NCBI RefSeq assembly: GCF_002127225.1 | Contig: NZ_NFUR01000003.1 | Location: forward strand, 248,001 to 312,000 | Source: Sphingomonas sp. IBVSS2 | GTDB lineage: Bacteria > Pseudomonadota > Alphaproteobacteria > Sphingomonadales > Sphingomonadaceae | DNA length: 64,000 bases | Direction: 5' to 3' | Part shown: positions 1 to 64,000 of the stretch, one piece after another | How the letters are laid out: every line of letters begins with the position of its first letter | How positions within the stretch are numbered: position 1 is the stretch's first letter | Made by a program: the position numbers and the translations under genes | Notes under the pieces: model-generated | What the model saw: the letters and a program-made list of their open reading frames with translations, nothing else | What the model was told of the DNA's origin: nothing | Database searches by the model: none

Positions 1-2
1 TC

Positions 3-134
3 ATCATCCAGACGGTGGTGAATGCGGCGGGCAAGCCGGACATTGCCGGTTTTCTCTTCGAGCACGGGACCTTGGTGAACGATCCTGTGGATAATCGGCC
101 GCTGCGGCGAAAAAGTCGCGACCAATCCGGTTGA
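3..134 (+). CDS. C-terminal end of an unrecognised protein (5' truncated)
   Basis: An open frame enters from the left edge and stops at a TGA at 132-134, leaving about 43 codons. The first 30 codons mostly end in G or C, as in the confirmed genes of this window, which supports real coding. The visible tail (…DIAGFLFEHGTLVND…) ends in a short basic segment. I do not recognise the family. Its stop codon overlaps the probable -35 box of the downstream tRNA promoter. The missing 5' part lies outside the window. Confidence 0.4.
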   Translation: MIQTVVNAAGKPDIAGFLFEHGTLVNDPVDNRPLRRKSRDQSG

Positions 135-159
135 CACCCCCGAATCTCGCGTCTAGTGC
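131..159 (+). promoter_or_regulatory. Probable sigma-70 promoter of the first tRNA-Asp
   Basis: A perfect TTGACA at 131-136 is followed by a 17-base spacer and TAGTGC at 154-159, a weak -10 box. The tRNA begins at 181, so transcription would start about 15 bases upstream of the mature tRNA. The spacing is ideal and the position fits. The -10 box is far from consensus, so this is an inference. Confidence 0.5.
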
Positions 160-180
160 CCGCCTCCTCGCTTCGAGAGA

Positions 181-257
<77 letters not shown>

Positions 258-346
258 TTCCCCATTGCCGGACCGGAAAGGCGCCGCTCGTGCGGAGCCC
301 GGCGGACCGATGCCGTGGCAGGGATGGTCCCTTCTCGTGCGCAGAT

Positions 347-423
<77 letters not shown>

Positions 424-519
424 TGCGCTTGCGCTTGATGCGAGCGGCGCATAGACTTGCCCAAACATTCTCAGATCAACGAACGGTCGCGTGTTTCCCC
501 TGTGCCTATGGAGGAAGCC

Positions 520-1338
520 ATGCGCCGTCTCATGTTCCCGATCGTATTTGCGCTGCTCGCCGTCTCTGGCTGCGCGGGTGGAACGTCGAATGTCGCCAGC
601 GAGAATGTCATCGACGTGACGGCTACGGAGGGCAATGCTGCCGTAGATTCCACGCCAATCGCCTGTAAGGCGATTGGCGGCAGGATGGCCTCCCCGGCGC
701 AGTGCGACGAATATACCCGGCAGGCGAATGCGCTGACCGACGGCATCGCCGCGTTCGATCCGCCCAGCACGATGCGGATGGGGGCTCCGGAGACCATCAC
801 GCTGGTGGTCGGGAAGGCGGCCGAAGCGGAGGCGGTGCGCAATGCCATGGTCGACGTTGTCGACGCTGCGGGCGGCGGGGACAGTATCCGGACCGAAAAG
901 GTATCGATCGGCGAAAATGTCTCGGCCGAGCTGACGTCTCCCAGCAGCATGTTCAAGATCGCCCCCGAAGGGCGCGTGGTGAAGGCGATGCCGGGCCGGG
1001 GTCGGCAGGTCTGGCAATGGAGCGTGGAGGCGCTCGTCCCCGGTAAGCACAAGCTGACCCTGACCGTGGGCGTGCCGATTCTGGGGAGTGCCGGGGAAGT
1101 CTGGCAGCCGGTGCTCGAGCCCAAGACGTTCGAGATCGACGTGCAGGCGCGTCCGCGGACCTGGCCCGAATTCTTCGACGACATGGCGAAATTCCTCACC
1201 AGCCTGAAAGGCATGCTCGTCGCGCTGGCGGCCGTGATCGGCGCTGCCGGTGCCGTCTGGCTGGGGATCAGGAAATTCGGCGGTCGCGGCGACCAGGGCG
1301 CTGGGAAAGATGAAGCGAAGGACGGCGGGAAAGGCTAG
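520..1338 (+). CDS. Putative lipoprotein with C-terminal membrane segment
   Basis: This encodes a 272-residue protein of unrecognised family. I chose the ATG at 520 because it has a GGAGG ribosome site five bases upstream and starts a classic lipoprotein signal: charged MRRL, a hydrophobic core, then a lipobox AVSGC with Cys about residue 20. The body carries no motif I can name. Near residues 226-250 lies a second hydrophobic stretch (…MLVALAAVIGAAGAVWLGI…), followed by a Gly/Lys/Asp-rich tail. The protein therefore seems to be lipid-anchored at one end and membrane-spanning at the other. Its 3' end overlaps the convergent DUF2842 gene by four bases. Confidence 0.75.
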   Translation: MRRLMFPIVFALLAVSGCAGGTSNVASENVIDVTATEGNAAVDSTPIACKAIGGRMASPAQCDEYTRQANALTDGIAAFDPPSTMRMGAPETITLVVGKAAEAEAVRNAMVDVVDAAGGGDSIRTEKVSIGENVSAELTSPSSMFKIAPEGRVVKAMPGRGRQVWQWSVEALVPGKHKLTLTVGVPILGSAGEVWQPVLEPKTFEIDVQARPRTWPEFFDDMAKFLTSLKGMLVALAAVIGAAGAVWLGIRKFGGRGDQGAGKDEAKDGGKG

Positions 1339-1562
1339 GCGCGGCGCCAGCGCCCCGTCTCCATCCAGCGCAGCACTCCGCCGAGCGGCAGGATCCAGAC
1401 GATGCCGGTCACGACGTAGATCGGCAGCTGGGCGAGCACGTGCAACTGCCCGATCCAGTGCGAAAAGCTCGCCACCAGTATGATCCACGCCAGGATCCAG
1501 GCGACGATGCCCAGCGCCCCCGCCGGCTTGCGCCAGCTCGGCGCTACCTCCCGGCGTGCCAT
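1335..1562 (-). CDS. DUF2842 family small membrane protein
   Basis: This 75-residue protein has two predicted membrane helices (about residues 16-32 and 45-64) and a basic C-terminus (…METGRWRRA). Length, helix spacing and the Trp-rich first helix match the alphaproteobacterial DUF2842 family, whose function is unknown. The start lies inside the 3' end of the upstream cyclo-ligase gene (19-base overlap), so the two are probably translated from one transcript. It faces the lipoprotein gene and overlaps it by four bases. Confidence 0.8.
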   Translation of the reverse strand: MARREVAPSWRKPAGALGIVAWILAWIILVASFSHWIGQLHVLAQLPIYVVTGIVWILPLGGVLRWMETGRWRRA

Positions 1563-2095
1563 GTCATGCCTTTCTCGGTGATCACGGCGTGGAGCGGCAC
1601 GTCCCAGATGTCGGACGGGATGGCCGGCACCTCCTGCATCGCCCAGGCGACGCCGACGCGCCAGGCATCGGGATAGCGGGCAAAGGCGCGGTCGTAATGC
1701 GCGGCGCCCTGGCCGAGGCGGTTGAGGCGGGCGTCGAAACCGACAAGGGGCGTGAGGATCACGTCGGGCGCCATTTCCGGGCTCTCGGCGCGTGGCTGGC
1801 GCAGGCCGAACGGGCCATCGACCAGCGGCTCGCCCATCCGCCAAGCCAGGAACCGGATCGGCGCCGCGCGATCGACGACGAAGGGGAGGGCGAGCGCGCA
1901 ACCCTTCTCCGCGGCGGCAGCGGCGAGCTGGGTGGGATCGGCTTCGCTGCCGATGGCGACATAGGTGGCGACGGTCGCCCCGGCGGCCAGGCGATCGACG
2001 AACGCCTCGGGCGCGAGGATCGCTTCGCTCGCTTCGATGGCGAAGGCGTCGCGCTCGGCGCGGAGCTGGGCCCGCAAGGCTAGCTTGTCGATCAT
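1544..2095 (-). CDS. 5-formyltetrahydrofolate cyclo-ligase
   Basis: This 183-residue enzyme converts 5-formyl-THF to 5,10-methenyl-THF using ATP, which recycles folate in the cytosol. It opens with the family's basic N-terminus (K-L-A-L-R-A-Q-L-R). Near the C-terminal half it carries the ATP/substrate-loop pattern VGFDARLNRLGQGAAHYDRA, matching the FD…G.RLG.G.G.YD motif, here with a shift from Gly to Ala after the second Gly. Length is typical. The genes zapA and 6S RNA lie immediately upstream on the same strand, the same order as zapA-ssrS-ygfA in enterobacteria, so it is likely co-transcribed with the 6S RNA. Confidence 0.95.
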   Translation of the reverse strand: MIDKLALRAQLRAERDAFAIEASEAILAPEAFVDRLAAGATVATYVAIGSEADPTQLAAAAAEKGCALALPFVVDRAAPIRFLAWRMGEPLVDGPFGLRQPRAESPEMAPDVILTPLVGFDARLNRLGQGAAHYDRAFARYPDAWRVGVAWAMQEVPAIPSDIWDVPLHAVITEKGMTWHAGR

Positions 2096-2119
2096 GCCAC
2101 GCTTCTAGGGGAGCGGTGG

Positions 2120-2288
2120 CGGGACCGCCATGGCCGTTTGCCAGAATATCCACTGACGCCCGTTACGTCAGGTGGGGACCATGTGCCGCGGACCAGGATC
2201 CGCACAGGGACAGCCCCCATGGATGATGAATAGCCTCAGGGATAATTGCTATGGCTCGTACCGGGCAGTGCCCGCCATGGACGGATGT
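2120..2288 (-). ncRNA. ssrS: 6S RNA (SsrS), RNA polymerase regulator
   Basis: Between zapA and the cyclo-ligase gene, the minus strand folds like 6S RNA. The outer stem pairs CCG(U)CCAUGG (about 2284-2274) with CCAUGGCGG (about 2133-2125). Next come GGGCACUGCCCGGUAC and, on the 3' side, the hairpin ACCUGACG…CGUCAGUGG around 2145-2175. Order and shape recall the E. coli features GGGCCAGUCCCCUGAGCC and ACCUUGAACCAAGGGUUCAAGGG. A large asymmetric middle region fits the open bubble that mimics promoter DNA and binds sigma-70 holoenzyme. Gene order is the classic one. The ends are approximate. A covariance-model search (Rfam SsrS) would settle it. Confidence 0.8.
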
Positions 2289-2328
2289 AGGAGTTTCGCG
2301 GGGCCTTCGCAACGGCTTCGCCCAAAAT

Positions 2329-2365
2329 CGTCATCCCGCTTTCTTCTCCGTGGCCTGGGATGACG
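2329..2365. repeat. Palindromic intergenic repeat (CGTCATCCC arms)
   Basis: The arms CGTCATCCC (2329-2337) and GGGATGACGG (about 2357-2366) can pair around a loop of roughly 20 bases. The same arm core, CGTCATCCCC/GGGGATGACG, recurs at 14857-14886, which suggests a dispersed repeat. It lies just past the zapA stop codon and may also act as a weak transcription end. Confidence 0.5.
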
Positions 2366-2375
2366 GAGGGGAAGC

Positions 2376-2678
2376 CTATGCTTCGCCTGCATCCTCTTCG
2401 AGCGCCGCTGCAACCGCTTCCAGCCGATCGGCGATGCGTTCCAGCAGCAGCGGCGAGACGCCCTCGGGCGGATTGCGTTCGGTCTCGTCGAGCAGGTCGG
2501 CGAGGATCAGCGCGAGATAGACGAGCGTGCGCTCGGCATTCAGCCCGCCCGACGCGCGCAGGGCGGTGTCGGCATGGCGTTGCAGGATCGATTCGAGGTG
2601 GCGGATATGCCCTTCGTCGCCCTCGCGCGTGGCGACCGAATAGCTGCGGCCCGCGACGGAGATGTCGATGTCCGCCAT
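2376..2678 (-). CDS. zapA: Cell division protein ZapA
   Basis: This 100-residue protein is expected to bind and bundle FtsZ at mid-cell. It starts with the ZapA pattern MADIDISVAGRSYSV, has a short globular head (residues 1-35) and ends in a long helix (about 48-98), which in the family forms a coiled-coil tetramer. The start at 2678 overlaps by one base the stop of the upstream coiled-coil gene, so the two are translationally coupled. The 6S RNA and folate cyclo-ligase follow, as in other proteobacteria. Confidence 0.88.
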   Translation of the reverse strand: MADIDISVAGRSYSVATREGDEGHIRHLESILQRHADTALRASGGLNAERTLVYLALILADLLDETERNPPEGVSPLLLERIADRLEAVAAALEEDAGEA

Positions 2679-2863
2679 CAGTCCTGCTCCGCCCCGGCTT
2701 CGCGCGCGATCAGCGCGTCGAGCGAGCTCACCGCATCCTCGATGCGGGCGCGCAGCTTGGCGTGGCGCTGGGTGATCCGTTCGCAGGCATAGGCCCGCGC
2801 TGCGGCGGCTTTCTCGATGCGGACGAGGGCCTGTTCGATACGATCGGCGGGCGTACTTGCCAT
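2678..2863 (-). CDS. Small coiled-coil protein upstream of zapA
   Basis: This 61-residue protein is almost wholly helical, with a heptad-like pattern (IEQALVRIEKAA, then ITQRHAKLRARIEDAVSSLDALI) and no membrane segment. It is first in a two-gene unit with zapA (one-base stop/start overlap), so a role in division through contact with ZapA or FtsZ is a reasonable inference. I recognise no named family. The ATG at 2863 is the only sensible start. Confidence 0.7.
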   Translation of the reverse strand: MASTPADRIEQALVRIEKAAAARAYACERITQRHAKLRARIEDAVSSLDALIAREAGAEQD

Positions 2864-3061
2864 GCCGCAAGCGTTACGCACCCCATCGGAACCTAGCAAC
2901 CCCTGAATGGCAATGGCTGCCGGGCGGGTTCGACGAGGTGGACCGGAGCAGCGCCGGCCCGAGTCCGCCCGGTGTTCGGCCCGGGGGTCGAGGTGTCGAG
3001 GCGGTTGACGTGGCGGTCCAAGGTGACCAAAGGCGTCCGCGCCAGCATCAGGGGACTCCAA

Positions 3062-5038
3062 GTGACCGCAAGCTTCGCCGATTGCGCCAATGCCATCCGG
3101 GCATTGTCGATGGACGCCGTGGAGGCGGCCAATTCGGGGCATCCCGGCATGCCGATGGGCATGGCCGACGTGGCCACGGTGCTGTTCCAGGAGTATCTGA
3201 AGTTCGATCCGGCCGATCCGAAATGGGCGGACCGCGATCGCTTCGTGCTCTCGGCCGGGCATGGCTCGATGCTGCTCTATTCCACGCTCTATCTTACCGG
3301 CTATGCGCAGCCAACCCTGCGGGACATCCGCGATTTCCGCCAGATCGGCAGCCCCTGCGCCGGCCATCCCGAGAATTTCGAGCTGCCGGGCGTCGAATGC
3401 ACCACCGGCCCGCTCGGCCAGGGCTTCGCGATGGCGGTCGGCATGGCCGCTGCCGAGCGGCATTTGAACGCCGTTTACGGCGATGGCCTGGTCGACCACC
3501 GCACCTGGGTGATCGCCGGCGACGGCTGCCTGATGGAAGGCATCAACCATGAGGCGGTCGGCCTGGCCGGGCACCTGAAGCTCGGCAAGCTGATCGTGCT
3601 GTGGGACGACAACAAGATCACGATCGACGGCGCCGTCTCGCTCTCGTCGAGCGAGGACATTCCGGCGCGTTACCGTGCGTCCGGCTGGCAGGTCGTCGAA
3701 TGCGACGGCCATGACCGGGCCGATATCGCCCGTGCGATCGACGAAGCGCTTGCCAGCGACCTGCCGTCGCTGGTGAAGTGCCGCACGATCATCGGCTTCG
3801 GCGCCCCGAACAAGCAGGGCTCGTCCAAGGTGCACGGCTCGCCGCTGGGGGCGGACGAAGTCGCCGCCGCACGGGCCGCGCTGGGCTGGGACCACCCGGC
3901 GTTCGAGATTCCGGCCGATATCCGCGAGACCTGGCTGGAAGCCGGCAAGCGCGGCGCCGTGCCGCACGCTGCGTGGAAGCAGCGCCTCGCGGAGCATGAG
4001 GATCGCGCCGAGTTCGAGCGCCGGATGCGCGGCGAGCTGCCGGCCTGGTTCTCGATGGCCGACCATGTCCAGGGCCTGCTGGCCGCGCCGCAAAAGGTCG
4101 CGACCCGCAAGGCGAGCGAAATGGCGCTCGAGGCGATCAACGCGCAGATCCCCGACACCGTCGGCGGCTCGGCCGACCTGACCGGCTCGAACAACACGCT
4201 GACCAAGGGCCTGGGCACGTTCAGCGCCGGCAACTATGCCAGCCGCTATGTCTATTACGGCATCCGCGAGTTCGGCATGTCGGCGGCGATGAACGGCATG
4301 GCGCTGCATGGCGGCGTGATCCCCTATGGCGGCACGTTCCTGGTCTTTGCCGACTATGCCCGTGCGGCGATTCGCCTCTCGGCCCTCCAGCAGGCGCGTG
4401 TCGTCTATGTGATGACCCACGATTCGATCGGCCTGGGCGAGGACGGCCCGACCCACCAGCCGGTCGAGCACCTGACCAGCCTGCGCCTGATCCCCAATCT
4501 CGACGTCTATCGCCCGTGCGACGTGGTCGAGACCGCCGAATGCTGGGAACTCGCGCTCCAGCGCCAGGATGGCCCGGGCCTGCTCGCACTCAGCCGCCAG
4601 AACCTGCCGCAGCTGCGCACCGAGGCCGCCGAGAACCGCTCGGCGCGCGGCGCCTATGCCATTCGCGAGGCCGAGGCGCCCCGCCAGGTGGTGCTGATCG
4701 CCAGCGGCTCCGAAGTCGAGATCGCCGTTGCGGTTCGGGATGAACTGGAAGCCCAGGGCATCGGCGCCGATGTCGTCTCGATGCCGTGCTGGGAGCGCTT
4801 CGACGCACAGGATGCGCAGTACAAGCGCGACCTGTTGCCGGCGCATGCGCTCAAGGTCTCGATCGAGGCCGGCGCGACGCTGGGCTGGGAGCGATATACG
4901 GGCTTGGACGGGCTGAACTTCGGCGTGGATGGATTCGGCGCCTCGGGCCCTTATCTGAAGCTCTACGAGCATTTCGGGCTCACCGCGGGAGCCATCGTGC
5001 CGCGGATCGTCGAAAAGTTGAACGGAGAACAGGCATGA
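3062..5038 (+). CDS. tkt: Transketolase
   Basis: This is a thiamine diphosphate enzyme of the pentose phosphate pathway that moves two-carbon units between sugar phosphates. The frame could begin at a GTG at 2972, but the family N-terminus ([21 protein letters not shown]) sits just after the GTG at 3062, which has an AGGGGA site upstream. That gives 658 residues, the usual size. Visible motifs are GHGSMLLY, the ThDP-Mg site [10 protein letters not shown] with the following DDNKI, and the pyrimidine-binding half ([11 protein letters not shown]) near residue 460. The stop overlaps the gap start (ATGA), so the two are co-translated with the glycolytic genes downstream. Confidence 0.96.
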
Positions 5039-6042
5039 CGAAGGTTGCGATCAACGGGTTCGGGCGCATCGGTCGGCTGGTGGCGCGCGCGATCCTCGAG
5101 CGCCCCGACAGCGGGCTCGAGCTGGTCACGATCAATGACCTGGCCGATGCCAAGTCGAACGCGTGGCTGTTCTCGCGCGACAGCGTGCACGGCAAATATC
5201 CGGGCACCGTCACCGCCGAGGGCGACGACCTGGTCATCGACGGCAAGCACATCAAGGTGACCAAGGAGCGCGACCCCGCCAACCTGCCGCATGCCGAGAA
5301 TGGCGTGGAGCTGGTGCTGGAGTGCACGGGCTTCTTCACCGACCGTGCCTCGGCGCAGAAGCACATCGATGCCGGCGCCAGGAAGGTGCTGATCTCGGCC
5401 CCGGGCAAGAATGTCGACCTCACCGTCGTGTTCGGCGTGAACCATGACAAGCTCGAGGCTGGCCACGCGATCGTCTCGAACGCGTCGTGCACCACCAACT
5501 GCCTAGCGCCGGTCGCCAAGGTGCTGAACGACACGATCGGCATCGAGCGCGGCCTGATGACCACGGTCCATGCCTATACCAACGACCAGAAGATCCTCGA
5601 CCAGATCCATCCGGACCTGCGCCGCGCCCGTGCCGCCGCCATGAGCATCATCCCGACCACCACCGGCGCCGCCCGCGCGGTGTCCGAGGTGCTGCCCGAG
5701 CTGAAGGGCAAGCTGGACGGCTCGGCGATCCGCGTGCCGGTTCCGGACGGCTCGCTGGTGGACCTGACCTTCACGCCGAAGCGCGACACCACCGTCGAGG
5801 AAGTCAACGCGGTGCTGAAGGCGGCGTCCGAGAGCGGCCCGCTCAAGGGCATCCTCTGGTATTCGGACGAGCCCCTGGTCTCGATCGACATCGTCCACAC
5901 CTCGGCCTCGTCGACCGTCGACAGCCTCGAGACCGCGGTGATCGACGGCAAGCTGGTGCGCGTCGTCAGCTGGTACGACAATGAATGGGGCTTCTCGAAC
6001 CGCATGGTGGACACCGCCAGCGCGATGGCGAAGCTGGGTTAA
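5035..6042 (+). CDS. gap: Glyceraldehyde-3-phosphate dehydrogenase, type I
   Basis: This 335-residue enzyme oxidises glyceraldehyde 3-phosphate to 1,3-bisphosphoglycerate. The N-terminal Rossmann motif INGFGRIGR (residues 6-14) binds the dinucleotide. The active site [10 protein letters not shown] has its catalytic cysteine at residue 152, followed by a family-conserved TVHAYTNDQ segment. The C-terminus has the usual SWYDNEWG motif. The start overlaps the tkt stop by four bases. The next gene, pgk, follows after a 163-base gap holding a palindromic repeat (6062-6151). Confidence 0.97.
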
Positions 6043-6061
6043 CCGCCACCTTCAGTACCTG

Positions 6062-6151
6062 CCGTCATGCTGAACTTGTTTCAGCATCCAACGCGCCTCA
6101 AGCGGTATCGTCCGTGGAGAGTTGGACCCTGAAACAAGTTCAGGGTGACGG
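6062..6151. repeat. Composite palindromic repeat between gap and pgk
   Basis: Two 31-base arms, 6062-6092 and 6121-6151, are inverted copies with 27 of 31 positions matching. Each arm is also a hairpin of its own: TGCTGAA…TTCAGCA in the left arm and CCCTGAA…TTCAGGG in the right. The four differences between arms change both sides of each hairpin, so pairing is kept. This has the look of a REP/BIME-like dispersed element. In the gap-pgk transcript it could affect mRNA stability or processing. Confidence 0.7.
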
Positions 6152-6205
6152 TGGGAGGGGAGGCCATGTCGCCCCCCGCATCAACGACCAATTGCGAGGA
6201 AGCAC

Positions 6206-7408
6206 ATGACCCGCCCCTTCAAGACGCTCGACGACATGGGCGAGATCGCCGGCAAGCGCGTGCTGGTCCGCGAGGACCTGAACGTGCCGATGGCCGACGG
6301 CCAGGTGACCGACGATACCCGGTTGCGTGCCGCGGTGCAGACCGTCGCCGAGCTGGCGGACAAGGGCGCCAAGGTCGTGGTCCTCGCGCATTTCGGGCGC
6401 CCCAAGGGCCAGCGCAACCCGGAGATGAGCCTGTCGCTCGTCACCCGGCCGTTCAGCCATGTGCTCGGCCGCGAAGTCCGCTTCATCGACACCGATGGCG
6501 CGGCGGAAGCGATCGATGCGATGGGTGAGGGCGATATCGCGCTGCTCGAGAACACCCGTTTCGACGCCGGCGAGGAGAAGAACGCACCCGGGACCGTCGC
6601 CGCGCTTGCCGCGCTGGGCGACTTCTACGTCAACGACGCCTTCTCCGCCGCGCACCGCGCCCATGCCTCGACCGAGGGGCTGGCCCACAGGCTGCCCGCA
6701 TTCGCCGGCCGCCAGATGGAAGCCGAGCTCGACGCGCTCGACAAGGCGCTCGGCAATCCCGAGCATCCCGTGGCGGCAGTGGTGGGCGGCGCCAAGGTCT
6801 CGTCCAAGCTCGACGTGCTCAAGCACCTGGTCGACAAGGTCGATCACCTGATCATCGGCGGCGGCATGGCCAATACCTTCCTCGCCGCGCGCGGTGTCGA
6901 TGTGGGCAAGAGCCTGTGCGAGCACGACCTGGCCGGCACCGCCGAGGAGATCCTCGACGCGGCCGATCGTGCCAATTGCACCGTGCACCTGCCCTATGAC
7001 GTGGTGGTGGCGAAGGAGTTCGCGGCCAATCCGCCCAGCCTGCGCACGGTCAACGTCCATGAAGTCGCGCCCGACGAGATGATCCTCGATATCGGCCCGG
7101 CCGCGACCGAGGCGCTGGCGGACGTGCTCAAGACCTGCCGCACCCTGGTGTGGAACGGCCCGCTCGGCGCCTTCGAGACGCCGCCGTTCGACGCGGCGAC
7201 CATCAGCCTCGCCAAGACCGCGGCGGCGCTCACCAAGGAGGGCCAGCTCGTCTCGGTCGCCGGCGGCGGCGACACGGTGGCGGCACTCAACCAGGCCGGC
7301 GTGGCGGGCGACTTCACCTTCGTGTCCACGGCGGGCGGCGCTTTCCTCGAATGGATGGAAGGCAAGGAACTGCCGGGCGTCGCCGCGCTGCATCGGACGG
7401 GCGACTGA
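6206..7408 (+). CDS. pgk: Phosphoglycerate kinase
   Basis: This 400-residue glycolytic enzyme transfers phosphate from 1,3-bisphosphoglycerate to ADP. The signature near the N-terminus reads [10 protein letters not shown], where many families have RVDLNVP. Further motifs are AHFGRPKG, the hinge-proximal [10 protein letters not shown] (about residue 190), the nucleotide site WNGPLGAFE and the C-terminal [11 protein letters not shown]. The ATG at 6206 follows a GAGGAA site. It lies downstream of tkt-gap and ahead of aldolase, so the window holds four central-carbon genes nearly in a row, interrupted only by an opposite thioredoxin gene. Confidence 0.97.
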
Positions 7409-7421
7409 ACGGGGAGGGGCG

Positions 7422-7943
7422 CTATTTCGCCTTCTCGTTGAGCAGCGGGACCAGCAGGCTGTTGAGGCTCTCCAGCGTGAAGGCGCCGGCCTTGGCATAG
7501 CGGACCACGCCGTTGCGATCGATCACGATGTTGGTGGGCACCGCGCCTCCGAGCACGTCATAGGGCCCCTTGATCGAGCGGACCGGCTCGATGTGCATCA
7601 CGTCGAACAGCTTCTTGAGTTGATAGGGCTTGAGCGAATCCTCGGTGGTGACCGCGTAGACGCGAAGGCCGGCGTCCTTGCGCAGCTCGTAATAGCGATC
7701 GAGCGTCGGCAGTTCCGTGCGGCAGGGGACGCACCAGGTCGCCCAGAAATTGAGCACGACCACATTGCCGCGCAATTCGTCGAACGAGATCTTGCCGCCA
7801 TTGATCAGCCGCAGGGTGAAAGGCGGCGCCGCCTGACCTTCCTTGACTGTCGCGAACATCGGCCGCGGGGCCGGCGCCGCACCGAGCAGCGCCAGTGGCA
7901 GCGCGGCGAGTGCCAGTCGCCTGGAAAGCGAAGAGATCCCCAT
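7422..7943 (-). CDS. TlpA-like periplasmic thiol-disulfide oxidoreductase
   Basis: This 173-residue protein of the thioredoxin/AhpC-TSA fold has the redox motif WCVPC at residues 70-74 within VLNFWATWCVPC. The ATG at 7943 has a strong GGGACGGAAC ribosome site and begins a signal peptide (RR followed by a hydrophobic core ending near A22-A25), so it should act in the periplasm or at the inner membrane. Members reduce disulfides, for example in cytochrome c or cytochrome oxidase maturation. The cis-proline loop appears as GAVPTNIVID. It is convergent with pgk, 13 bases from its stop, and divergent from aldolase. The exact substrate cannot be read from the sequence. Confidence 0.9.
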   Translation of the reverse strand: MGISSLSRRLALAALPLALLGAAPAPRPMFATVKEGQAAPPFTLRLINGGKISFDELRGNVVVLNFWATWCVPCRTELPTLDRYYELRKDAGLRVYAVTTEDSLKPYQLKKLFDVMHIEPVRSIKGPYDVLGGAVPTNIVIDRNGVVRYAKAGAFTLESLNSLLVPLLNEKAK

Positions 7944-8127
7944 GTTCCGTCCCCTGTTGCCCGGCTTCATGCTGTAGCGGGCAGGGGGAGGCGTCAAGCA
8001 CGGGCCAGGGGCCCCTGTTCGTGGTGCTTCCCCTAAAAGCCCGTGCGGTGGCAGCGTTGTCAGGCTTTTCGCTTGCGAAACCGGGCGATAGGGGCTCGTT
8101 CAGCACTACACGAACAAGGGAAAATCC

Positions 8128-9042
8128 ATGTCGATCACGCCCGCTGTCAAAGCCATCCTCGCCAATTACGAGTCCGACAATCCCGGCGTGAAGGCCAATC
8201 TCGCCCGCATCCTGATGCAGGGCAAGCTGGGTGGCACCGGCAAGCTGATCATCCTGCCGGTGGATCAGGGCTTCGAGCACGGCCCGGCACGCAGCTTCGC
8301 GGTGAACCCCGCGGCCTATGATCCGCACTACCACTATCAGCTGGCGATCGACGCGGGCCTCAGCGCCTATGCAGCGCCGCTCGGCATGATCGAGGCCGGG
8401 GCCGACACGTTCGCCGGCCAGATTCCCACCATCCTCAAGGTCAACAGCTCGAACAGCTGGGCGACCTCGATCGACCAGGCCGTCACCGGCGGCGTCGACG
8501 ATGCGCTGCGGCTCGGCTGCTCGGCGATCGGCTTCACCATCTATCCGGGCGCCGACGACGTGTTCGGCATGATGGAGGAGATCAAGGAGCTGCGGGCGGA
8601 GGCCGCCTCGGTCGGCATCGCCACGGTGATCTGGTCCTACCCGCGCGGCGGCAAGCTCTCGAAGGACGGCGAGCTGGCGCTCGACGTCGGTGCCTATGCC
8701 GCGCACATGGCGGCGCTGCTCGGCGCGCACATCATCAAGGTGAAGCTGCCGAGCGCGCATATCGAGCAGAAGGACGCGCAGAAGGCCTATGAGGGCACCG
8801 ATTGGTCGGCGCAGTCGGACCGCGTGAAGCATGTGGCGCAGAGCTGCTTCGCCGGCCGCCGCATCGTCGTCTTCTCGGGTGGCGCGGCGAAGGGTGCCGA
8901 CGCCGTCTACCAGGATGCGCGCGATATCCGCGACGGCGGCGGCAACGGTTCGATCATCGGCCGCAACACCTTCCAGCGCCCCCGCGACGAGGCGCTGGCG
9001 ATGCTCGACAAGCTCGTGCGCATCTACAAGAACGAGGAATGA
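8128..9042 (+). CDS. fbaB: Fructose-bisphosphate aldolase, class I (FbaB/DhnA type)
   Basis: This 304-residue cytosolic enzyme splits fructose 1,6-bisphosphate to triose phosphates. Features of the metal-independent Schiff-base family are IILPVDQGFEHGP (about residues 47-59), the loop VIWSYPRGG, the lysine-bearing strand HIIKVKLP and the phosphate-site segment VFSGGAAKG. It is unrelated to class II (zinc) aldolases, as the length and motifs show. The last codons overlap the next gene by four bases (ATGA). Confidence 0.94.
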   Translation: MSITPAVKAILANYESDNPGVKANLARILMQGKLGGTGKLIILPVDQGFEHGPARSFAVNPAAYDPHYHYQLAIDAGLSAYAAPLGMIEAGADTFAGQIPTILKVNSSNSWATSIDQAVTGGVDDALRLGCSAIGFTIYPGADDVFGMMEEIKELRAEAASVGIATVIWSYPRGGKLSKDGELALDVGAYAAHMAALLGAHIIKVKLPSAHIEQKDAQKAYEGTDWSAQSDRVKHVAQSCFAGRRIVVFSGGAAKGADAVYQDARDIRDGGGNGSIIGRNTFQRPRDEALAMLDKLVRIYKNEE

Positions 9043-9428
9043 TCGGTCGTCGACCCGTGCTGGCAGGGCTCGCCATGGCGATGCTGGGCGGGCCCGCGCT
9101 GGCACGGGGAAAGCGGATGGAAGAAGTCGAACCCTATGGCCTGATCGGCAAGATCAAGGCCAAGCCGGGCACGCGGGCCGAGCTGGTCGCGCTGCTCTCC
9201 GGCGGCACCGGCGACATGCCGGGCTGCCTGGCCTATCTGATCGCCGAGGATCTGAAAGATGCCGACGGCATCTGGATAACCGAGATCTGGAAGACCAGGC
9301 AGTTCCACGCCGACTCGCTCAAGCTGCCCGCGGTGCAGGCGGCGATTGCCAAGGGGCGGCCGCTGATCGCGGGGTTCGAAACCCATGTCGAGACGCGGCC
9401 CGTGACGGGAATCCGGATCAAGGGCTAG
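9039..9428 (+). CDS. Secreted antibiotic biosynthesis monooxygenase (ABM) domain protein
   Basis: This 129-residue protein has an N-terminal export signal (MIGRRPVLAGLAMAM…ALA, with a paired arginine that could be Tat-type). A ferredoxin-like ABM fold follows: the first strand YGLIGKIKAKPGTRAELVALL, then CLAYLIAEDLKD and the end segment ETHVETRPV. Family members are quinol monooxygenases or heme-degrading proteins, usually dimers without cofactor. The start overlaps the aldolase stop by four bases, but a shared pathway is not evident. A periplasmic location would be unusual for this fold. Confidence 0.78.
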   Translation: MIGRRPVLAGLAMAMLGGPALARGKRMEEVEPYGLIGKIKAKPGTRAELVALLSGGTGDMPGCLAYLIAEDLKDADGIWITEIWKTRQFHADSLKLPAVQAAIAKGRPLIAGFETHVETRPVTGIRIKG

Positions 9429-9431
9429 GCG

Positions 9432-9860
9432 CTAGTGGCATCCGGTCGCCATGGTCTTGGCATCGATCGGATCGAGGACTGCCGGGCGCAATGCGTTGCC
9501 GGGATAGGCGTGGAGGAGGGTGCCCTTCGGATCCCGGGCGAAGCGGATCCGAAATCGATCCCGCTGACCGCCAAAAATGCCGTCGAGCTCTACCCCTCCA
9601 TCGACGACGCGATAGGTTCCGGACGCGTTGCCGAAGCCATTGTACGCGAGGAACTTGCCCGGCGCGGGAAAGCTGAGCGGTCCCGTATCGCAGGGGGCCA
9701 TGGGTTCGATGCGGATGAGATGCCCGGGCAGCAGCTTGGCCAGTTCCGCCGCGGGCACCGGCGCGGGGTATCTCTCGGGCGTGGGAGCGCCACAGGCGGC
9801 AAGCGCGAGCGACCCCGCCAGGGCACCCCGTCGACCAAATCCGCGCAAGCCTCTCCCCAT
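9432..9860 (-). CDS. Putative lipoprotein, unrecognised family
   Basis: This 142-residue protein has a basic N-terminus (GLRGFGRRG) and a hydrophobic stretch ending in the lipobox LAAC, with the lipidated cysteine about residue 23. The mature part includes YNGFGNASGTYRVVDGGVEL and a final cysteine three residues from the end, which could pair with the single internal cysteine (APCDTG). No enzyme motif is visible. It is convergent with the ABM gene (three bases between the stops) and divergent from the methyltransferase. Confidence 0.68.
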   Translation of the reverse strand: MGRGLRGFGRRGALAGSLALAACGAPTPERYPAPVPAAELAKLLPGHLIRIEPMAPCDTGPLSFPAPGKFLAYNGFGNASGTYRVVDGGVELDGIFGGQRDRFRIRFARDPKGTLLHAYPGNALRPAVLDPIDAKTMATGCH

Positions 9861-9916
9861 CGGGGCAACTTTGGGTCATCCTGGGCCAAGTGGCAATCGG
9901 CGCGACGGAGACGGGC

Positions 9917-10582
9917 ATGACGCAGGACTGGACCGCAGTGGACGGCTATATCGCCGGCAAGCTGATCGGCGCGGACCCGGTGCTCGACGCTGCGCTCGCC
10001 GCCAATGCCGCGGGCGGGCTGCCGGCGATCGACGTATCGGCGGCGCAGGGCCGGATGCTCGAATTGCTCGCACGGATGACCGGGGCGCGCCGCATCCTCG
10101 AAGTGGGAACCCTGGGCGGCTATTCGACGATCTGCCTCGCCCGCGCCCTGCCCGGGGACGGGCAGCTGGTGACGCTCGAGCTTGATCCGCATCATGCCGA
10201 GGTGGCGCGGGCCAATCTGGAGCGGGCCAGGCTCGGCGGTCGCTGCGAGGTGCGGGTCGGGCCGGCGGCGGAAACGCTCGCGGCGATGATCGCGGCGGGC
10301 GAGGGGCCGTTCGACCTGGTATTCATCGATGCCGACAAGCCGGGCAACGTCGCCTATCTGGAAGCCGCGCTGGAGCTGGCCCGGCCGGGTAGCGTGATCG
10401 TCGTCGACAATGTGGTCCGGGGCGGCCGGGTGCTGGAGGCGGACAGCACCGATCGCAGCGTGGTCGGCACGCGGGCGCTGTTCGACGCGGTCGCAGCCGA
10501 GCCGCGCCTCGATGCCACCGCGATCCAGACCGTGGGGGACAAGGGCTGGGATGGCTTCCTGCTGGCAGTGGTGAAGCGCTGA
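9917..10582 (+). CDS. SAM-dependent O-methyltransferase (PF01596 type)
   Basis: This 221-residue class I methyltransferase resembles caffeoyl-CoA and catechol O-methyltransferases. Motifs are the SAM-binding ILEVGTLGGYSTICLAR (about residues 58-74), VTLELDPHHAEVARANLE, the metal-site region FDLVFIDADKPGN with the conserved Asp pair, and IVVDNVVRGGRV. I prefer the ATG at 9917, preceded by GGAGACGGG, over the GTG at 9890. The methyl acceptor cannot be deduced. The thiamine synthesis gene thiE follows after 22 bases in the same direction. Confidence 0.88.
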   Translation: MTQDWTAVDGYIAGKLIGADPVLDAALAANAAGGLPAIDVSAAQGRMLELLARMTGARRILEVGTLGGYSTICLARALPGDGQLVTLELDPHHAEVARANLERARLGGRCEVRVGPAAETLAAMIAAGEGPFDLVFIDADKPGNVAYLEAALELARPGSVIVVDNVVRGGRVLEADSTDRSVVGTRALFDAVAAEPRLDATAIQTVGDKGWDGFLLAVVKR

Positions 10583-10604
10583 AAGCTGGGCTAAGGCTCC
10601 CGCG

Positions 10605-11291
10605 ATGATCGACCTGGATGAAGACGGCCTGCCGCCGCTCGACCCGAATTTCGCCGCGCAGTTCCAACGGGACGTGCGCCGCCCGCCCTGCCAGCTCTAC
10701 CTGATCTCGCCGCTCGAGGTGGGGGGCTCCTTCCCGGAGCGATTGAAGCGCGCGCTCGGTGCCGGCGCGGTGGCGGCGTTCCAGTTTCGGGTGAAGGGGG
10801 TCGACCAGCACGAGGCCGCCCGCCTTGCCGAGCCTCTCCGGAAGATCTGCGCCGATGCCGATGTCGCCTTCATCGTCAACGACAGCGTGAGCCTGGCCAA
10901 GCGACTGGGCGCCGACGGCGTGCATCTGGGCCAGGAAGACGGCGATCCGCGTGAGGCGCGCTCGGTGCTCGGCCCGCAGGTGCAGATCGGCGTGACGTGT
11001 CACGATAGCCGCCACCTGGCGATGGAAGCCGGCGAGGCGGGGGCGGACTATGTCGCCTTCGGCGCCTTCTACCCCACCACGACCAAGGAGACCCGGCATC
11101 GCCCCGAGCCGGTGATTCTCAGCTGGTGGTCGGCGCTGTTCGAGCTGCCTTGCGTCGCGATCGGCGGGATCACGCCGGAGAACGCCCCGCCGCTGGTGAA
11201 GGCGGGCGCGGACTTCCTCGCGGTGTCCAACGCCGTGTGGGGCGGGGACGAGGAAGCTGCGGTGAAGGCGTTCGCCCAAGTCCTGGGCTGA
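10605..11291 (+). CDS. thiE: Thiamine-phosphate synthase
   Basis: This 228-residue TIM-barrel enzyme couples the thiazole and pyrimidine moieties to thiamine monophosphate. Visible signatures are FQFRVKG near residue 65, the pyrophosphate site IVNDSVSLAKRLGADGVHLGQED (about 89-111), GVTCHDSRHL, the loop FGAFYPTTTKE and the phosphate-binding AIGGITPEN. An N-terminal extension of about 30 residues before the first barrel strand (CQLYLISP) is longer than in E. coli ThiE. No TPP riboswitch is visible in the 22 bases upstream, so it is probably expressed with the methyltransferase. Confidence 0.92.
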   Translation: MIDLDEDGLPPLDPNFAAQFQRDVRRPPCQLYLISPLEVGGSFPERLKRALGAGAVAAFQFRVKGVDQHEAARLAEPLRKICADADVAFIVNDSVSLAKRLGADGVHLGQEDGDPREARSVLGPQVQIGVTCHDSRHLAMEAGEAGADYVAFGAFYPTTTKETRHRPEPVILSWWSALFELPCVAIGGITPENAPPLVKAGADFLAVSNAVWGGDEEAAVKAFAQVLG

Positions 11292-11353
11292 CGGAAACAC
11301 TCCGGGTTCCAGCCGTTGTTCTTGCGGAACGTCATCTGCAGGAGCTTGATTCG

Positions 11354-12361
11354 GTGCGGAAATTTCTCGGACTAGCAGCTTGCCTCGCCTCTGCCCCGGT
11401 CGGTCCCGCCGCGGCGGGGCAGGCGGGAACCTCCGGCAGGCCGCCGCTCGATCATTCTATTCTGCATGCCCAGGTGATCCTCGATCATCTCGGCTTCTCG
11501 CCCGGCATCCTCGACGGGCGCGAAGGCCAGTCGCTCACCGCGGCCCTGAAGGGGTTCCAGACCGCGCGCGGGCTGCCGGCCACCGGCAAGCTCGATCCGG
11601 CGACGGTGCGCGCGCTTGCGCCCTATGCCTCGCTGCGTCCGGTCCGCCGGCTGACGCTCGACGCCGGCACGCTCCAGGGGCCGTATGTCAATCCGATTCC
11701 GAGGGACCCCGAGAAGCAGGCAAAGCTGCCCTCGCTCGCCTATACGCGCCCGCTCGAGAAGCTGGCGGAGATGTTCCACACCACGCCCGAGGTGCTGGTG
11801 GAACTGAATCCGGGCGGCGGTCGGATCGCGCCGGGTGCCGAATTCGTCTTCCCCAACGCGCTCCCGGCCTCGCGCGACTATCCGGCGGACCTGAAGCCGG
11901 AATGGCGGCGGACGCTCGGCATGCTCAACGTCGAGGCCAGGGTGCCCGAGGCCGATCACATCGTGGTCGACAAGAGCGAGAAGGTGCTCAAGGTGTACGA
12001 CAGGCAGGAACGCCTGGTCGCCCAGTTCAGCGCGACCATGGGCAGCGCGCACGATCCGCTGCCGATCGGCACCTGGAAGATCAACGGGGCGGACACCAAT
12101 CCGAAATTCCATTACAACCCCAAGCTGTTCTGGGACGCGAAAAAGGGCAGTGACCCGGCGATGCTGCCGCCGGGACCGAACGGCCCGGTGGGGGTGGTGT
12201 GGCTGGACCTTTCCAAGGAGCATTACGGCATCCATGGCACGCCCGAGCCGCAGCTGATCGGCCGCACCGAGAGTCACGGCTGCATCCGCCTGACCAACTG
12301 GGATGCGGCCCGGCTCGCGCTGATGGTCAAGCCGGGCACCCGGGCAGTGTTCCGGGAGTAG
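11354..12361 (+). CDS. L,D-transpeptidase with peptidoglycan-binding domain
   Basis: This 335-residue exported cell-wall enzyme starts at GTG 11354, nine bases after CAGGAG, and has a signal peptide (residues 1-22, …VGPAAAG). A PG_binding_1 domain spans about residues 33-90 (VILDHLGFSPGILDG…LKGFQTARGLPATGKLD). The C-terminal YkuD domain (about 200-335) carries GIHGTPEP and SHGCIRLTNWDA, with the catalytic cysteine at residue 310. Such enzymes make 3-3 peptidoglycan cross-links or attach proteins to peptidoglycan. An M23 peptidase gene starts five bases after the stop, giving a cross-link/cleavage pair. Confidence 0.93.
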   Translation: MRKFLGLAACLASAPVGPAAAGQAGTSGRPPLDHSILHAQVILDHLGFSPGILDGREGQSLTAALKGFQTARGLPATGKLDPATVRALAPYASLRPVRRLTLDAGTLQGPYVNPIPRDPEKQAKLPSLAYTRPLEKLAEMFHTTPEVLVELNPGGGRIAPGAEFVFPNALPASRDYPADLKPEWRRTLGMLNVEARVPEADHIVVDKSEKVLKVYDRQERLVAQFSATMGSAHDPLPIGTWKINGADTNPKFHYNPKLFWDAKKGSDPAMLPPGPNGPVGVVWLDLSKEHYGIHGTPEPQLIGRTESHGCIRLTNWDAARLALMVKPGTRAVFRE

Positions 12362-12366
12362 GGGCC

Positions 12367-12966
12367 GTGCGGCCCTGGGCGAAGCGGGCCGGTTGGGGTC
12401 TGGGTGCGTTGCTGGCGCTGCTGGCGATGGGGTTCCTGTCGCTGGTGCGGGTCACGGTGCAGCCCGCCGCGCCGATCGCCCTGCCGGAGCTTGCCGCCCC
12501 CCAGGACGCGGCCGGTGCCGGCCCGGACGATTCGACCGCGCTGATCATTCCGGTGGAAGGCGTGGCCGCGAGCGAGCTGCGCGACAGCTGGGGCCAGAGC
12601 CGCGGCAATGGTTCGCGCGCGCATCATGCGATCGACATCATGGCTCCCAGGGGCACGCCTGTGCTCGCCGCGGCATCCGGCACGGTCGAGAAGGTCTTCG
12701 ACAGCGTGAACGGCGGGCATACCCTCTATGTCCGCACCCGGGACGGCGCAACGATCCACTATTATGCGCATCTGGACAGTTGGCAGGTGGAAGAGAGGCA
12801 GGCGGTGCGCCAGGGCGAGCGGATCGCGGCGGTGGGCGATAGCGGCAGTGCCGCGGGCGGCGCGCCGCACCTCCATTTCGAGATCAAGCGCATGCGGCCG
12901 GGCGAGGGCTGGTGGCAGGGGCAGAACGTCAACCCCTATCCGCTGCTGCGGAATGCCGGGCCGTGA
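12367..12966 (+). CDS. M23 family metallopeptidase
   Basis: This 199-residue protein has an N-terminal signal or anchor helix (residues 9-28) and a LytM/M23 domain from about residue 60. The zinc ligands appear as HHAID (residues 86-90, His and Asp) and HLH (residues 168-170, in APHLHFEIK), so the site is complete and an active endopeptidase is expected, unlike degenerate EnvC/NlpD types. The GTG start follows the L,D-transpeptidase stop by five bases, so the two are translationally coupled and probably act together on peptidoglycan in the periplasm. Confidence 0.9.
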   Translation: MRPWAKRAGWGLGALLALLAMGFLSLVRVTVQPAAPIALPELAAPQDAAGAGPDDSTALIIPVEGVAASELRDSWGQSRGNGSRAHHAIDIMAPRGTPVLAAASGTVEKVFDSVNGGHTLYVRTRDGATIHYYAHLDSWQVEERQAVRQGERIAAVGDSGSAAGGAPHLHFEIKRMRPGEGWWQGQNVNPYPLLRNAGP

Positions 12967-12978
12967 TCCGTCCTCTCG

Positions 12979-13041
12979 TCGGAAGCCGGGATCTCGTGCG
13001 GCAAATCGGACAGCATGCGGCACGAGACCCCGGCTTCCTCC
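12979..13041. repeat. Palindromic intergenic repeat
   Basis: The arms TCGGAAGCCGGG.TCTCGTGC (12979-12999) and GCACGAGACCCCGGCTTCC (13019-13038) are near-perfect inverted copies around a 19-base loop. The arm core GGAAGCCGG also occurs in the element at 34191-34273. It lies between the M23 gene and efp and may end the upstream transcript. Confidence 0.65.
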
Positions 13042-13138
13042 GGCGCGGCCGGAGAAGGGCCGGGGTGGCTTGCCCAAGTCCTCGCGCACGGCTAAAGGCG
13101 CCGGCTCAGCTCTTTCTCAGTTCCAGTAGGTCTCGACC

Positions 13139-13702
13139 ATGAAGATCAGCGGCGTGGACATCCGTCCCGGCAACATCATCGAATATGAAGGCGGCATCTG
13201 GCGTGCCGTGAAGATCCAGCACACGCAGCCCGGCAAGGGCGGTGCGTACATGCAGGTCGAGCTCAAGAACCTGCGCGACGGCCGCAAGAACAACGTCCGC
13301 TTCCGCTCGGCGGAGACGGTGGAGCGCGTGCGCCTCGACACCAAGGATTTCCAGTTCCTGTACCCCGAGGGCGACAGCCTGGTGTTCATGGACAAGGAAA
13401 CCTACGACCAGACCACGCTGCCGCGCGACCTGCTCGGCGATGCCGCCGCCTTCCTGCAGGACGGCATGGACGTGATCATGGAACTCTATGACGAAGAAGC
13501 GATCAGCGTGCAGCTGCCCGACACGATCGAAGCGACGATCGTCGAGGCGGACGCGGTGGTGAAGGGGCAGACGGCCTCGTCGTCGTACAAGCCGGCCGTG
13601 CTGGACAATGGCGTGCGCATCATGGTGCCGCCGCACATCGCCTCGGGCACGCGCATCGTCGTCGACGTGTACGAGCAGACTTACGTCCGCCGCGCGGACT
13701 GA
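13139..13702 (+). CDS. efp: Translation elongation factor P
   Basis: This 187-residue factor rescues ribosomes stalled at polyproline. The KOW-like N-terminal domain is followed by two OB domains. The tip loop TQPGKGGA has its modifiable lysine at residue 33, the form usually beta-lysylated by EpmA; no epmA/B is visible here. The C-terminus has [24 protein letters not shown]. Its presence fits the proline-rich NuoC tail in this same window. The stop overlaps the start of the cupin gene by one base. Confidence 0.96.
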
Positions 13703-14019
13703 TGCCCAGCGTGATCAGAGATGCGCGCAGCTTCCGGGCCGACCGGCCCTGGGGCGCGCGCGATCTGGTCGAGATCGAGGGTGCGACGGCGCGCCTGCAT
13801 TGGACGGACCAGCCCTATCGCTGGCACGTGAATGACGGCGCCGAGCTGTTCTGCGTCCTCGATGGCGAAGTCGACATGCACTATCGTCTGCACGGTACCG
13901 AGCATGTGGCGCGCCTGACTGCCGGTGACATGTTCGTGGCCGAGATCGGCGACGAGCATGTCGCGCACCCCGTGGGCGAAGCCCGCATCCTGGTTTTCGA
14001 GCGTAAGGGCTCCGTCTAA
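13702..14019 (+). CDS. Cupin-domain protein
   Basis: This 105-residue single-domain cupin carries the first cupin motif as WHVNDGAELFCVLDGEVDMHY (about residues 34-54) and the second as AGDMFVAEIGDEHVAHP. The usual metal-binding histidines are only partly present (H35 in WHVN, H91 in EHVAHP), so metal binding is uncertain. The gene is joined by one-base overlaps to efp on one side and suhB on the other, making a tight three-gene unit. Function is unknown. Confidence 0.8.
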   Translation: MPSVIRDARSFRADRPWGARDLVEIEGATARLHWTDQPYRWHVNDGAELFCVLDGEVDMHYRLHGTEHVARLTAGDMFVAEIGDEHVAHPVGEARILVFERKGSV

Positions 14020-14834
14020 TGGTTTCGCATTCCGGCCTCATCACCGTCATGGAGCGCGCCTGCCGCAAGGCCGGTCCGCGCCTGCGTCGCGACTTCAACG
14101 AAGTCCAGCACCTTCAGGTCAGCCGCAAGGGCCCGGCGGACTTCGTCAGCCTCGCCGACAAGCGCGCCGAGGACACGCTGATCGAGGAACTCCAGAAGGC
14201 GCGGCCGGACTGGGGATTCCTGGTCGAGGAGCGGGGCGAGATCGCGGGCGATCCGAACAAGCCCCGCTGGATCATCGATCCGCTCGACGGGACCAGCAAC
14301 TTCCTGCACGGCATCCCGCATTTCTGCATTTCGATCGCGGTCGAGGATCCGCACGGCGCCCAGGGCAAGCCCGAGGTGACGCACGGCTATATCTACCAGC
14401 CGCTCACCGACGAGAGCTTCTGGTCGGAAAAGGGCCGTGGCGCCTGGCTTCAGGACCAGCGCCTGCGCGTTTCGGCGCGCCGTCATCTCGACGAAGCGCT
14501 GATCGCGACGGGCATCCCGTTCCTCGGCCATGGCGACTTTGCCGAATGGAGCCGCATCTTCGGCGCGGTGGCGCCCGAGGTGGCCGGTATCCGCCGGCTG
14601 GGCTCGGCGGCGCTCGACCTTGCCTGGGTCGCCGCGGGCCGGTTCGACGGTTTCTGGGAATCGAACCTCAAGCCCTGGGACGTGGCGGCGGGCATGCTGC
14701 TGATCCGCGAGGCCGGCGGCTTCGTGACCGATTATCGCGGACAGGACCTGTCGCGCGAGCGCAACCAGTATCTCGCGGCCAATGACGTGCTGCATTCCAA
14801 GCTGCACAAGCTGGTGGCGAACGCGCTGCGCTGA
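14019..14834 (+). CDS. suhB: Inositol monophosphatase family protein (SuhB-like)
   Basis: This 271-residue Mg-dependent phosphatase of the FIG superfamily carries the metal ligands in VEERGE, in DPLDGTSNFLHGIPHF (about residues 87-102) and in KPWDVAAG near the C-terminus. Members hydrolyse inositol phosphate, and E. coli SuhB also acts in rRNA transcription antitermination. Which role applies here cannot be read from sequence. A terminator-like palindrome (14857-14886) follows the stop. Confidence 0.92.
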   Translation: MVSHSGLITVMERACRKAGPRLRRDFNEVQHLQVSRKGPADFVSLADKRAEDTLIEELQKARPDWGFLVEERGEIAGDPNKPRWIIDPLDGTSNFLHGIPHFCISIAVEDPHGAQGKPEVTHGYIYQPLTDESFWSEKGRGAWLQDQRLRVSARRHLDEALIATGIPFLGHGDFAEWSRIFGAVAPEVAGIRRLGSAALDLAWVAAGRFDGFWESNLKPWDVAAGMLLIREAGGFVTDYRGQDLSRERNQYLAANDVLHSKLHKLVANALR

Positions 14835-14856
14835 GCGGCGGGTCTATGTTCGTCGC

Positions 14857-14886
14857 CGTCATCCCCGCCTTGACGGGGATGACGGA
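14857..14886. terminator. Palindromic repeat / probable bidirectional terminator
   Basis: CGTCATCCCCG (from 14857) pairs with CGGGGATGACGG (ending about 14886) around a four-base loop. The stem is nearly perfect and sits between the convergent suhB and hydrolase genes. There is no U-tract, so either it is a dispersed repeat used as a transcription end, or it acts with Rho. The same arm sequence is found at 2329-2365. Confidence 0.55.
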
Positions 14887-14918
14887 GGCAGTTTCAAAGA
14901 CTTGCCCGGATTCCCAGT

Positions 14919-15908
14919 CTAAGGGCGAAGCGTCGCCGCCAGGAAAGCCAGCATCCTGGGCCAGGCATCGGCGCGTGCCTTGGCATTCGCCTCGGGCGTG
15001 CCGCCGCCGCGCGGGTCCGCACGCGGTTCCGCCGATCCGCCGCCTAGGTCGTGCCCGGCCTCCGGATAGATCAGCGCCTGGGTTTCCAGCCCCTTCGCCT
15101 TGCGCGCCGCAACGATGTTGCGCGCCATTCGGCCCGAATTCCACAGGCGATCCGCGTCGCCGGTGATCAGCATCAGGGCGCCGCGATACGCCTCGACCGG
15201 GATGCGGGCGGCGGCCTCGCGATCGGGGTGATCGGCGCGGCCATTCTCGTGGATCGCGCGCAGATCGGCGGCGGGCCCGGCCTGCAATCCCGCGACGAAC
15301 CCGCGATAGGGCATGAAGGCGAGCGGCTTCCCGCCAAGGGAGAAGGAGGAGCGGGTGCCTTCCGCTTCCAGCATTTCCAGGCCCCAGCCTTCCCACACCA
15401 GGTCCGACGGGGTGTAGGCGACCACTGCGTCGATCCAGGGATAATGGCTGGCCGCGATCAGCGCGAACTCAGACCCCTTCGATCCGGCGAACAGGCCGAA
15501 TCGCTCGACGTCGACGCCGGGGAACTTGGCCAGCGCGGCGCGGAGATCGGCCAACTGGTCCACGCGGATGTCGATGAAGCTGCCCGGCAGGTCCGGGAAT
15601 GCCGGCGCCGGGGCGAACTTGCCCCAGTTGGGCGAATAATAGGGCAGGCTCACCGCGGCATAGCCGAGCCTTGCGAGGACGGGCCCGAAGCGGCGGCCGG
15701 CTTCGTCGCCGCCCTCGGCGCCGGGCAGGATCACCACCACCGGGCGGCGCGCCTCGCCGGCGATCCGATAGAGCCGCGCATGCGGGAAGCCCGCGATCTC
15801 GCGTTCGTCGAGCGCCGCCGCCTGTTTCGTCGCCGCGCCCGGCTGGGCGATGGCCGGGCAGGCCGCCATTGCCAGCCCGATCCCGAGCAGCAGATTCCGT
15901 GCGATCAT
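14919..15908 (-). CDS. Secreted alpha/beta hydrolase, BAAT C-terminal-like
   Basis: This 329-residue protein has a signal peptide (residues 1-22, …ACPAIAQ). The fold core shows VVILPGAEGG, the nucleophile-elbow segment GLFAGSKGSEFALIAAS (about residues 128-144) and a C-terminal PEAGHDLGGG holding the catalytic histidine. The elbow GSKGS resembles the G-x-S-x-G form of BAAT/acyl-CoA thioesterase proteins, but with Lys-Gly next to the serine, so I assign the fold with confidence and the reaction only loosely. Esters or thioesters in the periplasm are possible substrates. It is divergent from the nuo operon across 265 bases. Confidence 0.78.
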   Translation of the reverse strand: MIARNLLLGIGLAMAACPAIAQPGAATKQAAALDEREIAGFPHARLYRIAGEARRPVVVILPGAEGGDEAGRRFGPVLARLGYAAVSLPYYSPNWGKFAPAPAFPDLPGSFIDIRVDQLADLRAALAKFPGVDVERFGLFAGSKGSEFALIAASHYPWIDAVVAYTPSDLVWEGWGLEMLEAEGTRSSFSLGGKPLAFMPYRGFVAGLQAGPAADLRAIHENGRADHPDREAAARIPVEAYRGALMLITGDADRLWNSGRMARNIVAARKAKGLETQALIYPEAGHDLGGGSAEPRADPRGGGTPEANAKARADAWPRMLAFLAATLRP

Positions 15909-15923
15909 GTGAAGAAACCCCCG

Positions 15924-15960
15924 TTCACAATATTTCACAATAGCCAGTGTATTGTGCACA
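15924..15960. promoter_or_regulatory. Phased 9-bp direct repeat with an inverted half site, possible operator
   Basis: The 9-mer TTCACAATA occurs at 15924-15932 and again at 15934-15942, a period of 10 bases, so both copies face the same side of the helix. ATTGTGCAC at 15951-15959 is close to an inverted half copy. The block is AT-rich against its surroundings and sits right upstream of the hydrolase start. A regulator-binding site for the hydrolase or the nuo promoter is inferred. The rest of the 15909-16173 gap shows no gene. Confidence 0.4.
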
Positions 15961-16173
15961 TAAGTCACCTGCTGGCAACCGGTGATTGTGCCGCTGCGGT
16001 GCGGTTTGCACGATACCGGAGCCGTCCGGAGCGCCGTTTCGAAAGGCTTCGGGGGCAAGGCATCCACAACCGGTTCTTCTTGCGAGTCATTCTCACCCGT
16101 CGAGGCGTTGCGTCCCGGGGAAGTGAGTCCTAGAAGCCCCCTCAGATTCCGCATCCGCGAGAAGAGAAGGCCC

Positions 16174-16548
16174 TTGGTCGACCTGTCACAATATCTGCCG
16201 ATCCTGTTGTTCCTCGGGGTCGCTCTCGCGCTTTCCAGCGCCTTCGTGTTCCTGCCCATGCTGGTCAGCCGGCTGACGGGTTCGCACAAGCCGACCGAGG
16301 CCAAGCTCAGCGAGTATGAGTGCGGCTTCCCGGCCTTCGAGGATTCGCGCAGCCAGTTCGACGTGCGCTTCTACCTCGTCGCCATCTTGTTCATCATCTT
16401 CGATCTCGAAGCCGCGTTCCTCTACCCCTGGGCCGTCTCGGTCTTCTCGCTGGGCTGGACCGCCTGGATCTCGATGATGATCTTCATCGCCGAGCTCACG
16501 CTCGGCCTCGTCTACGCCTGGAAGAAGGGAGCGCTCGAATGGGAGTAG
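16174..16548 (+). CDS. nuoA: NADH-quinone oxidoreductase subunit A
   Basis: First gene of the complex I operon, a 124-residue membrane subunit of the hinge between the peripheral and membrane arms. Three helices are clear (about residues 7-29, 65-85, 92-112). The conserved loop [36 protein letters not shown] carries the quinone-site cysteine in YECG. I use the TTG at 16174 (AGAAGG upstream), since the family N-terminus [11 protein letters not shown] follows directly. Longer in-frame starts would add an unlikely basic leader. The 3' end overlaps nuoB by ten bases. Confidence 0.95.
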
Positions 16549-17114
16549 AACTCGCCCCGTCGTCGTCGCCTCTGCCGGGCAGCGGCCTGATCGGCGCGCC
16601 GCCGCCGGGAACGCTCCCGGACGTCGGCTTCCTGAACGACATCAACGCCGAGATCGGCGACAAGGGCTTCCTGGTCACCTCCACCGAGGAGCTGTTCCAA
16701 TGGGCCCGTACCGGCTCGCTGTGGTGGATGACCTTCGGTCTCGCCTGCTGCGCGGTCGAGATGATCCACGTCAACATGCCGCGCTACGACATGGAGCGCT
16801 TCGGCGCCGCGCCGCGCGCGTCTCCGCGCCAGTCGGACGTGATGATCGTGGCCGGCACGCTCTGCAACAAGATGGCCCCGGCGCTCCGCCGCGTCTATGA
16901 CCAGATGTCGGAGCCGAAATACGTCATCTCAATGGGCAGCTGCGCCAATGGCGGCGGCTATTACCACTATAGCTACAGCGTCGTGCGCGGTTGCGACCGG
17001 ATCGTGCCGGTGGACATCTATGTCCCGGGCTGCCCGCCGACTGCCGAGGCGCTGCTCTATGGCGTGATGCAGCTCCAGCGCAAGATCCGCCGCGTCGGGA
17101 CGATCGAGCGATGA
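16539..17114 (+). CDS. nuoB: NADH-quinone oxidoreductase subunit B
   Basis: This 191-residue peripheral-arm subunit carries cluster N2, the last iron-sulfur cluster before quinone. The ligands appear as the vicinal pair in GLACCAVEM, the cysteine in MGSCANGGG and the one in [11 protein letters not shown]. About 45 residues before the core ([18 protein letters not shown]) form a disordered-looking leader, somewhat longer than in E. coli. The start ATG at 16539 lies inside nuoA, and the stop overlaps nuoC. Confidence 0.97.
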
Positions 17115-17971
17115 GCGTAGTGAAGACCTCCGCGCCGCGCTTCGCCTCGAACGAGGGCGTGATCGACAGGGCCAGGGCCGCGCTCGGCGGCATCCTGCTG
17201 TTCGCCGAGGACAGCGTCGGCGAAGTGAACCTGGTCCTCGACCGGGTTCGCCTGGTCGAGGGGTTGACGCTGCTGCGCGACACGCCGGGGCTGGAATATC
17301 AGCAGCTCATGGAGATCGCCGGCGTCGACTATCCGGACCGCGAGGAGCGGTTCGAAGTGGTCTATTGCCTGCTCAGCCTGACGCGGAACCACCGCATCAA
17401 GGTGAAGACCAGCACCGACGAGGAAAAGCCGGTTCCGTCCGTGACGGGGATCTGGCCGGTCGCGGGCTGGCTCGAGCGCGAAGTCTACGACATGTACGGC
17501 GTGCTCTTCTCGGGCAACACCGACCTGCGCCGCATCCTGACCGACTATGGTTTCGTCGGCCATCCGCAGCGCAAGGACTTCCCGCTGACGGGCTATGTCG
17601 AGCTGCGCTACTCGGAAGAGGCGAAGCGCGTGGTCTATGAGCCGGTCACGCTGGCCCAGGATTTCCGCAACTTCGACTTCATGAGCCCCTGGGAAGGCGC
17701 GAAATACGTGCTGCCGGGCGACGAGAAGGCGGCCGCCCCCGCGGCGCCGGCTCCCGCGCCTGCACCCGCTCCGGCTCCCAAGCCGCAGCCCGAGGCCAAG
17801 GGCGCGTCTGCTCCTGCGGTCGCGGAAGAAGCTCCCAAGCCGGCACCCGCCGCCAAGGCGACCAAGGCAAAGGCTGCCAAGACCGAGAGCAGCGACGGCG
17901 CCGCCGATGCGGAGCCGGTCAAGAAACCCCGCAAGCCGCGCGCCAAGAAGGCGCCGGAGGGTGAAGCGTAA
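17111..17971 (+). CDS. nuoC: NADH-quinone oxidoreductase subunit C with Pro/Ala/Lys-rich tail
   Basis: This 286-residue subunit of the peripheral arm. Residues 1-200 are the family core, with [41 protein letters not shown] and [25 protein letters not shown]. From about residue 205 a tail of some 80 residues follows, first (AP)n-type repeats, then a Lys-rich stretch ([19 protein letters not shown]). Such tails resemble flexible basic linkers. The tail is in frame, keeps the genome's codon bias and runs directly into the nuoD start (one-base overlap), so it is not a frameshift artefact. Confidence 0.95.
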
Positions 17972-19206
17972 TGGCTGATTATCTGGACGAGATCGAAGGC
18001 GTCACCGACGGCGGCAAGCCGGAGAAGGGCGACACCGAGATCGCGAACTACACGATCAACTTCGGCCCGCAGCACCCGGCGGCGCATGGCGTGCTGCGTC
18101 TCGTGACCGAGCTGGACGGCGAGATCATCGAGCGCATCGATCCGCATGTGGGCCTGCTCCACCGCGGCACCGAGAAGCTGATCGAGTACAAGACCTACAC
18201 CCAGGCGCTGCCTTATTTCGACCGGCTCGACTATTGCTCGCCGCTGGGCATGGAATACAGCTTCGTGCTGGCGGTGGAGAAGCTGCTCGACCTCGAAGTG
18301 CCGCTGCGTGGCCAGTATCTGCGCGTGTTCTTCGCCGAGCTGACCCGCATCTGCAATCACATGCTGAACCTCGGCTCGCACGTGATGGACGTCGGCGCGA
18401 TGACGCCGAACCTGTGGATGTTCGAGATCCGCGAGGACTGCCTGAACTTCCTGGAGCGCGCGTCGGGCGCGCGCATGCACTCGAACTGGTTCCGCGTCGG
18501 CGGCGTCCGCCAGGACGTGCCGCTCAAGCTGCTCACGGACATCGCGGAATGGCTCGACACGCGCCTGCCGCGCCTGTTCGGCGACGCGATCAGCCTGGTC
18601 GCCGAGAACCGCATCTTCAAGCAGCGCAATGTCGACATCGCGGTGGTGAGCCGCGAGGACGCCGTGGCCTGGGGCTTTTCGGGCCCGATGATCCGCGGCG
18701 CGGGCATCCCCTGGGACATCCGCAAGTCGCAGCCCTATGACGTGTACGACCGGGTCGAGTTCGACATTCCCGTCGGCACGCGCGGCGACTGCTATGACCG
18801 GTTCATGGTCCGCGTCGAGGAAGTCTACCAGTCCGCGCGCATCATGAAGCAGTGCCTCCAGCAGATGCCGGAGGGCCCGGTGCTCACGCTCGACCGCAAG
18901 ATCGCGCCGCCGCGCCGCGGCGAGATGAAGCAGTCGATGGAAGCGCTGATCCACCACTTCAAGCTGTTCAGCGAAGGCTATCACGTGCCCGCGGGCGACG
19001 TGTATGTCGCGACGGAGAGCCCGAAGGGCGAGTTCGGCGTCTATCTGGTGTCGGACGGCAGCAACAAGCCGTATCGCTGCAAGATCCGCCCGACCGCGTT
19101 CAGCCACCTCCAGGCGATGGACTTCATGTCGAAGGGCCATATGCTCGCCGACATCACCGCCATCCTGGGCGCGCTCGACATCGTGTTCGGGGAGTGCGAC
19201 CGGTGA
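17971..19206 (+). CDS. nuoD: NADH-quinone oxidoreductase subunit D
   Basis: This 411-residue (49-kDa homologue) subunit forms much of the quinone-binding pocket. Family marks are [16 protein letters not shown] (with the pocket histidine), [14 protein letters not shown], the [13 protein letters not shown] segment and the C-terminal [38 protein letters not shown], complete to the last Arg. It starts one base before the nuoC stop ends and is followed by an NTF2-like gene that overlaps its stop. Confidence 0.97.
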
Positions 19207-19541
19207 TCGCTGACCGCATCGCGATCGCGCATGAAATGATCGCGCACTACAACGCGCAGGACGCCGACGCCTATGTCGCGCTGATGACCGATAGCGCCTG
19301 CGAGGCGGGCTATCGCGGCGCGGTGCTGCGCGAGGGCCGGGAAGGCGTCCGCTCCGGGCTGAAGGCGATGTTCGCCGAATTCCCGCAGAACCGCGCCGAC
19401 ATCCTGGGCAGCTATGCGCTGGGCGACACCGTGGTGCTCCACGAGAAGGTCGCCCGCTCGCCCGAGAGCGAGCCTTTCGAAGTCATGTCCATCTATTCTT
19501 TCGCCGACGACCTGGTCGATCGCGTGGAGTTCATCCGTTAA
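19203..19541 (+). CDS. NTF2/SnoaL-like small protein inside the nuo operon
   Basis: This 112-residue protein of the cone-shaped NTF2/SnoaL fold starts with the helix [31 protein letters not shown] and has the strand pattern [14 protein letters not shown]…[20 protein letters not shown] typical of the nuclear transport factor 2 family. No signal peptide. The GTG start overlaps the nuoD stop (GTGA) and its stop overlaps nuoE by one base, so it is made with complex I. It is not a known core subunit. Whether it is an enzyme or an assembly helper is unknown. Confidence 0.8.
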
Positions 19542-20209
19542 TGGCCGACGCACCCGAACTTCCCAACGAAGCGGAAACCCGCGCGCGCTGGGGCAATTTC
19601 GCCTGGACGGCGGAGAATGCCGTCAAGGCGCAGGAAATCATGGGCCGCTATCCGGCGGGCCGGCAGCTCTCGTGCAGCATCCCCTATCTCGACCTGGCCC
19701 AGCGCCAGGTGGGGGCGGAGACCAACACCCAGGGCTGGCTGCCGATCCCGGTGATCGAGTTCGTCGCGCGCGAGCTCGGCGTGCCCTATATCCGCATCTT
19801 CGAGGTCGCGACCTTCTACACCATGTTCAACCTGGTGCCGGTCGGCCGCTATCACGTGCAGGTCTGCGGCACGACGCCGTGCATGCTGCGCGGCTCGGAC
19901 GACGTGATGGCCGCCTGCAAGGCGCGGGGGCTGAAGAAGGGCCACACCACCGAGGACGGGCTGTTCACGCTCACCGAAGTCGAGTGCATGGGCAATTGCT
20001 CCTCGGCGCCGATGGTGCAGATCAACGACGATAACTATGAGGATCTGGATTACGACCGGACCCTGGTGATCCTCGACGCGCTGGCGCGGGGCGAGAGCCC
20101 CAAGACCGGCACGCAGGAGCCCGGCCGCCATACCGTGGAACCGCTCGGCGAGCCGACCAACCTGGCCGCGATGGAGACCGGGAACCACGATTACCGGGGG
20201 GAATGGTGA
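19541..20209 (+). CDS. nuoE: NADH-quinone oxidoreductase subunit E
   Basis: This 222-residue (24-kDa homologue) subunit of the NADH dehydrogenase module carries the 2Fe-2S cluster N1a. Its ligands are the pair in VCGTTPCML and the pair in EVECMGNCSSAP (thioredoxin-like fold). The N-terminal helical part includes PVIEFVARELGVPYIRIFEVATFYTMF. A C-terminal stretch of about 45 residues (SPKTGTQEPGRHTVEPLGEP…) lies beyond the core. The next gene, a small membrane protein, overlaps its stop. Confidence 0.96.
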   Translation: MADAPELPNEAETRARWGNFAWTAENAVKAQEIMGRYPAGRQLSCSIPYLDLAQRQVGAETNTQGWLPIPVIEFVARELGVPYIRIFEVATFYTMFNLVPVGRYHVQVCGTTPCMLRGSDDVMAACKARGLKKGHTTEDGLFTLTEVECMGNCSSAPMVQINDDNYEDLDYDRTLVILDALARGESPKTGTQEPGRHTVEPLGEPTNLAAMETGNHDYRGEW

Positions 20210-20382
20210 TGAAGCCCGAGACCAAGAACCTCGTCTTCGTCATTCTCGCGATCATCGGCGGCATCGTCGTGCTCGGCTGGGCGCTGAAGATCGCCTTCAA
20301 GCTGGTCGGCATCGCAATCGTGCTCGGGCTTGCAGTGCTCGCGTATATTTTCATTCAGAACATGGTGGGGAAGGGCCGATAA
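20209..20382 (+). CDS. Small membrane protein between nuoE and nuoF
   Basis: This 57-residue protein has two adjoining hydrophobic segments (about residues 9-25 and 32-51), a short charged N-terminus (MKPETKN) and a Gly-Lys-Gly-Arg end. In-frame starts exist at 20203, 20206 and 20209; the last has a GGGGGAATGG site upstream. It overlaps the nuoE stop and is directly followed by nuoF. It is not a known complex I subunit. A role in assembly or membrane contact is inferred from place only. Confidence 0.65.
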   Translation: MKPETKNLVFVILAIIGGIVVLGWALKIAFKLVGIAIVLGLAVLAYIFIQNMVGKGR

Positions 20383-21681
20383 ATGCTCGCGGATAAGGAC
20401 CGCATCTTCACCAATGTCTACGGCTTCCAGCCGTGGAACCTGCCGGCTGCCCAGAAGCGCGGCGATTGGGACAAGACCAAGGATCTGATGGCGATCGGAC
20501 AGGACGCCATCATCGACAAGATCAAGGCGTCGGGCCTGCGCGGCCGTGGCGGCGCCGGCTTCCCGACCGGCATGAAGTGGAGCTTCATGCCCAAGGAGCC
20601 GCGCCCGGACCGGCCGAACTTCCTGGTGATCAACGCCGACGAATCCGAGCCGGGCTCGTGCAAGGACCGCGAGATCATCCGCCACGATCCGCACAAGCTG
20701 ATCGAAGGCGCGCTGGTCGCCGGCTTCGCGATGCGCGCGCGTGCGGCGTACATCTACATCCGCGGCGAATATATCCGCGAGGCCGAGACGCTCTTCGCGG
20801 CCGTGAAGGAAGCGTATGACGCCGGCCTGCTCGGCAAGAACGCGTGCAAGTCGGGCTATGACTTCGACGTGTTCGTCCATCGCGGCGCCGGCGCGTACAT
20901 CTGCGGCGAAGAGACCGCGATGCTCGAGAGCCTCGAGGGCAAGAAGGGCCAGCCCCGCCTGAAGCCGCCGTTCCCGGCGGGCGCGGGCCTTTATGGCTGC
21001 CCGACCACGGTGAACAACGTCGAGTCGATCGCGGTCGTCCCGACGATCCTGCGGCGCGGCCCGGAATGGTTCGCGAGCTTCGGCAACGAGAACAACAAGG
21101 GCACCAAGCTCTTCCAGATCTCGGGCCATGTGAACAAGCCGTGCGTGGTCGAGGAGGCCATGTCGATCCCGTTCCGCGAGCTGATCGAGAAGCATTGCGG
21201 CGGCATCCGCGGCGGGTGGGACAACCTCCTCGCGGTGATCCCGGGCGGCTCATCGGTTCCGCTGGTGCCGGCGGCGCAGATCATGGACTGCCCGATGGAT
21301 TTCGACGGCCTGCGTGCGCTCGGCTCGGGCCTCGGCACCGCCGCCGTGATCGTCATGGACAAGTCGACCGACGTCGTCCGCGCGATCTCGCGTCTCAGCT
21401 ACTTCTACAAGCATGAGAGCTGCGGCCAGTGCACGCCGTGCCGTGAAGGCACCGGCTGGATGTGGCGCGTGATGGAGCGGCTGCGCACCGGCGACGCCGA
21501 TATCAGCGAGATCGACACGCTCCAGCAGGTCACCAAGCAGGTGGAGGGCCACACGATCTGCGCGCTCGGCGACGCCGCGGCGTGGCCGATCCAGGGCCTG
21601 ATCCGTCATTTCCGTCCGGAGCTGGAGCGCCGGATCAACGAACGCCAGGCAGGTGCCGGCATGCAGGAGGCAGCGGAATGA
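20383..21681 (+). CDS. nuoF: NADH-quinone oxidoreductase subunit F
   Basis: This 432-residue (51-kDa homologue) subunit holds the NADH site, FMN and cluster N3. The nucleotide motif [13 protein letters not shown] (about residues 53-65) and the FMN/NADH segment [14 protein letters not shown] are intact. The N3 ligands appear in [12 protein letters not shown] with a later cysteine in HTICALGDA. It follows the small membrane gene without a gap, and its TGA overlaps the next start (ATGA). Confidence 0.97.
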
Positions 21682-22262
21682 CCAAGGCCATGATGATGCT
21701 CGCCGTCCCGGCGCTGCTGGCGATCCTGCCGGCGGCGCATGCGCAGAACGCCGAGGGCCCCGCGGCCTTTGGCAAATGCGCGGTCGATGGCGATCGCGCC
21801 GCCGCCACCGCGCTGCTCGCCACCAGGATCGGCAGCGGAGAATCGAAGAACGCGGCGAAGAAGCTGGCGGACAAGAAGACCGCCTGTGGCGCGATCATCG
21901 GCCGCGATCGTGGCGAGGAAGTCGTTCGCGGCGCGATCGCCGGACAGCTCTACACCGAAACCTATGCGGCTGCTCCGGCGGCGCTGACCGGCGATCCGGC
22001 GCCCTTCCAGGGCAGCGGCGATCCGAACCTGGTCCAATATGATCTCGCCAGCTGCGCCGTGACCCGCGACCCGGTCGCGGCCGATGCGCTGGTCCGCACC
22101 GCCGAGGGCTCGGCCGAGGAGCGTGCGGCGCTCCCGGCCGTCGTCAACGCGGTCGGCCGCTGCACGCCGGGCAGCGCCAAGATCGGCTTCAGCAAGGCGC
22201 AGCTTCGCGCCGGGGTCGCCGAGGGACTGTGGACCTATCGCAAGGGCATGGCCGCACGATGA
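21678..22262 (+). CDS. Secreted two-repeat protein A in the nuo operon, unrecognised family
   Basis: This 194-residue protein has a signal peptide (residues 1-22, …ILPAAHAQ). The mature part holds two units of about 65 residues that resemble each other: [17 protein letters not shown]…ACGAIIG…IAGQLYTE and [17 protein letters not shown]…GRCTPGS…VAEGLWTY. Each has a CAV-x2-D start, a second cysteine near position 42 and an (I/V)A(G/E)(Q/G)L(Y/W) end. The two cysteines per unit suggest disulfides. It overlaps nuoF and the next gene by four bases each, and is a paralogue of that gene. Confidence 0.7.
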
Positions 22263-22915
22263 GGCGGCTTCTCGGCCTGGCTGCGGCCCTTTGCGTCCTT
22301 GCGGGCGCGAGCGCGCACGCCCAGACGCCCTGGGGCGTCGACATGGGCCAGATGTCCGCCCAGGGCAATGCGCGCCTCGACCGGCCTGAAGAGGATGCCG
22401 CCTGGGCCGTCAGCACTGCCGGCGAGGCGCGACTGCACGCGCTTGCCGTCTGTGCGGTGGCGAAGGAACCGCGCGACGCGGGCAGGGTGGTCGCGCTGGG
22501 CTTTCCGGGCGAACATCCTTCCGCGGCGGTGCTGGGCCTGTTCGCCGAAGCGAATTGCGGGGCGCGGGCGGAAGAGATCAGTGCCGGCGGGCGCTTCGTG
22601 CGCTGGGCATTGATCGAGCAGCTCTATCTGGCCAGCCCGGCCGTGCCTGCGCCGGCCAATGCCGTGACGGACGGCGCGGCCAGCAGCAGCGCGCTCGGCG
22701 CCTGCGTGGCGGGGCGCGATCCGGTGGCCAGCGACGCGTTTGTGCGTAGCGCGCGGCGCTCGCCCGCCGAGGCGACGGCTTTCAAGCGGATCGTGCCGGC
22801 GATCAACGCCTGCGCGGGCAGGAAGAAGCTGAACCTGAGCGGCGCCGAGATCCACGGCGTGCTCGCCGAGGGACTCTACAAGATGCGCGGTTCGGCCGCG
22901 CGGGGAACGAACTAG
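22259..22915 (+). CDS. Secreted two-repeat protein B in the nuo operon, paralogue of A
   Basis: This 218-residue protein has a signal peptide (residues 1-21, …ASAHAQ) and the same two-unit layout as its neighbour: LAVCAVAKEPRDAGRVV…NCGARAEE…LIEQLYLA and LGACVAGRDPVASDAFV…NACAGRKK…VLAEGLYKM. A segment of some 35 residues before the first unit is extra (PWGVDMGQMSAQGNARLDRPEEDAAW is its character). It overlaps the upstream paralogue by four bases, and nuoG begins one base after its stop. Periplasmic location is expected. Function is unknown. Confidence 0.7.
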   Translation: MRRLLGLAAALCVLAGASAHAQTPWGVDMGQMSAQGNARLDRPEEDAAWAVSTAGEARLHALAVCAVAKEPRDAGRVVALGFPGEHPSAAVLGLFAEANCGARAEEISAGGRFVRWALIEQLYLASPAVPAPANAVTDGAASSSALGACVAGRDPVASDAFVRSARRSPAEATAFKRIVPAINACAGRKKLNLSGAEIHGVLAEGLYKMRGSAARGTN

Positions 22916-22916
22916 A

Positions 22917-24935
22917 ATGCCGAAGCTAACCGTCGACGGAATCGAAGTGGAGGTGCCCGCGGGCGCCACCGTGCTCCAGGCCTGCGAGGCCGCGGGCAAG
23001 GAGATCCCGCGCTTCTGCTATCATGAGCGGCTGTCGATCGCCGGCAATTGCCGCATGTGCCTGGTCGAAGTGAAGCCCGGGCCGCCCAAGCCGCAGGCTT
23101 CGTGCGCGCTGCCCGCCGCCGACAACCAGGAGATCCGCACGGACTCGCCGATGGTGAAGGCCGCGCGCGAGGGCGTGATGGAATTCCTGCTGATCAACCA
23201 CCCGCTCGATTGCCCGATCTGCGATCAGGGCGGCGAGTGCGACCTGCAGGACCAGTCGGTCGCCTATGGCCGTGGCCACTCGCGCTACACCGAGAACAAG
23301 CGTGCGGTGACCGAGAAGTACATGGGTCCGATCATCAAGACGATCATGACCCGCTGCATCCAGTGCACCCGCTGCGTCCGCTTCGGCGAGGAAGTGGCCG
23401 GCGTGGAGGATATCGGCGCGATCTATCGCGGCGAGAACATGCAGATCACCACCTATCTGGAAAAGGCGTTCAAGAGCGAGCTTTCGGGCAACGCCGTCGA
23501 CCTTTGCCCGGTGGGTGCGCTTACCCACAAGCCGGTGGCCTTCGAATATCGGTCGTGGGAGCTCAAGAAGAACCTGTCGATCGACGTGATGGACGCGGTC
23601 GGCACCAATATCCGCCTCGACAGCCGCGGCCGCCAGGTGATGCGCGTGCTTCCGCGGATCAACGAAGACGTGAATGAAGAGTGGGCGCACGACAAGACCC
23701 GCTACCATGTCGACGCGCTGGTCCGCCGCCGCCTCGACAAGCCTTATGTCCGCAAGGACGGCAAGCTGGTCGAAGCGAGCTGGGACGAAGCGTTCGACGC
23801 GATTGCCGCCGCTGCCAAGGCTGCCGGCTCGAGCGTTGCCGCGATCGCCGGAGACCTGGTCGATTGCGAGACGATGTATGCCGCCAAGGCGCTGGTGAAG
23901 GCGCTTGGCTCCGACCTGCTCGAGGGGCGCCAGACCGGCCTCGCCTATGACGTGTCGAACCTCGGCTCCGTGGCGTTCAACACCACGATCGCCGGCATCG
24001 AGGACGCGGACGCGATCCTGCTGGTCGGTTCGAACCTCCGCTTCGAGGCGCCGCTGATCAACACCCGCGTGCGCAAGGCGATCAAGCGGGGCGCCAAGGT
24101 GTTCGCGATCGGGCCGGAGACCGACCTGACCTACAAGGTCGAGTGGCTGGGCAACGACCTGTCGATCCTCGGCAAGCTGCCGGACCGTGCGGCCGAGGCG
24201 ATCGACGCCGCGAAGAAGCCTGTGCTGATCGTCGGCCCTGGCGCGCTCAAGGAAGGGCAGGGCGCCACGCTCGCCATGGCCCAGGCTTTCCAGCGGCCCG
24301 CTACCGAAACCGAAAGCGCCTGGAACGGCTTCAACGTCGTCCACACCGCCGCGGCGCGCATGGGCGGGCTGATGCTCGGCTATGCCCAGAAGGGCGGCAT
24401 TGCGGACATCGTCGCCGCTGCGCCGAAGCTTACTTTCTTCCTGGGCGCCGACGAAGTCGATTTCGACGCGTTCAAGACCAGCTTCAAGGTCTATATCGGC
24501 CATCACGGCGATAACGGCGCGCACCATGCCGACGTGATCCTGCCCGGCGCCACCTATGCCGAGAAGCCGGGCACCTATGTGAACCTGGAAGGCCGGGTGC
24601 AGCGCGCCGATCGCGCGGTGTTCGCTCCCGGCGACGCCCGCGAGGATTGGACGATCCTGCGCGCGCTTTCCGATCGCCTCGGCCATACGCTGCCGTTCGA
24701 CAGTTTCGAGCAGCTGCGTGCGGAAATGGCGGGCGAGGTGCCGGCGCTGGGCCGCGAGGGCCTGGCCGGCTACGACTTCTCGCCGCCCAAGCTGGCCGCC
24801 AAGGCCAAGGGCGCGCTCGGCTATCCGATCGCCGACTTCTATCTCACCAACGCCATCTGCCGTGCGTCGCCGACGATGCAGCGCTGCTCGGCCGAACTGA
24901 TCCACGGCGAAGACTTCGCAGAGGCCGCAGAATGA
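22917..24935 (+). CDS. nuoG: NADH-quinone oxidoreductase subunit G
   Basis: This 672-residue (75-kDa homologue) subunit carries several iron-sulfur clusters. The N-terminal ferredoxin domain has [11 protein letters not shown] and a cysteine in QASCALPA (2Fe-2S, N1b). Next come the His-Cys3 site [18 protein letters not shown] (N5) and the 4Fe-4S ligands [10 protein letters not shown] with [10 protein letters not shown]. The C-terminal half is the molybdopterin-oxidoreductase-like domain without cofactor. Length is that of the alphaproteobacterial/mitochondrial type, shorter than E. coli NuoG. The extra N7 cluster motif of E. coli is not seen. It overlaps nuoH by four bases. Confidence 0.96.
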
Positions 24936-25987
24936 CCTGGTTTTTTGAATGGCTCGGCCTGCCCTTCGAATGGGCGTGGTTCGTGGCGACGATCGTCGGC
25001 ATCCTGGTCATCGCGCTGCCGCTGATGCTCGCCGTGGCGATGATCATCTATGTCGACCGCAAGATCTGGGCGGCGATGGCGCTGCGCCGCGGCCCGAACG
25101 TGGTCGGGCCGCTCGGCCTGCTCCAGTCCTTCGCCGACGGCCTGAAGGTCTTCCTGCAGGAAACGATCATTCCGTCGGGCGCCAACAAGACGCTGTTCCT
25201 GCTCGCGCCGATCATCACCTTCACCGTGGCGCTGATCGTTTGGGCGGTGGTGCCGTTCCAGGCCGGGGTAGTGCTGTCGAACATCAATGTCGGCCTGCTC
25301 TACGTGCTCGCGGCCTCGTCGCTCGGCGTCTATGGCATCATCCTGGCGGGCTGGGCGTCCAACTCGAAATATCCCTTCTATTCGGCGATCCGCGCCGCGG
25401 CGCAGATGGTGAGCTATGAGGTGTCGATCGGCTTCGTGCTGATCTCGGTCGTGCTGTGGGCCGGCACCTTCAATGTCGGCGGGATCGTCGAGGCGCAGAA
25501 GGGCTCGGCGATCTTTGGCTGGGTCAACGGCTATTTCGCCAACCCGCTGCTCTTCCCGATGGCGGTGGTGTTCTTCATCTCGTCGCTGGCCGAGACGCAG
25601 CGCGCGCCGTTCGACCTGACCGAGGCCGAGAGCGAGCTCGTCGCGGGCTATCAGACCGAATATTCGTCGATGGCCTTCGCGCTCTACTGGCTGGGCGAAT
25701 ATGCCAACGTCATCCTGATGTGCGCGCTGAATGCGACGCTGTTCTGGGGCGGTTACCTGCCGCCGTTCGACTGGGCGCCGCTCTATTATGTGCCGGGGAT
25801 CATCTGGCTGCTCGCCAAGATGTGCTTCTTCTTCTTTTGCTTCAGCTGGGTGAAGGCCACGGTGCCCAGGTACCGCTACGACCAGCTGATGCGCCTGGGC
25901 TGGAAGATCTTCCTGCCGCTGTCGCTGCTGTTCGTGTTCCTGGTCTCTGGCTGGCTGATGATCCAGCGGGTGGGGCTGCCATGGTGA
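24932..25987 (+). CDS. nuoH: NADH-quinone oxidoreductase subunit H
   Basis: This 351-residue membrane subunit (ND1 homologue) sits at the quinone tunnel. Eight hydrophobic helices can be traced. Family signatures are [34 protein letters not shown] (about residues 39-72) and [29 protein letters not shown] (about 219-247). The family length is usual. The final codons overlap a small 50-residue open frame by seven bases. Confidence 0.97.
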
Positions 25988-26133
25988 GATCGCTTCGCAA
26001 ACGCATGGAAGACGGGCGTCGGCCGATGCGAATGTCCTTCAAGATCAAGATGTTGTGCTTGACTGCCTGCTTGGCTGCGGTGCTGATCGCGGCAAACTTC
26101 GAACGCCTAATTTTGATGGTGATAATACCATGA
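25981..26133 (+). CDS. Small single-pass membrane protein between nuoH and nuoI
   Basis: This 50-residue frame has a basic head ([18 protein letters not shown]) and a single hydrophobic helix (about residues 22-48). It overlaps nuoH by seven bases and nuoI by four (ATGA), so it fills the space exactly and is likely translated. Base use differs from the neighbours: its second half contains TTG, TTT, TTC and ATA codons and is clearly lower in GC than the genes around it. It is not a known subunit. It could also be a translated leader for nuoI. Confidence 0.5.
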
Positions 26134-26615
26134 ACGTCGCCCATTTCATCCGCACCTGGACCCTCTGGGAGTTCGTCAAGGCGCACGCGCTGACCTTGAA
26201 GTATTTCTTCAAGCCCAAGGCGACGATCAACTATCCGTACGAGAAGAACCCGATCTCGCCCCGCTTCCGCGGCGAGCATGCGCTGCGCCGTTATCCGAAC
26301 GGCGAAGAGCGCTGCATCGCGTGCAAGCTGTGCGAGGCGGTGTGCCCGGCGCTGGCGATCACGATCGAGGCCGAGCCGCGCGAGGACGGCAGCCGTCGCA
26401 CCACGCGCTACGATATCGACATGACCAAGTGCATCTATTGCGGCCTGTGCCAGGAGGCCTGCCCGGTCGATGCCATCGTCGAGGGCCCGAACTTCGAGTT
26501 CGCCACCGAAAGCCGCGAGGAGCTGATCTACCAGAAGGAGAAGCTGCTCGAGAACGGCGACCGCTGGGAGCGCGCCATCGCCGCGAACCTTGCCGCCGAT
26601 GCACCGTACCGTTAA
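26130..26615 (+). CDS. nuoI: NADH-quinone oxidoreductase subunit I
   Basis: This 161-residue (TYKY) subunit carries two 4Fe-4S clusters N6a and N6b. Both ferredoxin motifs are complete: [12 protein letters not shown] and [12 protein letters not shown]. The N-terminal amphipathic helix ([22 protein letters not shown]) lies on the membrane, followed by the usual [21 protein letters not shown]. It connects the peripheral arm to the membrane. The ATG start overlaps the stop of the small upstream frame. Confidence 0.97.
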
Positions 26616-26648
26616 GCGCACGCCAATCTACAGGGGCCATCCGATTCC

Positions 26649-27260
26649 GTGATCCAGCTTCTCGCCTTTTACCTGTTCGCGGCAGTCGTCATCGCCTCCG
26701 GCGCCATGACGATCCTGTCGCGCAACCCGGTTCATTCCGTCCTTTGGCTCATCCTGGCGTTCTTCAACGCCGCCGGCCTGATGGTGCTCGCCCATGCCGA
26801 GTTCATCGCGATGCTGCTCGTCATCGTCTATGTCGGCGCGGTCGCGGTGCTGTTCCTCTTCGTGGTCATGATGCTCAACATCGATTTCGCGGAGCTGCGC
26901 GCCGGGGTGATGCGCTATGCCGCGGTGGGCGTGGCGCTCGCCGTCGCCCTGGTCGCCGAGATCCTGATCGCGGTGGGCGCCTATAGCGCCGGCGCGCTTC
27001 AGCTCGGGCGCCGGGTCGCTCCGGTCGACGCCAAGCTGCCCAACATCGAGGCGATCGGCCAGCTTCTCTATTCCCGCTACCTGTTCGTGTTCGAAGGCGC
27101 CGGCCTGGTGCTGCTCGTCGCGATGATCGGCGCGATCGTGCTGACGCTGCGTCCGCGCACCGACGTCAAGCCGCAGAAGATCAGCCGTCAGGTCCAACGC
27201 CGCGCCAAGGACGCGACCCGCAACGTGAACCATCCCGTGGGGCAGGGGGTCGAGCTGTGA
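26649..27260 (+). CDS. nuoJ: NADH-quinone oxidoreductase subunit J
   Basis: This 203-residue membrane subunit (ND6 homologue) has five hydrophobic helices. The conserved third-helix region [32 protein letters not shown] (about residues 40-72) is intact. The GTG at 26649 follows AGGGGCC at a good distance. A basic C-terminal tail ([13 protein letters not shown]) reaches to the nuoK start. The 33-base space after nuoI is the widest inside the nuo block. Confidence 0.96.
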
Positions 27261-27562
27261 TCACCCTTACGCACTATCTCGTCGTCAGCGCGATCCTGTT
27301 CACGCTGGGCGTGCTCGGCATCTTCATGAACCGCAAGAACCTCATCGTCATCCTGATGGCGATCGAGCTGATCCTGCTGTCCGTGAACCTGAACCTCGTG
27401 GCGTTCTCGAATGCGCTCGGCGACCTGGTCGGCCAGGTCTTCGCGATGTTCGTGCTCACCGTCGCTGCCGGCGAGGCCGCGATCGGCCTCGCCATTCTCG
27501 TTATCTACTTCCGCGGCCGCGGCACGATCTCGGTCGAAGACGTCAATCGGATGAAGGGCTGA
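27257..27562 (+). CDS. nuoK: NADH-quinone oxidoreductase subunit K
   Basis: This 101-residue membrane subunit (ND4L homologue) has three helices. The two buried glutamates of the proton path are visible in [15 protein letters not shown] and [11 protein letters not shown]. The GTG start overlaps the nuoJ stop and the stop overlaps nuoL by one base. Length and sequence are typical for the family. Confidence 0.97.
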
Positions 27563-29646
27563 TGTCGGCGATCCATTTCATCGTATTCCTGCCGCTGCTC
27601 GCGGCAGCCGTGGCCGGGCTTTCCAACAAGTCCTTCGGCAGCACGTTCCCCAAGGTGATCACCACGGGTTCGCTCTTCGTGGCGTGCGCCCTGTCGTGGC
27701 CGATCTTCCTCCAGTATCTCGGCGGCAATGCCGAGCCGACGATTTCGCCGGTGTTCACCTGGATGCTGAGCGGCTCGATGCAGGTCGACTGGGCGCTGCG
27801 CGTCGACAGCCTGACGGCGGTGATGCTCGTGGTGGTGACCAGCGTCTCGGCGCTCGTCCACCTCTATAGCTGGGGCTATATGAGCGAGGAGCCGGACCAG
27901 CCGCGCTTCTTCGCCTATCTCTCGCTCTTCACCTTCGCGATGCTGATGCTCGTGACGGCCAACAACCTGGTCCAGATGTTCTTCGGCTGGGAAGGCGTGG
28001 GCCTCGCGTCCTACCTGCTGATCGGCTTCTGGTTCCGCAAGCCGTCGGCCAACGCCGCCGCGATCAAGGCCTTTGTGGTCAACCGCGTGGGCGACCTGGG
28101 CTTCATGCTCGGCATCTTCGGCACCTTCCTGGTGTTCGGCACGATCGACATCCCGACGATCCTCGCCGCCGCGCCGAACATGCACGGCTCGACCATCGGC
28201 TTCCTCGGTCACCGCTTCGACACGATGACGGTGCTCTGCCTGCTGCTGTTCGTCGGCGCGATGGGCAAGTCGGCGCAGCTCGGCCTGCACACCTGGCTTC
28301 CGGACGCGATGGAAGGCCCGACCCCGGTGTCGGCGCTGATCCACGCCGCGACCATGGTGACCGCCGGCGTGTTCATGGTGTGCCGCATGTCGCCGATGTT
28401 CGAGCAGAGCGCCGTCGCGCTCGGCGTGGTGACCTTCGTCGGCGCCGCGACCTGCTTCTTCGCCGCCACCGTCGGCACGACGCAGACCGACATCAAGCGC
28501 GTCATCGCCTATTCGACCTGCTCGCAGCTCGGCTACATGTTCTTCGCCGCCGGCGTCGGCGCCTATGGCGCGGCGATGTTCCACCTGTTCACGCACGCCT
28601 TCTTCAAGGCGCTGCTGTTCCTGGGTGCCGGCTCGGTGATCCATGCGATGCACCATGAGCAGGACATGCGCTTCTATGGCGGCCTCAGGAAGCACATCCC
28701 GGTCACCTTCTGGACGATGCTGTTCGGCACGCTGGCGATCACCGGCGTGGGCATCCCGGCGCTGTTCGGCAATCCGGTCGCCTTCGGCTTCGCCGGCTTC
28801 CATTCGAAGGATGCGATCATCGAGGCGAGCTATGCCGCCGGGCAGACCAGCGCCTTCTGGGTCGGCGTGCTCGTGGCACTGCTCACCAGCTTCTACAGCT
28901 GGCGCCTGGTGTTCCTGACCTTCTACGGCAAGCCGCGCTGGGCAGGCTCGGAGCATATCCAGCATGCCGTCCATGACCATCACGGCCATGGCCATGATGA
29001 TCATCACGACAGCGAGGCGGAGATCAGCGATCACGCGCCGAGCGCGGACGAGATCCTGCACGGCCATCATGCCGAGGGCACGGCGGGCTATCACCCGCAC
29101 GAGAGCCCGATCGTGATGCTGATCCCGCTGGTGCTGCTCACGCTGGGTGCGATCTTCGCCGGCTTCGTCTTCCACGGCGCGTTCATCGAGCCGAGCGCGG
29201 GCGAGAGCTATTGGCGCGGCGCCATCGCCTTCAACGAGCATCTGATGCACGCGATGCACGAGGTGCCGGTGTGGGTGAAGCTCAGCGCGACGATCGCGAT
29301 GCTGAGCGGCCTGGCCATCGCCTATGGCGCGTATATCGTGTCGCCGGGCTTCCCCGCGAAGTTCGCCGAGGCGTTCCGCCCGCTATACCTCTTCTCGCTC
29401 AACAAATGGTATTTCGACGAGCTCTACAACTTCCTGTTCGTGCGCCCCGCCTTCGCGATCGGCCGCCTGTTCTGGAAGAAGGGTGACGAAGCCACGATCG
29501 ACCGGTTCGGCCCCAACGGTGCCGCCAGGGTCGTCCAGCTCGGCAGCTTCGGCGCTGCCCGGCTGCAATCCGGATATGTCTACGCCTATGCCTTCATCAT
29601 GCTGATCGGCCTCACTGCCGCGCTGACCTGGGTGATCGCGCGATGA
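27562..29646 (+). CDS. nuoL: NADH-quinone oxidoreductase subunit L
   Basis: This 694-residue antiporter-like proton-pumping subunit (ND5 homologue) at the far end of the membrane arm has about 16 helices. Key parts are the glutamate in [18 protein letters not shown], the lysine region [36 protein letters not shown] and the long lateral helix near the C-terminus. A His/Asp-rich loop between about residues 468 and 515 ([17 protein letters not shown]) faces one side of the membrane. The start overlaps nuoK and the stop overlaps nuoM. Confidence 0.97.
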
Positions 29647-31256
29647 GCGGCTTCCCGATCCTCACCGTCATGCTGGCGGTGCCCGCGTTCGCCGCAGTCG
29701 CCTGCCTGTTCCTCAACGCGCAATCGGCCCGCTGGCTGGCGCTTGCCGCCACCTTTGTCGACCTGGCTCTCGGCATCCTGCTCTGGTCCGGGTTCCAGAC
29801 CGGCGACGGTGCTGCCCAATGGCAGTTCGTCGAGCATGTCCGCCTGTTCGGCATCGGCGGTGCCGAGTTCGCCTGGGCGCTGGGCATCGACGGCTTCGCG
29901 TTGCTGCTGATCGTGCTGTCGGTCTTCCTGATGCCGATCTGCATCGGGGCGAGCTGGCTCTCGATCGAGAAGCGCGTGCCCGAATATATGGCGGCCTTCC
30001 TCGCCACCGAAGTGCTGATGATCGGCACCTTTGCGGCGCAGGACCTGATGCTGTTCTACGTCTTCTTCGAAGGCGGCCTGATCCCGATGTTCCTGATCAT
30101 CGGCATCTGGGGCGGCGCCAACCGCATCTACGCGTCGTACAAGTTCTTCCTGTACACGCTGCTCGGCTCGCTGCTGATGCTGATCGCGATCCTCTACATG
30201 ATCCTGACCACCGGCACGACTTCGATCCCGGCGCTGATGGCGCATGATTTCCCGCCGCATGTGCAGACATGGCTATGGCTGGCCTTCTTCGCCTCGTTCG
30301 CGGTGAAGATGCCGATGTGGCCGGTGCACACCTGGCTTCCCGACGCGCACGTGCAGGCGCCGACCGCCGGTTCGGTGATCCTGGCGGGCGTGCTGCTGAA
30401 GCTCGGCGGATACGGCTTCCTGCGCTTCTCGCTGCCGATGTTCCCCGAGGCTTCGGCCCAGTTCATCTGGCTGGTCTTCGCCCTGTCGGCCGTCGCCGTG
30501 ATCTACACCTCGCTCGTCGCCCTGGTGCAGAGCGACATGAAGAAGCTCATCGCCTATTCGTCGGTCGCGCACATGGCGATCGTCACCTTCGGCTTGTTCG
30601 CGTTCAATGCGCAGGGCATCGAGGGCGCGATGATGGTGATGCTCGGCCACGGCGTGGTCTCGGGCGCGCTCTTCCTCTGCGTCGGCGTGATCTATGACCG
30701 GCTGCATACCCGCGAGATCGATCGCTATGGCGGCCTCGCGATCAACATGCCGCGCTACGCCGTGCTGTTCCTGCTGTTCACCATGGCCTCGGTCGGCCTG
30801 CCGGGCACCAGCAACTTCATCGGCGAGTTCCTGAGCCTTGCCGGCCTGTACCAGGTCTCGACGCTCTATGCGCTGCTCGGCACCACCGGCATCATCCTGG
30901 GCGCGGCCTATATGCTGTACCTCTATCGCCGCGTGGCGTTCGGCGACCTGACCAAGGACGATGTGAAGGCGATGCCGGACCTCGACCTGCGCGAGTTCGC
31001 GATGCTCGGCGCGCTGGCGGCGGTGACGCTCTGGATGGGCGTCTATCCGGAGAGCTTCATGAAGCCGATGCGCGGCGACGTGCAGAAGCTGGTCGCCCGT
31101 CTCGAGCGCGCCGCGCCCGCCGGTGACTCGGCTCCGACCGTCGGCAGGCCTGCGCCCGCCGCTGCTGAACATGGCGGATCCCACGCCGCTGCCCCTGCCG
31201 CGCACGCGCCCGAAGGCGCTCCGGCAGAAGCCTCCGCGCACAAGGGGGCGCACTAA
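29643..31256 (+). CDS. nuoM: NADH-quinone oxidoreductase subunit M
   Basis: This 537-residue antiporter-like subunit (ND4 homologue) has 14 helices. The pump glutamate lies in [22 protein letters not shown], and the lysine and histidine path in [39 protein letters not shown]. After the last helix, about 45 residues rich in Ala, Pro and His ([21 protein letters not shown]) form an unstructured tail not needed in E. coli. It overlaps nuoN by one base (TAATG). Confidence 0.97.
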
Positions 31257-32704
31257 TGAACTATTCGCTGCAACTGATGATGGCGCTGCCCGAGCTGGTG
31301 CTCGCCTTGGGCGCCATCCTCCTCCTGCTCGTTGCCGCATGGGGCGGTGCCCAGTCGACCAGGCTGGTCAGCTGGACCGCGATCACGGTGCTGGCCGGCG
31401 CGGGCATCGCGCTGGCAGGCCCGGCTTCGGCGGGCGGAGAGGCCTTTGGCGGGCTTTACCGTCCGGACATGTTCGCCGCCTTCGCCAAGGCGCTGATCTT
31501 CCTGGCCGCCGGCGTCTCGATCCTGATCGCGCCGCGCTTCTTCCAGCAGACCTCGGGTGACGATCTGCGCCCGGAATATCCGGTGCTGATCCTGCTCGCG
31601 GTGACGGGCATGGGCATGATGGTCTCGGCGGGCGACCTGATGAGCCTCTATGTCGGCCTCGAGCTGCAGAGCCTCTCGGCCTATATCCTCGCCAGCTTCA
31701 TGCGCCGCGACACGCGTTCGGCGGAAGCGGGGCTGAAATATTTCGTCCTCGGCGCGCTGGCCTCGGGCATCCTGCTCTACGGCATCTCGCTGGTCTATGG
31801 CTTCTCGGGCACGACGCTCTTCTCGGGCATCGCCGACGCCTATGCCTCGGGCGACCAGAAGATCGGGTTGCTGTTCGGCCTGGTGTTCGTCTTCTCCGGT
31901 CTCGCCTTCAAGATGTCGGCCGTGCCGTTCCACATGTGGACGCCCGACGTCTATGAAGGCGCGCCCACGCCGGTGACTGCCTTCTTCGCCTCGGCGCCGA
32001 AGGTCGCCGCGATCGCGCTTGCCGTGCGCGTGGCGATCGATGCGATGGGCCCGGCGATCGCCGACTGGCGCCAGATCGTGATCTTCGCGTCGCTGGCCTC
32101 CATCATCTTCGGTTCGGTCGCGGCGATCCGCCAGGAGAACATCAAGCGGCTGCTCGCCTATTCGTCGATCGCCAATGTCGGCTTCGCGCTGGTCGGCCTT
32201 GCCGCCGGCGGCGAGGCGGGCGTGTCGAGCGTGCTCTACTACGTCGCGATCTATGTGGTGATGACGCTGGGCAGCTTCCTGGTGGTGCTGCAGATGCGCG
32301 ATCACGAGGGCCGCCCGGTGGAAACGATCTCGAGCCTGGCGGGCATGTCGCGCACGCGGCCCGGCCTCGCCGTGGCGCTGGCGATCTTCATGTTCAGCCT
32401 GGCCGGTATCCCGCCGCTGCTCGGCTTCTTCTCGAAGCTGCAGGTGTTCCTGGCGGCAGTACATGCGGGCCTGTACGTCTTCGCTGCGGTGGCCGCGGCA
32501 GCCTCGACGATCGGTGCCTATTATTATCTGCGCATCGTCAAGGTGATGTATTTCGACGAGCCGGCGCCGGCCTTTGGCGGCCGCACCGACCCGGTCGAGG
32601 GCGCGTTGCTGGCGCTTGCCGCCGTGGTGATCTCGCCGCTGGGCTGGCCGCTGCTCGGCTATCTCGAGATCTGGACCGGCGCCGCCGCGAAGGCGCTGTT
32701 CTGA
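31256..32704 (+). CDS. nuoN: NADH-quinone oxidoreductase subunit N
   Basis: This 482-residue antiporter-like subunit (ND2 homologue) is the last core nuo gene. Motifs are SLYVGLELQSLSAYILASF with the pump glutamate, AFKMSAVPFHMWTPDVYEGAPTPVTAFFASAPKVAA and IKRLLAYSSIANVGFALVG. Length is usual. Its TGA (32702-32704) overlaps the CTG that most likely starts birA, so the biotin ligase belongs to the same transcription unit. Confidence 0.97.
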   Translation: MNYSLQLMMALPELVLALGAILLLLVAAWGGAQSTRLVSWTAITVLAGAGIALAGPASAGGEAFGGLYRPDMFAAFAKALIFLAAGVSILIAPRFFQQTSGDDLRPEYPVLILLAVTGMGMMVSAGDLMSLYVGLELQSLSAYILASFMRRDTRSAEAGLKYFVLGALASGILLYGISLVYGFSGTTLFSGIADAYASGDQKIGLLFGLVFVFSGLAFKMSAVPFHMWTPDVYEGAPTPVTAFFASAPKVAAIALAVRVAIDAMGPAIADWRQIVIFASLASIIFGSVAAIRQENIKRLLAYSSIANVGFALVGLAAGGEAGVSSVLYYVAIYVVMTLGSFLVVLQMRDHEGRPVETISSLAGMSRTRPGLAVALAIFMFSLAGIPPLLGFFSKLQVFLAAVHAGLYVFAAVAAAASTIGAYYYLRIVKVMYFDEPAPAFGGRTDPVEGALLALAAVVISPLGWPLLGYLEIWTGAAAKALF

Positions 32705-33402
32705 CCGCGACCGTTCGGACCGTCGCCGAGACGGGGTCGACCAATGCGGACATGGCCGAGCTCGCCCGGAACGGGGCGAGCGAGGGCCTGTGGCTGCGGG
32801 CCGAGCGGCAGAGCGCGGGCAAGGGCCGCCAGGGCCGTGCCTGGCAGTCGCCGCCCGGCAACCTCTATGTGTCCACGCTGGTGCGCACGCGGGCGGGCGA
32901 GCCTTCGCCCGCCACGCTGGCGCTGGTCGCGGCCGTTGCCCTGGACGAGACGGCACGGGTATTCGGGCTCGCGCCGATGCTCAAATGGCCCAACGACCTG
33001 CTGGTCGACGGCGCGAAGCTCTCCGGCATCCTGCTCGAGCGGGTGGGGGACGCCGTGATCCTCGGCTTCGGGGTGAACCTGGCGCATCATCCGGGGGATC
33101 TCGACCGCGCGACCACCAGTTTCGCCGCGCACGGCCCGGCGCCCGATCCGCAACTCTTTGCGGAGACGCTGGCGGAGAGCTTCGCCCGCTGGGTGTCGCG
33201 CTGGCGGGAGGGGATCGCGCCGGTGCGTGAGCGCTGGCTCGCCCGCGCCCATCCGCCCGGCACCGCGCTGACCGCCCGCCTTGCCGACGGCACCAGCCTT
33301 GACGGGCTGTTCGGCGGGCTCGACGGCGAGGGCGCGCTCATCCTGCGCTTGGCCGACGGGACCAGCCATGTCATTCACGCCGCAGACGTGTTCCTGCTCT
33401 GA
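32701..33402 (+). CDS. birA: Biotin--[acetyl-CoA-carboxylase] ligase, without DNA-binding domain
   Basis: This ligase attaches biotin to the biotin carboxyl carrier protein. The first ATG in frame (32752) would cut off the conserved opening [15 protein letters not shown], which shapes the active site. No ATG, GTG or TTG precedes it nearby in frame, so I place the start at CTG 32701, which overlaps the nuoN stop as CTGA. That gives 233 residues. Other marks are the biotin/AMP loop [18 protein letters not shown] and [18 protein letters not shown], then an SH3-like C-terminal domain. No helix-turn-helix, so no repressor role. Confidence 0.88.
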
Positions 33403-33413
33403 GAGGCCCCGCC

Positions 33414-34190
33414 ATGCTGCTCGCGATCGATGCCGGCAACACCAATGTCGTCTTCGCCCTGCTCGAAGGCGGCGAGGTCCGCGCCCGCTGGCGGATCGCC
33501 ACCGATCCGCGGCGCACGGCGGACGAATATGCGGTGTGGCTCAGCCAGCTGCTCAGCCTCGAAGGCTATGACCGCGCGGACGTCACCGGCGTGATCATCG
33601 GCACGGTGGTGCCCCGCGCGCTGCACAATCTGCAGGTGCTCAGCAGCAAATATTTCAAGACCGAGGCGGTGATCGCCGGGCAGGGCAAGGCCGAATGGGG
33701 CTTCCCGCTCGACGTGGAGGAGCCGCAGGGCCTGGGCGCGGACCGCGCGCTGAACATGATCGCTGGCCATGCCCGCCATCCCGGCGACCTGATCATCATC
33801 GATTTCGGCACCGCGACCACGTTCGAGCTGGTCGATTATCGCGGGGCCTATAAGGGCGGGATCATCGCGCCGGGCATCAACCTGTCGCTGGATGCGCTGG
33901 TCACCGCCGCGGCCAAGCTGCCGCGCATCGCGATCACCGCGCCGCAGAGCGCCAGCGTGATCGGCCGCAACACGGTGGACCAGATGCATATCGGCATCTA
34001 TTGGGGCTATGTCGCGATGATCGAAGGGCTGGTCGCGCGGATGAAGGCCGAGATCGGCCGTCCCGTGAAGGTGATCGCCACCGGCGGCCTCGCGGTGCTG
34101 TTCGAGAAGCATACGGATGTATTCGATGCGCTCGAGGCGGATCTCACCATCCAGGGGCTGGCGATGCTGTGGGAACGCGCCAGCAAGTAG
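33414..34190 (+). CDS. coaX: Type III pantothenate kinase
   Basis: This 258-residue enzyme makes phosphopantothenate, the first step to coenzyme A. The ASKHA-fold ATP site opens with [13 protein letters not shown] (residues 5-17). The substrate/dimer segment [16 protein letters not shown] and the catalytic [14 protein letters not shown] follow, with [16 protein letters not shown] near residue 150. It lies 11 bases after birA. Pairing of birA with coaX is common in bacteria. A palindromic repeat separates it from RNase J. Confidence 0.95.
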
Positions 34191-34273
34191 CCGTCGCTCC
34201 GGCACGGGCCCGGAGTATCGCACCGTCGGCAGCGCCTGCGCCGCCCGAGATACCGGCTTCCGCCGGGGCGACG
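34191..34273. repeat. Palindromic intergenic repeat between coaX and RNase J gene
   Basis: The outer arms CGTCGCTCCGG (34192-34202) and CCGGGGCGACG (about 34263-34273) are inverted copies, with inner matches GGAGTATCG and CGAGATACC. The inner part GGCTTCCGCCGG resembles the arms at 12979-13041. It begins one base after the coaX stop and ends 19 bases before the RNase J start, so it is transcribed within the operon or separates two units. Confidence 0.6.
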
Positions 34274-34292
34274 AACAGAGCATAGGACTAGC

Positions 34293-35930
34293 GTGACTCC
34301 AGAAAACGAACTCCTCTTCCTCGCGCTGGGCGGTTCCGGCGAGATCGGCATGAACGTCAATCTCTATGGTTGCCAGGGCAAATGGCTGATGGTCGATTGC
34401 GGCATCACCTTCGGCAGCCCCGATTATCCGGGCATCGACGTGATCCTGCCGGACCTGCAGTTCATCGAGGAGCGGATAGACGATCTGCTCGGCATCGTCC
34501 TCACCCATGGGCATGAAGATCATATCGGCGCGCTGCCGTATCTCGCAGCCGATCTGGGCGTGCCGCTCTATGCCACGCCGTTCACTGCCGGCCTGATCCG
34601 CGGCAAGCTCGAGGAAGAGGGCATCGAGGAGAAGGTCGAGCTCAACGTCGTCGACGAGGAGGGGCCGTTCAACCTCGGGCCGTTCCGCATCACCTACACG
34701 CCGCTCGCCCATTCGATCCCCGAGGGCAATGCCGTCCTCATCGAGACGCCGCATGGCCGCGTCTTCCATACCGGCGACTGGAAGCTGGACGAGGCCCCTG
34801 CGCTGGGCGGCGCCTCGACCGCGGCGGAGCTGACCGCGATCGGCGACAAGGGCGTGCTCGCGCTGGTCTGCGACAGCACCAACGTGTTCAATCCCGAGGC
34901 CTCGGGTTCGGAAGCGGACGTCCGCACCGGGCTGGACGAAGTGATCGGCGCCGCGAAGGGCCGCGTGCTGGTCACCACCTTCGCCTCCAACGCCGCACGC
35001 CTGCAGACGCTGGGCGAAGTGGCGCAGGACACCGGCCGCGCGCTCTGCGTCGCCGGGCGGTCGCTCGATCGCATCCTGCGCGTCGCCAGGCAGACCGGTT
35101 ACCTGCGGGATTTCCCCGAAACCGTCGATTTCGACACGGCGATGACGATGCCGCGCGACAAGGTGCTGATCGTCGCCACGGGCGGGCAGGGCGAGCCGCG
35201 CGCCGCGCTCAACCGCATCGCCGAGGGCACGCATCCGCTCAAGCTCACCGAGGGCGACCTGGTCGTCTTCTCCTCGCGCCAGATTCCCGGCAACGAGATC
35301 GCGATCGGCCGCATCATGAACACGCTGGCCGCTGCCGGCGTCGACATCATCACCGATCGCCAGGCGTTCATCCACGTCTCCGGCCATCCCGGGCGCCCCG
35401 AACTGGCCGAGATGTACAAGTGGATCCGCCCCGAGATCATCCTGCCCGTGCATGGCGAGGTGCGTCACATGCACGAGCAGTCGCGCTTCGCGCTGTCGCT
35501 CGGTGTGCCCAGGGCGATCAACCAGGTGAACGGCGAGATCTGGCGCCTCGCCCCGGACGGCCCCGAGCGGGTCGGCCAGGCGCCCGCGGGCCGGCTCGTG
35601 CTCGACGGCGACATCATCCTGCCGGCGGACGGCACCACGATCAACGAGCGCCGCCGCATTTCCTTCCACGGCCAGATCAGCGCCGCGGTGGCGATCCGCC
35701 AGGGCCGGCTGCTCGGCGAACCCCAGATCCGCCTCCAGGGCGTGCCGGTGGAGGAAGACCGCGAGGACTTCATCGCGGAAGCTTGCGAGGCCGCCGCGGA
35801 AGCGGTGAAGAAGGACGGGCGGGGCGACATCGAGAAGCTGCGCGAGGCAGTGCGCCTTGCCGTGCGCCGCGCTGCCTTCCGCTACACGGGCAAGAAGCCG
35901 ATCGTGGACGTGCTGATCGTCGAGGCGTGA
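34293..35930 (+). CDS. rnj: Ribonuclease J
   Basis: This 545-residue zinc-dependent RNase has 5'-to-3' exo- and endonuclease activity in RNA decay. The metallo-beta-lactamase motif THGHEDHIG (residues 71-79; ligands His72, His74, Asp76, His77) is complete. Further marks are HTGDWKLDE, CDSTNVFNPEASGSE and the beta-CASP motifs with VTTFASNAARLQT, SSRQIPGNE and HVSGHPGRPEL followed by PVHGEVRHM. GTG 34293 is the only start placing the family N-terminus (NELLFLALGGSGEIGMN) correctly. Confidence 0.95.
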   Translation: MTPENELLFLALGGSGEIGMNVNLYGCQGKWLMVDCGITFGSPDYPGIDVILPDLQFIEERIDDLLGIVLTHGHEDHIGALPYLAADLGVPLYATPFTAGLIRGKLEEEGIEEKVELNVVDEEGPFNLGPFRITYTPLAHSIPEGNAVLIETPHGRVFHTGDWKLDEAPALGGASTAAELTAIGDKGVLALVCDSTNVFNPEASGSEADVRTGLDEVIGAAKGRVLVTTFASNAARLQTLGEVAQDTGRALCVAGRSLDRILRVARQTGYLRDFPETVDFDTAMTMPRDKVLIVATGGQGEPRAALNRIAEGTHPLKLTEGDLVVFSSRQIPGNEIAIGRIMNTLAAAGVDIITDRQAFIHVSGHPGRPELAEMYKWIRPEIILPVHGEVRHMHEQSRFALSLGVPRAINQVNGEIWRLAPDGPERVGQAPAGRLVLDGDIILPADGTTINERRRISFHGQISAAVAIRQGRLLGEPQIRLQGVPVEEDREDFIAEACEAAAEAVKKDGRGDIEKLREAVRLAVRRAAFRYTGKKPIVDVLIVEA

Positions 35931-35931
35931 T

Positions 35932-35960
35932 CGTCGCCCGGCAAAGGCCGGGCTGACGAT
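35932..35960. terminator. Hairpin after RNase J, repeat-like terminator
   Basis: CGTCGCCCGGC (from 35932) pairs with GCCGGGCTGACG (ending about 35958) across a three-base loop, directly after the RNase J stop. There is no U-tract. The arm is similar to the outer arm of the 34191 element. It may mark the end of the long nuo-to-RNase J unit or may simply be another dispersed repeat. Confidence 0.5.
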
Positions 35961-36001
35961 GATGGCTTTCGTTTGCCCCCGTGGAGCCCTATTACCGCCC
36001 T

Positions 36002-36286
36002 ATGCCCTGGAAATCCGCGCTCGCCATCTATTTCCTGTTCTGGGCCTTCTCGGTGTTCCTCGTCCTGCCGTTCGGCGTGAAGACGAGCGAGGAGGCGGGC
36101 GTGGCCCTGGTCCCCGGCCAGGCGCCGAGCGCGCCGCATGAGTTCAACGCCAGGCGGATCGCGCTTCGCACGACGATCGTGGCGACGATCCTCTTCGCGA
36201 TCTTCTACCTCAACTACATCAATGGCTGGGTCACCACCGACATGCTCGACTGGTGGGCGCATATGCAGCCGGGGAATGCGGGCTGA
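36002..36286 (+). CDS. DUF1467 family membrane protein
   Basis: This 94-residue inner-membrane protein has two helices (about residues 5-24 and 57-78). The opening MPWKSALAIYFLFWAFSVFLVLPFGVKTSEE matches the alphaproteobacterial DUF1467 family. I use the ATG at 36002, where that pattern begins; a GTG at 35981 would add seven residues. It often sits after the RNase J gene in sphingomonads as far as I recall, but its function is unknown. The next gene overlaps its 3' end. Confidence 0.85.
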   Translation: MPWKSALAIYFLFWAFSVFLVLPFGVKTSEEAGVALVPGQAPSAPHEFNARRIALRTTIVATILFAIFYLNYINGWVTTDMLDWWAHMQPGNAG

Positions 36287-36708
36287 ACCGGCTGGCCGCC
36301 TTCGGCTTGGCGCTGGCGACCCTCGGGCTGGCAATGCCCTGCAGTGCGTCCGCCGGCCCGCAGCGCCGGCTGCCGCCGGGCGCAAAATGGGGGCGATGCC
36401 TGCTGGTGGTGGACGGCCAGACCCGCATCTCGGGAAAATGCAGCTATACCATCTACAAGAGCGGCGAATTTCACATTGATGGCCCGCGCCAGGTGTTCGA
36501 CGGGATCGACTATCCCAAGGCAGGCAACATGGCCGCGATGATTTCCAAGGACTATTGGGCCGATGTCTTCCTCGAGGACGGCCATTGGGCGGGTTATGGC
36601 AACGACCTTGTCGCCAGCGTCCATGGCGAAGGCGATTGGGGCGTGCTGCAGCGCAAGGGCGCATGCTTCGTCGGAAGGAGCGTCCGCATCTGCCTGTGGC
36701 GCGCATAG
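36253..36708 (+). CDS. Secreted protein, unrecognised family
   Basis: This protein of about 151 residues has an N-terminal signal (LNRLAAFGLALATLGLAMPCSASA). The start is uncertain: GTG 36253 lies within the DUF1467 gene, while CTG 36283 would overlap its stop as CTGA and give a standard signal peptide. The mature part has four cysteines in a balanced pattern (GRCLLVV, GKCSYTIYKSG, GACFVG, RICLWRA), which suggests two disulfides, and aromatic segments DYWADVFLEDGHWAGYG. Size and pattern recall small periplasmic inhibitors or adhesins, but I cannot assign a family. Confidence 0.6.
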   Translation: MGAYAAGECGLNRLAAFGLALATLGLAMPCSASAGPQRRLPPGAKWGRCLLVVDGQTRISGKCSYTIYKSGEFHIDGPRQVFDGIDYPKAGNMAAMISKDYWADVFLEDGHWAGYGNDLVASVHGEGDWGVLQRKGACFVGRSVRICLWRA

Positions 36709-36792
36709 CGCCGATCGGGATCTGACCGCGGCTCGCTCGCTGCGCCGCCTCCTGGCCAGCCAGTCACCACGCCGCCGGTGTCGTCCCGCGAA

Positions 36793-39105
36793 TCAGGTCC
36801 GCAGCCGCTCGATCGCCTGGGCCAGCGCGACATAGAGCTTGCCCATGTCCGACGAGAGCAGGGTCACGCCCATTGGCGATCCGTCGCGCAGCGCCAGGAT
36901 CTGGCGGAGCATCGCCTCGAAATCATGGATGTAGCGATTGACGTTGTCGCGGAAATCCTCGTCTTCCTCGTAGAGCCGGTGGATGTCGCGCGTTTCGGAA
37001 GGGTCGAGCAGGCGCACGGCGCGGCGGGTGAAGACGCCGCGATCGCCTTTCAGATAGGCCGACCAGGCGCTGTCGGTCACATCGGCCGAGAAGGCCTTGG
37101 TGATGTCGATCGAGGCCGAGTTGAGTGCTTCGATCAGCAGCGAGACGCGGCGCGCGAAATTGTCGCTGTCCGAATCCTCGCGCTCCTTGCGGCCCTCGGC
37201 GATCCGTGCCTCGACCTGGGCAGTGGTATCGGCCAGCGCCACCATCTGGTGCGTGAGCCGCTCGGAGGCGCGGGTGGCCGCGAGCACGGCCGCCTCGGTG
37301 GTCTCGGCGAGATCGGCGAGCTGGCGGCGGATCGAGGCGTCGATCGCGCGGCGCAACGCATCGCCCGCGGCTTCCTCGATCGCGCGCTCGGCATGGGGCA
37401 CGATGCCCGACAGCGTCTCGCGGGCATGGCTGGCGGCGGCGCTGGAGGTCTCGCGGACGCTCACCAGCGCCTCGACCAGCTGCGGCGCGGCGCTCTCGGC
37501 GAAGCGGCGCGTAGTGGCGATGGTCTCGTCGACCATGGCGCCCAACTGTTCGGCCTGCTCGCCCCCGGTGGCCAGCGTCTCGAGCAGGGATGCCTGGGTC
37601 TTGGCGAGCGTGTCGCGCTGCTGGCCGACGACGTCGGCAATGGCTTCGATCGCATCGTGCGTGCTCTCGGCGGCGGTGACCAGGGCGAGCAGCTCGGGCT
37701 TGGAGGCGGCGACCACCTGGCGGCTCGCATTGATCCGGGCGTCGAGCCGGGCGAGCGCCTCGGGCAGGGTCTCGTCGATCTCCCGGGCCGAGGCGTCGAG
37801 CGCGGTGAGCAGGTCCTCGGACGTGCCGATCACGCGGCGCGCGGTCTGGTCGCCGGTGTCGAGCGCCACCGTCATCGCCGAAACCGAGCCGTGCAGCGCG
37901 CTCATCGATGCGGCCAGGTTCCCGGTGCGCTCGGTGCCCGCGGCATGCAGGTCCTCCATTGCGCGGTCGAGCCGATCGACGCCGGAGGCCAGCCCCTCGA
38001 ACAGCATGTCACCGCGCCCCTGCTCCTCGGCGAGGCGGTTGCCGATGCGGCCGATCGCTTCCTCGATCGCGGCCATGCGCGCGCCCATCGCCTCGGCGCT
38101 GTCACGGCCCGCGCGGTCGAGCGCCGCCTGGTTGGCGGAGAGCATGGCGAGGATCGCCTCGCCCTGGGTGGCAATGCCCTTGCGTGCCTCGTCCACGGCA
38201 TTGGCGGCGCGGTCGAGCACGGCATCGACCTGGGTCGACATCTCGCCGGTGACCCTTTCGAGCCGCGCGCTGGCGGTCTGGCTGGTCGCTTCCATCCGGG
38301 CGATGTGGGCGGCGAGCCGGTCGGCCGCGCCGCCGGCGATCTGGTCGGCTTCCCGCCCGCGCTCGGCAAGCGCGGAGAGCTGGGTGTCGAGGGCGGCCGC
38401 CCGCTCGCCGGCGAGCAGGCCGGCGGCGTCGACTCGGTCGGACAGGCCGCGCATCTCCTCATGCGCCTTGGGCAGCGACGCGAGCACGACTGCAACGCGA
38501 TGCTCGGCATCGGCGGCCGATTCGCCGAGATGGCGGGTGCTGGCGTCGATCGAGCGGGCGTGCTGCGCGGCGCTGCCGGCGGCGCTCTCGAGCTTCTCGG
38601 AGGCGCGTTCGCCCATGGCGATCAGGATGTTGGTCTGCTCGGCAAGCGCCGCGCGATTCTCCTCGATCTTGCGCGAGAGCGTGGCGACGACGCGTTCGAG
38701 GCTGGCGGCCTCCGCGCGCATGGCGCGGGCGCTGGCGCCGAAGCGCTGGGCCTCGGCGCGGCTCGTGCGCAGGGCAAGGAGATAGAGGATGCCGATCAGG
38801 GCGGGCGGAACGCACAGCGCGCCGATCAGCTGGACGAGCCCGGCAGGCGCCATCGGCGCGGCGAGGGTGCCGCGCAGCAGCCAGCCCATCGTGCCGAACC
38901 AGCCCGACACCGCGACAATCGCGAGAGCAGGCAGGATCCAGCCGGCGCGGCGCGGTGCCTCCTCGTCCTCTTCCTCGATCGCGTCTTCGGCAGCCAGCGC
39001 CGGCGCGATCCGCGTGGACGCCACGGTTTCGGACAGCACCAGCTCTTCCGCGTCTTCGTTCGCGGGCAGCGGCTCGGCAGGTTTTCCCCCAATCATGACG
39101 CGCAT
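36793..39105 (-). CDS. Large membrane-anchored coiled-coil protein
   Basis: This 770-residue protein has an acidic head (residues 1-50), two membrane helices (about 56-76 and 88-112) and then roughly 500 residues of Ala/Glu/Arg-rich helix with many Thr/Ser turns (SAADAEHRVAVVLASLPKAH…, ARLERVTGEMSTQVDAVLDRA…). The pattern resembles methyl-accepting chemotaxis or ExbB/MotA-linked helical rods but has no MCP signature and no ATPase motif. The last 130 residues are more globular (DSAWSAYLKGDRGVFTRRAVRLLD…LYEEDEDFRDNVNRYIHDFE). A role in cell-envelope or chromosome organisation is possible. It is divergent from the Hpt-like gene. Confidence 0.72.
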   Translation of the reverse strand: MRVMIGGKPAEPLPANEDAEELVLSETVASTRIAPALAAEDAIEEEDEEAPRRAGWILPALAIVAVSGWFGTMGWLLRGTLAAPMAPAGLVQLIGALCVPPALIGILYLLALRTSRAEAQRFGASARAMRAEAASLERVVATLSRKIEENRAALAEQTNILIAMGERASEKLESAAGSAAQHARSIDASTRHLGESAADAEHRVAVVLASLPKAHEEMRGLSDRVDAAGLLAGERAAALDTQLSALAERGREADQIAGGAADRLAAHIARMEATSQTASARLERVTGEMSTQVDAVLDRAANAVDEARKGIATQGEAILAMLSANQAALDRAGRDSAEAMGARMAAIEEAIGRIGNRLAEEQGRGDMLFEGLASGVDRLDRAMEDLHAAGTERTGNLAASMSALHGSVSAMTVALDTGDQTARRVIGTSEDLLTALDASAREIDETLPEALARLDARINASRQVVAASKPELLALVTAAESTHDAIEAIADVVGQQRDTLAKTQASLLETLATGGEQAEQLGAMVDETIATTRRFAESAAPQLVEALVSVRETSSAAASHARETLSGIVPHAERAIEEAAGDALRRAIDASIRRQLADLAETTEAAVLAATRASERLTHQMVALADTTAQVEARIAEGRKEREDSDSDNFARRVSLLIEALNSASIDITKAFSADVTDSAWSAYLKGDRGVFTRRAVRLLDPSETRDIHRLYEEDEDFRDNVNRYIHDFEAMLRQILALRDGSPMGVTLLSSDMGKLYVALAQAIERLRT

Positions 39106-39178
39106 TTACCACATTTCGGCGTCGTACCAACAGCGGCATGGAAACGCGCTATTAACGGTATCCGGCTAGGGACGGATC

Positions 39179-39472
39179 ATGGCGTACGATCCGGGTGCAA
39201 TCGATGCGACGCTGGCGGCGGCGGTGGGCGACGAGCCCGCGCTGATCGCCGAGCTGCGCGAGGCCTTTCACGACGGGGTGCAAAGGTGCCTCGAGACCAT
39301 GAAGACCGCCGAGAGTCCCGATGGCTGGGCGGCGGCGGCGCTGCGCCTCAAGGGCCTTTCGGCCAGCTTCGGCGCGATCCGGCTGATGGCGCTCGCCACC
39401 GAAGCGGCCAATGGACAGGCGCATGACGGCGCGATACTCCGGCGTCTCCATCGGGCGGTCGACCGACTCTGA
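39179..39472 (+). CDS. Hpt-like protein lacking the phosphohistidine
   Basis: This 97-residue all-helical protein fits the histidine phosphotransfer fold: an N-terminal helix AALIAELREAFHDGVQRCL and a core ALRLKGLSASFGAIRL (about residues 54-69). In active Hpt domains the pattern is A-H-x-L-K-G. Here the histidine position is Leu55, so phosphotransfer by the normal route is not possible. It may bind a response regulator without passing phosphate. It is divergent from the coiled-coil gene (73 bases) and lies upstream of the secreted triplicate. Confidence 0.7.
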   Translation: MAYDPGAIDATLAAAVGDEPALIAELREAFHDGVQRCLETMKTAESPDGWAAAALRLKGLSASFGAIRLMALATEAANGQAHDGAILRRLHRAVDRL

Positions 39473-39546
39473 ATTCCAAGGCGCGGTGCGCCGTGAATTT
39501 GCGTCATGCGGCCCCGTAAAACTTTGGTCTGATGCTGGGGAAACGC

Positions 39547-40434
39547 ATGCGCAAGCTGGCCATCGGTCTCGCCTTTGTTCTCGCCACGATTTCCGGCGGC
39601 GTCGCGCAGGGACAGCAGGCGCCGGGCGCCGGCCAGGATAGCGGCATCCTTGTCGAGGGCCGCAAGCAGGGGCCCCGGAAAGAGGCGCGGCGCTTCGTCG
39701 AGCGGATCGTCACGACCACCAAGGATCAGATTTCGCGCTTCAACGATCCGGTGTGCCCGGTGGTGCTGGGGCTGACGCCGCCCTATGCCAAGGCGATCGT
39801 CAAGCGGTTCCGCGAGGTCTCGGTGGAGGTCGGCGCCGAGGTCGATCGGGACGAGAAATGCTATCCGAACGTCTTCGTGATCGTCGCAGCGGATGCCGGC
39901 GCGATCATCAATCAGCTGCGCGAGAAATATCACGGCTTCTTCCGCGACCTTGCCTATGACGACAAGCGCACCGCTCTTGACGAGGGGCCGGTGCGTGCCT
40001 GGCGGGTGTCCGAGGAACTCGACCAGACCGGCAGGCCTGGGGCGCAAGATGCGGATGGCGTGCGCAGTTTCCGCGGTATCGATCCCGGCTCGCGTATCTC
40101 GCTCTCGACGCAGCAGGCAACCTATGCCGCGGTGTTGGTAATCGACGTCAAGGCGATCGACGAGAAGTCGGTGGGGCAGATCGCCGACTATGTCGCCATG
40201 CGCGTGCTCGCCGGGGCGCGTCCGCCCAAGGAAGGCGGACGGCTCGATACGATCCTGACCCTGTTCGACGAGGATGCCGTCGCCCCGGAGGGGCTGACCC
40301 AGGTCGACCGCAGCTTCCTCACGGGCATCTATCAGATGCAGGCCAATGCCCGGCTCGGCAGCCAGGCCGGCACGATCGCCGATCGGATCGTGCGGGACAC
40401 CCGGGAAGCCGGAACGGCGAAGAAGCCCCGTTAG
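39547..40434 (+). CDS. Secreted triplicate family, copy 1
   Basis: This protein of about 295 residues (ATG 39547 after GGGGAA; an ATG at 39532 would add five) has a signal peptide ending near GGVAQG. Family marks, shared with the next two genes, are GILVEGRK, the segment RFNDPVCPVVLGL, KCYPNVFVIVAADAGAIINQLR, ADYVAMRVLAGARPP and TILTLFD. The two cysteines (PVCP, KCYPN) are in all three copies and could form a disulfide. No known catalytic motif. Function unknown; periplasmic or surface location expected. Confidence 0.72.
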   Translation: MRKLAIGLAFVLATISGGVAQGQQAPGAGQDSGILVEGRKQGPRKEARRFVERIVTTTKDQISRFNDPVCPVVLGLTPPYAKAIVKRFREVSVEVGAEVDRDEKCYPNVFVIVAADAGAIINQLREKYHGFFRDLAYDDKRTALDEGPVRAWRVSEELDQTGRPGAQDADGVRSFRGIDPGSRISLSTQQATYAAVLVIDVKAIDEKSVGQIADYVAMRVLAGARPPKEGGRLDTILTLFDEDAVAPEGLTQVDRSFLTGIYQMQANARLGSQAGTIADRIVRDTREAGTAKKPR

Positions 40435-40455
40435 CATCGGGGTCCGGCGCTGCCG

Positions 40456-40500
40456 GATGGACAGGCCCGGCTGCGCGCGATACTCCCATCGGGCGAGAGA
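40456..40500 (+). repeat. Duplication scar related to the 3' end of the Hpt-like gene
   Basis: This stretch matches 39411-39462, the end of the Hpt-like gene, in three blocks: ATGGACAGGC, GCGCGATACTCC and CATCGGGCG, with a seven-base gap and scattered changes. In both places the block lies about 80-120 bases before the start of a triplicate gene. It looks like a leftover of the tandem duplication that made copy 2, carrying along a piece of the neighbouring gene. Confidence 0.6.
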
Positions 40501-40551
40501 TCGGTTCAGCCGGCGCATTCGACGCGGAGAGGCCTGGGAAGGATCGACTCT

Positions 40552-41400
40552 ATGCGCATGCCGTTTTGCGTGACCTCGCTTTTGCTGCTCTGCGTGGCCG
40601 GCGTGCCCCCAGTCCATGCCCAGGATGCCAAGCCGGCGCAGGACGGCGGCATCGTCGTAACCGGCAAGGGCCCCGAGCCGATCGGAAAGGCCCGGCGCTA
40701 TCTCCGTCAGGTCCTGGAGAGCGACAGCGGCCAGCTTGCGCGTTTCATCGATCCGGTCTGTCCGCTCGTCCTCGGCCTGCCCGAGCGCTTCCGGGCACCG
40801 ATCGACGAGCGTTTCCGCATCGTCGCCGCGGCGAGTTCAGTTCGCTTCGCCAAGGGGAAATGCCGGCCGAACCTGATGATCGTGTTCGCCGACAATGCCG
40901 ACGCGTTGATCGAGACGATGCGCAAGCGCCGCAATGCCGCCTTCGCCAATCTGGACGAGGGCGCGCTGCGCGACGCGTTCAAGGCAGGGCCGATCCATGC
41001 CTGGCGCCTGGTCGTGACGCGGGACGACATGGGCAATATGTCCGCCGGGGACGAGGATCCCGATTCCCCGGTCGTCTTCGAGAGCGAGACCCAGACGGTC
41101 GCGATCAACTCGGTGATCGTGATGGACAAGCGGGCCGCCCAGGGCAAATCGGTACGCCAGATCGCCGACTACGCCGTGATGCGTACGCTGGCGGGCGCGC
41201 GGCCGCCCGACAAGGGATCGATCGCCGCCGCTTCGATCCTGTCGCTCTTCGACCCCGCGGTGGTGCCGCCGCCGGTGGAGATCACCGATATGGACCTGGG
41301 CCTGCTCACCGGGCTCTATCGGTTGCGGGATCCCTATGCGCAGGGCGGGGACCAAGCCTATCGGATCTCGCGCGCGATGGGGACGGGCAGGCCGCGCTAG
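40552..41400 (+). CDS. Secreted triplicate family, copy 2
   Basis: This 282-residue paralogue has a signal peptide (residues 1-22, …VPPVHAQ) followed by DGGIVVTGKG, RFIDPVCPLVLGLPERF, KCRPNLMIVFADNADALIETMR, ADYAVMRTLAGARPPDKG and SILSLFDP. A middle insert (MSAGDEDPDSPVVFES) is longer than in copy 1. The cysteine pair is conserved; the extra cysteine in the signal peptide is cleaved. It starts 117 bases after copy 1, from which it is separated by a duplication scar. Function unknown. Confidence 0.72.
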   Translation: MRMPFCVTSLLLLCVAGVPPVHAQDAKPAQDGGIVVTGKGPEPIGKARRYLRQVLESDSGQLARFIDPVCPLVLGLPERFRAPIDERFRIVAAASSVRFAKGKCRPNLMIVFADNADALIETMRKRRNAAFANLDEGALRDAFKAGPIHAWRLVVTRDDMGNMSAGDEDPDSPVVFESETQTVAINSVIVMDKRAAQGKSVRQIADYAVMRTLAGARPPDKGSIAAASILSLFDPAVVPPPVEITDMDLGLLTGLYRLRDPYAQGGDQAYRISRAMGTGRPR

Positions 41401-41479
41401 CGGGCTTCACCGGCAGAGCAGGGGGATGCTATATCGATGGCAGGCCCGATTTCACGGGAATGCGATGGGAGTGAATGGC

Positions 41480-42346
41480 GTGCGCATGGTCCTGATCGGT
41501 TTCGCTCTGGCGATCGTCGCCACCGGCACGGCGCAGGCGCAGGACAAGCCCGCCGACGATCCCAGCATCGTGGTTCGCGGGCAGAAGGGCGTTCCGCCGC
41601 GCGAAGCCCGCAAGTTCGTCCGCCAGGTGGTGACCAGCACCGAGGGGCAGCTCGCGCGCTTCGTCGACCCGGTCTGCCCGTTCGTGCTCGGCCTGCCGCG
41701 GCAATATGCGATGGTGGTCGAGGATCGCATTCGCGACGATGCCCGGCAGGCCGGGATCAGGACCGGAGCGGAGGGCAAGTGCCAACCCAATCTGGTGATA
41801 ATGGTCGCCGACAATGCCGATGCGGTGGTCAGGAAGCTCCGCCAGAAGTTCAGCGGCCTGTTCCTGGGCGTGAGCGCCAAGGAAATGAGCCGGGCGATGC
41901 GCGAGGGGCCGGTGCATGTGTGGAGCGCGGTGCAGGTGCGCAACGAGAACGGCCAGGCGCCCCGCCAGACCGAGTCGGACGGCCCGCCGACGCTGCGGGT
42001 CTATGGCGCGTCGCTCGTCGATCTCCAGACCCAGCAGGCCGTGCTCCAGTCGATCATGGTCCTCGACGCGGATGCCCTGCTCGGCAAGACGCTGACCCAG
42101 ATTTCGGACTATGTCGCGATGCGCACCCTGGCCGGGGCTCGCCCGCCGCGCGAAGGGGTGGAGGCGAACACGATCCTCACGCTGTTCGATCCCCAGGGCG
42201 CGCCGCCGCCCGCGATGACGGGAATCGACCGCGGTTTCCTCACCGGGCTCTACAAGGTGCGCCCGAACGGCACCTCGGTCACGCAGATGAGCACCATTTC
42301 GCGCCAGATCGTGAAAGATTCGAAGCCGCGCACGGAAAGGGAATGA
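41480..42346 (+). CDS. Secreted triplicate family, copy 3
   Basis: This 288-residue paralogue starts at GTG 41480 (GGGAG eight bases upstream; the N-terminus VRMVLIGF then aligns with MRKLAIGL of copy 1; an ATG at 41465 is an alternative). The signal peptide ends near GTAQAQ. Shared marks are PSIVVRGQKG, RFVDPVCPFVLGLPRQY, KCQPNLVIMVADNADAVVRKLR, SDYVAMRTLAGARPPREG and TILTLFDP. It ends nine bases before the convergent VWA gene. The IVV-x-G motif after the signal resembles the plug start of TonB receptors (IVVTG). Confidence 0.72.
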   Translation: MRMVLIGFALAIVATGTAQAQDKPADDPSIVVRGQKGVPPREARKFVRQVVTSTEGQLARFVDPVCPFVLGLPRQYAMVVEDRIRDDARQAGIRTGAEGKCQPNLVIMVADNADAVVRKLRQKFSGLFLGVSAKEMSRAMREGPVHVWSAVQVRNENGQAPRQTESDGPPTLRVYGASLVDLQTQQAVLQSIMVLDADALLGKTLTQISDYVAMRTLAGARPPREGVEANTILTLFDPQGAPPPAMTGIDRGFLTGLYKVRPNGTSVTQMSTISRQIVKDSKPRTERE

Positions 42347-42355
42347 ACCCGGTGC

Positions 42356-43534
42356 TCAGCGCTTGCGGCTGAGCTCGCGCATCGCCTCGTCAAGGCCGGC
42401 CAGGGTGAGGGGGTACATGCGGTCGCCCAGCAACTCGCGCAGGATCTTCACCGACTGGGTATAGCCCCATTGCTCGCGCGGGATCGGGTTGAGCCATATC
42501 GCGGCGGGATAGGTGTTCAGCGCGCGCTGCATCCAGACGGCGCCGGCCTCCTCGTTGAAATGCTCGACCGAGCCGCCCGGATGCGTGATCTCGTATGCGC
42601 TCATCGAGGCATCGCCGACAAAGACCAGCTTATAGTCGTGCCCATATTTGTGGAGGATGTCCCAGGTGGGCGTGCGCTCCTGGAAGCGGCGGCGATTGTC
42701 CTTCCACACGCCTTCGTACAGGCAGTTGTGGAAATAGAAGAACTCCAGGTTCTTGAACTCGCTGGTCGCCGCCGAGAACAGCTCCTCGCACAGCTTGATG
42801 AACGGATCCATCGATCCGCCGACGTCGAGGAAGAGCAGCAGCTTCACGGCATTGTGCCGCTCGGGCCGCATGTGCACGTCGAGCCAGCCCTGTTTCGCGG
42901 TGCCCTCGATCGTCGCGTCGATGTCGAGCTCGTCGGCCGCGCCCTCGCGCGCGAAGCGGCGCAGGCGGCGCAGCGCCACCTTGATGTTGCGAGTGCCGAG
43001 TTCGCGGGTGCTGTCGAGGTTGCGGAACTCGCGGCCCTCCCACACCTTGAGCGCGCGCTTGTGCTTGCTCTCGCCGCCGATGCGCACGCCTTCGGGATTG
43101 TAGCCGCCATTGCCGTAGGGGGAGGTGCCCCCCGTGCCGATCCACTTGTTGCCGCCCTCGTGCCGGCCCTGCTGCTCCTCGAGCCGCTGCTTCAGCGTCT
43201 CCATGATCTCTTCCCAGGAGCCGAGCGACTGGATCTTCGCCATTTCTTCCGGCGACAGGAACTTCTCGGCGATCGCGCGCAGCCATTCCTCGGGGATCGC
43301 GGCGGGGGCAACGCCATAGCTGGTGGCGATGCCCCTGAAGACCTTGGCGAAGACCTGGTCGAACCGGTCGAGCAGCCCCTCGTCCTTCACGAAGGTGGCG
43401 CGGGCGAGATAGTAGAAGGCCTCGGGCGTGCGCTCGATCACATCGCGGTCGAGCGCCTCCAGGAGCACCAGATGCTCCTTCAGGCTGGCCGGTATGCCCG
43501 CGGCGCGCAGCTCGTCGAGGAAGGAGAAGAACAT
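42356..43534 (-). CDS. VWA-domain protein, CoxE-like
   Basis: This 392-residue protein of the CoxE/VWA family has an N-terminal helical part (residues 1-110, MFFSFLDELRAAGIPASLKEH) and a C-terminal von Willebrand A domain with the metal-ion site DVGGSMD (normally DxSxS; here Gly-Gly-Ser). In related operons a MoxR AAA+ ATPase partners such proteins to insert metals or mature enzymes; a MoxR gene lies at 48495-49352, five kilobases away on the same strand. The partner enzyme is not in this window. Confidence 0.87.
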   Translation of the reverse strand: MFFSFLDELRAAGIPASLKEHLVLLEALDRDVIERTPEAFYYLARATFVKDEGLLDRFDQVFAKVFRGIATSYGVAPAAIPEEWLRAIAEKFLSPEEMAKIQSLGSWEEIMETLKQRLEEQQGRHEGGNKWIGTGGTSPYGNGGYNPEGVRIGGESKHKRALKVWEGREFRNLDSTRELGTRNIKVALRRLRRFAREGAADELDIDATIEGTAKQGWLDVHMRPERHNAVKLLLFLDVGGSMDPFIKLCEELFSAATSEFKNLEFFYFHNCLYEGVWKDNRRRFQERTPTWDILHKYGHDYKLVFVGDASMSAYEITHPGGSVEHFNEEAGAVWMQRALNTYPAAIWLNPIPREQWGYTQSVKILRELLGDRMYPLTLAGLDEAMRELSRKR

Positions 43535-43543
43535 CCGCTTTCC

Positions 43544-44956
43544 CTAGGGTTGGCGCCGCCGTTCGTACAGGTTCCAGTTGGTGCCCGAAAGGCTGCGCAT
43601 GCGATGCTGGGCGATCAGCGCGAAATGGCCGCCGCAGCGGTCGGCATCCGCCGGGAACGCCTCGCCCAGGAAACGGTCGACCAGCAGGAAGCGTGCCTGC
43701 GGATCGCAGCGGCCCAAGATCACCTTGAGCTTGTACTTCCGGCGCGCGGCGGCGACATCGGTGGCCGCCTGGCCGGTGTCGCGGTCGAGCAGCATCGTCG
43801 TGCCTTCGGGCGCGCGGGCCATCATCTCGCGCACGGGACCGCCCGGATCGCCGCGCTGGTCCACCGCCAGCACATAGTCGCACCACAGGCTGCCGCCCAG
43901 CATCCCGGCCAGGCCGATCCCCGCCGCGATCCGCCGCCAGTCGCCCTTCTCCAGCCCGAAGCCGATCATCTCGCCCAGCATCAGCAGCAGCGGCAGCAGG
44001 GCGGGCATATAGTAGCGGGCATGGCCGACATTGCCGGCGTGCAGCACCGCGAGCAGGAAGGGGAAGGCGAAGATCGCCAGCCGGTACAGCGCCATGCGCG
44101 ACGCCCCCCAGCGCGGCGCCAGGACGAGCAGCACCAGCACCAGCACGATCGGCCAGATGTCCTTCCAGGGCAGGCCGATCGTATAGCCGATCGCGGTGGT
44201 GGTGCCGTTGAGGTACATCATGAAGTCGAACGGATCGTAGCGCCCGAAACGGAAGCCGGTGCCGGCGAAATGGCCGGCGGCGAGCACGAAGCCGAGCACG
44301 CCCGCCAGCACCAGCACCGGCAGCCAGAAGGTCCGGAAGATCTCGATCGCCGCCGCCCGGAAGCCGTTGCGCTTCCACAGTACGAAGGACGGCCAGCCGA
44401 CCAGGGCGACGGCCGCGAAGATCATGGTGAGCTGCGAGAAGGCGCCGAGGAAGAAGCAGAGCGCGAAGGTGGTCGGGCGGCGATAGCCGAGGTCGCCCGC
44501 CAGCCAGCGATCGATGAACAGGATCGCGATCAGCATCGCCAGCGACATGCCGGCATAGCCGCGCGCTTCCGATCCCATCGTCACCAGCATCGGCGAGAAG
44601 GCGAAGAGCAGCGCAGTCACCACCATGGTGGCGCGGCCGCGCGGCTCGGCGATCTTGGCCGCGACCAGGATCGCCGCGCTGCTGCTCAGGATCGAGAGCA
44701 GGCGGACGAGCGGCGGCCAGGCGCCGAAGCCCACCATCTGCATCCAGAGCGAGTTGATATGGTGGTTATTGTCGTGATTGATGCCGATGAACACGCCGAT
44801 CGGCGTAAGCGCATCGCGCGCCTGCGACGCCGACCAGGCCTCGTCGAACCACAGGTCGCCCAGCGAGCAGACGAAGCGCAGCGCCAGGCCCGCAAGCGCG
44901 ATCGCGTAGATCGCCCACCACCAGCGCCGATTCGCGCGCAGATCCCCCCCGGTCAT
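43544..44956 (-). CDS. GT-C type membrane glycosyltransferase (PMT/ArnT-like)
   Basis: This 470-residue protein has about 11 membrane helices and an early periplasmic loop with DLWFDEAWSASQA, the Asp-Glu pair typical of the catalytic site of the GT39/ArnT superfamily, followed by HDNNHHINSLWMQ. A soluble C-terminal part (about residues 380-470) contains TMLLDRDTGQAATDVAAARRKYKLKVILG. Members transfer sugars from polyprenyl phosphate to lipids or proteins. Donor and acceptor are not deducible. It lies nine bases from the VWA gene but is likely an independent function. Confidence 0.82.
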   Translation of the reverse strand: MTGGDLRANRRWWWAIYAIALAGLALRFVCSLGDLWFDEAWSASQARDALTPIGVFIGINHDNNHHINSLWMQMVGFGAWPPLVRLLSILSSSAAILVAAKIAEPRGRATMVVTALLFAFSPMLVTMGSEARGYAGMSLAMLIAILFIDRWLAGDLGYRRPTTFALCFFLGAFSQLTMIFAAVALVGWPSFVLWKRNGFRAAAIEIFRTFWLPVLVLAGVLGFVLAAGHFAGTGFRFGRYDPFDFMMYLNGTTTAIGYTIGLPWKDIWPIVLVLVLLVLAPRWGASRMALYRLAIFAFPFLLAVLHAGNVGHARYYMPALLPLLLMLGEMIGFGLEKGDWRRIAAGIGLAGMLGGSLWCDYVLAVDQRGDPGGPVREMMARAPEGTTMLLDRDTGQAATDVAAARRKYKLKVILGRCDPQARFLLVDRFLGEAFPADADRCGGHFALIAQHRMRSLSGTNWNLYERRRQP

Positions 44957-44994
44957 GCCCCGCTAGATGCCTTGCCGCTCAGCTCGCGGCAAGC

Positions 44995-45573
44995 TCAACG
45001 CGACGCATAGGCGTCGATCAGCGAGCCGACATAGTCCGGCTGCCTGGCGGTCAGCTCGGCCGAGGGGCGGGCCTTGCGCACCGTGGCGGGCGCGTTGCGG
45101 TCGGGCGTGCCGTAGATGAAGCCGTGCGCCGGATAGATCGAGCTGCCCAGCCCGTCGCGATCCCGATACCAGACCTTGACCAGGCTCCAGTCGCCGCGCT
45201 CCGATACGTCGAACAGCGTCACGTCCTGCTCGGCATGGCCGCGCTCGCCCTCGAAGCGGGACCAGTTCGCATGGGTGATCATCAGCACGCGCTTCTCGAC
45301 GATCCTGCTCACCACCGCGACATGGCCGAGCGGCAGGCGCGCGCTCTTCGAAAAGGCAAGGACGGCGCCGACCCTGGGCACGCGGCCGCGCTGGTAGCGG
45401 CCCTCGGCCTGGTCCCACCAGGTCCAGGCGTCGCCATAGATCTGGATACCGGAAGCGGCACGCGCGAACGGCACGCATTCGCCGACATAGTCGAGAAGGG
45501 ATTGCGCGCCGGCCGGCGCCGCGGCGGACAGCGCGGCGGCGAGCAACACGGGAAACGCGATACGCGGACACAT
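44995..45573 (-). CDS. CHAP-domain cell wall amidase
   Basis: This 192-residue secreted protein (signal peptide residues 1-23, …APAGAQ) has a CHAP domain. The catalytic cysteine is Cys33 in DYVGECVPFAR and the histidine is His84 in LPLGHVAVVSR, with an Asn-containing HANWSR strand that may complete the triad. CHAP enzymes cut peptidoglycan peptides, and alone in a sphingomonad genome it may act in wall turnover. The upstream 92 bases to the ABC gene hold no further gene. Confidence 0.88.
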   Translation of the reverse strand: MCPRIAFPVLLAAALSAAAPAGAQSLLDYVGECVPFARAASGIQIYGDAWTWWDQAEGRYQRGRVPRVGAVLAFSKSARLPLGHVAVVSRIVEKRVLMITHANWSRFEGERGHAEQDVTLFDVSERGDWSLVKVWYRDRDGLGSSIYPAHGFIYGTPDRNAPATVRKARPSAELTARQPDYVGSLIDAYASR

Positions 45574-45665
45574 ACTCGGGACCCATACAAGGTCCCCCCC
45601 AAGCGGTCCGTAACCCAGGCTGGTTTAGAAGCGGTTAACCGCGTCTTTCCGGTTAGTGCGAAGAG

Positions 45666-46394
45666 TCACGTACCGGATACCATGTCGCGTCGCGCCAAAT
45701 GGAGCATCATGGCGACGAGCATGGCGAGACCGCCGACGCCGCCGAGCAGCAGCGCCGCCGCCTGCCGCGCGGGATAGGGTGTGAGCACGTTTACCGCCAT
45801 CAGCCAGGGAAACACCACGCCCTGGCGGGCGCTGGTCGCGACGATCGCCGCAAAGGTGCCGGCGATGCCGAAGACCAAGGGCGGCACGAAGCTGCGGAAG
45901 CGCAGTGCTACCCAGAGCTGGAGCATCGCCACGAGCAGCGAAGCGACGGCCATCTGGGCAAGGATCCACGCGACATAGCCCGAATCCAGCGTGCCGGGCA
46001 GCTTGCCCGGCGCGACCGCAGCCACGGCATAACCGGCGAGATGCAGGAACAGGAAGAGAAGCACGCTCATGCCGACGAGCAGCCCGGCCATCACGAATGC
46101 CTTGGCGAAATAGATGCGGCCGCGCGCGCCGGGCAGGGCGAGGACATGATCCCAGGCGCGCGCGCCATGTTCCATCTGGGCGAGGAGCACGCTGAGCGCG
46201 GTGAGCGCAAGCGGCAGCATCGCGAACGCCCACAAGGCGCAATTGGCGAGCATGAAGGTGCGCCAGTCGCTCCCGCGATCGAGAACGATCAGCCCCCCCA
46301 GGATGGCGATGCAGGCGGGCGCGGCGACGCAAAGGAGCAATGCCAGCGAACGGCGCAGCTTGAGGATCTCGACCTGGATGTAACGGAGCAGCAT
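45666..46394 (-). CDS. ABC-2 type permease
   Basis: This 242-residue inner-membrane protein has six hydrophobic helices, starting with MLLRYIQVEILKLRRSLALLLCVAAPACIAILGGL, a pattern of the MutG/lantibiotic-immunity type ABC permeases. It overlaps in operon with the ATPase (46405-47298), ten bases apart. Together they likely form an exporter; the substrate (peptide or drug) is unknown. The ATG at 46394 is preferred over an upstream start at 46466 since it begins the first helix. Confidence 0.85.
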   Translation of the reverse strand: MLLRYIQVEILKLRRSLALLLCVAAPACIAILGGLIVLDRGSDWRTFMLANCALWAFAMLPLALTALSVLLAQMEHGARAWDHVLALPGARGRIYFAKAFVMAGLLVGMSVLLFLFLHLAGYAVAAVAPGKLPGTLDSGYVAWILAQMAVASLLVAMLQLWVALRFRSFVPPLVFGIAGTFAAIVATSARQGVVFPWLMAVNVLTPYPARQAAALLLGGVGGLAMLVAMMLHLARRDMVSGT

Positions 46395-46404
46395 GGAGAT
46401 TCCT

Positions 46405-47298
46405 CTAGGCAGCTTGCTCGAGCAGGTCCTGATAGACCTGCTCGAGTGGACGACGATGGCGGACAAGATGCGAGAGGCGCTCGCCGCGTTCGTGGAGCAA
46501 ATGGGCGATCGTGGCGGGATCCGAGCCCGAGACGATCAGCCGGTCTTCCGATCCGGGAAGCGCACGGACCGCGAGTCCCGCCTCGCTGAGCAGGATCGCC
46601 GCGCGGGCGCGGTCCGCGGTGGCTATTTCGACGCCGTGGTCGCCACCGGTAAAGGTGGCGAGGGGCCCTTCGGCGAGCAGGCGTCCGCCATGGAGCAGTC
46701 CGACATGGCTGGCGATCGCCTCGATTTCGTTGAGCAGATGGCTCGATATCACCAATGTAACGTCGCCCGCCTCGGGAAGCCGGCGCAGCAGTACCCGCAT
46801 ATCGTGGATGCCATTGGGATCGAGGCCGTTGGTTGGCTCGTCGAGGATGAGCAGGCGCGGACTGCCGAGCAGGGCGCGGGCGATACCAAGCCGCTGGCGC
46901 ATACCGAGCGAGAACGTGCCGGCACGTCGGTTGGCGGCATGTTCGAGGTCGACCAGCGCGAGCACCCGGCCGATCTCGCGCCCGGGCAGGCCGAGGATGC
47001 GGCGGGTCAAGTCCAGATTCTCTGCCCCCGTCAGGTGATCGTAGAGCGCTGGCGATTCGACCAGCGCGCCGATTTCTCGCGCATGGCCGCGGCGAAGCGG
47101 CGCGCCGAACAGGGCGATCGCTCCCGCGTCGGCGCGCAGCACGCCCAGGATCATCCGGATCGTCGTCGTCTTTCCCGCGCCGTTGGCTCCGAGAAAGCCA
47201 TAAATGGCGCGACGCGGCACGGACATGGTCAGCCCGTTGATCACATGCCGCCCGCCGAGCTTCTTGACCAGCCCGTTCGTCTCCAGTGCCGTTTCCAT
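46405..47298 (-). CDS. ABC transporter ATP-binding protein
   Basis: This 297-residue ATPase has Walker A GANGAGKTTT (about residues 38-47), signature FSLGMRQRLGIA, Walker B RLLILDEPTNGLD and the switch histidine in VISSHLL. A C-terminal extension of about 75 residues (from FTGGDHGVEIATADRAR) is typical of drug/bacitracin export ATPases (BcrA/CcmA group). It is first in the leftward pair with the permease and is divergent from a DUF2975 + XRE pair across 80 bases with paired AT-rich operators. Confidence 0.93.
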   Translation of the reverse strand: METALETNGLVKKLGGRHVINGLTMSVPRRAIYGFLGANGAGKTTTIRMILGVLRADAGAIALFGAPLRRGHAREIGALVESPALYDHLTGAENLDLTRRILGLPGREIGRVLALVDLEHAANRRAGTFSLGMRQRLGIARALLGSPRLLILDEPTNGLDPNGIHDMRVLLRRLPEAGDVTLVISSHLLNEIEAIASHVGLLHGGRLLAEGPLATFTGGDHGVEIATADRARAAILLSEAGLAVRALPGSEDRLIVSGSDPATIAHLLHERGERLSHLVRHRRPLEQVYQDLLEQAA

Positions 47299-47313
47299 GG
47301 GCTCCTCGACTCG

Positions 47314-47365
47314 ATTTAACTTGCACTTAAATTCGACGCGCGATAATTTAAGTCAAGGTTAAATT
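47314..47365. promoter_or_regulatory. Two mirrored AT-rich operator-like sites
   Basis: The sequence at 47314-47333 and that at 47345-47365 are inverted near copies: read inward, both give AATTTAAGT followed by a short GC/CAAG core and TTAAAT. Each site is also an imperfect palindrome (TTTAACTTG.ACTTAAA; TTTAAGT…TTAAA). Against a genome of about two-thirds GC this block is strikingly AT-rich. It lies between divergent ABC-exporter and DUF2975/XRE units, so the XRE regulator encoded at 47831-48076 is the obvious candidate ligand. Confidence 0.6.
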
Positions 47366-47378
47366 ATGGAGTGTGATG

Positions 47379-47831
47379 ATGCAGGGTCGCCTCCGCAGCC
47401 GCGCCCGGCTGCTTCGCAATTTGGTGACATTGGTGTTCGCCGCACTGGTGTTCGTCCTCGTGATCGAGGTCATCGCGGGGGCATCGGGCCGTTACTCGCT
47501 CCACATGCTGATCGCGCGACTGCCGATGCTGTTCTACCTCGCGGCGATCTGGATGGTGCGTCAGGCCCTTGCCGCGCTGGCGCGCGGCGTGCTGTTCGAT
47601 CGGGTGATGCCTCGGCTGATCTTGTTGGTCGGGATCGCGCTCGCGGCGGGGGCGTTGGTCAATGTATTCGTCGTGCCGTGGATCTGGTTCGCCGTGCTCG
47701 GGCGTGGATCCTATGCCTATTACGATGTGGCGGCGATCACGCTGGGCGTGGTCGGTTTCGCGCTGGTGCTCGTCGCGCGACTGCTCGCCCAGGCAGCGGA
47801 GATGCGCGAAGAGCTGGACGCGATGTTCTGA
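47379..47831 (+). CDS. DUF2975-like membrane protein
   Basis: This 150-residue protein has four helices (about residues 14-34, 46-62, 76-100, 108-136) and a short basic N-terminus (MQGRLRSRARLLRN). Layout and its pairing with an XRE-type regulator gene fit the DUF2975 family. The start ATG 47379 has GGAG seven bases upstream (in-frame starts at 47373 and 47376 also exist). The stop overlaps the XRE start by one base. Membrane protein plus cytosolic regulator pairs of this kind may sense envelope signals; here that is inference. Confidence 0.75.
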   Translation: MQGRLRSRARLLRNLVTLVFAALVFVLVIEVIAGASGRYSLHMLIARLPMLFYLAAIWMVRQALAALARGVLFDRVMPRLILLVGIALAAGALVNVFVVPWIWFAVLGRGSYAYYDVAAITLGVVGFALVLVARLLAQAAEMREELDAMF

Positions 47832-48076
47832 TGCCGGTTCGCGTTACGCTCGATGCGGTGCTCGCCAGGCGCGGCATCACCGGCAAGGAGCTGGCCCGCC
47901 GGGTGGGCGTGAGCGAGACCCAGCTTTCCTTGTTCCGCTCGGGCAAGGTGCGTGGAATTCGCTTCGCTACACTGGCGAGAATCTGCGCGGCGCTGAGATG
48001 CGTGCCTGGGGATTTGCTGGATTATTCCCATGATCCCGGTGACCTCGCGATGGGCGAGGAACCAGGCGAGGACTAG
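47831..48076 (+). CDS. XRE/Cro-type transcriptional regulator
   Basis: This 81-residue protein is mostly one helix-turn-helix domain: LDAVLARRGITGKELARRVGVSETQLSLFRSGKVRGIRFATLARICAALRCVPGDLLDY, resembling the YozG/Cro-C1 group that follows DUF2975 proteins. The last residues are acidic (PGDLAMGEEPGED). It is coupled to the DUF2975 gene by a one-base overlap and faces the GFA gene (four-base 3' overlap). Likely ligand: the mirrored operators at 47314-47365. Confidence 0.88.
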   Translation: MPVRVTLDAVLARRGITGKELARRVGVSETQLSLFRSGKVRGIRFATLARICAALRCVPGDLLDYSHDPGDLAMGEEPGED

Positions 48077-48495
48077 GCGACCGGCACGGGCGCCGGGGGC
48101 TGGCGCGGGAAGGTTTCCAGCGCCGGATCGATCCTCGCCCAGCCGGGCGCCTCGTCGGTCCAGATCGCGACGCTCGGCGCAAGCCCCTGCGCATCGTCGA
48201 GAAAGCCCAGGCGCAGGGTGCGGAACTGCGGGCGGGCCGAGGACTGGCCCATCACCGGCGTGCCGCACGCGCCGCAGAAGCTCTGGGTCAGCGTGTTGCC
48301 GCTCTCGGCGATGTAGCTGGTGCTGGAGAGCGCGCCGCGGATGTCCAGGTCGTCGGTCGCGAACATCGCATTGGTGGTGGCCGAGCCGGCGGCGAGGCGC
48401 TGGCACTGGCGGCACCAGCATTGGCGCACCGCCACCGGCTCGCCGCCGATCGTGGCGGTCACGGCGCCACAGGCGCAGCTTCCGGTATAGGGCAT
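48073..48495 (-). CDS. GFA-family zinc protein
   Basis: This 140-residue protein of the GFA (glutathione-dependent formaldehyde-activating-like) family binds zinc with cysteine pairs: GSCACGAV near the N-terminus, CWCRQCQ, and FCGACGTP. No glutathione lyase activity can be inferred from sequence alone; many members have other roles. It overlaps the upstream moxR gene by one base, so the two are co-transcribed, and its 3' end overlaps the XRE gene by four bases. Confidence 0.88.
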   Translation of the reverse strand: MPYTGSCACGAVTATIGGEPVAVRQCWCRQCQRLAAGSATTNAMFATDDLDIRGALSSTSYIAESGNTLTQSFCGACGTPVMGQSSARPQFRTLRLGFLDDAQGLAPSVAIWTDEAPGWARIDPALETFPRQPPAPVPVA

Positions 48496-49352
48496 CAGGC
48501 CTTGCCCTGCTGGCGCCGGGCCATGAAGGCGAGCCGCTCGAACAGCATCACGTCCTGCTCGTTCTTGAGCAGCGCGCCGTGGAGGGGCGGGATCGCCTTG
48601 GTCGGGTCCTTGTTCTGCAGCACGTCGAGCGGCATTTCCTCGTGGAGGAGCAGCTTGAGCCAGTCGAGCAGCTCGCTGGTGCTCGGTTTCTTCTTCAGGC
48701 CCGGGACCTCGCGGATCTCGTAGAAGATATCCATCGCCTTCGAGACCAGGATCTTCTGGATTCCCGGGAAATGGACGTCGACGATGGCCTGCATCGTCTC
48801 GCGGTCCGGGAACTTGATATAGTGGAAGAAGCAGCGGCGCAGGAACGCGTCGGGCAGGTCCTTCTCGTTGTTCGAAGTGATCACCACGATCGGGCGCTCC
48901 GCGGCGCGGACGGTTTCCTGCGTCTCGTAGACGTGGAACTCCATCCGGTCGAGCTCCTGGAGCAGGTCGTTCGGGAACTCGATATCCGCCTTGTCGATCT
49001 CGTCGATCAGCAGCACCGGCAGCCTGGGCGCGGTGAACGCCTCCCACAGCTTGCCCTTGCGGATATAGTTGGCGATCTCGTGGACACGCGGATCGCCGAG
49101 CTGGCCGTCGCGCAGGCGGGCGACCGCGTCATATTCGTACAGGCCCTGCTGCGCCTTGGTGGTCGACTTGACGTTCCACTCGATCAGCGGAGCGTTCACC
49201 GCCTTGGCGATCTCATAGGCGAGCACGGTCTTGCCGGTGCCGGGTTCGCCCTTGACGAGCAGGGGACGCCGCAGCGTGACGGCGGCATTGACCGCGACCT
49301 TCAGGTCCTCGGTCGCGACATAGCTTTGGGTACCTTCGAAGCGCATGGCCAT
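48495..49352 (-). CDS. MoxR-family AAA+ ATPase
   Basis: This 285-residue ATPase has Walker A GEPGTGKT (residues 35-42), Walker B VLLIDEIDKAD, a sensor-1 VITSNNEKDLPDAFLRRC and the arginine finger within FLRRCFFHYIKFPD. MoxR proteins act as chaperones, often with a VWA protein such as the CoxE-like gene at 42356-43534. The two genes are on the same strand but five kilobases apart. The following GFA gene overlaps its stop. Confidence 0.92.
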   Translation of the reverse strand: MAMRFEGTQSYVATEDLKVAVNAAVTLRRPLLVKGEPGTGKTVLAYEIAKAVNAPLIEWNVKSTTKAQQGLYEYDAVARLRDGQLGDPRVHEIANYIRKGKLWEAFTAPRLPVLLIDEIDKADIEFPNDLLQELDRMEFHVYETQETVRAAERPIVVITSNNEKDLPDAFLRRCFFHYIKFPDRETMQAIVDVHFPGIQKILVSKAMDIFYEIREVPGLKKKPSTSELLDWLKLLLHEEMPLDVLQNKDPTKAIPPLHGALLKNEQDVMLFERLAFMARRQQGKA

Positions 49353-49398
49353 GGCTTAGAGGGCCGAAGCCGTCTCGCGCAAGATCGGTGTCGGGAAG

Positions 49399-50064
49399 TT
49401 ACTGCTTGTTGCGGGCCGAGGCGCGGGCCTCGAGCAGATCCCACAGGCCGCGATGCTGGGCGAAGAGCTGCTGCGCGCCGAACAGCATGGCCCGCTCGAG
49501 CATACCTTCGCGCACCAATGTGTCGACCACGGTCACCGTCTCCTCGGCAAGCGGCAGCTGCGAGGGGGGAGGGGTGAGGCCCAGGCGCTCGCCGGCGGCA
49601 TCCAGCGTCTCGCGGATCACCGCCCAGTCCATCGCCAGCGCGATCGCCGCGCCGGTTGCGCAACCTGCGCGATCCGACTGGGCGAGCATGTCGATCGCAT
49701 GGCGCTGTGCGGCGGTGGCGGCTTCGGTCTCGGCATGGCCCGGCGTGCTGGGCATCGGGCCCGCCGCCGCGACGATGCGGACGAGAAAGGCGCGCTCGAT
49801 CACGAAGGCATCGGCGGCTGCCTCCAGCCAGTCGCGTTCGATGCCGAGGCGGGCATGGCCCAGCGCATGATCGATCACGCCGGGGTGGCGGCCATGGAGC
49901 AGGCAGATATGATGCACCGCGTCCGACAGGTCGCGCAGCGGCTCCTCGTTGCGGGCGAGGCGCTGCAGGTAAGGGTGATGGGCGCTGCCGTCGGAGGCGA
50001 TAAGCGCCCCCATCGAGCCCCAGGCCCCGCCCAATCGCGCAACTTGTACGGAATCAAACGGCAT
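49399..50064 (-). CDS. Conserved-looking cytosolic protein, unrecognised
   Basis: This 221-residue, mostly helical protein has no signal or membrane segment. Notable segments are HPYLQRLARNEEPLRDLSDAVHHICLLHGRHPG and DRAGCATGAAIALAMDWAVIRETLD (with a His-rich run HHICLLHGRHP that could bind metal). I prefer ATG 50064, with GGGGG just upstream, to ATG 50076. It lies 46 bases upstream of moxR on the same strand. I cannot name the family. Confidence 0.62.
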   Translation of the reverse strand: MPFDSVQVARLGGAWGSMGALIASDGSAHHPYLQRLARNEEPLRDLSDAVHHICLLHGRHPGVIDHALGHARLGIERDWLEAAADAFVIERAFLVRIVAAAGPMPSTPGHAETEAATAAQRHAIDMLAQSDRAGCATGAAIALAMDWAVIRETLDAAGERLGLTPPPSQLPLAEETVTVVDTLVREGMLERAMLFGAQQLFAQHRGLWDLLEARASARNKQ

Positions 50065-50202
50065 AAGCCCCCGCATCTCCTGACGGCTCCATGCCGACGG
50101 GTTAGGTCTTGCAACTCCGGGGTATACCGAAGCACGTAAAGACGCGGTGAATCCGGAATTTACTGTGGATAAACCACGCGTCCCGGCGCCGTTCCGGCCA
50201 AA

Positions 50203-50240
50203 ATGCGAATGCGCCCCGGAAGCTAGTTCCGAGGCGCATG
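50203..50240 (-). terminator. Rho-independent terminator of rpoD
   Basis: On the minus strand, TGCGCCTCGGAA is followed by CTAG and CTTCCGGGGCGCA, giving a 12-base stem with one or two mismatches, then TTCGCATTTT. The hairpin lies 27 bases past the rpoD stop. It fits a classical intrinsic terminator with a broken U-tract. Confidence 0.75.
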
Positions 50241-50266
50241 CACAGTATCCGCAAAGATGCGGCCAG

Positions 50267-52294
50267 TTACTGGTCCAGGAACGAGCGCATCTTCCGCGAG
50301 CGGCTGGGGTGCTTGAGCTTGCGCAGCGCCTTGGCTTCGATCTGGCGGATTCGCTCGCGGGTGACCGAGAACTGCTGGCCGACTTCCTCGAGCGTGTGAT
50401 CGGTGTTCATGCCGATGCCGAAGCGCATGCGCAGCACGCGCTCCTCGCGCGGGGTGAGCGAGGCCAGGACGCGGGTTACCGTTTCCTTGAGGTTCGCCTG
50501 GATCGCGGCATCCACCGGGATGACGGCGTTCTTGTCCTCGATGAAATCGCCCAGATGGCTGTCTTCCTCGTCGCCGATCGGCGTTTCGAGGGAGATCGGC
50601 TCCTTGGCGATCTTCATCACCTTGCGCACCTTCTCGAGCGGCATGCTCAGGCGCTCGGCCATTTCCTCGGGCGTGGGTTCGCGGCCCTGCTCGTGGAGGA
50701 ACTGGCGGCTGGTGCGGACCAGCTTGTTGATCGTCTCGATCATGTGGACCGGGATGCGGATCGTGCGCGCCTGGTCCGCGATCGAGCGGGTGATCGCCTG
50801 GCGGATCCACCAGGTCGCATAGGTGCTGAACTTGTAGCCGCGGCGATACTCGAACTTGTCGACCGCCTTCATCAGGCCGATATTGCCTTCCTGGATCAGG
50901 TCGAGGAACTGCAGGCCGCGGTTCGTGTACTTCTTGGCGATCGAGATCACGAGGCGGAGATTGGCCTCGACCATCTCCTTCTTCGCGATGCGCGCCTCGC
51001 GCTCGCCCTTCTGCACCATGTTGACGATGCGGCGGAACTCGCCGAGCGCCATGCCCGTCGACTGGGCGATCTCGGCGATCTCGATGCGGATGCGGTCGAC
51101 CGCGCCGCCCTCGTTCGCGGCAAAGGCCGCCCACTTCTTGTCGAGGCCCTGGACCGACTGCAGCCACTGCTCGTCCAGCTCATGGTCGACATAGCGATCG
51201 AGGAAGTCCTTGCGGCTGACCTTGTGGCGCTCGGCAAGGCGCAGCATCTGGCCGCCGAGCGCGGTGAGGCGCCGGTTGAAGCTGTAGAGCTGGTCGACGA
51301 GATACTCGATCTTCTGCTGGTGGAACTGGACCGATTCGACCTCGGCCGTCAGCTCCTCGCGCAGCTTCTGATACTTCTTCTCGTCCGAGGCGATGAGTTC
51401 GCCGCCCGCAGCCATCGCGTCGAGGCGCTGGAGCTGCATCTTCGAGAATTTCTTGTAGATCGACGTGATGTTGGCGAACTTCTCCAGCGCCTGCGGCTTG
51501 AGCGTCTCCTCCATCTGGGCGAGGCTGAGGGTGTTGTCCTCCTCTTCGTCGTCCGAAGGCCGCGGCGTGCGGCGCTCGGTCATCGAATCCTCGTCCTCCT
51601 CCTCGGCGACTTCCTCGACCTCTTCCTCTTCCTTGTAGGAGGGGCCGGCGGCGGCTTCGCTGATCTCGCCATTGTCGTCCTCGGCACCCTCGACCTGCTC
51701 GGCCGAGGGACCCTTGGAGAGCATCGCGTCGAGATCGAGGATCTCGCGCAGCTGCATCGTGCCTTCGTTGAGCGCGTTGGACCAGCCGATGATCGCGTTG
51801 AAGGTGATCGGCGACTCGCACAGCCCCAGGATCATCGTGTCGCGACCGGCCTCGATGCGCTTCGCGATCGCGATCTCGCCCTCGCGGCTGAGCAGCTCCA
51901 CGGCGCCCATCTCGCGCAGGTACATGCGCACCGGATCGTCGGTGCGATCGACGGTTTCCTTCTTCTTGGTCTCGAAGGCAGGGGCCGAATCGTCGTTGCC
52001 GTCGTTCGAATCGGCGTCGTCGGCGCTGTCGTCCTCGGGCTCGGCGTCCTCGCCGGCTTCCTCGTTCTCGACCACGTTGACGCCCATGTCGTTGAGCGCC
52101 GCCATCACGTCCTCGATCTGCTCCGAGGACATCTGGTCCTGCGGCAGCATCTCGTTGAGCTGATCGACGGTGATGTAGCCGCGCTTCTTCGCCCGCGCGA
52201 CTAGCTTCTTGATCGAGCCTTCGTTGAGATCGATCAGCGGCGCGTCACCCGCCTCGCCGGTGTCGGTGACGTCCGCCATGTTCGCCTTGGCCAT
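50267..52294 (-). CDS. rpoD: RNA polymerase sigma factor RpoD (sigma-70)
   Basis: This 675-residue primary sigma factor has region 1.1 at the N-terminus, an acidic non-conserved stretch (about residues 78-120 and 190-230 with [15 protein letters not shown]), region 1.2 [11 protein letters not shown], region 2 with [59 protein letters not shown] and region 4 with [52 protein letters not shown]. The start at 52294 is preceded by GAGGATTT. It follows dnaG with 41 bases between, which hold a hairpin and a TATAAT. Confidence 0.98.
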
Positions 52295-52315
52295 TCAAAT
52301 CCTCGAAACTTGGAT

Positions 52316-52335
52316 GGCGGCAATTATACGCCGCC
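52316..52335 (-). promoter_or_regulatory. Hairpin with embedded TATAAT between dnaG and rpoD
   Basis: GGCGGC and GCCGCC form a six-base stem whose eight-base loop contains, on the minus strand, a perfect TATAAT (52323-52328). It could be an internal -10 box for rpoD; no good -35 box is found 17 bases upstream. The copy AATCCTCGAAA occurs on both sides (about 52298 and 52337), framing the hairpin. As a terminator it lacks a U-tract. Confidence 0.4.
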
Positions 52336-54219
52336 CTAATCCTCGAAATTCTCGTCGTCCGCAAGCATCAGATTCGCGAGACGTGTTTCCAGCTCCTGTC
52401 TCTGCCGGAGCAGAGCCGTTTGCCGGGCGAACGCCGCATCGTCGAAACGCTCGAGCATCGCGGCCGTTGCCTCTGCCAGCGCCGCGTCCACCGCGGGGCG
52501 CGCCACCATCACCGCGATCGCCTCGTTCAGGTCTTCGCGCGCTTTCCTTTCCTCGGCCTCGGGCCGGGTGAAGGAGAAAGGCAGGGTATCGGCCCGGAGC
52601 AGCTCGCTCGCCATCTGATCGAAACCGGACTTCGCCAATATGGTGAGCACCTTGGCGCGATCAAGCTGCCGGTCCTCGAGTGCGACGTCGACCACCGCCT
52701 CGAACAGCTTGCCGAGCGCGCCGGATGCGCCGCGCAGGGAGCCGAGCACCTCCATGTGGCGTGCGATTTCGGCGGGGTGGCGGATCAGCCCGGCGAGCAC
52801 CGCCTTGGCGAGGATGGGATCGAGCCCGCCGGCCTGCACCGAGCGGGTCCGCTGGGTGAGCGGCGGCTCCGGAGGGAGCCAGTTGCCGCGCTTGTCGCGC
52901 TTTCCGCGAGCCGGCGGCGCGCTCGGCCCGCGCCGGGGGCCGCTCTCGAAGGCACGGGGGCCCCGGCCGAAATGCGCATCGGTGCGTGCGCGGAACTCGG
53001 CGAGATATTCGTGCTTCACATTCGGATCGCCGATCCCGCCGGCAAGTTCGCCAAGCCGGCGCTTCAGGCCCGCACGCTGCTCGGGCGTGTCGAGCGGTTC
53101 GGCGGCGACTTCGCTGTCCCAGAGAAGATCGACCAACGGCCGCGCCTTGCCGAGCAGCGCCTCGAAGGCGACGGCCCCCTGGGCACGGACGAGATCGTCG
53201 GGATCGAGCCCGTCGGGCAGGGCGACGAAGGCGAGGCTGCGCCCCGGCTCGAGCATCGGCATGGCGCGATGCGCGGCGCGGAGGGCCGCCTTCTGCCCGG
53301 CGGAATCGCCATCGAAGCAGAGGAGGGGGACGTCGGCGATCCGCCACAGCCGCTCGAGCTGATGCTCGGTCATCGCGGTGCCGAGCGGCGCCACCGCCTC
53401 GCCGAAGCCGGCCTGGGCAAGGGCGATCACGTCCATATAGCCCTCGACCGCGATGATCCGCCCGGACTTGCGTGCCGCGGCCTGGGCACGATCGAGATTG
53501 TAGAGCGTGCGCCCCTTGTCGAAGAGCGGCGTCTCGGGGGAATTGAGATATTTGGGCTCGCCATCGCCGATGATGCGCCCCCCGAACGCGATCGCCCGGC
53601 CGCGCACGTCGCGGATCGGGATCATCAGCCGGCCGCGGAACCGATCATACGGCTCCTTCTTCTCCACCGAGATCAGCAGGCCGGCCTCGACCAGCATTGG
53701 GTCGCCATAGCCCTTGAGCGCTTCCTTCAGCTTGCCGCGCGAATCAGGGGCGAAGCCGATGCCGAAGGCCCTGGCGGTTTCGTCGCTGATCCCGCGCTTC
53801 CTGAGCACCGCCCGCGCCTCGGCGCCCTCGATGCCGTGGAGGCGCTCGACGAAGAACCTGGCTGCGTCCTCCATCGCCTCGTGCAGCCCCTTGGCGCGCT
53901 CGGCCTTCTCGGCGCTGCGACGATCCTGCTCGGGCATTTCCATGCCGGCCGCCTGGACCAGCTCCTTCACCGCATCGATGAAGGGCAGGCCGCGCTGATC
54001 GGTCATCCAGCGGATCGCATCGCCGTGCGCGCCGCAGCCGAAGCAATGGTAGAAGCCCTTGTCGTCGTTGACGTAGAAAGACGGCGTCTTCTCGTTGTGG
54101 AACGGGCAGCAGGCGCGGAATTCCCGCCCCGCCTTCTGGAGCTTCACCGTCTTGGCGATGAGGCCGGAGAGCAGGGTCCGGGCGCGGAGCTCGTCCAGAA
54201 AGGCGGGGGTGAGGGACAC
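52336..54219 (-). CDS. dnaG: DNA primase DnaG
   Basis: This 627-residue primase makes RNA primers at the replication fork. The N-terminal zinc domain has CCPFHNEKTPSFYVNDDKGFYHCFGCGAHGDAI (about residues 36-68). The TOPRIM core shows IIAVEGYMDVIALAQAGF, LCFDGDSAGQKAA with the metal aspartates. The C-terminal 150 residues form the helicase-binding domain. GTG 54219 is chosen, as the family start SLTPAFLDELRART follows it; an upstream start adds 17 residues. It precedes rpoD, the standard macromolecular synthesis order. Confidence 0.96.
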   Translation of the reverse strand: MSLTPAFLDELRARTLLSGLIAKTVKLQKAGREFRACCPFHNEKTPSFYVNDDKGFYHCFGCGAHGDAIRWMTDQRGLPFIDAVKELVQAAGMEMPEQDRRSAEKAERAKGLHEAMEDAARFFVERLHGIEGAEARAVLRKRGISDETARAFGIGFAPDSRGKLKEALKGYGDPMLVEAGLLISVEKKEPYDRFRGRLMIPIRDVRGRAIAFGGRIIGDGEPKYLNSPETPLFDKGRTLYNLDRAQAAARKSGRIIAVEGYMDVIALAQAGFGEAVAPLGTAMTEHQLERLWRIADVPLLCFDGDSAGQKAALRAAHRAMPMLEPGRSLAFVALPDGLDPDDLVRAQGAVAFEALLGKARPLVDLLWDSEVAAEPLDTPEQRAGLKRRLGELAGGIGDPNVKHEYLAEFRARTDAHFGRGPRAFESGPRRGPSAPPARGKRDKRGNWLPPEPPLTQRTRSVQAGGLDPILAKAVLAGLIRHPAEIARHMEVLGSLRGASGALGKLFEAVVDVALEDRQLDRAKVLTILAKSGFDQMASELLRADTLPFSFTRPEAEERKAREDLNEAIAVMVARPAVDAALAEATAAMLERFDDAAFARQTALLRQRQELETRLANLMLADDENFED

Positions 54220-54280
54220 CTGGTTTCCATGCGCCCCGTTTCGGAGGGGAGCAAGCCCCGCGAACCGCACTCTGGCTCAA

Positions 54281-54380
54281 GCCCTCCCCCGACCCCTCCC
54301 GTAAACGGAAGGGGAGCGTTAGCTACTCCGTCTTGGACCCATCTTCCCCTTCCGCTTGCGGGAGGGGTTAGGGGAGGGGC
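54281..54380. repeat. Composite CT/GA-rich palindromic repeat
   Basis: The left half (54281-54316: CCCTCCCCCGACCCCTCCCG, then CGGAAGGGGAG) is mirrored by the right half (about 54342-54380: CTTCCCCTTCCG, then CGGGAGGGGTTAGGGGAGGG). This creates nested stems of 11 and about 20 bases with a 25-base centre. It resembles dispersed intergenic repeats of sphingomonads and caulobacters. It lies between gatB/yqeY and dnaG and may modulate readthrough. Confidence 0.65.
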
Positions 54381-54391
54381 TAACCCAACGC

Positions 54392-54844
54392 CTACGAAAG
54401 TGCCGCCTTCACCAGGCCGCTGGCCTTGCTCATGTCCAGCGTCGTCGCATGGCGCGCCTTCAGCTCCGCCATCACGCGGCCCATGTCCTTCATGCCCGAT
54501 GCGCCCAGCTCGGCCTTGATCGCCTCGATCGCGGCGCTCGTCTCCGCATCGCTCATCTGCGCCGGCAGGAAGCGCTCGATCACCGCGACTTCGGCCTTCT
54601 CCGTGTCGGCAAGGTCCTGGCGGCCGCCCCGTTCGAACATCTCGATCGATTCGCGGCGCTGCTTCACCATCTTCTGGAGCACTTCGATCACCATCGCGTC
54701 ATCGTCCATCTGGACGGACCTGGTGCGCTCCTCGATGTCGCGGTTCTTGATCGCGCTCAGGATCAGGTTGATCGCCTGGCGGGTCCCCTTGTCGCCGGCC
54801 TTCATGGCGGTGATCTGGGCTGCCTTGATGTCGTCTCGGATCAT
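54392..54844 (-). CDS. GatB/YqeY domain protein
   Basis: This 150-residue protein corresponds to the C-terminal GatB/YqeY domain. It starts MIRDDIKAAQITAMKAGDKG at 54844 and has the family segments LNLILSAIKNRDIEERTR-like (here INLILSAIKNRDIEERTR), SIEMFERGGRQDLADTEKAEVAVIERFLPAQMSD and a final GMKDMGRVMAELKARH. Free-standing YqeY proteins are tRNA-binding but their role is not clear. It leads the leftward set with dnaG and rpoD and is divergent from carA by 125 bases. Confidence 0.92.
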   Translation of the reverse strand: MIRDDIKAAQITAMKAGDKGTRQAINLILSAIKNRDIEERTRSVQMDDDAMVIEVLQKMVKQRRESIEMFERGGRQDLADTEKAEVAVIERFLPAQMSDAETSAAIEAIKAELGASGMKDMGRVMAELKARHATTLDMSKASGLVKAALS

Positions 54845-54969
54845 TTCGTCTCTCGTGAATCGGGAATTGCCCGCAATAGACCCGCGAACCGGTTGACGCG
54901 AGGGGGGTAGGGGTCTAGCGGGCGGCACTTAGCGACATTGCTGCACCTCAAATGGAGAGCCACCCCTAA

Positions 54970-56133
54970 ATGGCCGACGCCACGCCTACGCCCATGCCTG
55001 CCGGAGCTACCGGTGTTCTGGTTTTGGCGTCGGGGGACGTGATCTGGGGCCGTGGCTTCGGTGCCGAGGGGCAGGCGGTCGGCGAAGTGTGCTTCCACAC
55101 TGCGATGACCGGCTATCAGGAAATCATGACCGACCCGTCGTTCGCGGGCCAGATCATCAACTTCACCTTCCCGCATATCGGCAATGTCGGCGCCAATCCC
55201 GACGATGTCGAGGCGGACGATCCCCATGCGCTGGGCATGATCGTGCGCGAGGACGTGACCGAGCCGAGCAACTTCCGCGCGACCGAGCATCTCGATGCCT
55301 GGATGAAGAAGCATGCGCGGATCGGCCTGTCGGGCATCGACACCCGCGCGCTCACGCGCCGCATCCGCCTCGCAGGCGCGCCCAACGGCGTGATCGCGCA
55401 TTCGGCCGAGGGCAAGTTCGACTTGCCCCTGCTGCTCGAGATGGCGCGGGCCTGGCCAGGCCTGGAGGGCATGGACCTGGCGATCACGGTGACCGCCGAG
55501 ACCCATTATGGCTGGGAAGGCGGCGTGTGGCGCCTGGGCTTCGGCTATGGCCCGGAAGGCGCCGAGGACGGCCGCCCGCATGTCGTCGCGCTCGACTATG
55601 GCTCGAAGCGCAACATCTTCCGCAACCTGGTGCAGGCCGGCGCCAAGGTGACCGTGCTGCCGGCGGCGGCGACCTATGAGCAGATCATGTCGTTCAACCC
55701 GGACGGCTTCTTCCTGTCGAACGGCCCGGGCGATCCCGCCGCGACCGGCGAATATGCCGTGCCGGTGATCCGTCAGCTGCTCGAGACCGGCAAGCCGCTG
55801 TTCGGCATCTGCCTGGGCCACCAGCTGCTGGGCCTCGCGGTGGGCGCCGAGACCACCAAGATGTTCCAGGGCCACCGCGGCGCCAATCACCCGGTCAAGC
55901 GGCTGGAAGACGGCGCGGTGGAGATCACCAGCATGAACCACGGCTTCGCGGTGGAGCGCGAGACGCTGCCGGAGAATGCCCGCGAGACGCATGTGTCGCT
56001 GTTCGACGGCTCGAACGCGGGCATCGAGCTGACGGATCGGCCGGCTTTCAGCGTGCAATATCACCCCGAGGCGAGCCCGGGGCCGCAGGACAGCCTGTAT
56101 CTGTTCGAGCGGTTCGTGGGGATGATGCGGTGA
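54970..56133 (+). CDS. carA: Carbamoyl-phosphate synthase, small subunit
   Basis: This 387-residue glutaminase subunit supplies ammonia to CarB for arginine and pyrimidine synthesis. The N-terminal domain has GEVCFHTAMTGYQEIMTDPSFAGQII. The class I amidotransferase triad is complete: cysteine in FGICLGHQLLGLA (about residue 281), histidine and glutamate in VQYHPEASPGP. The ATG at 54970 gives the family N-terminus after a short Pro-rich leader. A small membrane-protein frame lies between it and carB. Confidence 0.97.
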   Translation: MADATPTPMPAGATGVLVLASGDVIWGRGFGAEGQAVGEVCFHTAMTGYQEIMTDPSFAGQIINFTFPHIGNVGANPDDVEADDPHALGMIVREDVTEPSNFRATEHLDAWMKKHARIGLSGIDTRALTRRIRLAGAPNGVIAHSAEGKFDLPLLLEMARAWPGLEGMDLAITVTAETHYGWEGGVWRLGFGYGPEGAEDGRPHVVALDYGSKRNIFRNLVQAGAKVTVLPAAATYEQIMSFNPDGFFLSNGPGDPAATGEYAVPVIRQLLETGKPLFGICLGHQLLGLAVGAETTKMFQGHRGANHPVKRLEDGAVEITSMNHGFAVERETLPENARETHVSLFDGSNAGIELTDRPAFSVQYHPEASPGPQDSLYLFERFVGMMR

Positions 56134-56182
56134 GCGGTTCATCCGGTACCGCCGCATCCGGATGCGCGGACACGGATAAGCC

Positions 56183-56350
56183 GTGACGTCCAGCAAGCGG
56201 AAACGCCGTGCAGCGGCTGCAATCGCGGCGGCTCAGCGCGCCGCACCCGAACCTCGCCGCCGCTGGACTGGCTTCAGCGCCACATCGGGCTGGGTCGCCG
56301 CCATTTTCTTCATGATCGCTCTGATCTATCATCTCCTTCTCGGGGAATAA
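56183..56350 (+). CDS. Small membrane protein between carA and carB
   Basis: This 55-residue frame starts at GTG 56183 with a strongly basic, Ala-rich head ([26 protein letters not shown]) and ends in a single hydrophobic helix ([18 protein letters not shown]). The stop lies four bases before the carB TTG. Codon third positions are mostly G/C, as in true genes. I do not recognise a family. It could be a real small protein or a translated leader that couples carB to carA. Confidence 0.45.
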
Positions 56351-56354
56351 GCAG

Positions 56355-59684
<3,330 letters not shown>

Positions 59685-59694
59685 TCCGACCCCT

Positions 59695-59725
59695 CCGGCT
59701 TCCCCGCGCTTCGGCGGGGAGCCGG
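59695..59725 (+). terminator. Terminator after carB
   Basis: CCGGCTTCCCCGC pairs with GCGGGGAGCCGG around a CTTCG-type loop, giving a 12-13-base GC-rich stem ten bases past the carB stop. The downstream ACCGATTATT is only weakly U-rich. It is the best intrinsic terminator candidate here. Confidence 0.7.
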
Positions 59726-59767
59726 ACCGATTATTCCAGCTTCGGCTCGAAGATAACTTTCCTAGCC

Positions 59768-59796
59768 TTGCAGTGCGGCATTGGCAGGCTTATTAT
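59768..59796 (+). promoter_or_regulatory. Probable sigma-70 promoter of greA
   Basis: TTGCAG (59768-59773), a 17-base spacer and TATTAT (59791-59796) form a good sigma-70 promoter in an AT-enriched block. The start would be near 59803, giving a leader of about 90 bases with a GC hairpin (GCGTTCCCC/GGGGGCGC, 59842-59859) upstream of the greA ATG. Confidence 0.55.
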
Positions 59797-59892
59797 TCGC
59801 GTTCGCACAATTGATCTTCCCCCATCAGTATCCATGTGCGGGCGTTCCCCCGGGGGCGCTTGTGGGACGGGGCGTTTTGAAGGACTTGGTGG

Positions 59893-60369
59893 ATGGCGAC
59901 GGTCGACAAGATGCCGATGCTTCAGGAAGGCTATGACAAGCTTACCGCGGAGCTGAAGCGCCTGAAAATCGAACGCCCCCTGATCGTGGATGCGATCGAG
60001 GAGGCGCGCGCGCATGGCGATCTGTCGGAAAATGCCGAATATCACGCCGCCAAGGAGCAGCAGGGCCAGAACGAAGCCACGATCGCGGATATCGAGGGCA
60101 AGCTCAGCCGCGCCCAGATCATCGACCCGCGCGAGCTTTCGGGCGACAAGGTCGTGTTCGGCGCGACGGTGACGCTGCTCGACGAGGACGACAAGCCGAT
60201 CAAGTATCAGATCGTCGGCGAGACCGAGGCCGATGTCAGCAAGGGCCGCATCTCGTACAACTCGCCGATCGGCCGCGCGCTGATCGGGCGCAAGGTGGAC
60301 GAGGAGGTCGAAGTCTCCGTTCCCGCCGGCGACCGCTATTATCTGGTGTCGCAGATCGAATTCATCTGA
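59893..60369 (+). CDS. greA: Transcription elongation factor GreA
   Basis: This 158-residue factor stimulates RNA cleavage by backtracked RNA polymerase. The N-terminal coiled coil carries the tip motif [20 protein letters not shown] (with the acidic pair Asp-Glu at about 42 and 45). The C-terminal FKBP-like domain contains [14 protein letters not shown] and [16 protein letters not shown]. Length is typical. A rhomboid gene starts two bases past its stop. Confidence 0.97.
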
Positions 60370-60371
60370 CG

Positions 60372-61007
60372 ATGGATTTGCGCCGGATTACGGCGACGTC
60401 CTGGATCGTGCTGGTCACGGTCCTGGTCAGTCTGTTCGTGCTGTTCACACATCGCGAAATCGAAGCCGCCGTGCTCGGCGGCTTCATTCCCGCGCGCCTG
60501 ACCGGGACGGTCGATACGCAAGGACTCGCCATGGTCCCGGCGCTGCTGACTCCGCTCAGCGCGACGCTGCTCCATGCCGGCCTGTTCCATCTCGGCATGA
60601 ATATCCTGATGCTCGCCTATACGGGCCGGGAGACGGAGAAGGCGATCGGGCCCTGGGGGGTGCTGATCCTCTATCTGGTCGGCGCCTATGCTGCGGCAGG
60701 CGCGCAGTGGCTGGCCGATCCGCAGTCGGTACGCCCGATGATCGGCGCGAGCGGCGCGGCTTCCGCGATCGTCGGCGCCTATTCGCTGCTCTATGGCCGC
60801 TCGCGCGCCAAGGCGATCGGGCCCATTCCGGCACGCGCCGTGCACGTCGCATGGCTTGCCGCCGCCTGGGTGGCGATCAACCTGATGACCGGGCTGGCAT
60901 TCCAGGCCGCGAATGTGGGGATTGCCGCCGCCGCGCATATCGGCGGATTCGCGGCCGGACTCATATTGGCCCGGCCGCTTTTCCAGTGGAACTGGCGCAA
61001 GGCCTGA
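60372..61007 (+). CDS. Rhomboid-family intramembrane serine protease
   Basis: This 211-residue protein has six to seven membrane helices. The catalytic serine is Ser127 in MIGASGAAS and the histidine is His189 in AAAHIGGFAAG; the segment HAGLFHLGMNILML in helix 2 has the usual His-Asn pair. These are the features of an active rhomboid that cuts transmembrane substrates. It follows greA with a two-base gap, so it is probably co-transcribed. Substrates are unknown. Confidence 0.9.
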   Translation: MDLRRITATSWIVLVTVLVSLFVLFTHREIEAAVLGGFIPARLTGTVDTQGLAMVPALLTPLSATLLHAGLFHLGMNILMLAYTGRETEKAIGPWGVLILYLVGAYAAAGAQWLADPQSVRPMIGASGAASAIVGAYSLLYGRSRAKAIGPIPARAVHVAWLAAAWVAINLMTGLAFQAANVGIAAAAHIGGFAAGLILARPLFQWNWRKA

Positions 61008-61026
61008 ATTCCACCAGGCCTGTGGT

Positions 61027-61245
61027 TCAGGCCTTGAGATCGGGCTCGAGCAGGCGGTGCAGGTGCACCACCACATAGCGCATCTCGGCATCGTCCACCG
61101 TGCGCTGGGCGGCGCTGCGCCAGGCATTTTCCGCGCTGGCATAGTCGGGATAGATGCCGACGACGTCCAGCTTGGACGGATCGACGAAATCGAGCGTCTG
61201 CGGATCGGTCACGCGACCGCCGAAGACGAGATGCAGCTTGCTCAT
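61027..61245 (-). CDS. DUF4170 family protein
   Basis: This 72-residue cytosolic protein matches the alphaproteobacterial DUF4170 family: SKLHLVFGGRVTDPQTLDFVDPSKLDVVGIYPDYASAENAWRSAAQRTVDDAEMRYVVVHLHRLL is its full core. The ATG at 61245 has GGAGG five bases upstream; a longer frame to 61308 has no such site. It is the last of the leftward genes from yqjD-like onward but is separated from them by 60 bases and a U-rich spot. Function unknown. Confidence 0.85.
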   Translation of the reverse strand: MSKLHLVFGGRVTDPQTLDFVDPSKLDVVGIYPDYASAENAWRSAAQRTVDDAEMRYVVVHLHRLLEPDLKA

Positions 61246-61304
61246 TGGGCCTCCGAAAGCATTTTCTGGTTTATAGAGGCCTCTAGGAAGGGGGGGCGCC
61301 GGCC

Positions 61305-61619
61305 TCAAGCCTTTTGCGCTGCACCCTTCGCCGCATCGACGAGATTGCCGAACAGGGAAGTGACGCGTTCCTTCGCATCGTCGCGGCTCGGCAGCAGCGC
61401 GTCGAACTCCGCCTTGCCGGCTTCCTTCACCGCCTGGACGGTGCCGGTGACCTTGCCGGCGATCTGGCGGCCCGTGCCTTCGAGCAGTTCGCGCTCCTTC
61501 CGGCTGCGCGGAACCAGCATGCCGATCAGCACGCCCAGCGCGACACCGCCGGCGACCAGCACATAGGGGTTCTCGGCCAGGCTATCGCCCGGTTCGTTCG
61601 CGGGATTGGTGCTCATCAC
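61305..61619 (-). CDS. YtxH-like small membrane protein
   Basis: This 104-residue protein has a short acidic head, one membrane helix (about residues 19-36, YVLVAGGVALGVLIGMLV) followed by PRSRKERELL and an amphipathic helix (QIAGKVTGTVQAVKEAGKAEFD). The pattern fits the YtxH/gas-vesicle GvpP-like group of stress-induced proteins. Starts at 61619 and 61616 are both possible, and overlap the stop of the DUF3618 gene. Fourth in a leftward set of five membrane-linked genes. Confidence 0.68.
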   Translation of the reverse strand: MMSTNPANEPGDSLAENPYVLVAGGVALGVLIGMLVPRSRKERELLEGTGRQIAGKVTGTVQAVKEAGKAEFDALLPSRDDAKERVTSLFGNLVDAAKGAAQKA

Positions 61620-61948
61620 GAGGATCCTTTCTTGCCTTTGTGCTTCAAACCCGTGGCCGGGTCGCGAGTTTCATGCCGTTTGGAGAGGATGTCGCCGATC
61701 CAGCCCCGTGCCATGACCAGCCCGACGGTGGCGGCGATGCCGGCGGCGGCGAGGGGGCGGCTGCGCACCGCCTCCGCACCCTTGCGGGCCACGGTGGCGA
61801 CGCCCTGCGCGGCGGTCTCCACTGCGTCCTGCGCCAGATTGGCGGGGCTCAGCCGCGCCTGCACCTGGCCGAGCGTGCCGAACAGCCGCGCTCTGGCCGC
61901 CGCGATGCGCGCCCTTGCGGCGTCGACGTCGTGCGGATTCTCGCTCAC
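61616..61948 (-). CDS. DUF3618 family protein
   Basis: This 110-residue protein starts at GTG 61948 with an acidic leader and the DUF3618 pattern ARARIAAARARLFGTLGQVQARLSPANLAQDAV (about residues 11-43). One membrane helix follows (SRPLAAAGIAATVGLVMARGWIGDIL), then a basic, Lys-rich end. DUF3618 proteins often sit next to YqjE/YqjD-like genes, as here. It overlaps its neighbours on both sides by four bases. Confidence 0.82.
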   Translation of the reverse strand: MSENPHDVDAARARIAAARARLFGTLGQVQARLSPANLAQDAVETAAQGVATVARKGAEAVRSRPLAAAGIAATVGLVMARGWIGDILSKRHETRDPATGLKHKGKKGSS

Positions 61949-62286
61949 GGCTTTTCCTTGAAGATGCGCTTCACATGCGTCCAGGCGAGCCAGCCCATCA
62001 GCCCGGCGATCGCAAGGAACGCCAGGACGACGATCAGCGTCGCCAGGCCCGGGCCGACCAGCGGGGCGAGGGTGAGGACCAGCCCGACCACCAGCGCCAC
62101 CGCCGCGGCCTGGGCGAGGACGAGCGCCACCGCGCCCATCCACAGCATCTCGCGCGCGTCACGCAGCTTCGCGCGCAGCAGCGTGCGATAATAGCCGAGC
62201 TCCGCATCGGCATAGGCCCTGCCGTCCTCGACCAGCTGCTGCAGCAGCTCGCCGATGCCCTTCTCGTCAGGCTGTGGCGCGTCCAC
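61945..62286 (-). CDS. YqjE/phage-holin-3-like membrane protein
   Basis: This 113-residue protein has an N-terminal helix (GIGELLQQLVEDGRAYADAELGYYRTLLRAKL) and two tight membrane helices (about 48-72 and 80-101), the layout of YqjE and holin superfamily III proteins (PF07332). Phage lysis is not implied, as no other phage genes are near. The GTG at 62286 starts it, 15 bases after the YqjD-like gene. It overlaps the DUF3618 gene by four bases. Confidence 0.82.
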   Translation of the reverse strand: MDAPQPDEKGIGELLQQLVEDGRAYADAELGYYRTLLRAKLRDAREMLWMGAVALVLAQAAAVALVVGLVLTLAPLVGPGLATLIVVLAFLAIAGLMGWLAWTHVKRIFKEKP

Positions 62287-62301
62287 CCCCCGTTTCGCCG
62301 C

Positions 62302-62751
62302 TTACGACTTGTCGGCGTCGCCAGCGTCGGACGCGGCATCCACGCCCGACTTGATCAGGCGCGCGAGCACGAAGCCCAGGCCCGCCGCGACGCCCACCGC
62401 CACCGCCGGGCTCTTGCGGACAAAGGCCGTGACGTCGGCGACGAGGTCGTCGACTTCCTTGCCGCGCAGGCTTTCCGCGAAGTTCGCGATGCCGTCCGCG
62501 GCGGAGCGGGCATATTTGCCGTAATTCTCGCCGAGCCGCGCATCGACGTCGTTGGCGGCCGACTTCATCATGCTCGCGACCTCGTCGAGCGCGCCCGTCG
62601 CTTTTTCCTTGCCTTCGCCGGCCAGCGCGCGGGCGCGCTCGGCGGCCTGGCTGCCGAGCTTGCTCGCCTCTTCGCGCAGCTTGTTGGTCGCGGAGCCACC
62701 CTCGGCCGCAGCCGGAGCATTCAGCGTATCACCCGTCGTTTCGTCAGCCAT
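62302..62751 (-). CDS. YqjD/ElaB-like (DUF883) membrane-anchored protein
   Basis: This 149-residue protein has a flexible head, a long amphipathic helix (about residues 20-105, KLREEASKLGSQAAERARALAGEGKEKATGALDEVASMM) and a single C-terminal membrane helix (SPAVAVGVAAGLGFVLARLI). This is the layout of YqjD/ElaB, inner-membrane proteins that bind ribosomes in stationary phase in E. coli. The following YqjE-like gene supports that. ATG 62751 is chosen over a start at 62808. It is divergent from enolase. Confidence 0.78.
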   Translation of the reverse strand: MADETTGDTLNAPAAAEGGSATNKLREEASKLGSQAAERARALAGEGKEKATGALDEVASMMKSAANDVDARLGENYGKYARSAADGIANFAESLRGKEVDDLVADVTAFVRKSPAVAVGVAAGLGFVLARLIKSGVDAASDAGDADKS

Positions 62752-62853
62752 GCCAAAAAACCTCCATGCCCATTGCGAAACAACCACGGCCACGTTTGCG
62801 AGTTCCATCGGTTGCCGTTAGAGGCCGCGTCGCGCCCTCACTGCCATACCTAG

Positions 62854-64000
<1,147 letters not shown>

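Follow-up and report, generated by a model that had tools for sequence, protein, structure and literature searches.

Three consecutive genes in the window (the whole stretch of 64,000 nucleotides from Sphingomonas sp. IBVSS2 that was analyzed) encode homologous, exported-looking proteins that we think are, on balance, probably soluble periplasmic pseudo-metzincins acting as TonB clients; this reading is built on sequence comparison, a structural model and an analogy, and such proteins would work with TonB as TolB does with TolA. The computation supports the homology of the three copies, the fold class, the loss of the zinc motif, the place of the TonB-box-like motif and the resemblance of this motif, lineage by lineage, to receptor boxes. 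TonB energises receptors and is also used by bacteriocins; a box on proteins that are related to a protease fold but have lost its cutting site hints at a type of TonB client not described until now. In those parts of the open-access literature that were covered, no TonB box was seen described in an endogenous non-receptor protein. All features below lie on the forward (+) strand, with positions counted in the window.

Three tandem homologous genes

The genes are located at 39547..40434 (copy 1, P0001, 295 aa), 40552..41400 (copy 2, P0002, 282 aa) and 41480..42346 (copy 3, P0003, 288 aa), and none of the three translations contains an internal stop. Copy 3 starts with GTG, an alternative ATG being present two codons in, at 41486. 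In whole-length alignment, copies 2 and 3 are 36% and 42% identical to copy 1, and copy 3, used as query against the own genome, recovered both others (E 6.1e-66 and 4.0e-59; 41% and 43% identity), with no further family copy at E <= 0.01. The homology of the three copies is far beyond chance; open reading frames, alignment and E values all bear out the proposal of the earlier note that three consecutive homologous genes for exported-looking proteins lie here. All three have signal-peptide-like starts with cleavage near A-x-A-Q as judged by eye (signal peptides throughout this study were called by visual inspection and a crude rule, without a predictor). On the basis of its translation, the alignment and relatives elsewhere, copy 1 appears to consist of such a start, a TonB-box-like tail and a pseudo-metzincin domain; copy 2 was described from translation and alignment, and copy 3 from its translation and an AlphaFold model.

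All motifs named in that note, together with its conserved cysteine pair, were found in the translations and the alignment, the shared ones being DPVCPxVLGL, KCxPN, [AS]DYxxMRxLAGARPP and [TS]IL[TS]LFD. By alignment and coordinates, the first invariant cysteine of copy 3 (Cys66) falls in DPVCP (41666..41680) and the second (Cys101) in KCQPN (41777..41791); both are invariant in 77/77 and 55/55 aligned members. The last motif had been taken for the end of the protein, which was mistaken: 48-54 residues lie C-terminal of TILTLFD, among them an Asp and a Tyr, both invariant, that belong to a TxxDxxxLxxLY motif.

A TonB-box-like motif and its variation among lineages

Each copy has a TonB-box-like motif near its start: ILVEG in copy 1 (39646..39660) and IVVTG in copy 2 (40651..40665), both located by motif tests and coordinates, and IVVRG in copy 3 (41567..41581), located by model and coordinates. 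Copies 1 and 3 are without the Thr at the fourth box place, having Glu and Arg there, respectively. The IVVxG-like start had been noticed earlier and is indeed present in the copies, but its likeness to a TonB box had been missed. In the model of copy 3, the box region forms neither helix nor strand (block pLDDT 66 for residues 21-30 and 83 for residues 31-40); it borders the low-confidence tail instead of lying inside it and is not clearly disordered.

Receptors of the own genome provided the reference. We examined the best-scoring 20 of its 77 Plug matches, leaving out one at a contig end; all 20 N-termini had a TonB box, and IVVTG was the commonest (11 of 20). Throughout this genome, 44 of 63 IVVT[GA] sites were 17-95 bp before a Plug match, and the reversed-pattern control gave 3 sites. 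In Sphingobium SYK-6, according to the passages of PMC6874591 on the box IIVT, replacement of its V or its T by Ala each lowered receptor function and replacement of both together abolished it.

A loose pattern detected the motif in 115 of 122 family sequences (7 were without it), and by a stricter count it was present in 47 and absent in 15 of 62 family genes. Among 384 other signal-peptide-like genes of the Sphingomonadales loci and the window, which served as control, only six contained it, two of which were receptors by eye; the remaining 4 of 382 non-receptor genes were not convincing by eye. Between cleavage site and domain, the box was the best-conserved piece in 60 sequences (I30 0.80, V31 0.75, V32 0.93 and G34 0.75). 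Of the 115 family sequences with a box, 67 had Thr as its fourth residue, compared with nearly all receptor boxes examined in the own genome.

The residue at position -3 differed strongly between lineages. It was hydrophobic in 0/36 boxed receptors of Sphingomonadaceae (own genome, G000, 0/20; g48, 0/10; g25, 0/6), in 55/56 receptors of two other families (f58, 28/29; f70, 27/27) and in 4/9 boxed receptors of f12. For the family studied here, the corresponding values were 1/103 in Sphingomonadales, 11/11 in f58 and f70 together (4/4 and 7/7) and 1/1 in f12, whose single member reads VESVTV; VES precedes two of the nine f12 receptor boxes. By these counts, position -3 of the family boxes follows that of the receptor boxes between lineages, and this pattern, which is drawn from few independent lineages, may reflect a single inherited change. 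A Pro precedes the box in 30/103 Sphingomonadales members and in 0/20 own-genome receptors, whereas g25 receptors do have Pro.

It should be noted that IVVT[GA] also occurs in some non-receptor proteins of the own genome, not always near the N-terminus, and that exported-looking MlaA-like, aspartyl-protease-like and TPR proteins are among those with the motif; thus, its function could be unrelated to TonB. Together with the many family boxes without Thr and with a fold and lost zinc motif that would suit a binding protein (see below), this agrees with the idea that the family members are periplasmic pseudo-proteases with no TonB role, acting as inhibitors, chaperones or binding proteins, in which IVVxG would be either the relic of a fusion with a receptor signal peptide region or a linker of several exported sphingomonad proteins. 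However, the rarity of the motif in other non-receptor signal-peptide-like genes of the loci, and a box that is the best-conserved piece of the tail and varies between lineages in step with receptors, argue against this idea, and we consider it rather unlikely.

MlaA was rejected as a general TonB-box protein, as the box was found in 1 of 29 N-termini examined (30 matches, one partial match left out; the 28 without a box came from other families of the order). No MlaA match was detected in the five other sampled genomes of the own genome's family.

Distribution, copy number and selection

Of 296 Sphingomonadales genomes sampled, 87 have the family, as do a few other alphaproteobacteria; if our reading is true, it would account for unnamed proteins of these 87 genomes. 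The earlier question of whether copy number varies can be answered with yes: the 16 loci compared, which share one syntenic site, have 1-3 copies each, and the paralogues at the locus are old. Directly upstream of copy 1 is a short conserved gene (39179..39472, 97 aa) that resembles an HPt phosphotransfer domain by eye and belongs to the syntenic block; no evidence was found for a functional link between it and the family. An operon partner was rejected as neighbours were common only within groups of syntenic loci and no gene was conserved across loci. Plasmid carriage was also rejected: there were only two distant plasmid matches and none near, one record being annotated as 'hypothetical protein' and the other being without annotation.

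Pairwise dN/dS within the family ranged from 0.05 to 0.34 (8 comparisons), which indicates purifying selection, and was mostly above that of neighbour genes (0.01-0.26 in 18 comparisons, 14 of them below 0.12). The four neighbour comparisons at 0.14 or above involved what are presumably an RNase J-like gene (two) and a short DUF1467-like gene (two). Positive selection was not seen, and the suggestion that strong sequence drift reflects selection for different partners is unsupported as it was put.

A rather fast evolution and a patchy copy number would nevertheless fit antagonism, and thus a second explanation, in which the protein itself is secreted or imported in a TonB-dependent manner through a receptor, as PopC is via Oar or as a bacteriocin is. 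Bacteriocins are known to have TonB boxes although they are not receptors, according to parts of PMC11658791, and secretion of the PopC protease in Myxococcus needs the TonB system according to parts of PMC6434023. On the other hand, the same passages describe PopC as having no signal peptide, whereas the family has signal-peptide-like starts, and place the TonB box of that system in Oar and not in PopC. In addition, neither a Pfam or PADLOC toxin family nor a partner gene conserved across loci was detected, although novel toxin or immunity types could escape such searches. We regard TonB-driven transport of the protein itself as improbable. As to a possible defence system, PADLOC gave no match.

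Fold and loss of the zinc site

None of the three proteins matched an NCBIfam family, and the only Pfam match was a chance-like one at E 0.04; DUF2927 (PF11150) gave no match to the three at E <= 1, nor did a PF11150 search of the own genome. When 55 members were scanned against Pfam and NCBIfam, each matching family was represented by one or two members at E 0.0024 or weaker, all of which we took as chance except DUF2927, found in one member at E 0.0082. Copy 3 matched no PDB sequence, and the best PDB match of the family profile was at E 0.12 (range 0.12-0.7, taken as chance). Among PHROGs, only phrog_31033, of unknown function, matched copy 3 (E 0.0025). The earlier view of an undescribed family without recognised relatives therefore holds for curated libraries, but not for the fold, for which profile and model point to relatives among DUF2927 proteins and metzincins.

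The AlphaFold model of copy 3, built from 77 rows, is of the alpha/beta type and has a pLDDT of 90.8 and a pTM of 0.85; a model of copy 1 from three sequences only reached pLDDT 41.5. With VIA-align 2, 260 chains reached Z 2, and all 50 entries among the matches listed were what we take, from their entry names, to be metzincins. The best of them was 1mmp (MMP-7; rmsd 3.5, 146 aligned, model residues 49-260), whose Z of 9.0 barely exceeds the 7-8 usually seen for models without clear matches. Foldseek returned no match at E <= 0.001, either against the PDB, where the best metzincin (E 0.063) ranked behind an unrelated row (E 0.046), or against viral models, where a phage Zn-dependent protease was best (E 5.9e-3). 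Comparison by hhalign with 11 DUF2927 rows gave a probability of 94.9 and E 4.7e-8 over 202 columns for 55 family rows, and 89.5 and E 2e-6 for 77 rows. The TIL stretch seems to sit where the Met-turn would be expected.

Where metzincins have the HExxHxxG helix, the copies read QIADYVAMRVLA (copy 1, 40177..40212), QIADYAVMRTLA (copy 2, 41158..41193) and QISDYVAMRTLA (copy 3, 42098..42133, model helix 205-217), as located by alignment and profile comparison for the first two and by model and profile comparison for copy 3. HExxH was found in 0/122 family sequences and in 0/77 and 0/55 alignment rows, which would leave no zinc site of the metzincin kind, and no alignment column had His in more than a third of rows where zinc-site His residues (HExxHxxGxxH) were sought. 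Judged by its sequences, the family is a pseudo-protease. In the 77-row alignment, the residues found instead were largely fixed: Q207 and D210 in 77/77, Tyr or Phe at 211 in 77/77, M214 in 76/77 and R215 in 75/77, along with D250 and Y258 (77/77 each). Enzymatic activity by means of a novel catalytic site on the metzincin fold (Gln207, Asp210, Tyr211, Met214, Arg215, Asp250 and Tyr258) would explain such constancy but is very improbable, since the more diverse 55 rows kept Q207 in 44/55, R215 in 45/55 and Y211 in 45/55, and since Asp250 and Tyr258 pair with invariant DUF2927 residues in an apparent structural helix after the Met-turn and so need not be catalytic.

DUF2927 proteins resemble the family in profile over the domain and in the TxxDxxxLxxLY-type helix common to both. 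They differ in having a CxxEExxQxLG or HExxHxxG helix where the family has QxxDYxxMRxLA, and in a cysteine pair at Cys147/Cys180 instead of Cys66/Cys101. HExxHxxGxxGH is kept in three of the 11 DUF2927 rows, and one row (L139) is without the Glu of the Cys-x-x-[Glu/His]-Glu-x-x-[Gln/His] helix. No TonB-box-like motif was found in the first 90 residues of the 11 rows, several of which were trimmed and lack the true N-terminus. The likeness to metzincins of the matrixin branch (MMP-7, karilysin) is one of fold, with 146 residues aligned to the 166 of 1mmp, whereas identity to 1mmp is 12% and HExxH is absent from the family. From sequence profiles and the model, the proteins appear to be distantly related to DUF2927 and the metzincins and to have lost catalytic activity; if true, this would assign a probable fold to the family and, in turn, to DUF2927. 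No paper on DUF2927 was found in the open-access literature; the term DUF is absent from a pseudopeptidase review (PMC11266112), whose examined passages deal with no such family.

Proposed role as TonB clients

If the three proteins are soluble TonB clients, each would be exported and then either stay in the periplasm or be released. The metzincin-like domain, in which the largely fixed Q-x-x-D-Y-x-x-M-R set appears to replace the zinc-binding and catalytic residues, would on this account bind rather than cut. The coil that links the signal peptide to the domain would present a TonB box of the own-receptor type, which the C-terminal domain of TonB might grip by strand pairing, as in receptors, while a partner is bound to the folded domain close to the outer membrane. 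ExbBD-TonB could then detach or shift this partner, making the protein the TonB counterpart of TolB with TolA; alternatively, the free box might merely compete with receptors for TonB. If the boxes work, TonB would serve a second group of clients, and this would matter for the way it is shared among many receptors (77, 105 and 62 Plug matches per genome in three genomes).

More tentatively, these proteins may belong to a class of endogenous soluble periplasmic proteins in sphingomonads and some other alphaproteobacteria that TonB drives through their own boxes, in the manner of TolA and TolB, a possibility that we hold somewhat doubtful. Pseudo-metzincins would be the largest branch seen, joined by isolated examples that have an MlaA domain (own genome) or a TraB/GumN domain (L245). 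Were this wider class real, TonB would power periplasmic work beyond uptake through receptors.

Comparison with known TonB- and Tol-linked systems

As far as sequence tells, TonB-dependent receptors and family members of one lineage resemble each other in the type of their TonB box and in its setting, a short stretch that comes after the signal peptide, although Thr is often missing in the family. The family differs from them in having no Plug match or barrel (22-strand in receptors) and in its length of 282-295 residues with an alpha/beta model. TonB-dependent bacteriocins such as colicin M, pyocin S2 and klebicin are, according to parts of PMC11658791 and PMC12927319, non-receptor proteins with their own TonB box. 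However, they are toxins acting on other cells, whereas the family is chromosomal, has signal-peptide-like starts and is present in many genomes. TolB is a beta-propeller protein, in contrast with the alpha/beta, metzincin-like model obtained here, and the analogy between the two is our own. TolB is nonetheless soluble and periplasmic, and its disordered N-terminus pairs with TolA in a manner that passages of PMC8928145 and PMC12927319 describe as analogous to that of TonB and TonB boxes.

Three tandem genes and their distribution

The three genes adjoin one another on the plus strand (copy 1, 39547-40434; copy 2, 40552-41400; copy 3, 41480-42346), and their translations agreed with the coordinates in the earlier note; the motifs it listed were all present, although TILTLFD is not the protein end it was taken for. 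By eye, all three copies have a signal-peptide-like N-terminus (basic start, hydrophobic core and A-x-A-Q-like cleavage site). They are 36-43% identical to one another over their full length (alignment, own-genome search), and the search of their own genome (E <= 0.01) revealed no further copy. A 97-aa gene lies 5' of copy 1 (39179-39472), resembles an HPt phosphotransfer domain by eye and was present in 14 loci, the window counted.

A profile built from the three copies matched 11 of the 61 genomes in the relatives set (own genome counted), 87 of the 296 in the order (23 of 79 genera, all within the organism's own taxonomic family) and 7 of the 289 in the class, five of these seven coming from three other families (f58, f70 and f12). 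A wider profile identified it in 11 of 299 genomes of the phylum, every one from the same class. Tandem pairs and triples recurred in the order and class searches and in the fetched loci. A scan of named genomes yielded 73 loci, nearly all from Sphingomonas and related genera as judged by titles; the nearest was L060 (Sphingomonas leidyi DSM 4733), whose copies were 94%, 90% and 99% identical. In two single genomes the gene was broken across two frames or by a stop (L095:5986-6840 and L131:4316-5181), and these are probable pseudogenes or sequencing errors. A clear member was also present in a contig titled Bacillus sp. 2B10 (L093, RPSH01000012.1), a record that is probably mislabelled or contaminated.

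Copy number, which the earlier note had proposed to check, varied from one to three over 16 syntenic loci, defined by a shared upstream coiled-coil-like gene and having a VWA/CoxE gene downstream in 13: three copies in three loci (the window, L060 and L064), two in five and one in eight, counting L069, which stops ∼250 bases past its gene and may have lost a further copy to the cut. In a tree of 31 proteins, copies 1, 2 and 3 fell into separate groups, each including other species (support 100/99, 100/100 and 99/100, respectively), though long branches meet elsewhere in this tree. Thus, the paralogues predate these species and have been patchily retained. Pairwise dN/dS was 0.05-0.34 for family copies (8 comparisons) and 0.01-0.26 for neighbour genes (18 comparisons, 14 of them <0.12). 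As estimated from these sequences, selection on the copies is purifying, and for most of them it appears weaker, or evolution faster, than for their neighbours; the earlier suggestion of selection for different partners is therefore unsupported.

A predicted metzincin-like domain without the zinc site

The AlphaFold2 model of copy 3, based on 77 rows from the window and fetched related loci, had a pLDDT of 90.8 and a pTM of 0.85. All 50 entries listed by VIA-align 2 were metzincins by name, including MMPs, karilysin, myroilysin and bacterial alkaline proteases, and the best listed match was 1mmp (Z 9.0, rmsd 3.5, 146 aligned, model residues 49-260). Foldseek alone did not reach significance for this model, and the fold claim thus leans on the consistency of that list and, as a separate line of sequence evidence, on profile comparison. 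The latter matched the family with 11 DUF2927 proteins from other alphaproteobacteria (probability 94.9, E 4.7e-8, 202 columns; with the other alignment, probability 89.5, E 2e-6). Taken together, the modelled domain resembles a metzincin.

No mention of DUF2927 by name was found in the open-access literature. Three of the 11 DUF2927 rows contained HExxHxxGxxGH and most others CxxEExxQxLG, motifs from which we infer a zincin-like, partly degenerate family; the members with the complete zinc motif are L142, L148 and L149, with degenerate members alongside. By hhalign, in a putative register, Asp210 of copy 3 stands opposite the first His/Glu of DUF2927, Tyr211 opposite its catalytic Glu and Met214 opposite its second His/Gln. 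HExxH was absent from both family alignments (0/77 rows in A4 and 0/55 in the more diverse A2; 122 distinct sequences combined), and no column had His in more than one-third of rows. The corresponding stretch instead has Q207, D210, Y211, M214 and R215, which were almost invariant in A4 (77, 77, 74, 76 and 75 of the 77 rows) and less conserved in A2 (44, 52, 45, 48 and 45 of the 55 rows). Asp250 and Tyr258, invariant in both alignments, lie opposite invariant DUF2927 residues, in what we take to be the helix coming after the Met-turn in matrixins. The family looks like an undescribed pseudo-metzincin, remotely related to the DUF2927/metzincin fold, and its tail carries a known motif in a context that is new for it.

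A TonB-box-like tail

From cleavage site to domain, no segment is better conserved than I/V-V-V-x-G/A, which a loose pattern finds in 115 of 122 family sequences; its fourth place is Thr in 67 and its fifth Gly or Ala in 113 of these. In the copy 3 model, neither helix nor strand precedes residue 40, and the box (30-34) spans blocks of mean pLDDT 66 and 83; as modelled, it is coil and not plainly disordered. Within the first 90 residues of the 11 DUF2927 rows, several of which had been trimmed, the motif did not occur.

A box of this kind was present in all 20 receptor N-termini drawn from 77 Plug matches in the own genome, and 44 of 63 IVVT[GA] sites genome-wide lie 17-95 bp 5' of a Plug match. 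In Sphingobium SYK-6, alanine changes are reported to show that a box of this kind (IIVT) matters (PMC6874591). The remaining 19 sites comprised copy 2, five receptor-like sites (two with Plug matches below cut-off, one scanned without a match, two by eye only), six chance or cytoplasmic sites by eye, and seven in further proteins that look exported or envelope-related. IVVT[GA] is not exclusively N-terminal, since a double aspartyl-protease-like protein has it in its linker (L170, G000:C1:827130) and a TPR protein in its proline-rich region (L177, G000:C3:423915). The divergent MlaA-domain protein of this genome (L176, G000:C3 about 382006-382700, minus strand) has a long P/A/Q-rich N-terminus that contains DTIVVTASS ahead of its MlaA domain; the box was absent from the 28 further MlaA N-termini examined, which came from different families within the order. 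Two small proteins lacking a Pfam match (L173, G000:C3:17358; L178, G000:C4:175063) have, by eye, a double-glycine-type leader (AGGWG) with IVVT boxes downstream, two of them in one protein, and resemble bacteriocin-type peptides that carry TonB boxes.

Among signal-peptide-like genes of the window and fetched Sphingomonadales loci, selected by our own crude rule, the motif occurred in 47/62 family genes versus 6/384 others, of which two are receptors by eye; with a cruder ORF set the counts were 59/79 versus 5/683. In the f58, f70 and f12 loci, most of them fetched around receptors, the values were 9/11 versus 48/114, and the 48 were nearly all receptors by eye, plus one TraB/GumN protein. 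The latter (L245:294-1283, minus strand, genome G389; TraB/PrgY/gumN family, PF01963, E 3.9e-15) begins like a signal peptide and continues with VDEIIVTARR, a stretch that is TonB-box-like by sequence and of the receptor type of that lineage, in a protein that is itself no receptor.

Position -3, counted back from the box, was hydrophobic in the boxed receptors of f58 (28/29; 30 examined) and f70 (27/27; 30 examined), in none of the Sphingomonadaceae ones (0/20 in the own genome, 0/10 in g48, 0/6 in g25, 10 examined in the last) and, mixed, in 4/9 of f12 (10 examined). Among family members the values were 4/4 in f58, 7/7 in f70, 1/1 in f12 and 1/103 in Sphingomonadales. In the f12 member the sequence is VESVTVSG; VES, the commonest triplet ahead of f12 receptor boxes, stands before 2/9 of them. 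Position -3 of the family thus seems to follow the receptor boxes between lineages, an agreement that is strong as a pattern and, because the lineages are few, weak as a tally of independent events. Against a receptor-type box, Thr is much commoner in receptor boxes than in the family, and Pro precedes the box in 30/103 Sphingomonadales members versus 0/20 own-genome receptors. The box evidence is specific.

Proposed role

Our favoured proposal is that the family members would be soluble periplasmic proteins driven by TonB via their own boxes, with a partner held by the dead protease domain; TonB binding, the partner and any force are suggested by analogy. A wider class of such endogenous TonB-driven proteins, to which the family would belong, is a less probable reading. 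The leading alternative is a binding protein with no TonB role; the many boxes without Thr would suit it, the lineage pattern at position -3 less so. Secretion or import of the protein itself, assisted by TonB, is less likely. A new enzyme, with which conserved residues such as Asp210 would fit, is also less likely. If the tail did not bind TonB, the family would still be an undescribed pseudo-metzincin family.

TolB is a soluble periplasmic protein whose disordered N-terminus pairs with TolA, an energised inner-membrane arm, a pairing presented as analogous to that of TonB with TonB boxes (PMC8928145, PMC12927319). By this analogy, the family may be to TonB as TolB is to TolA.
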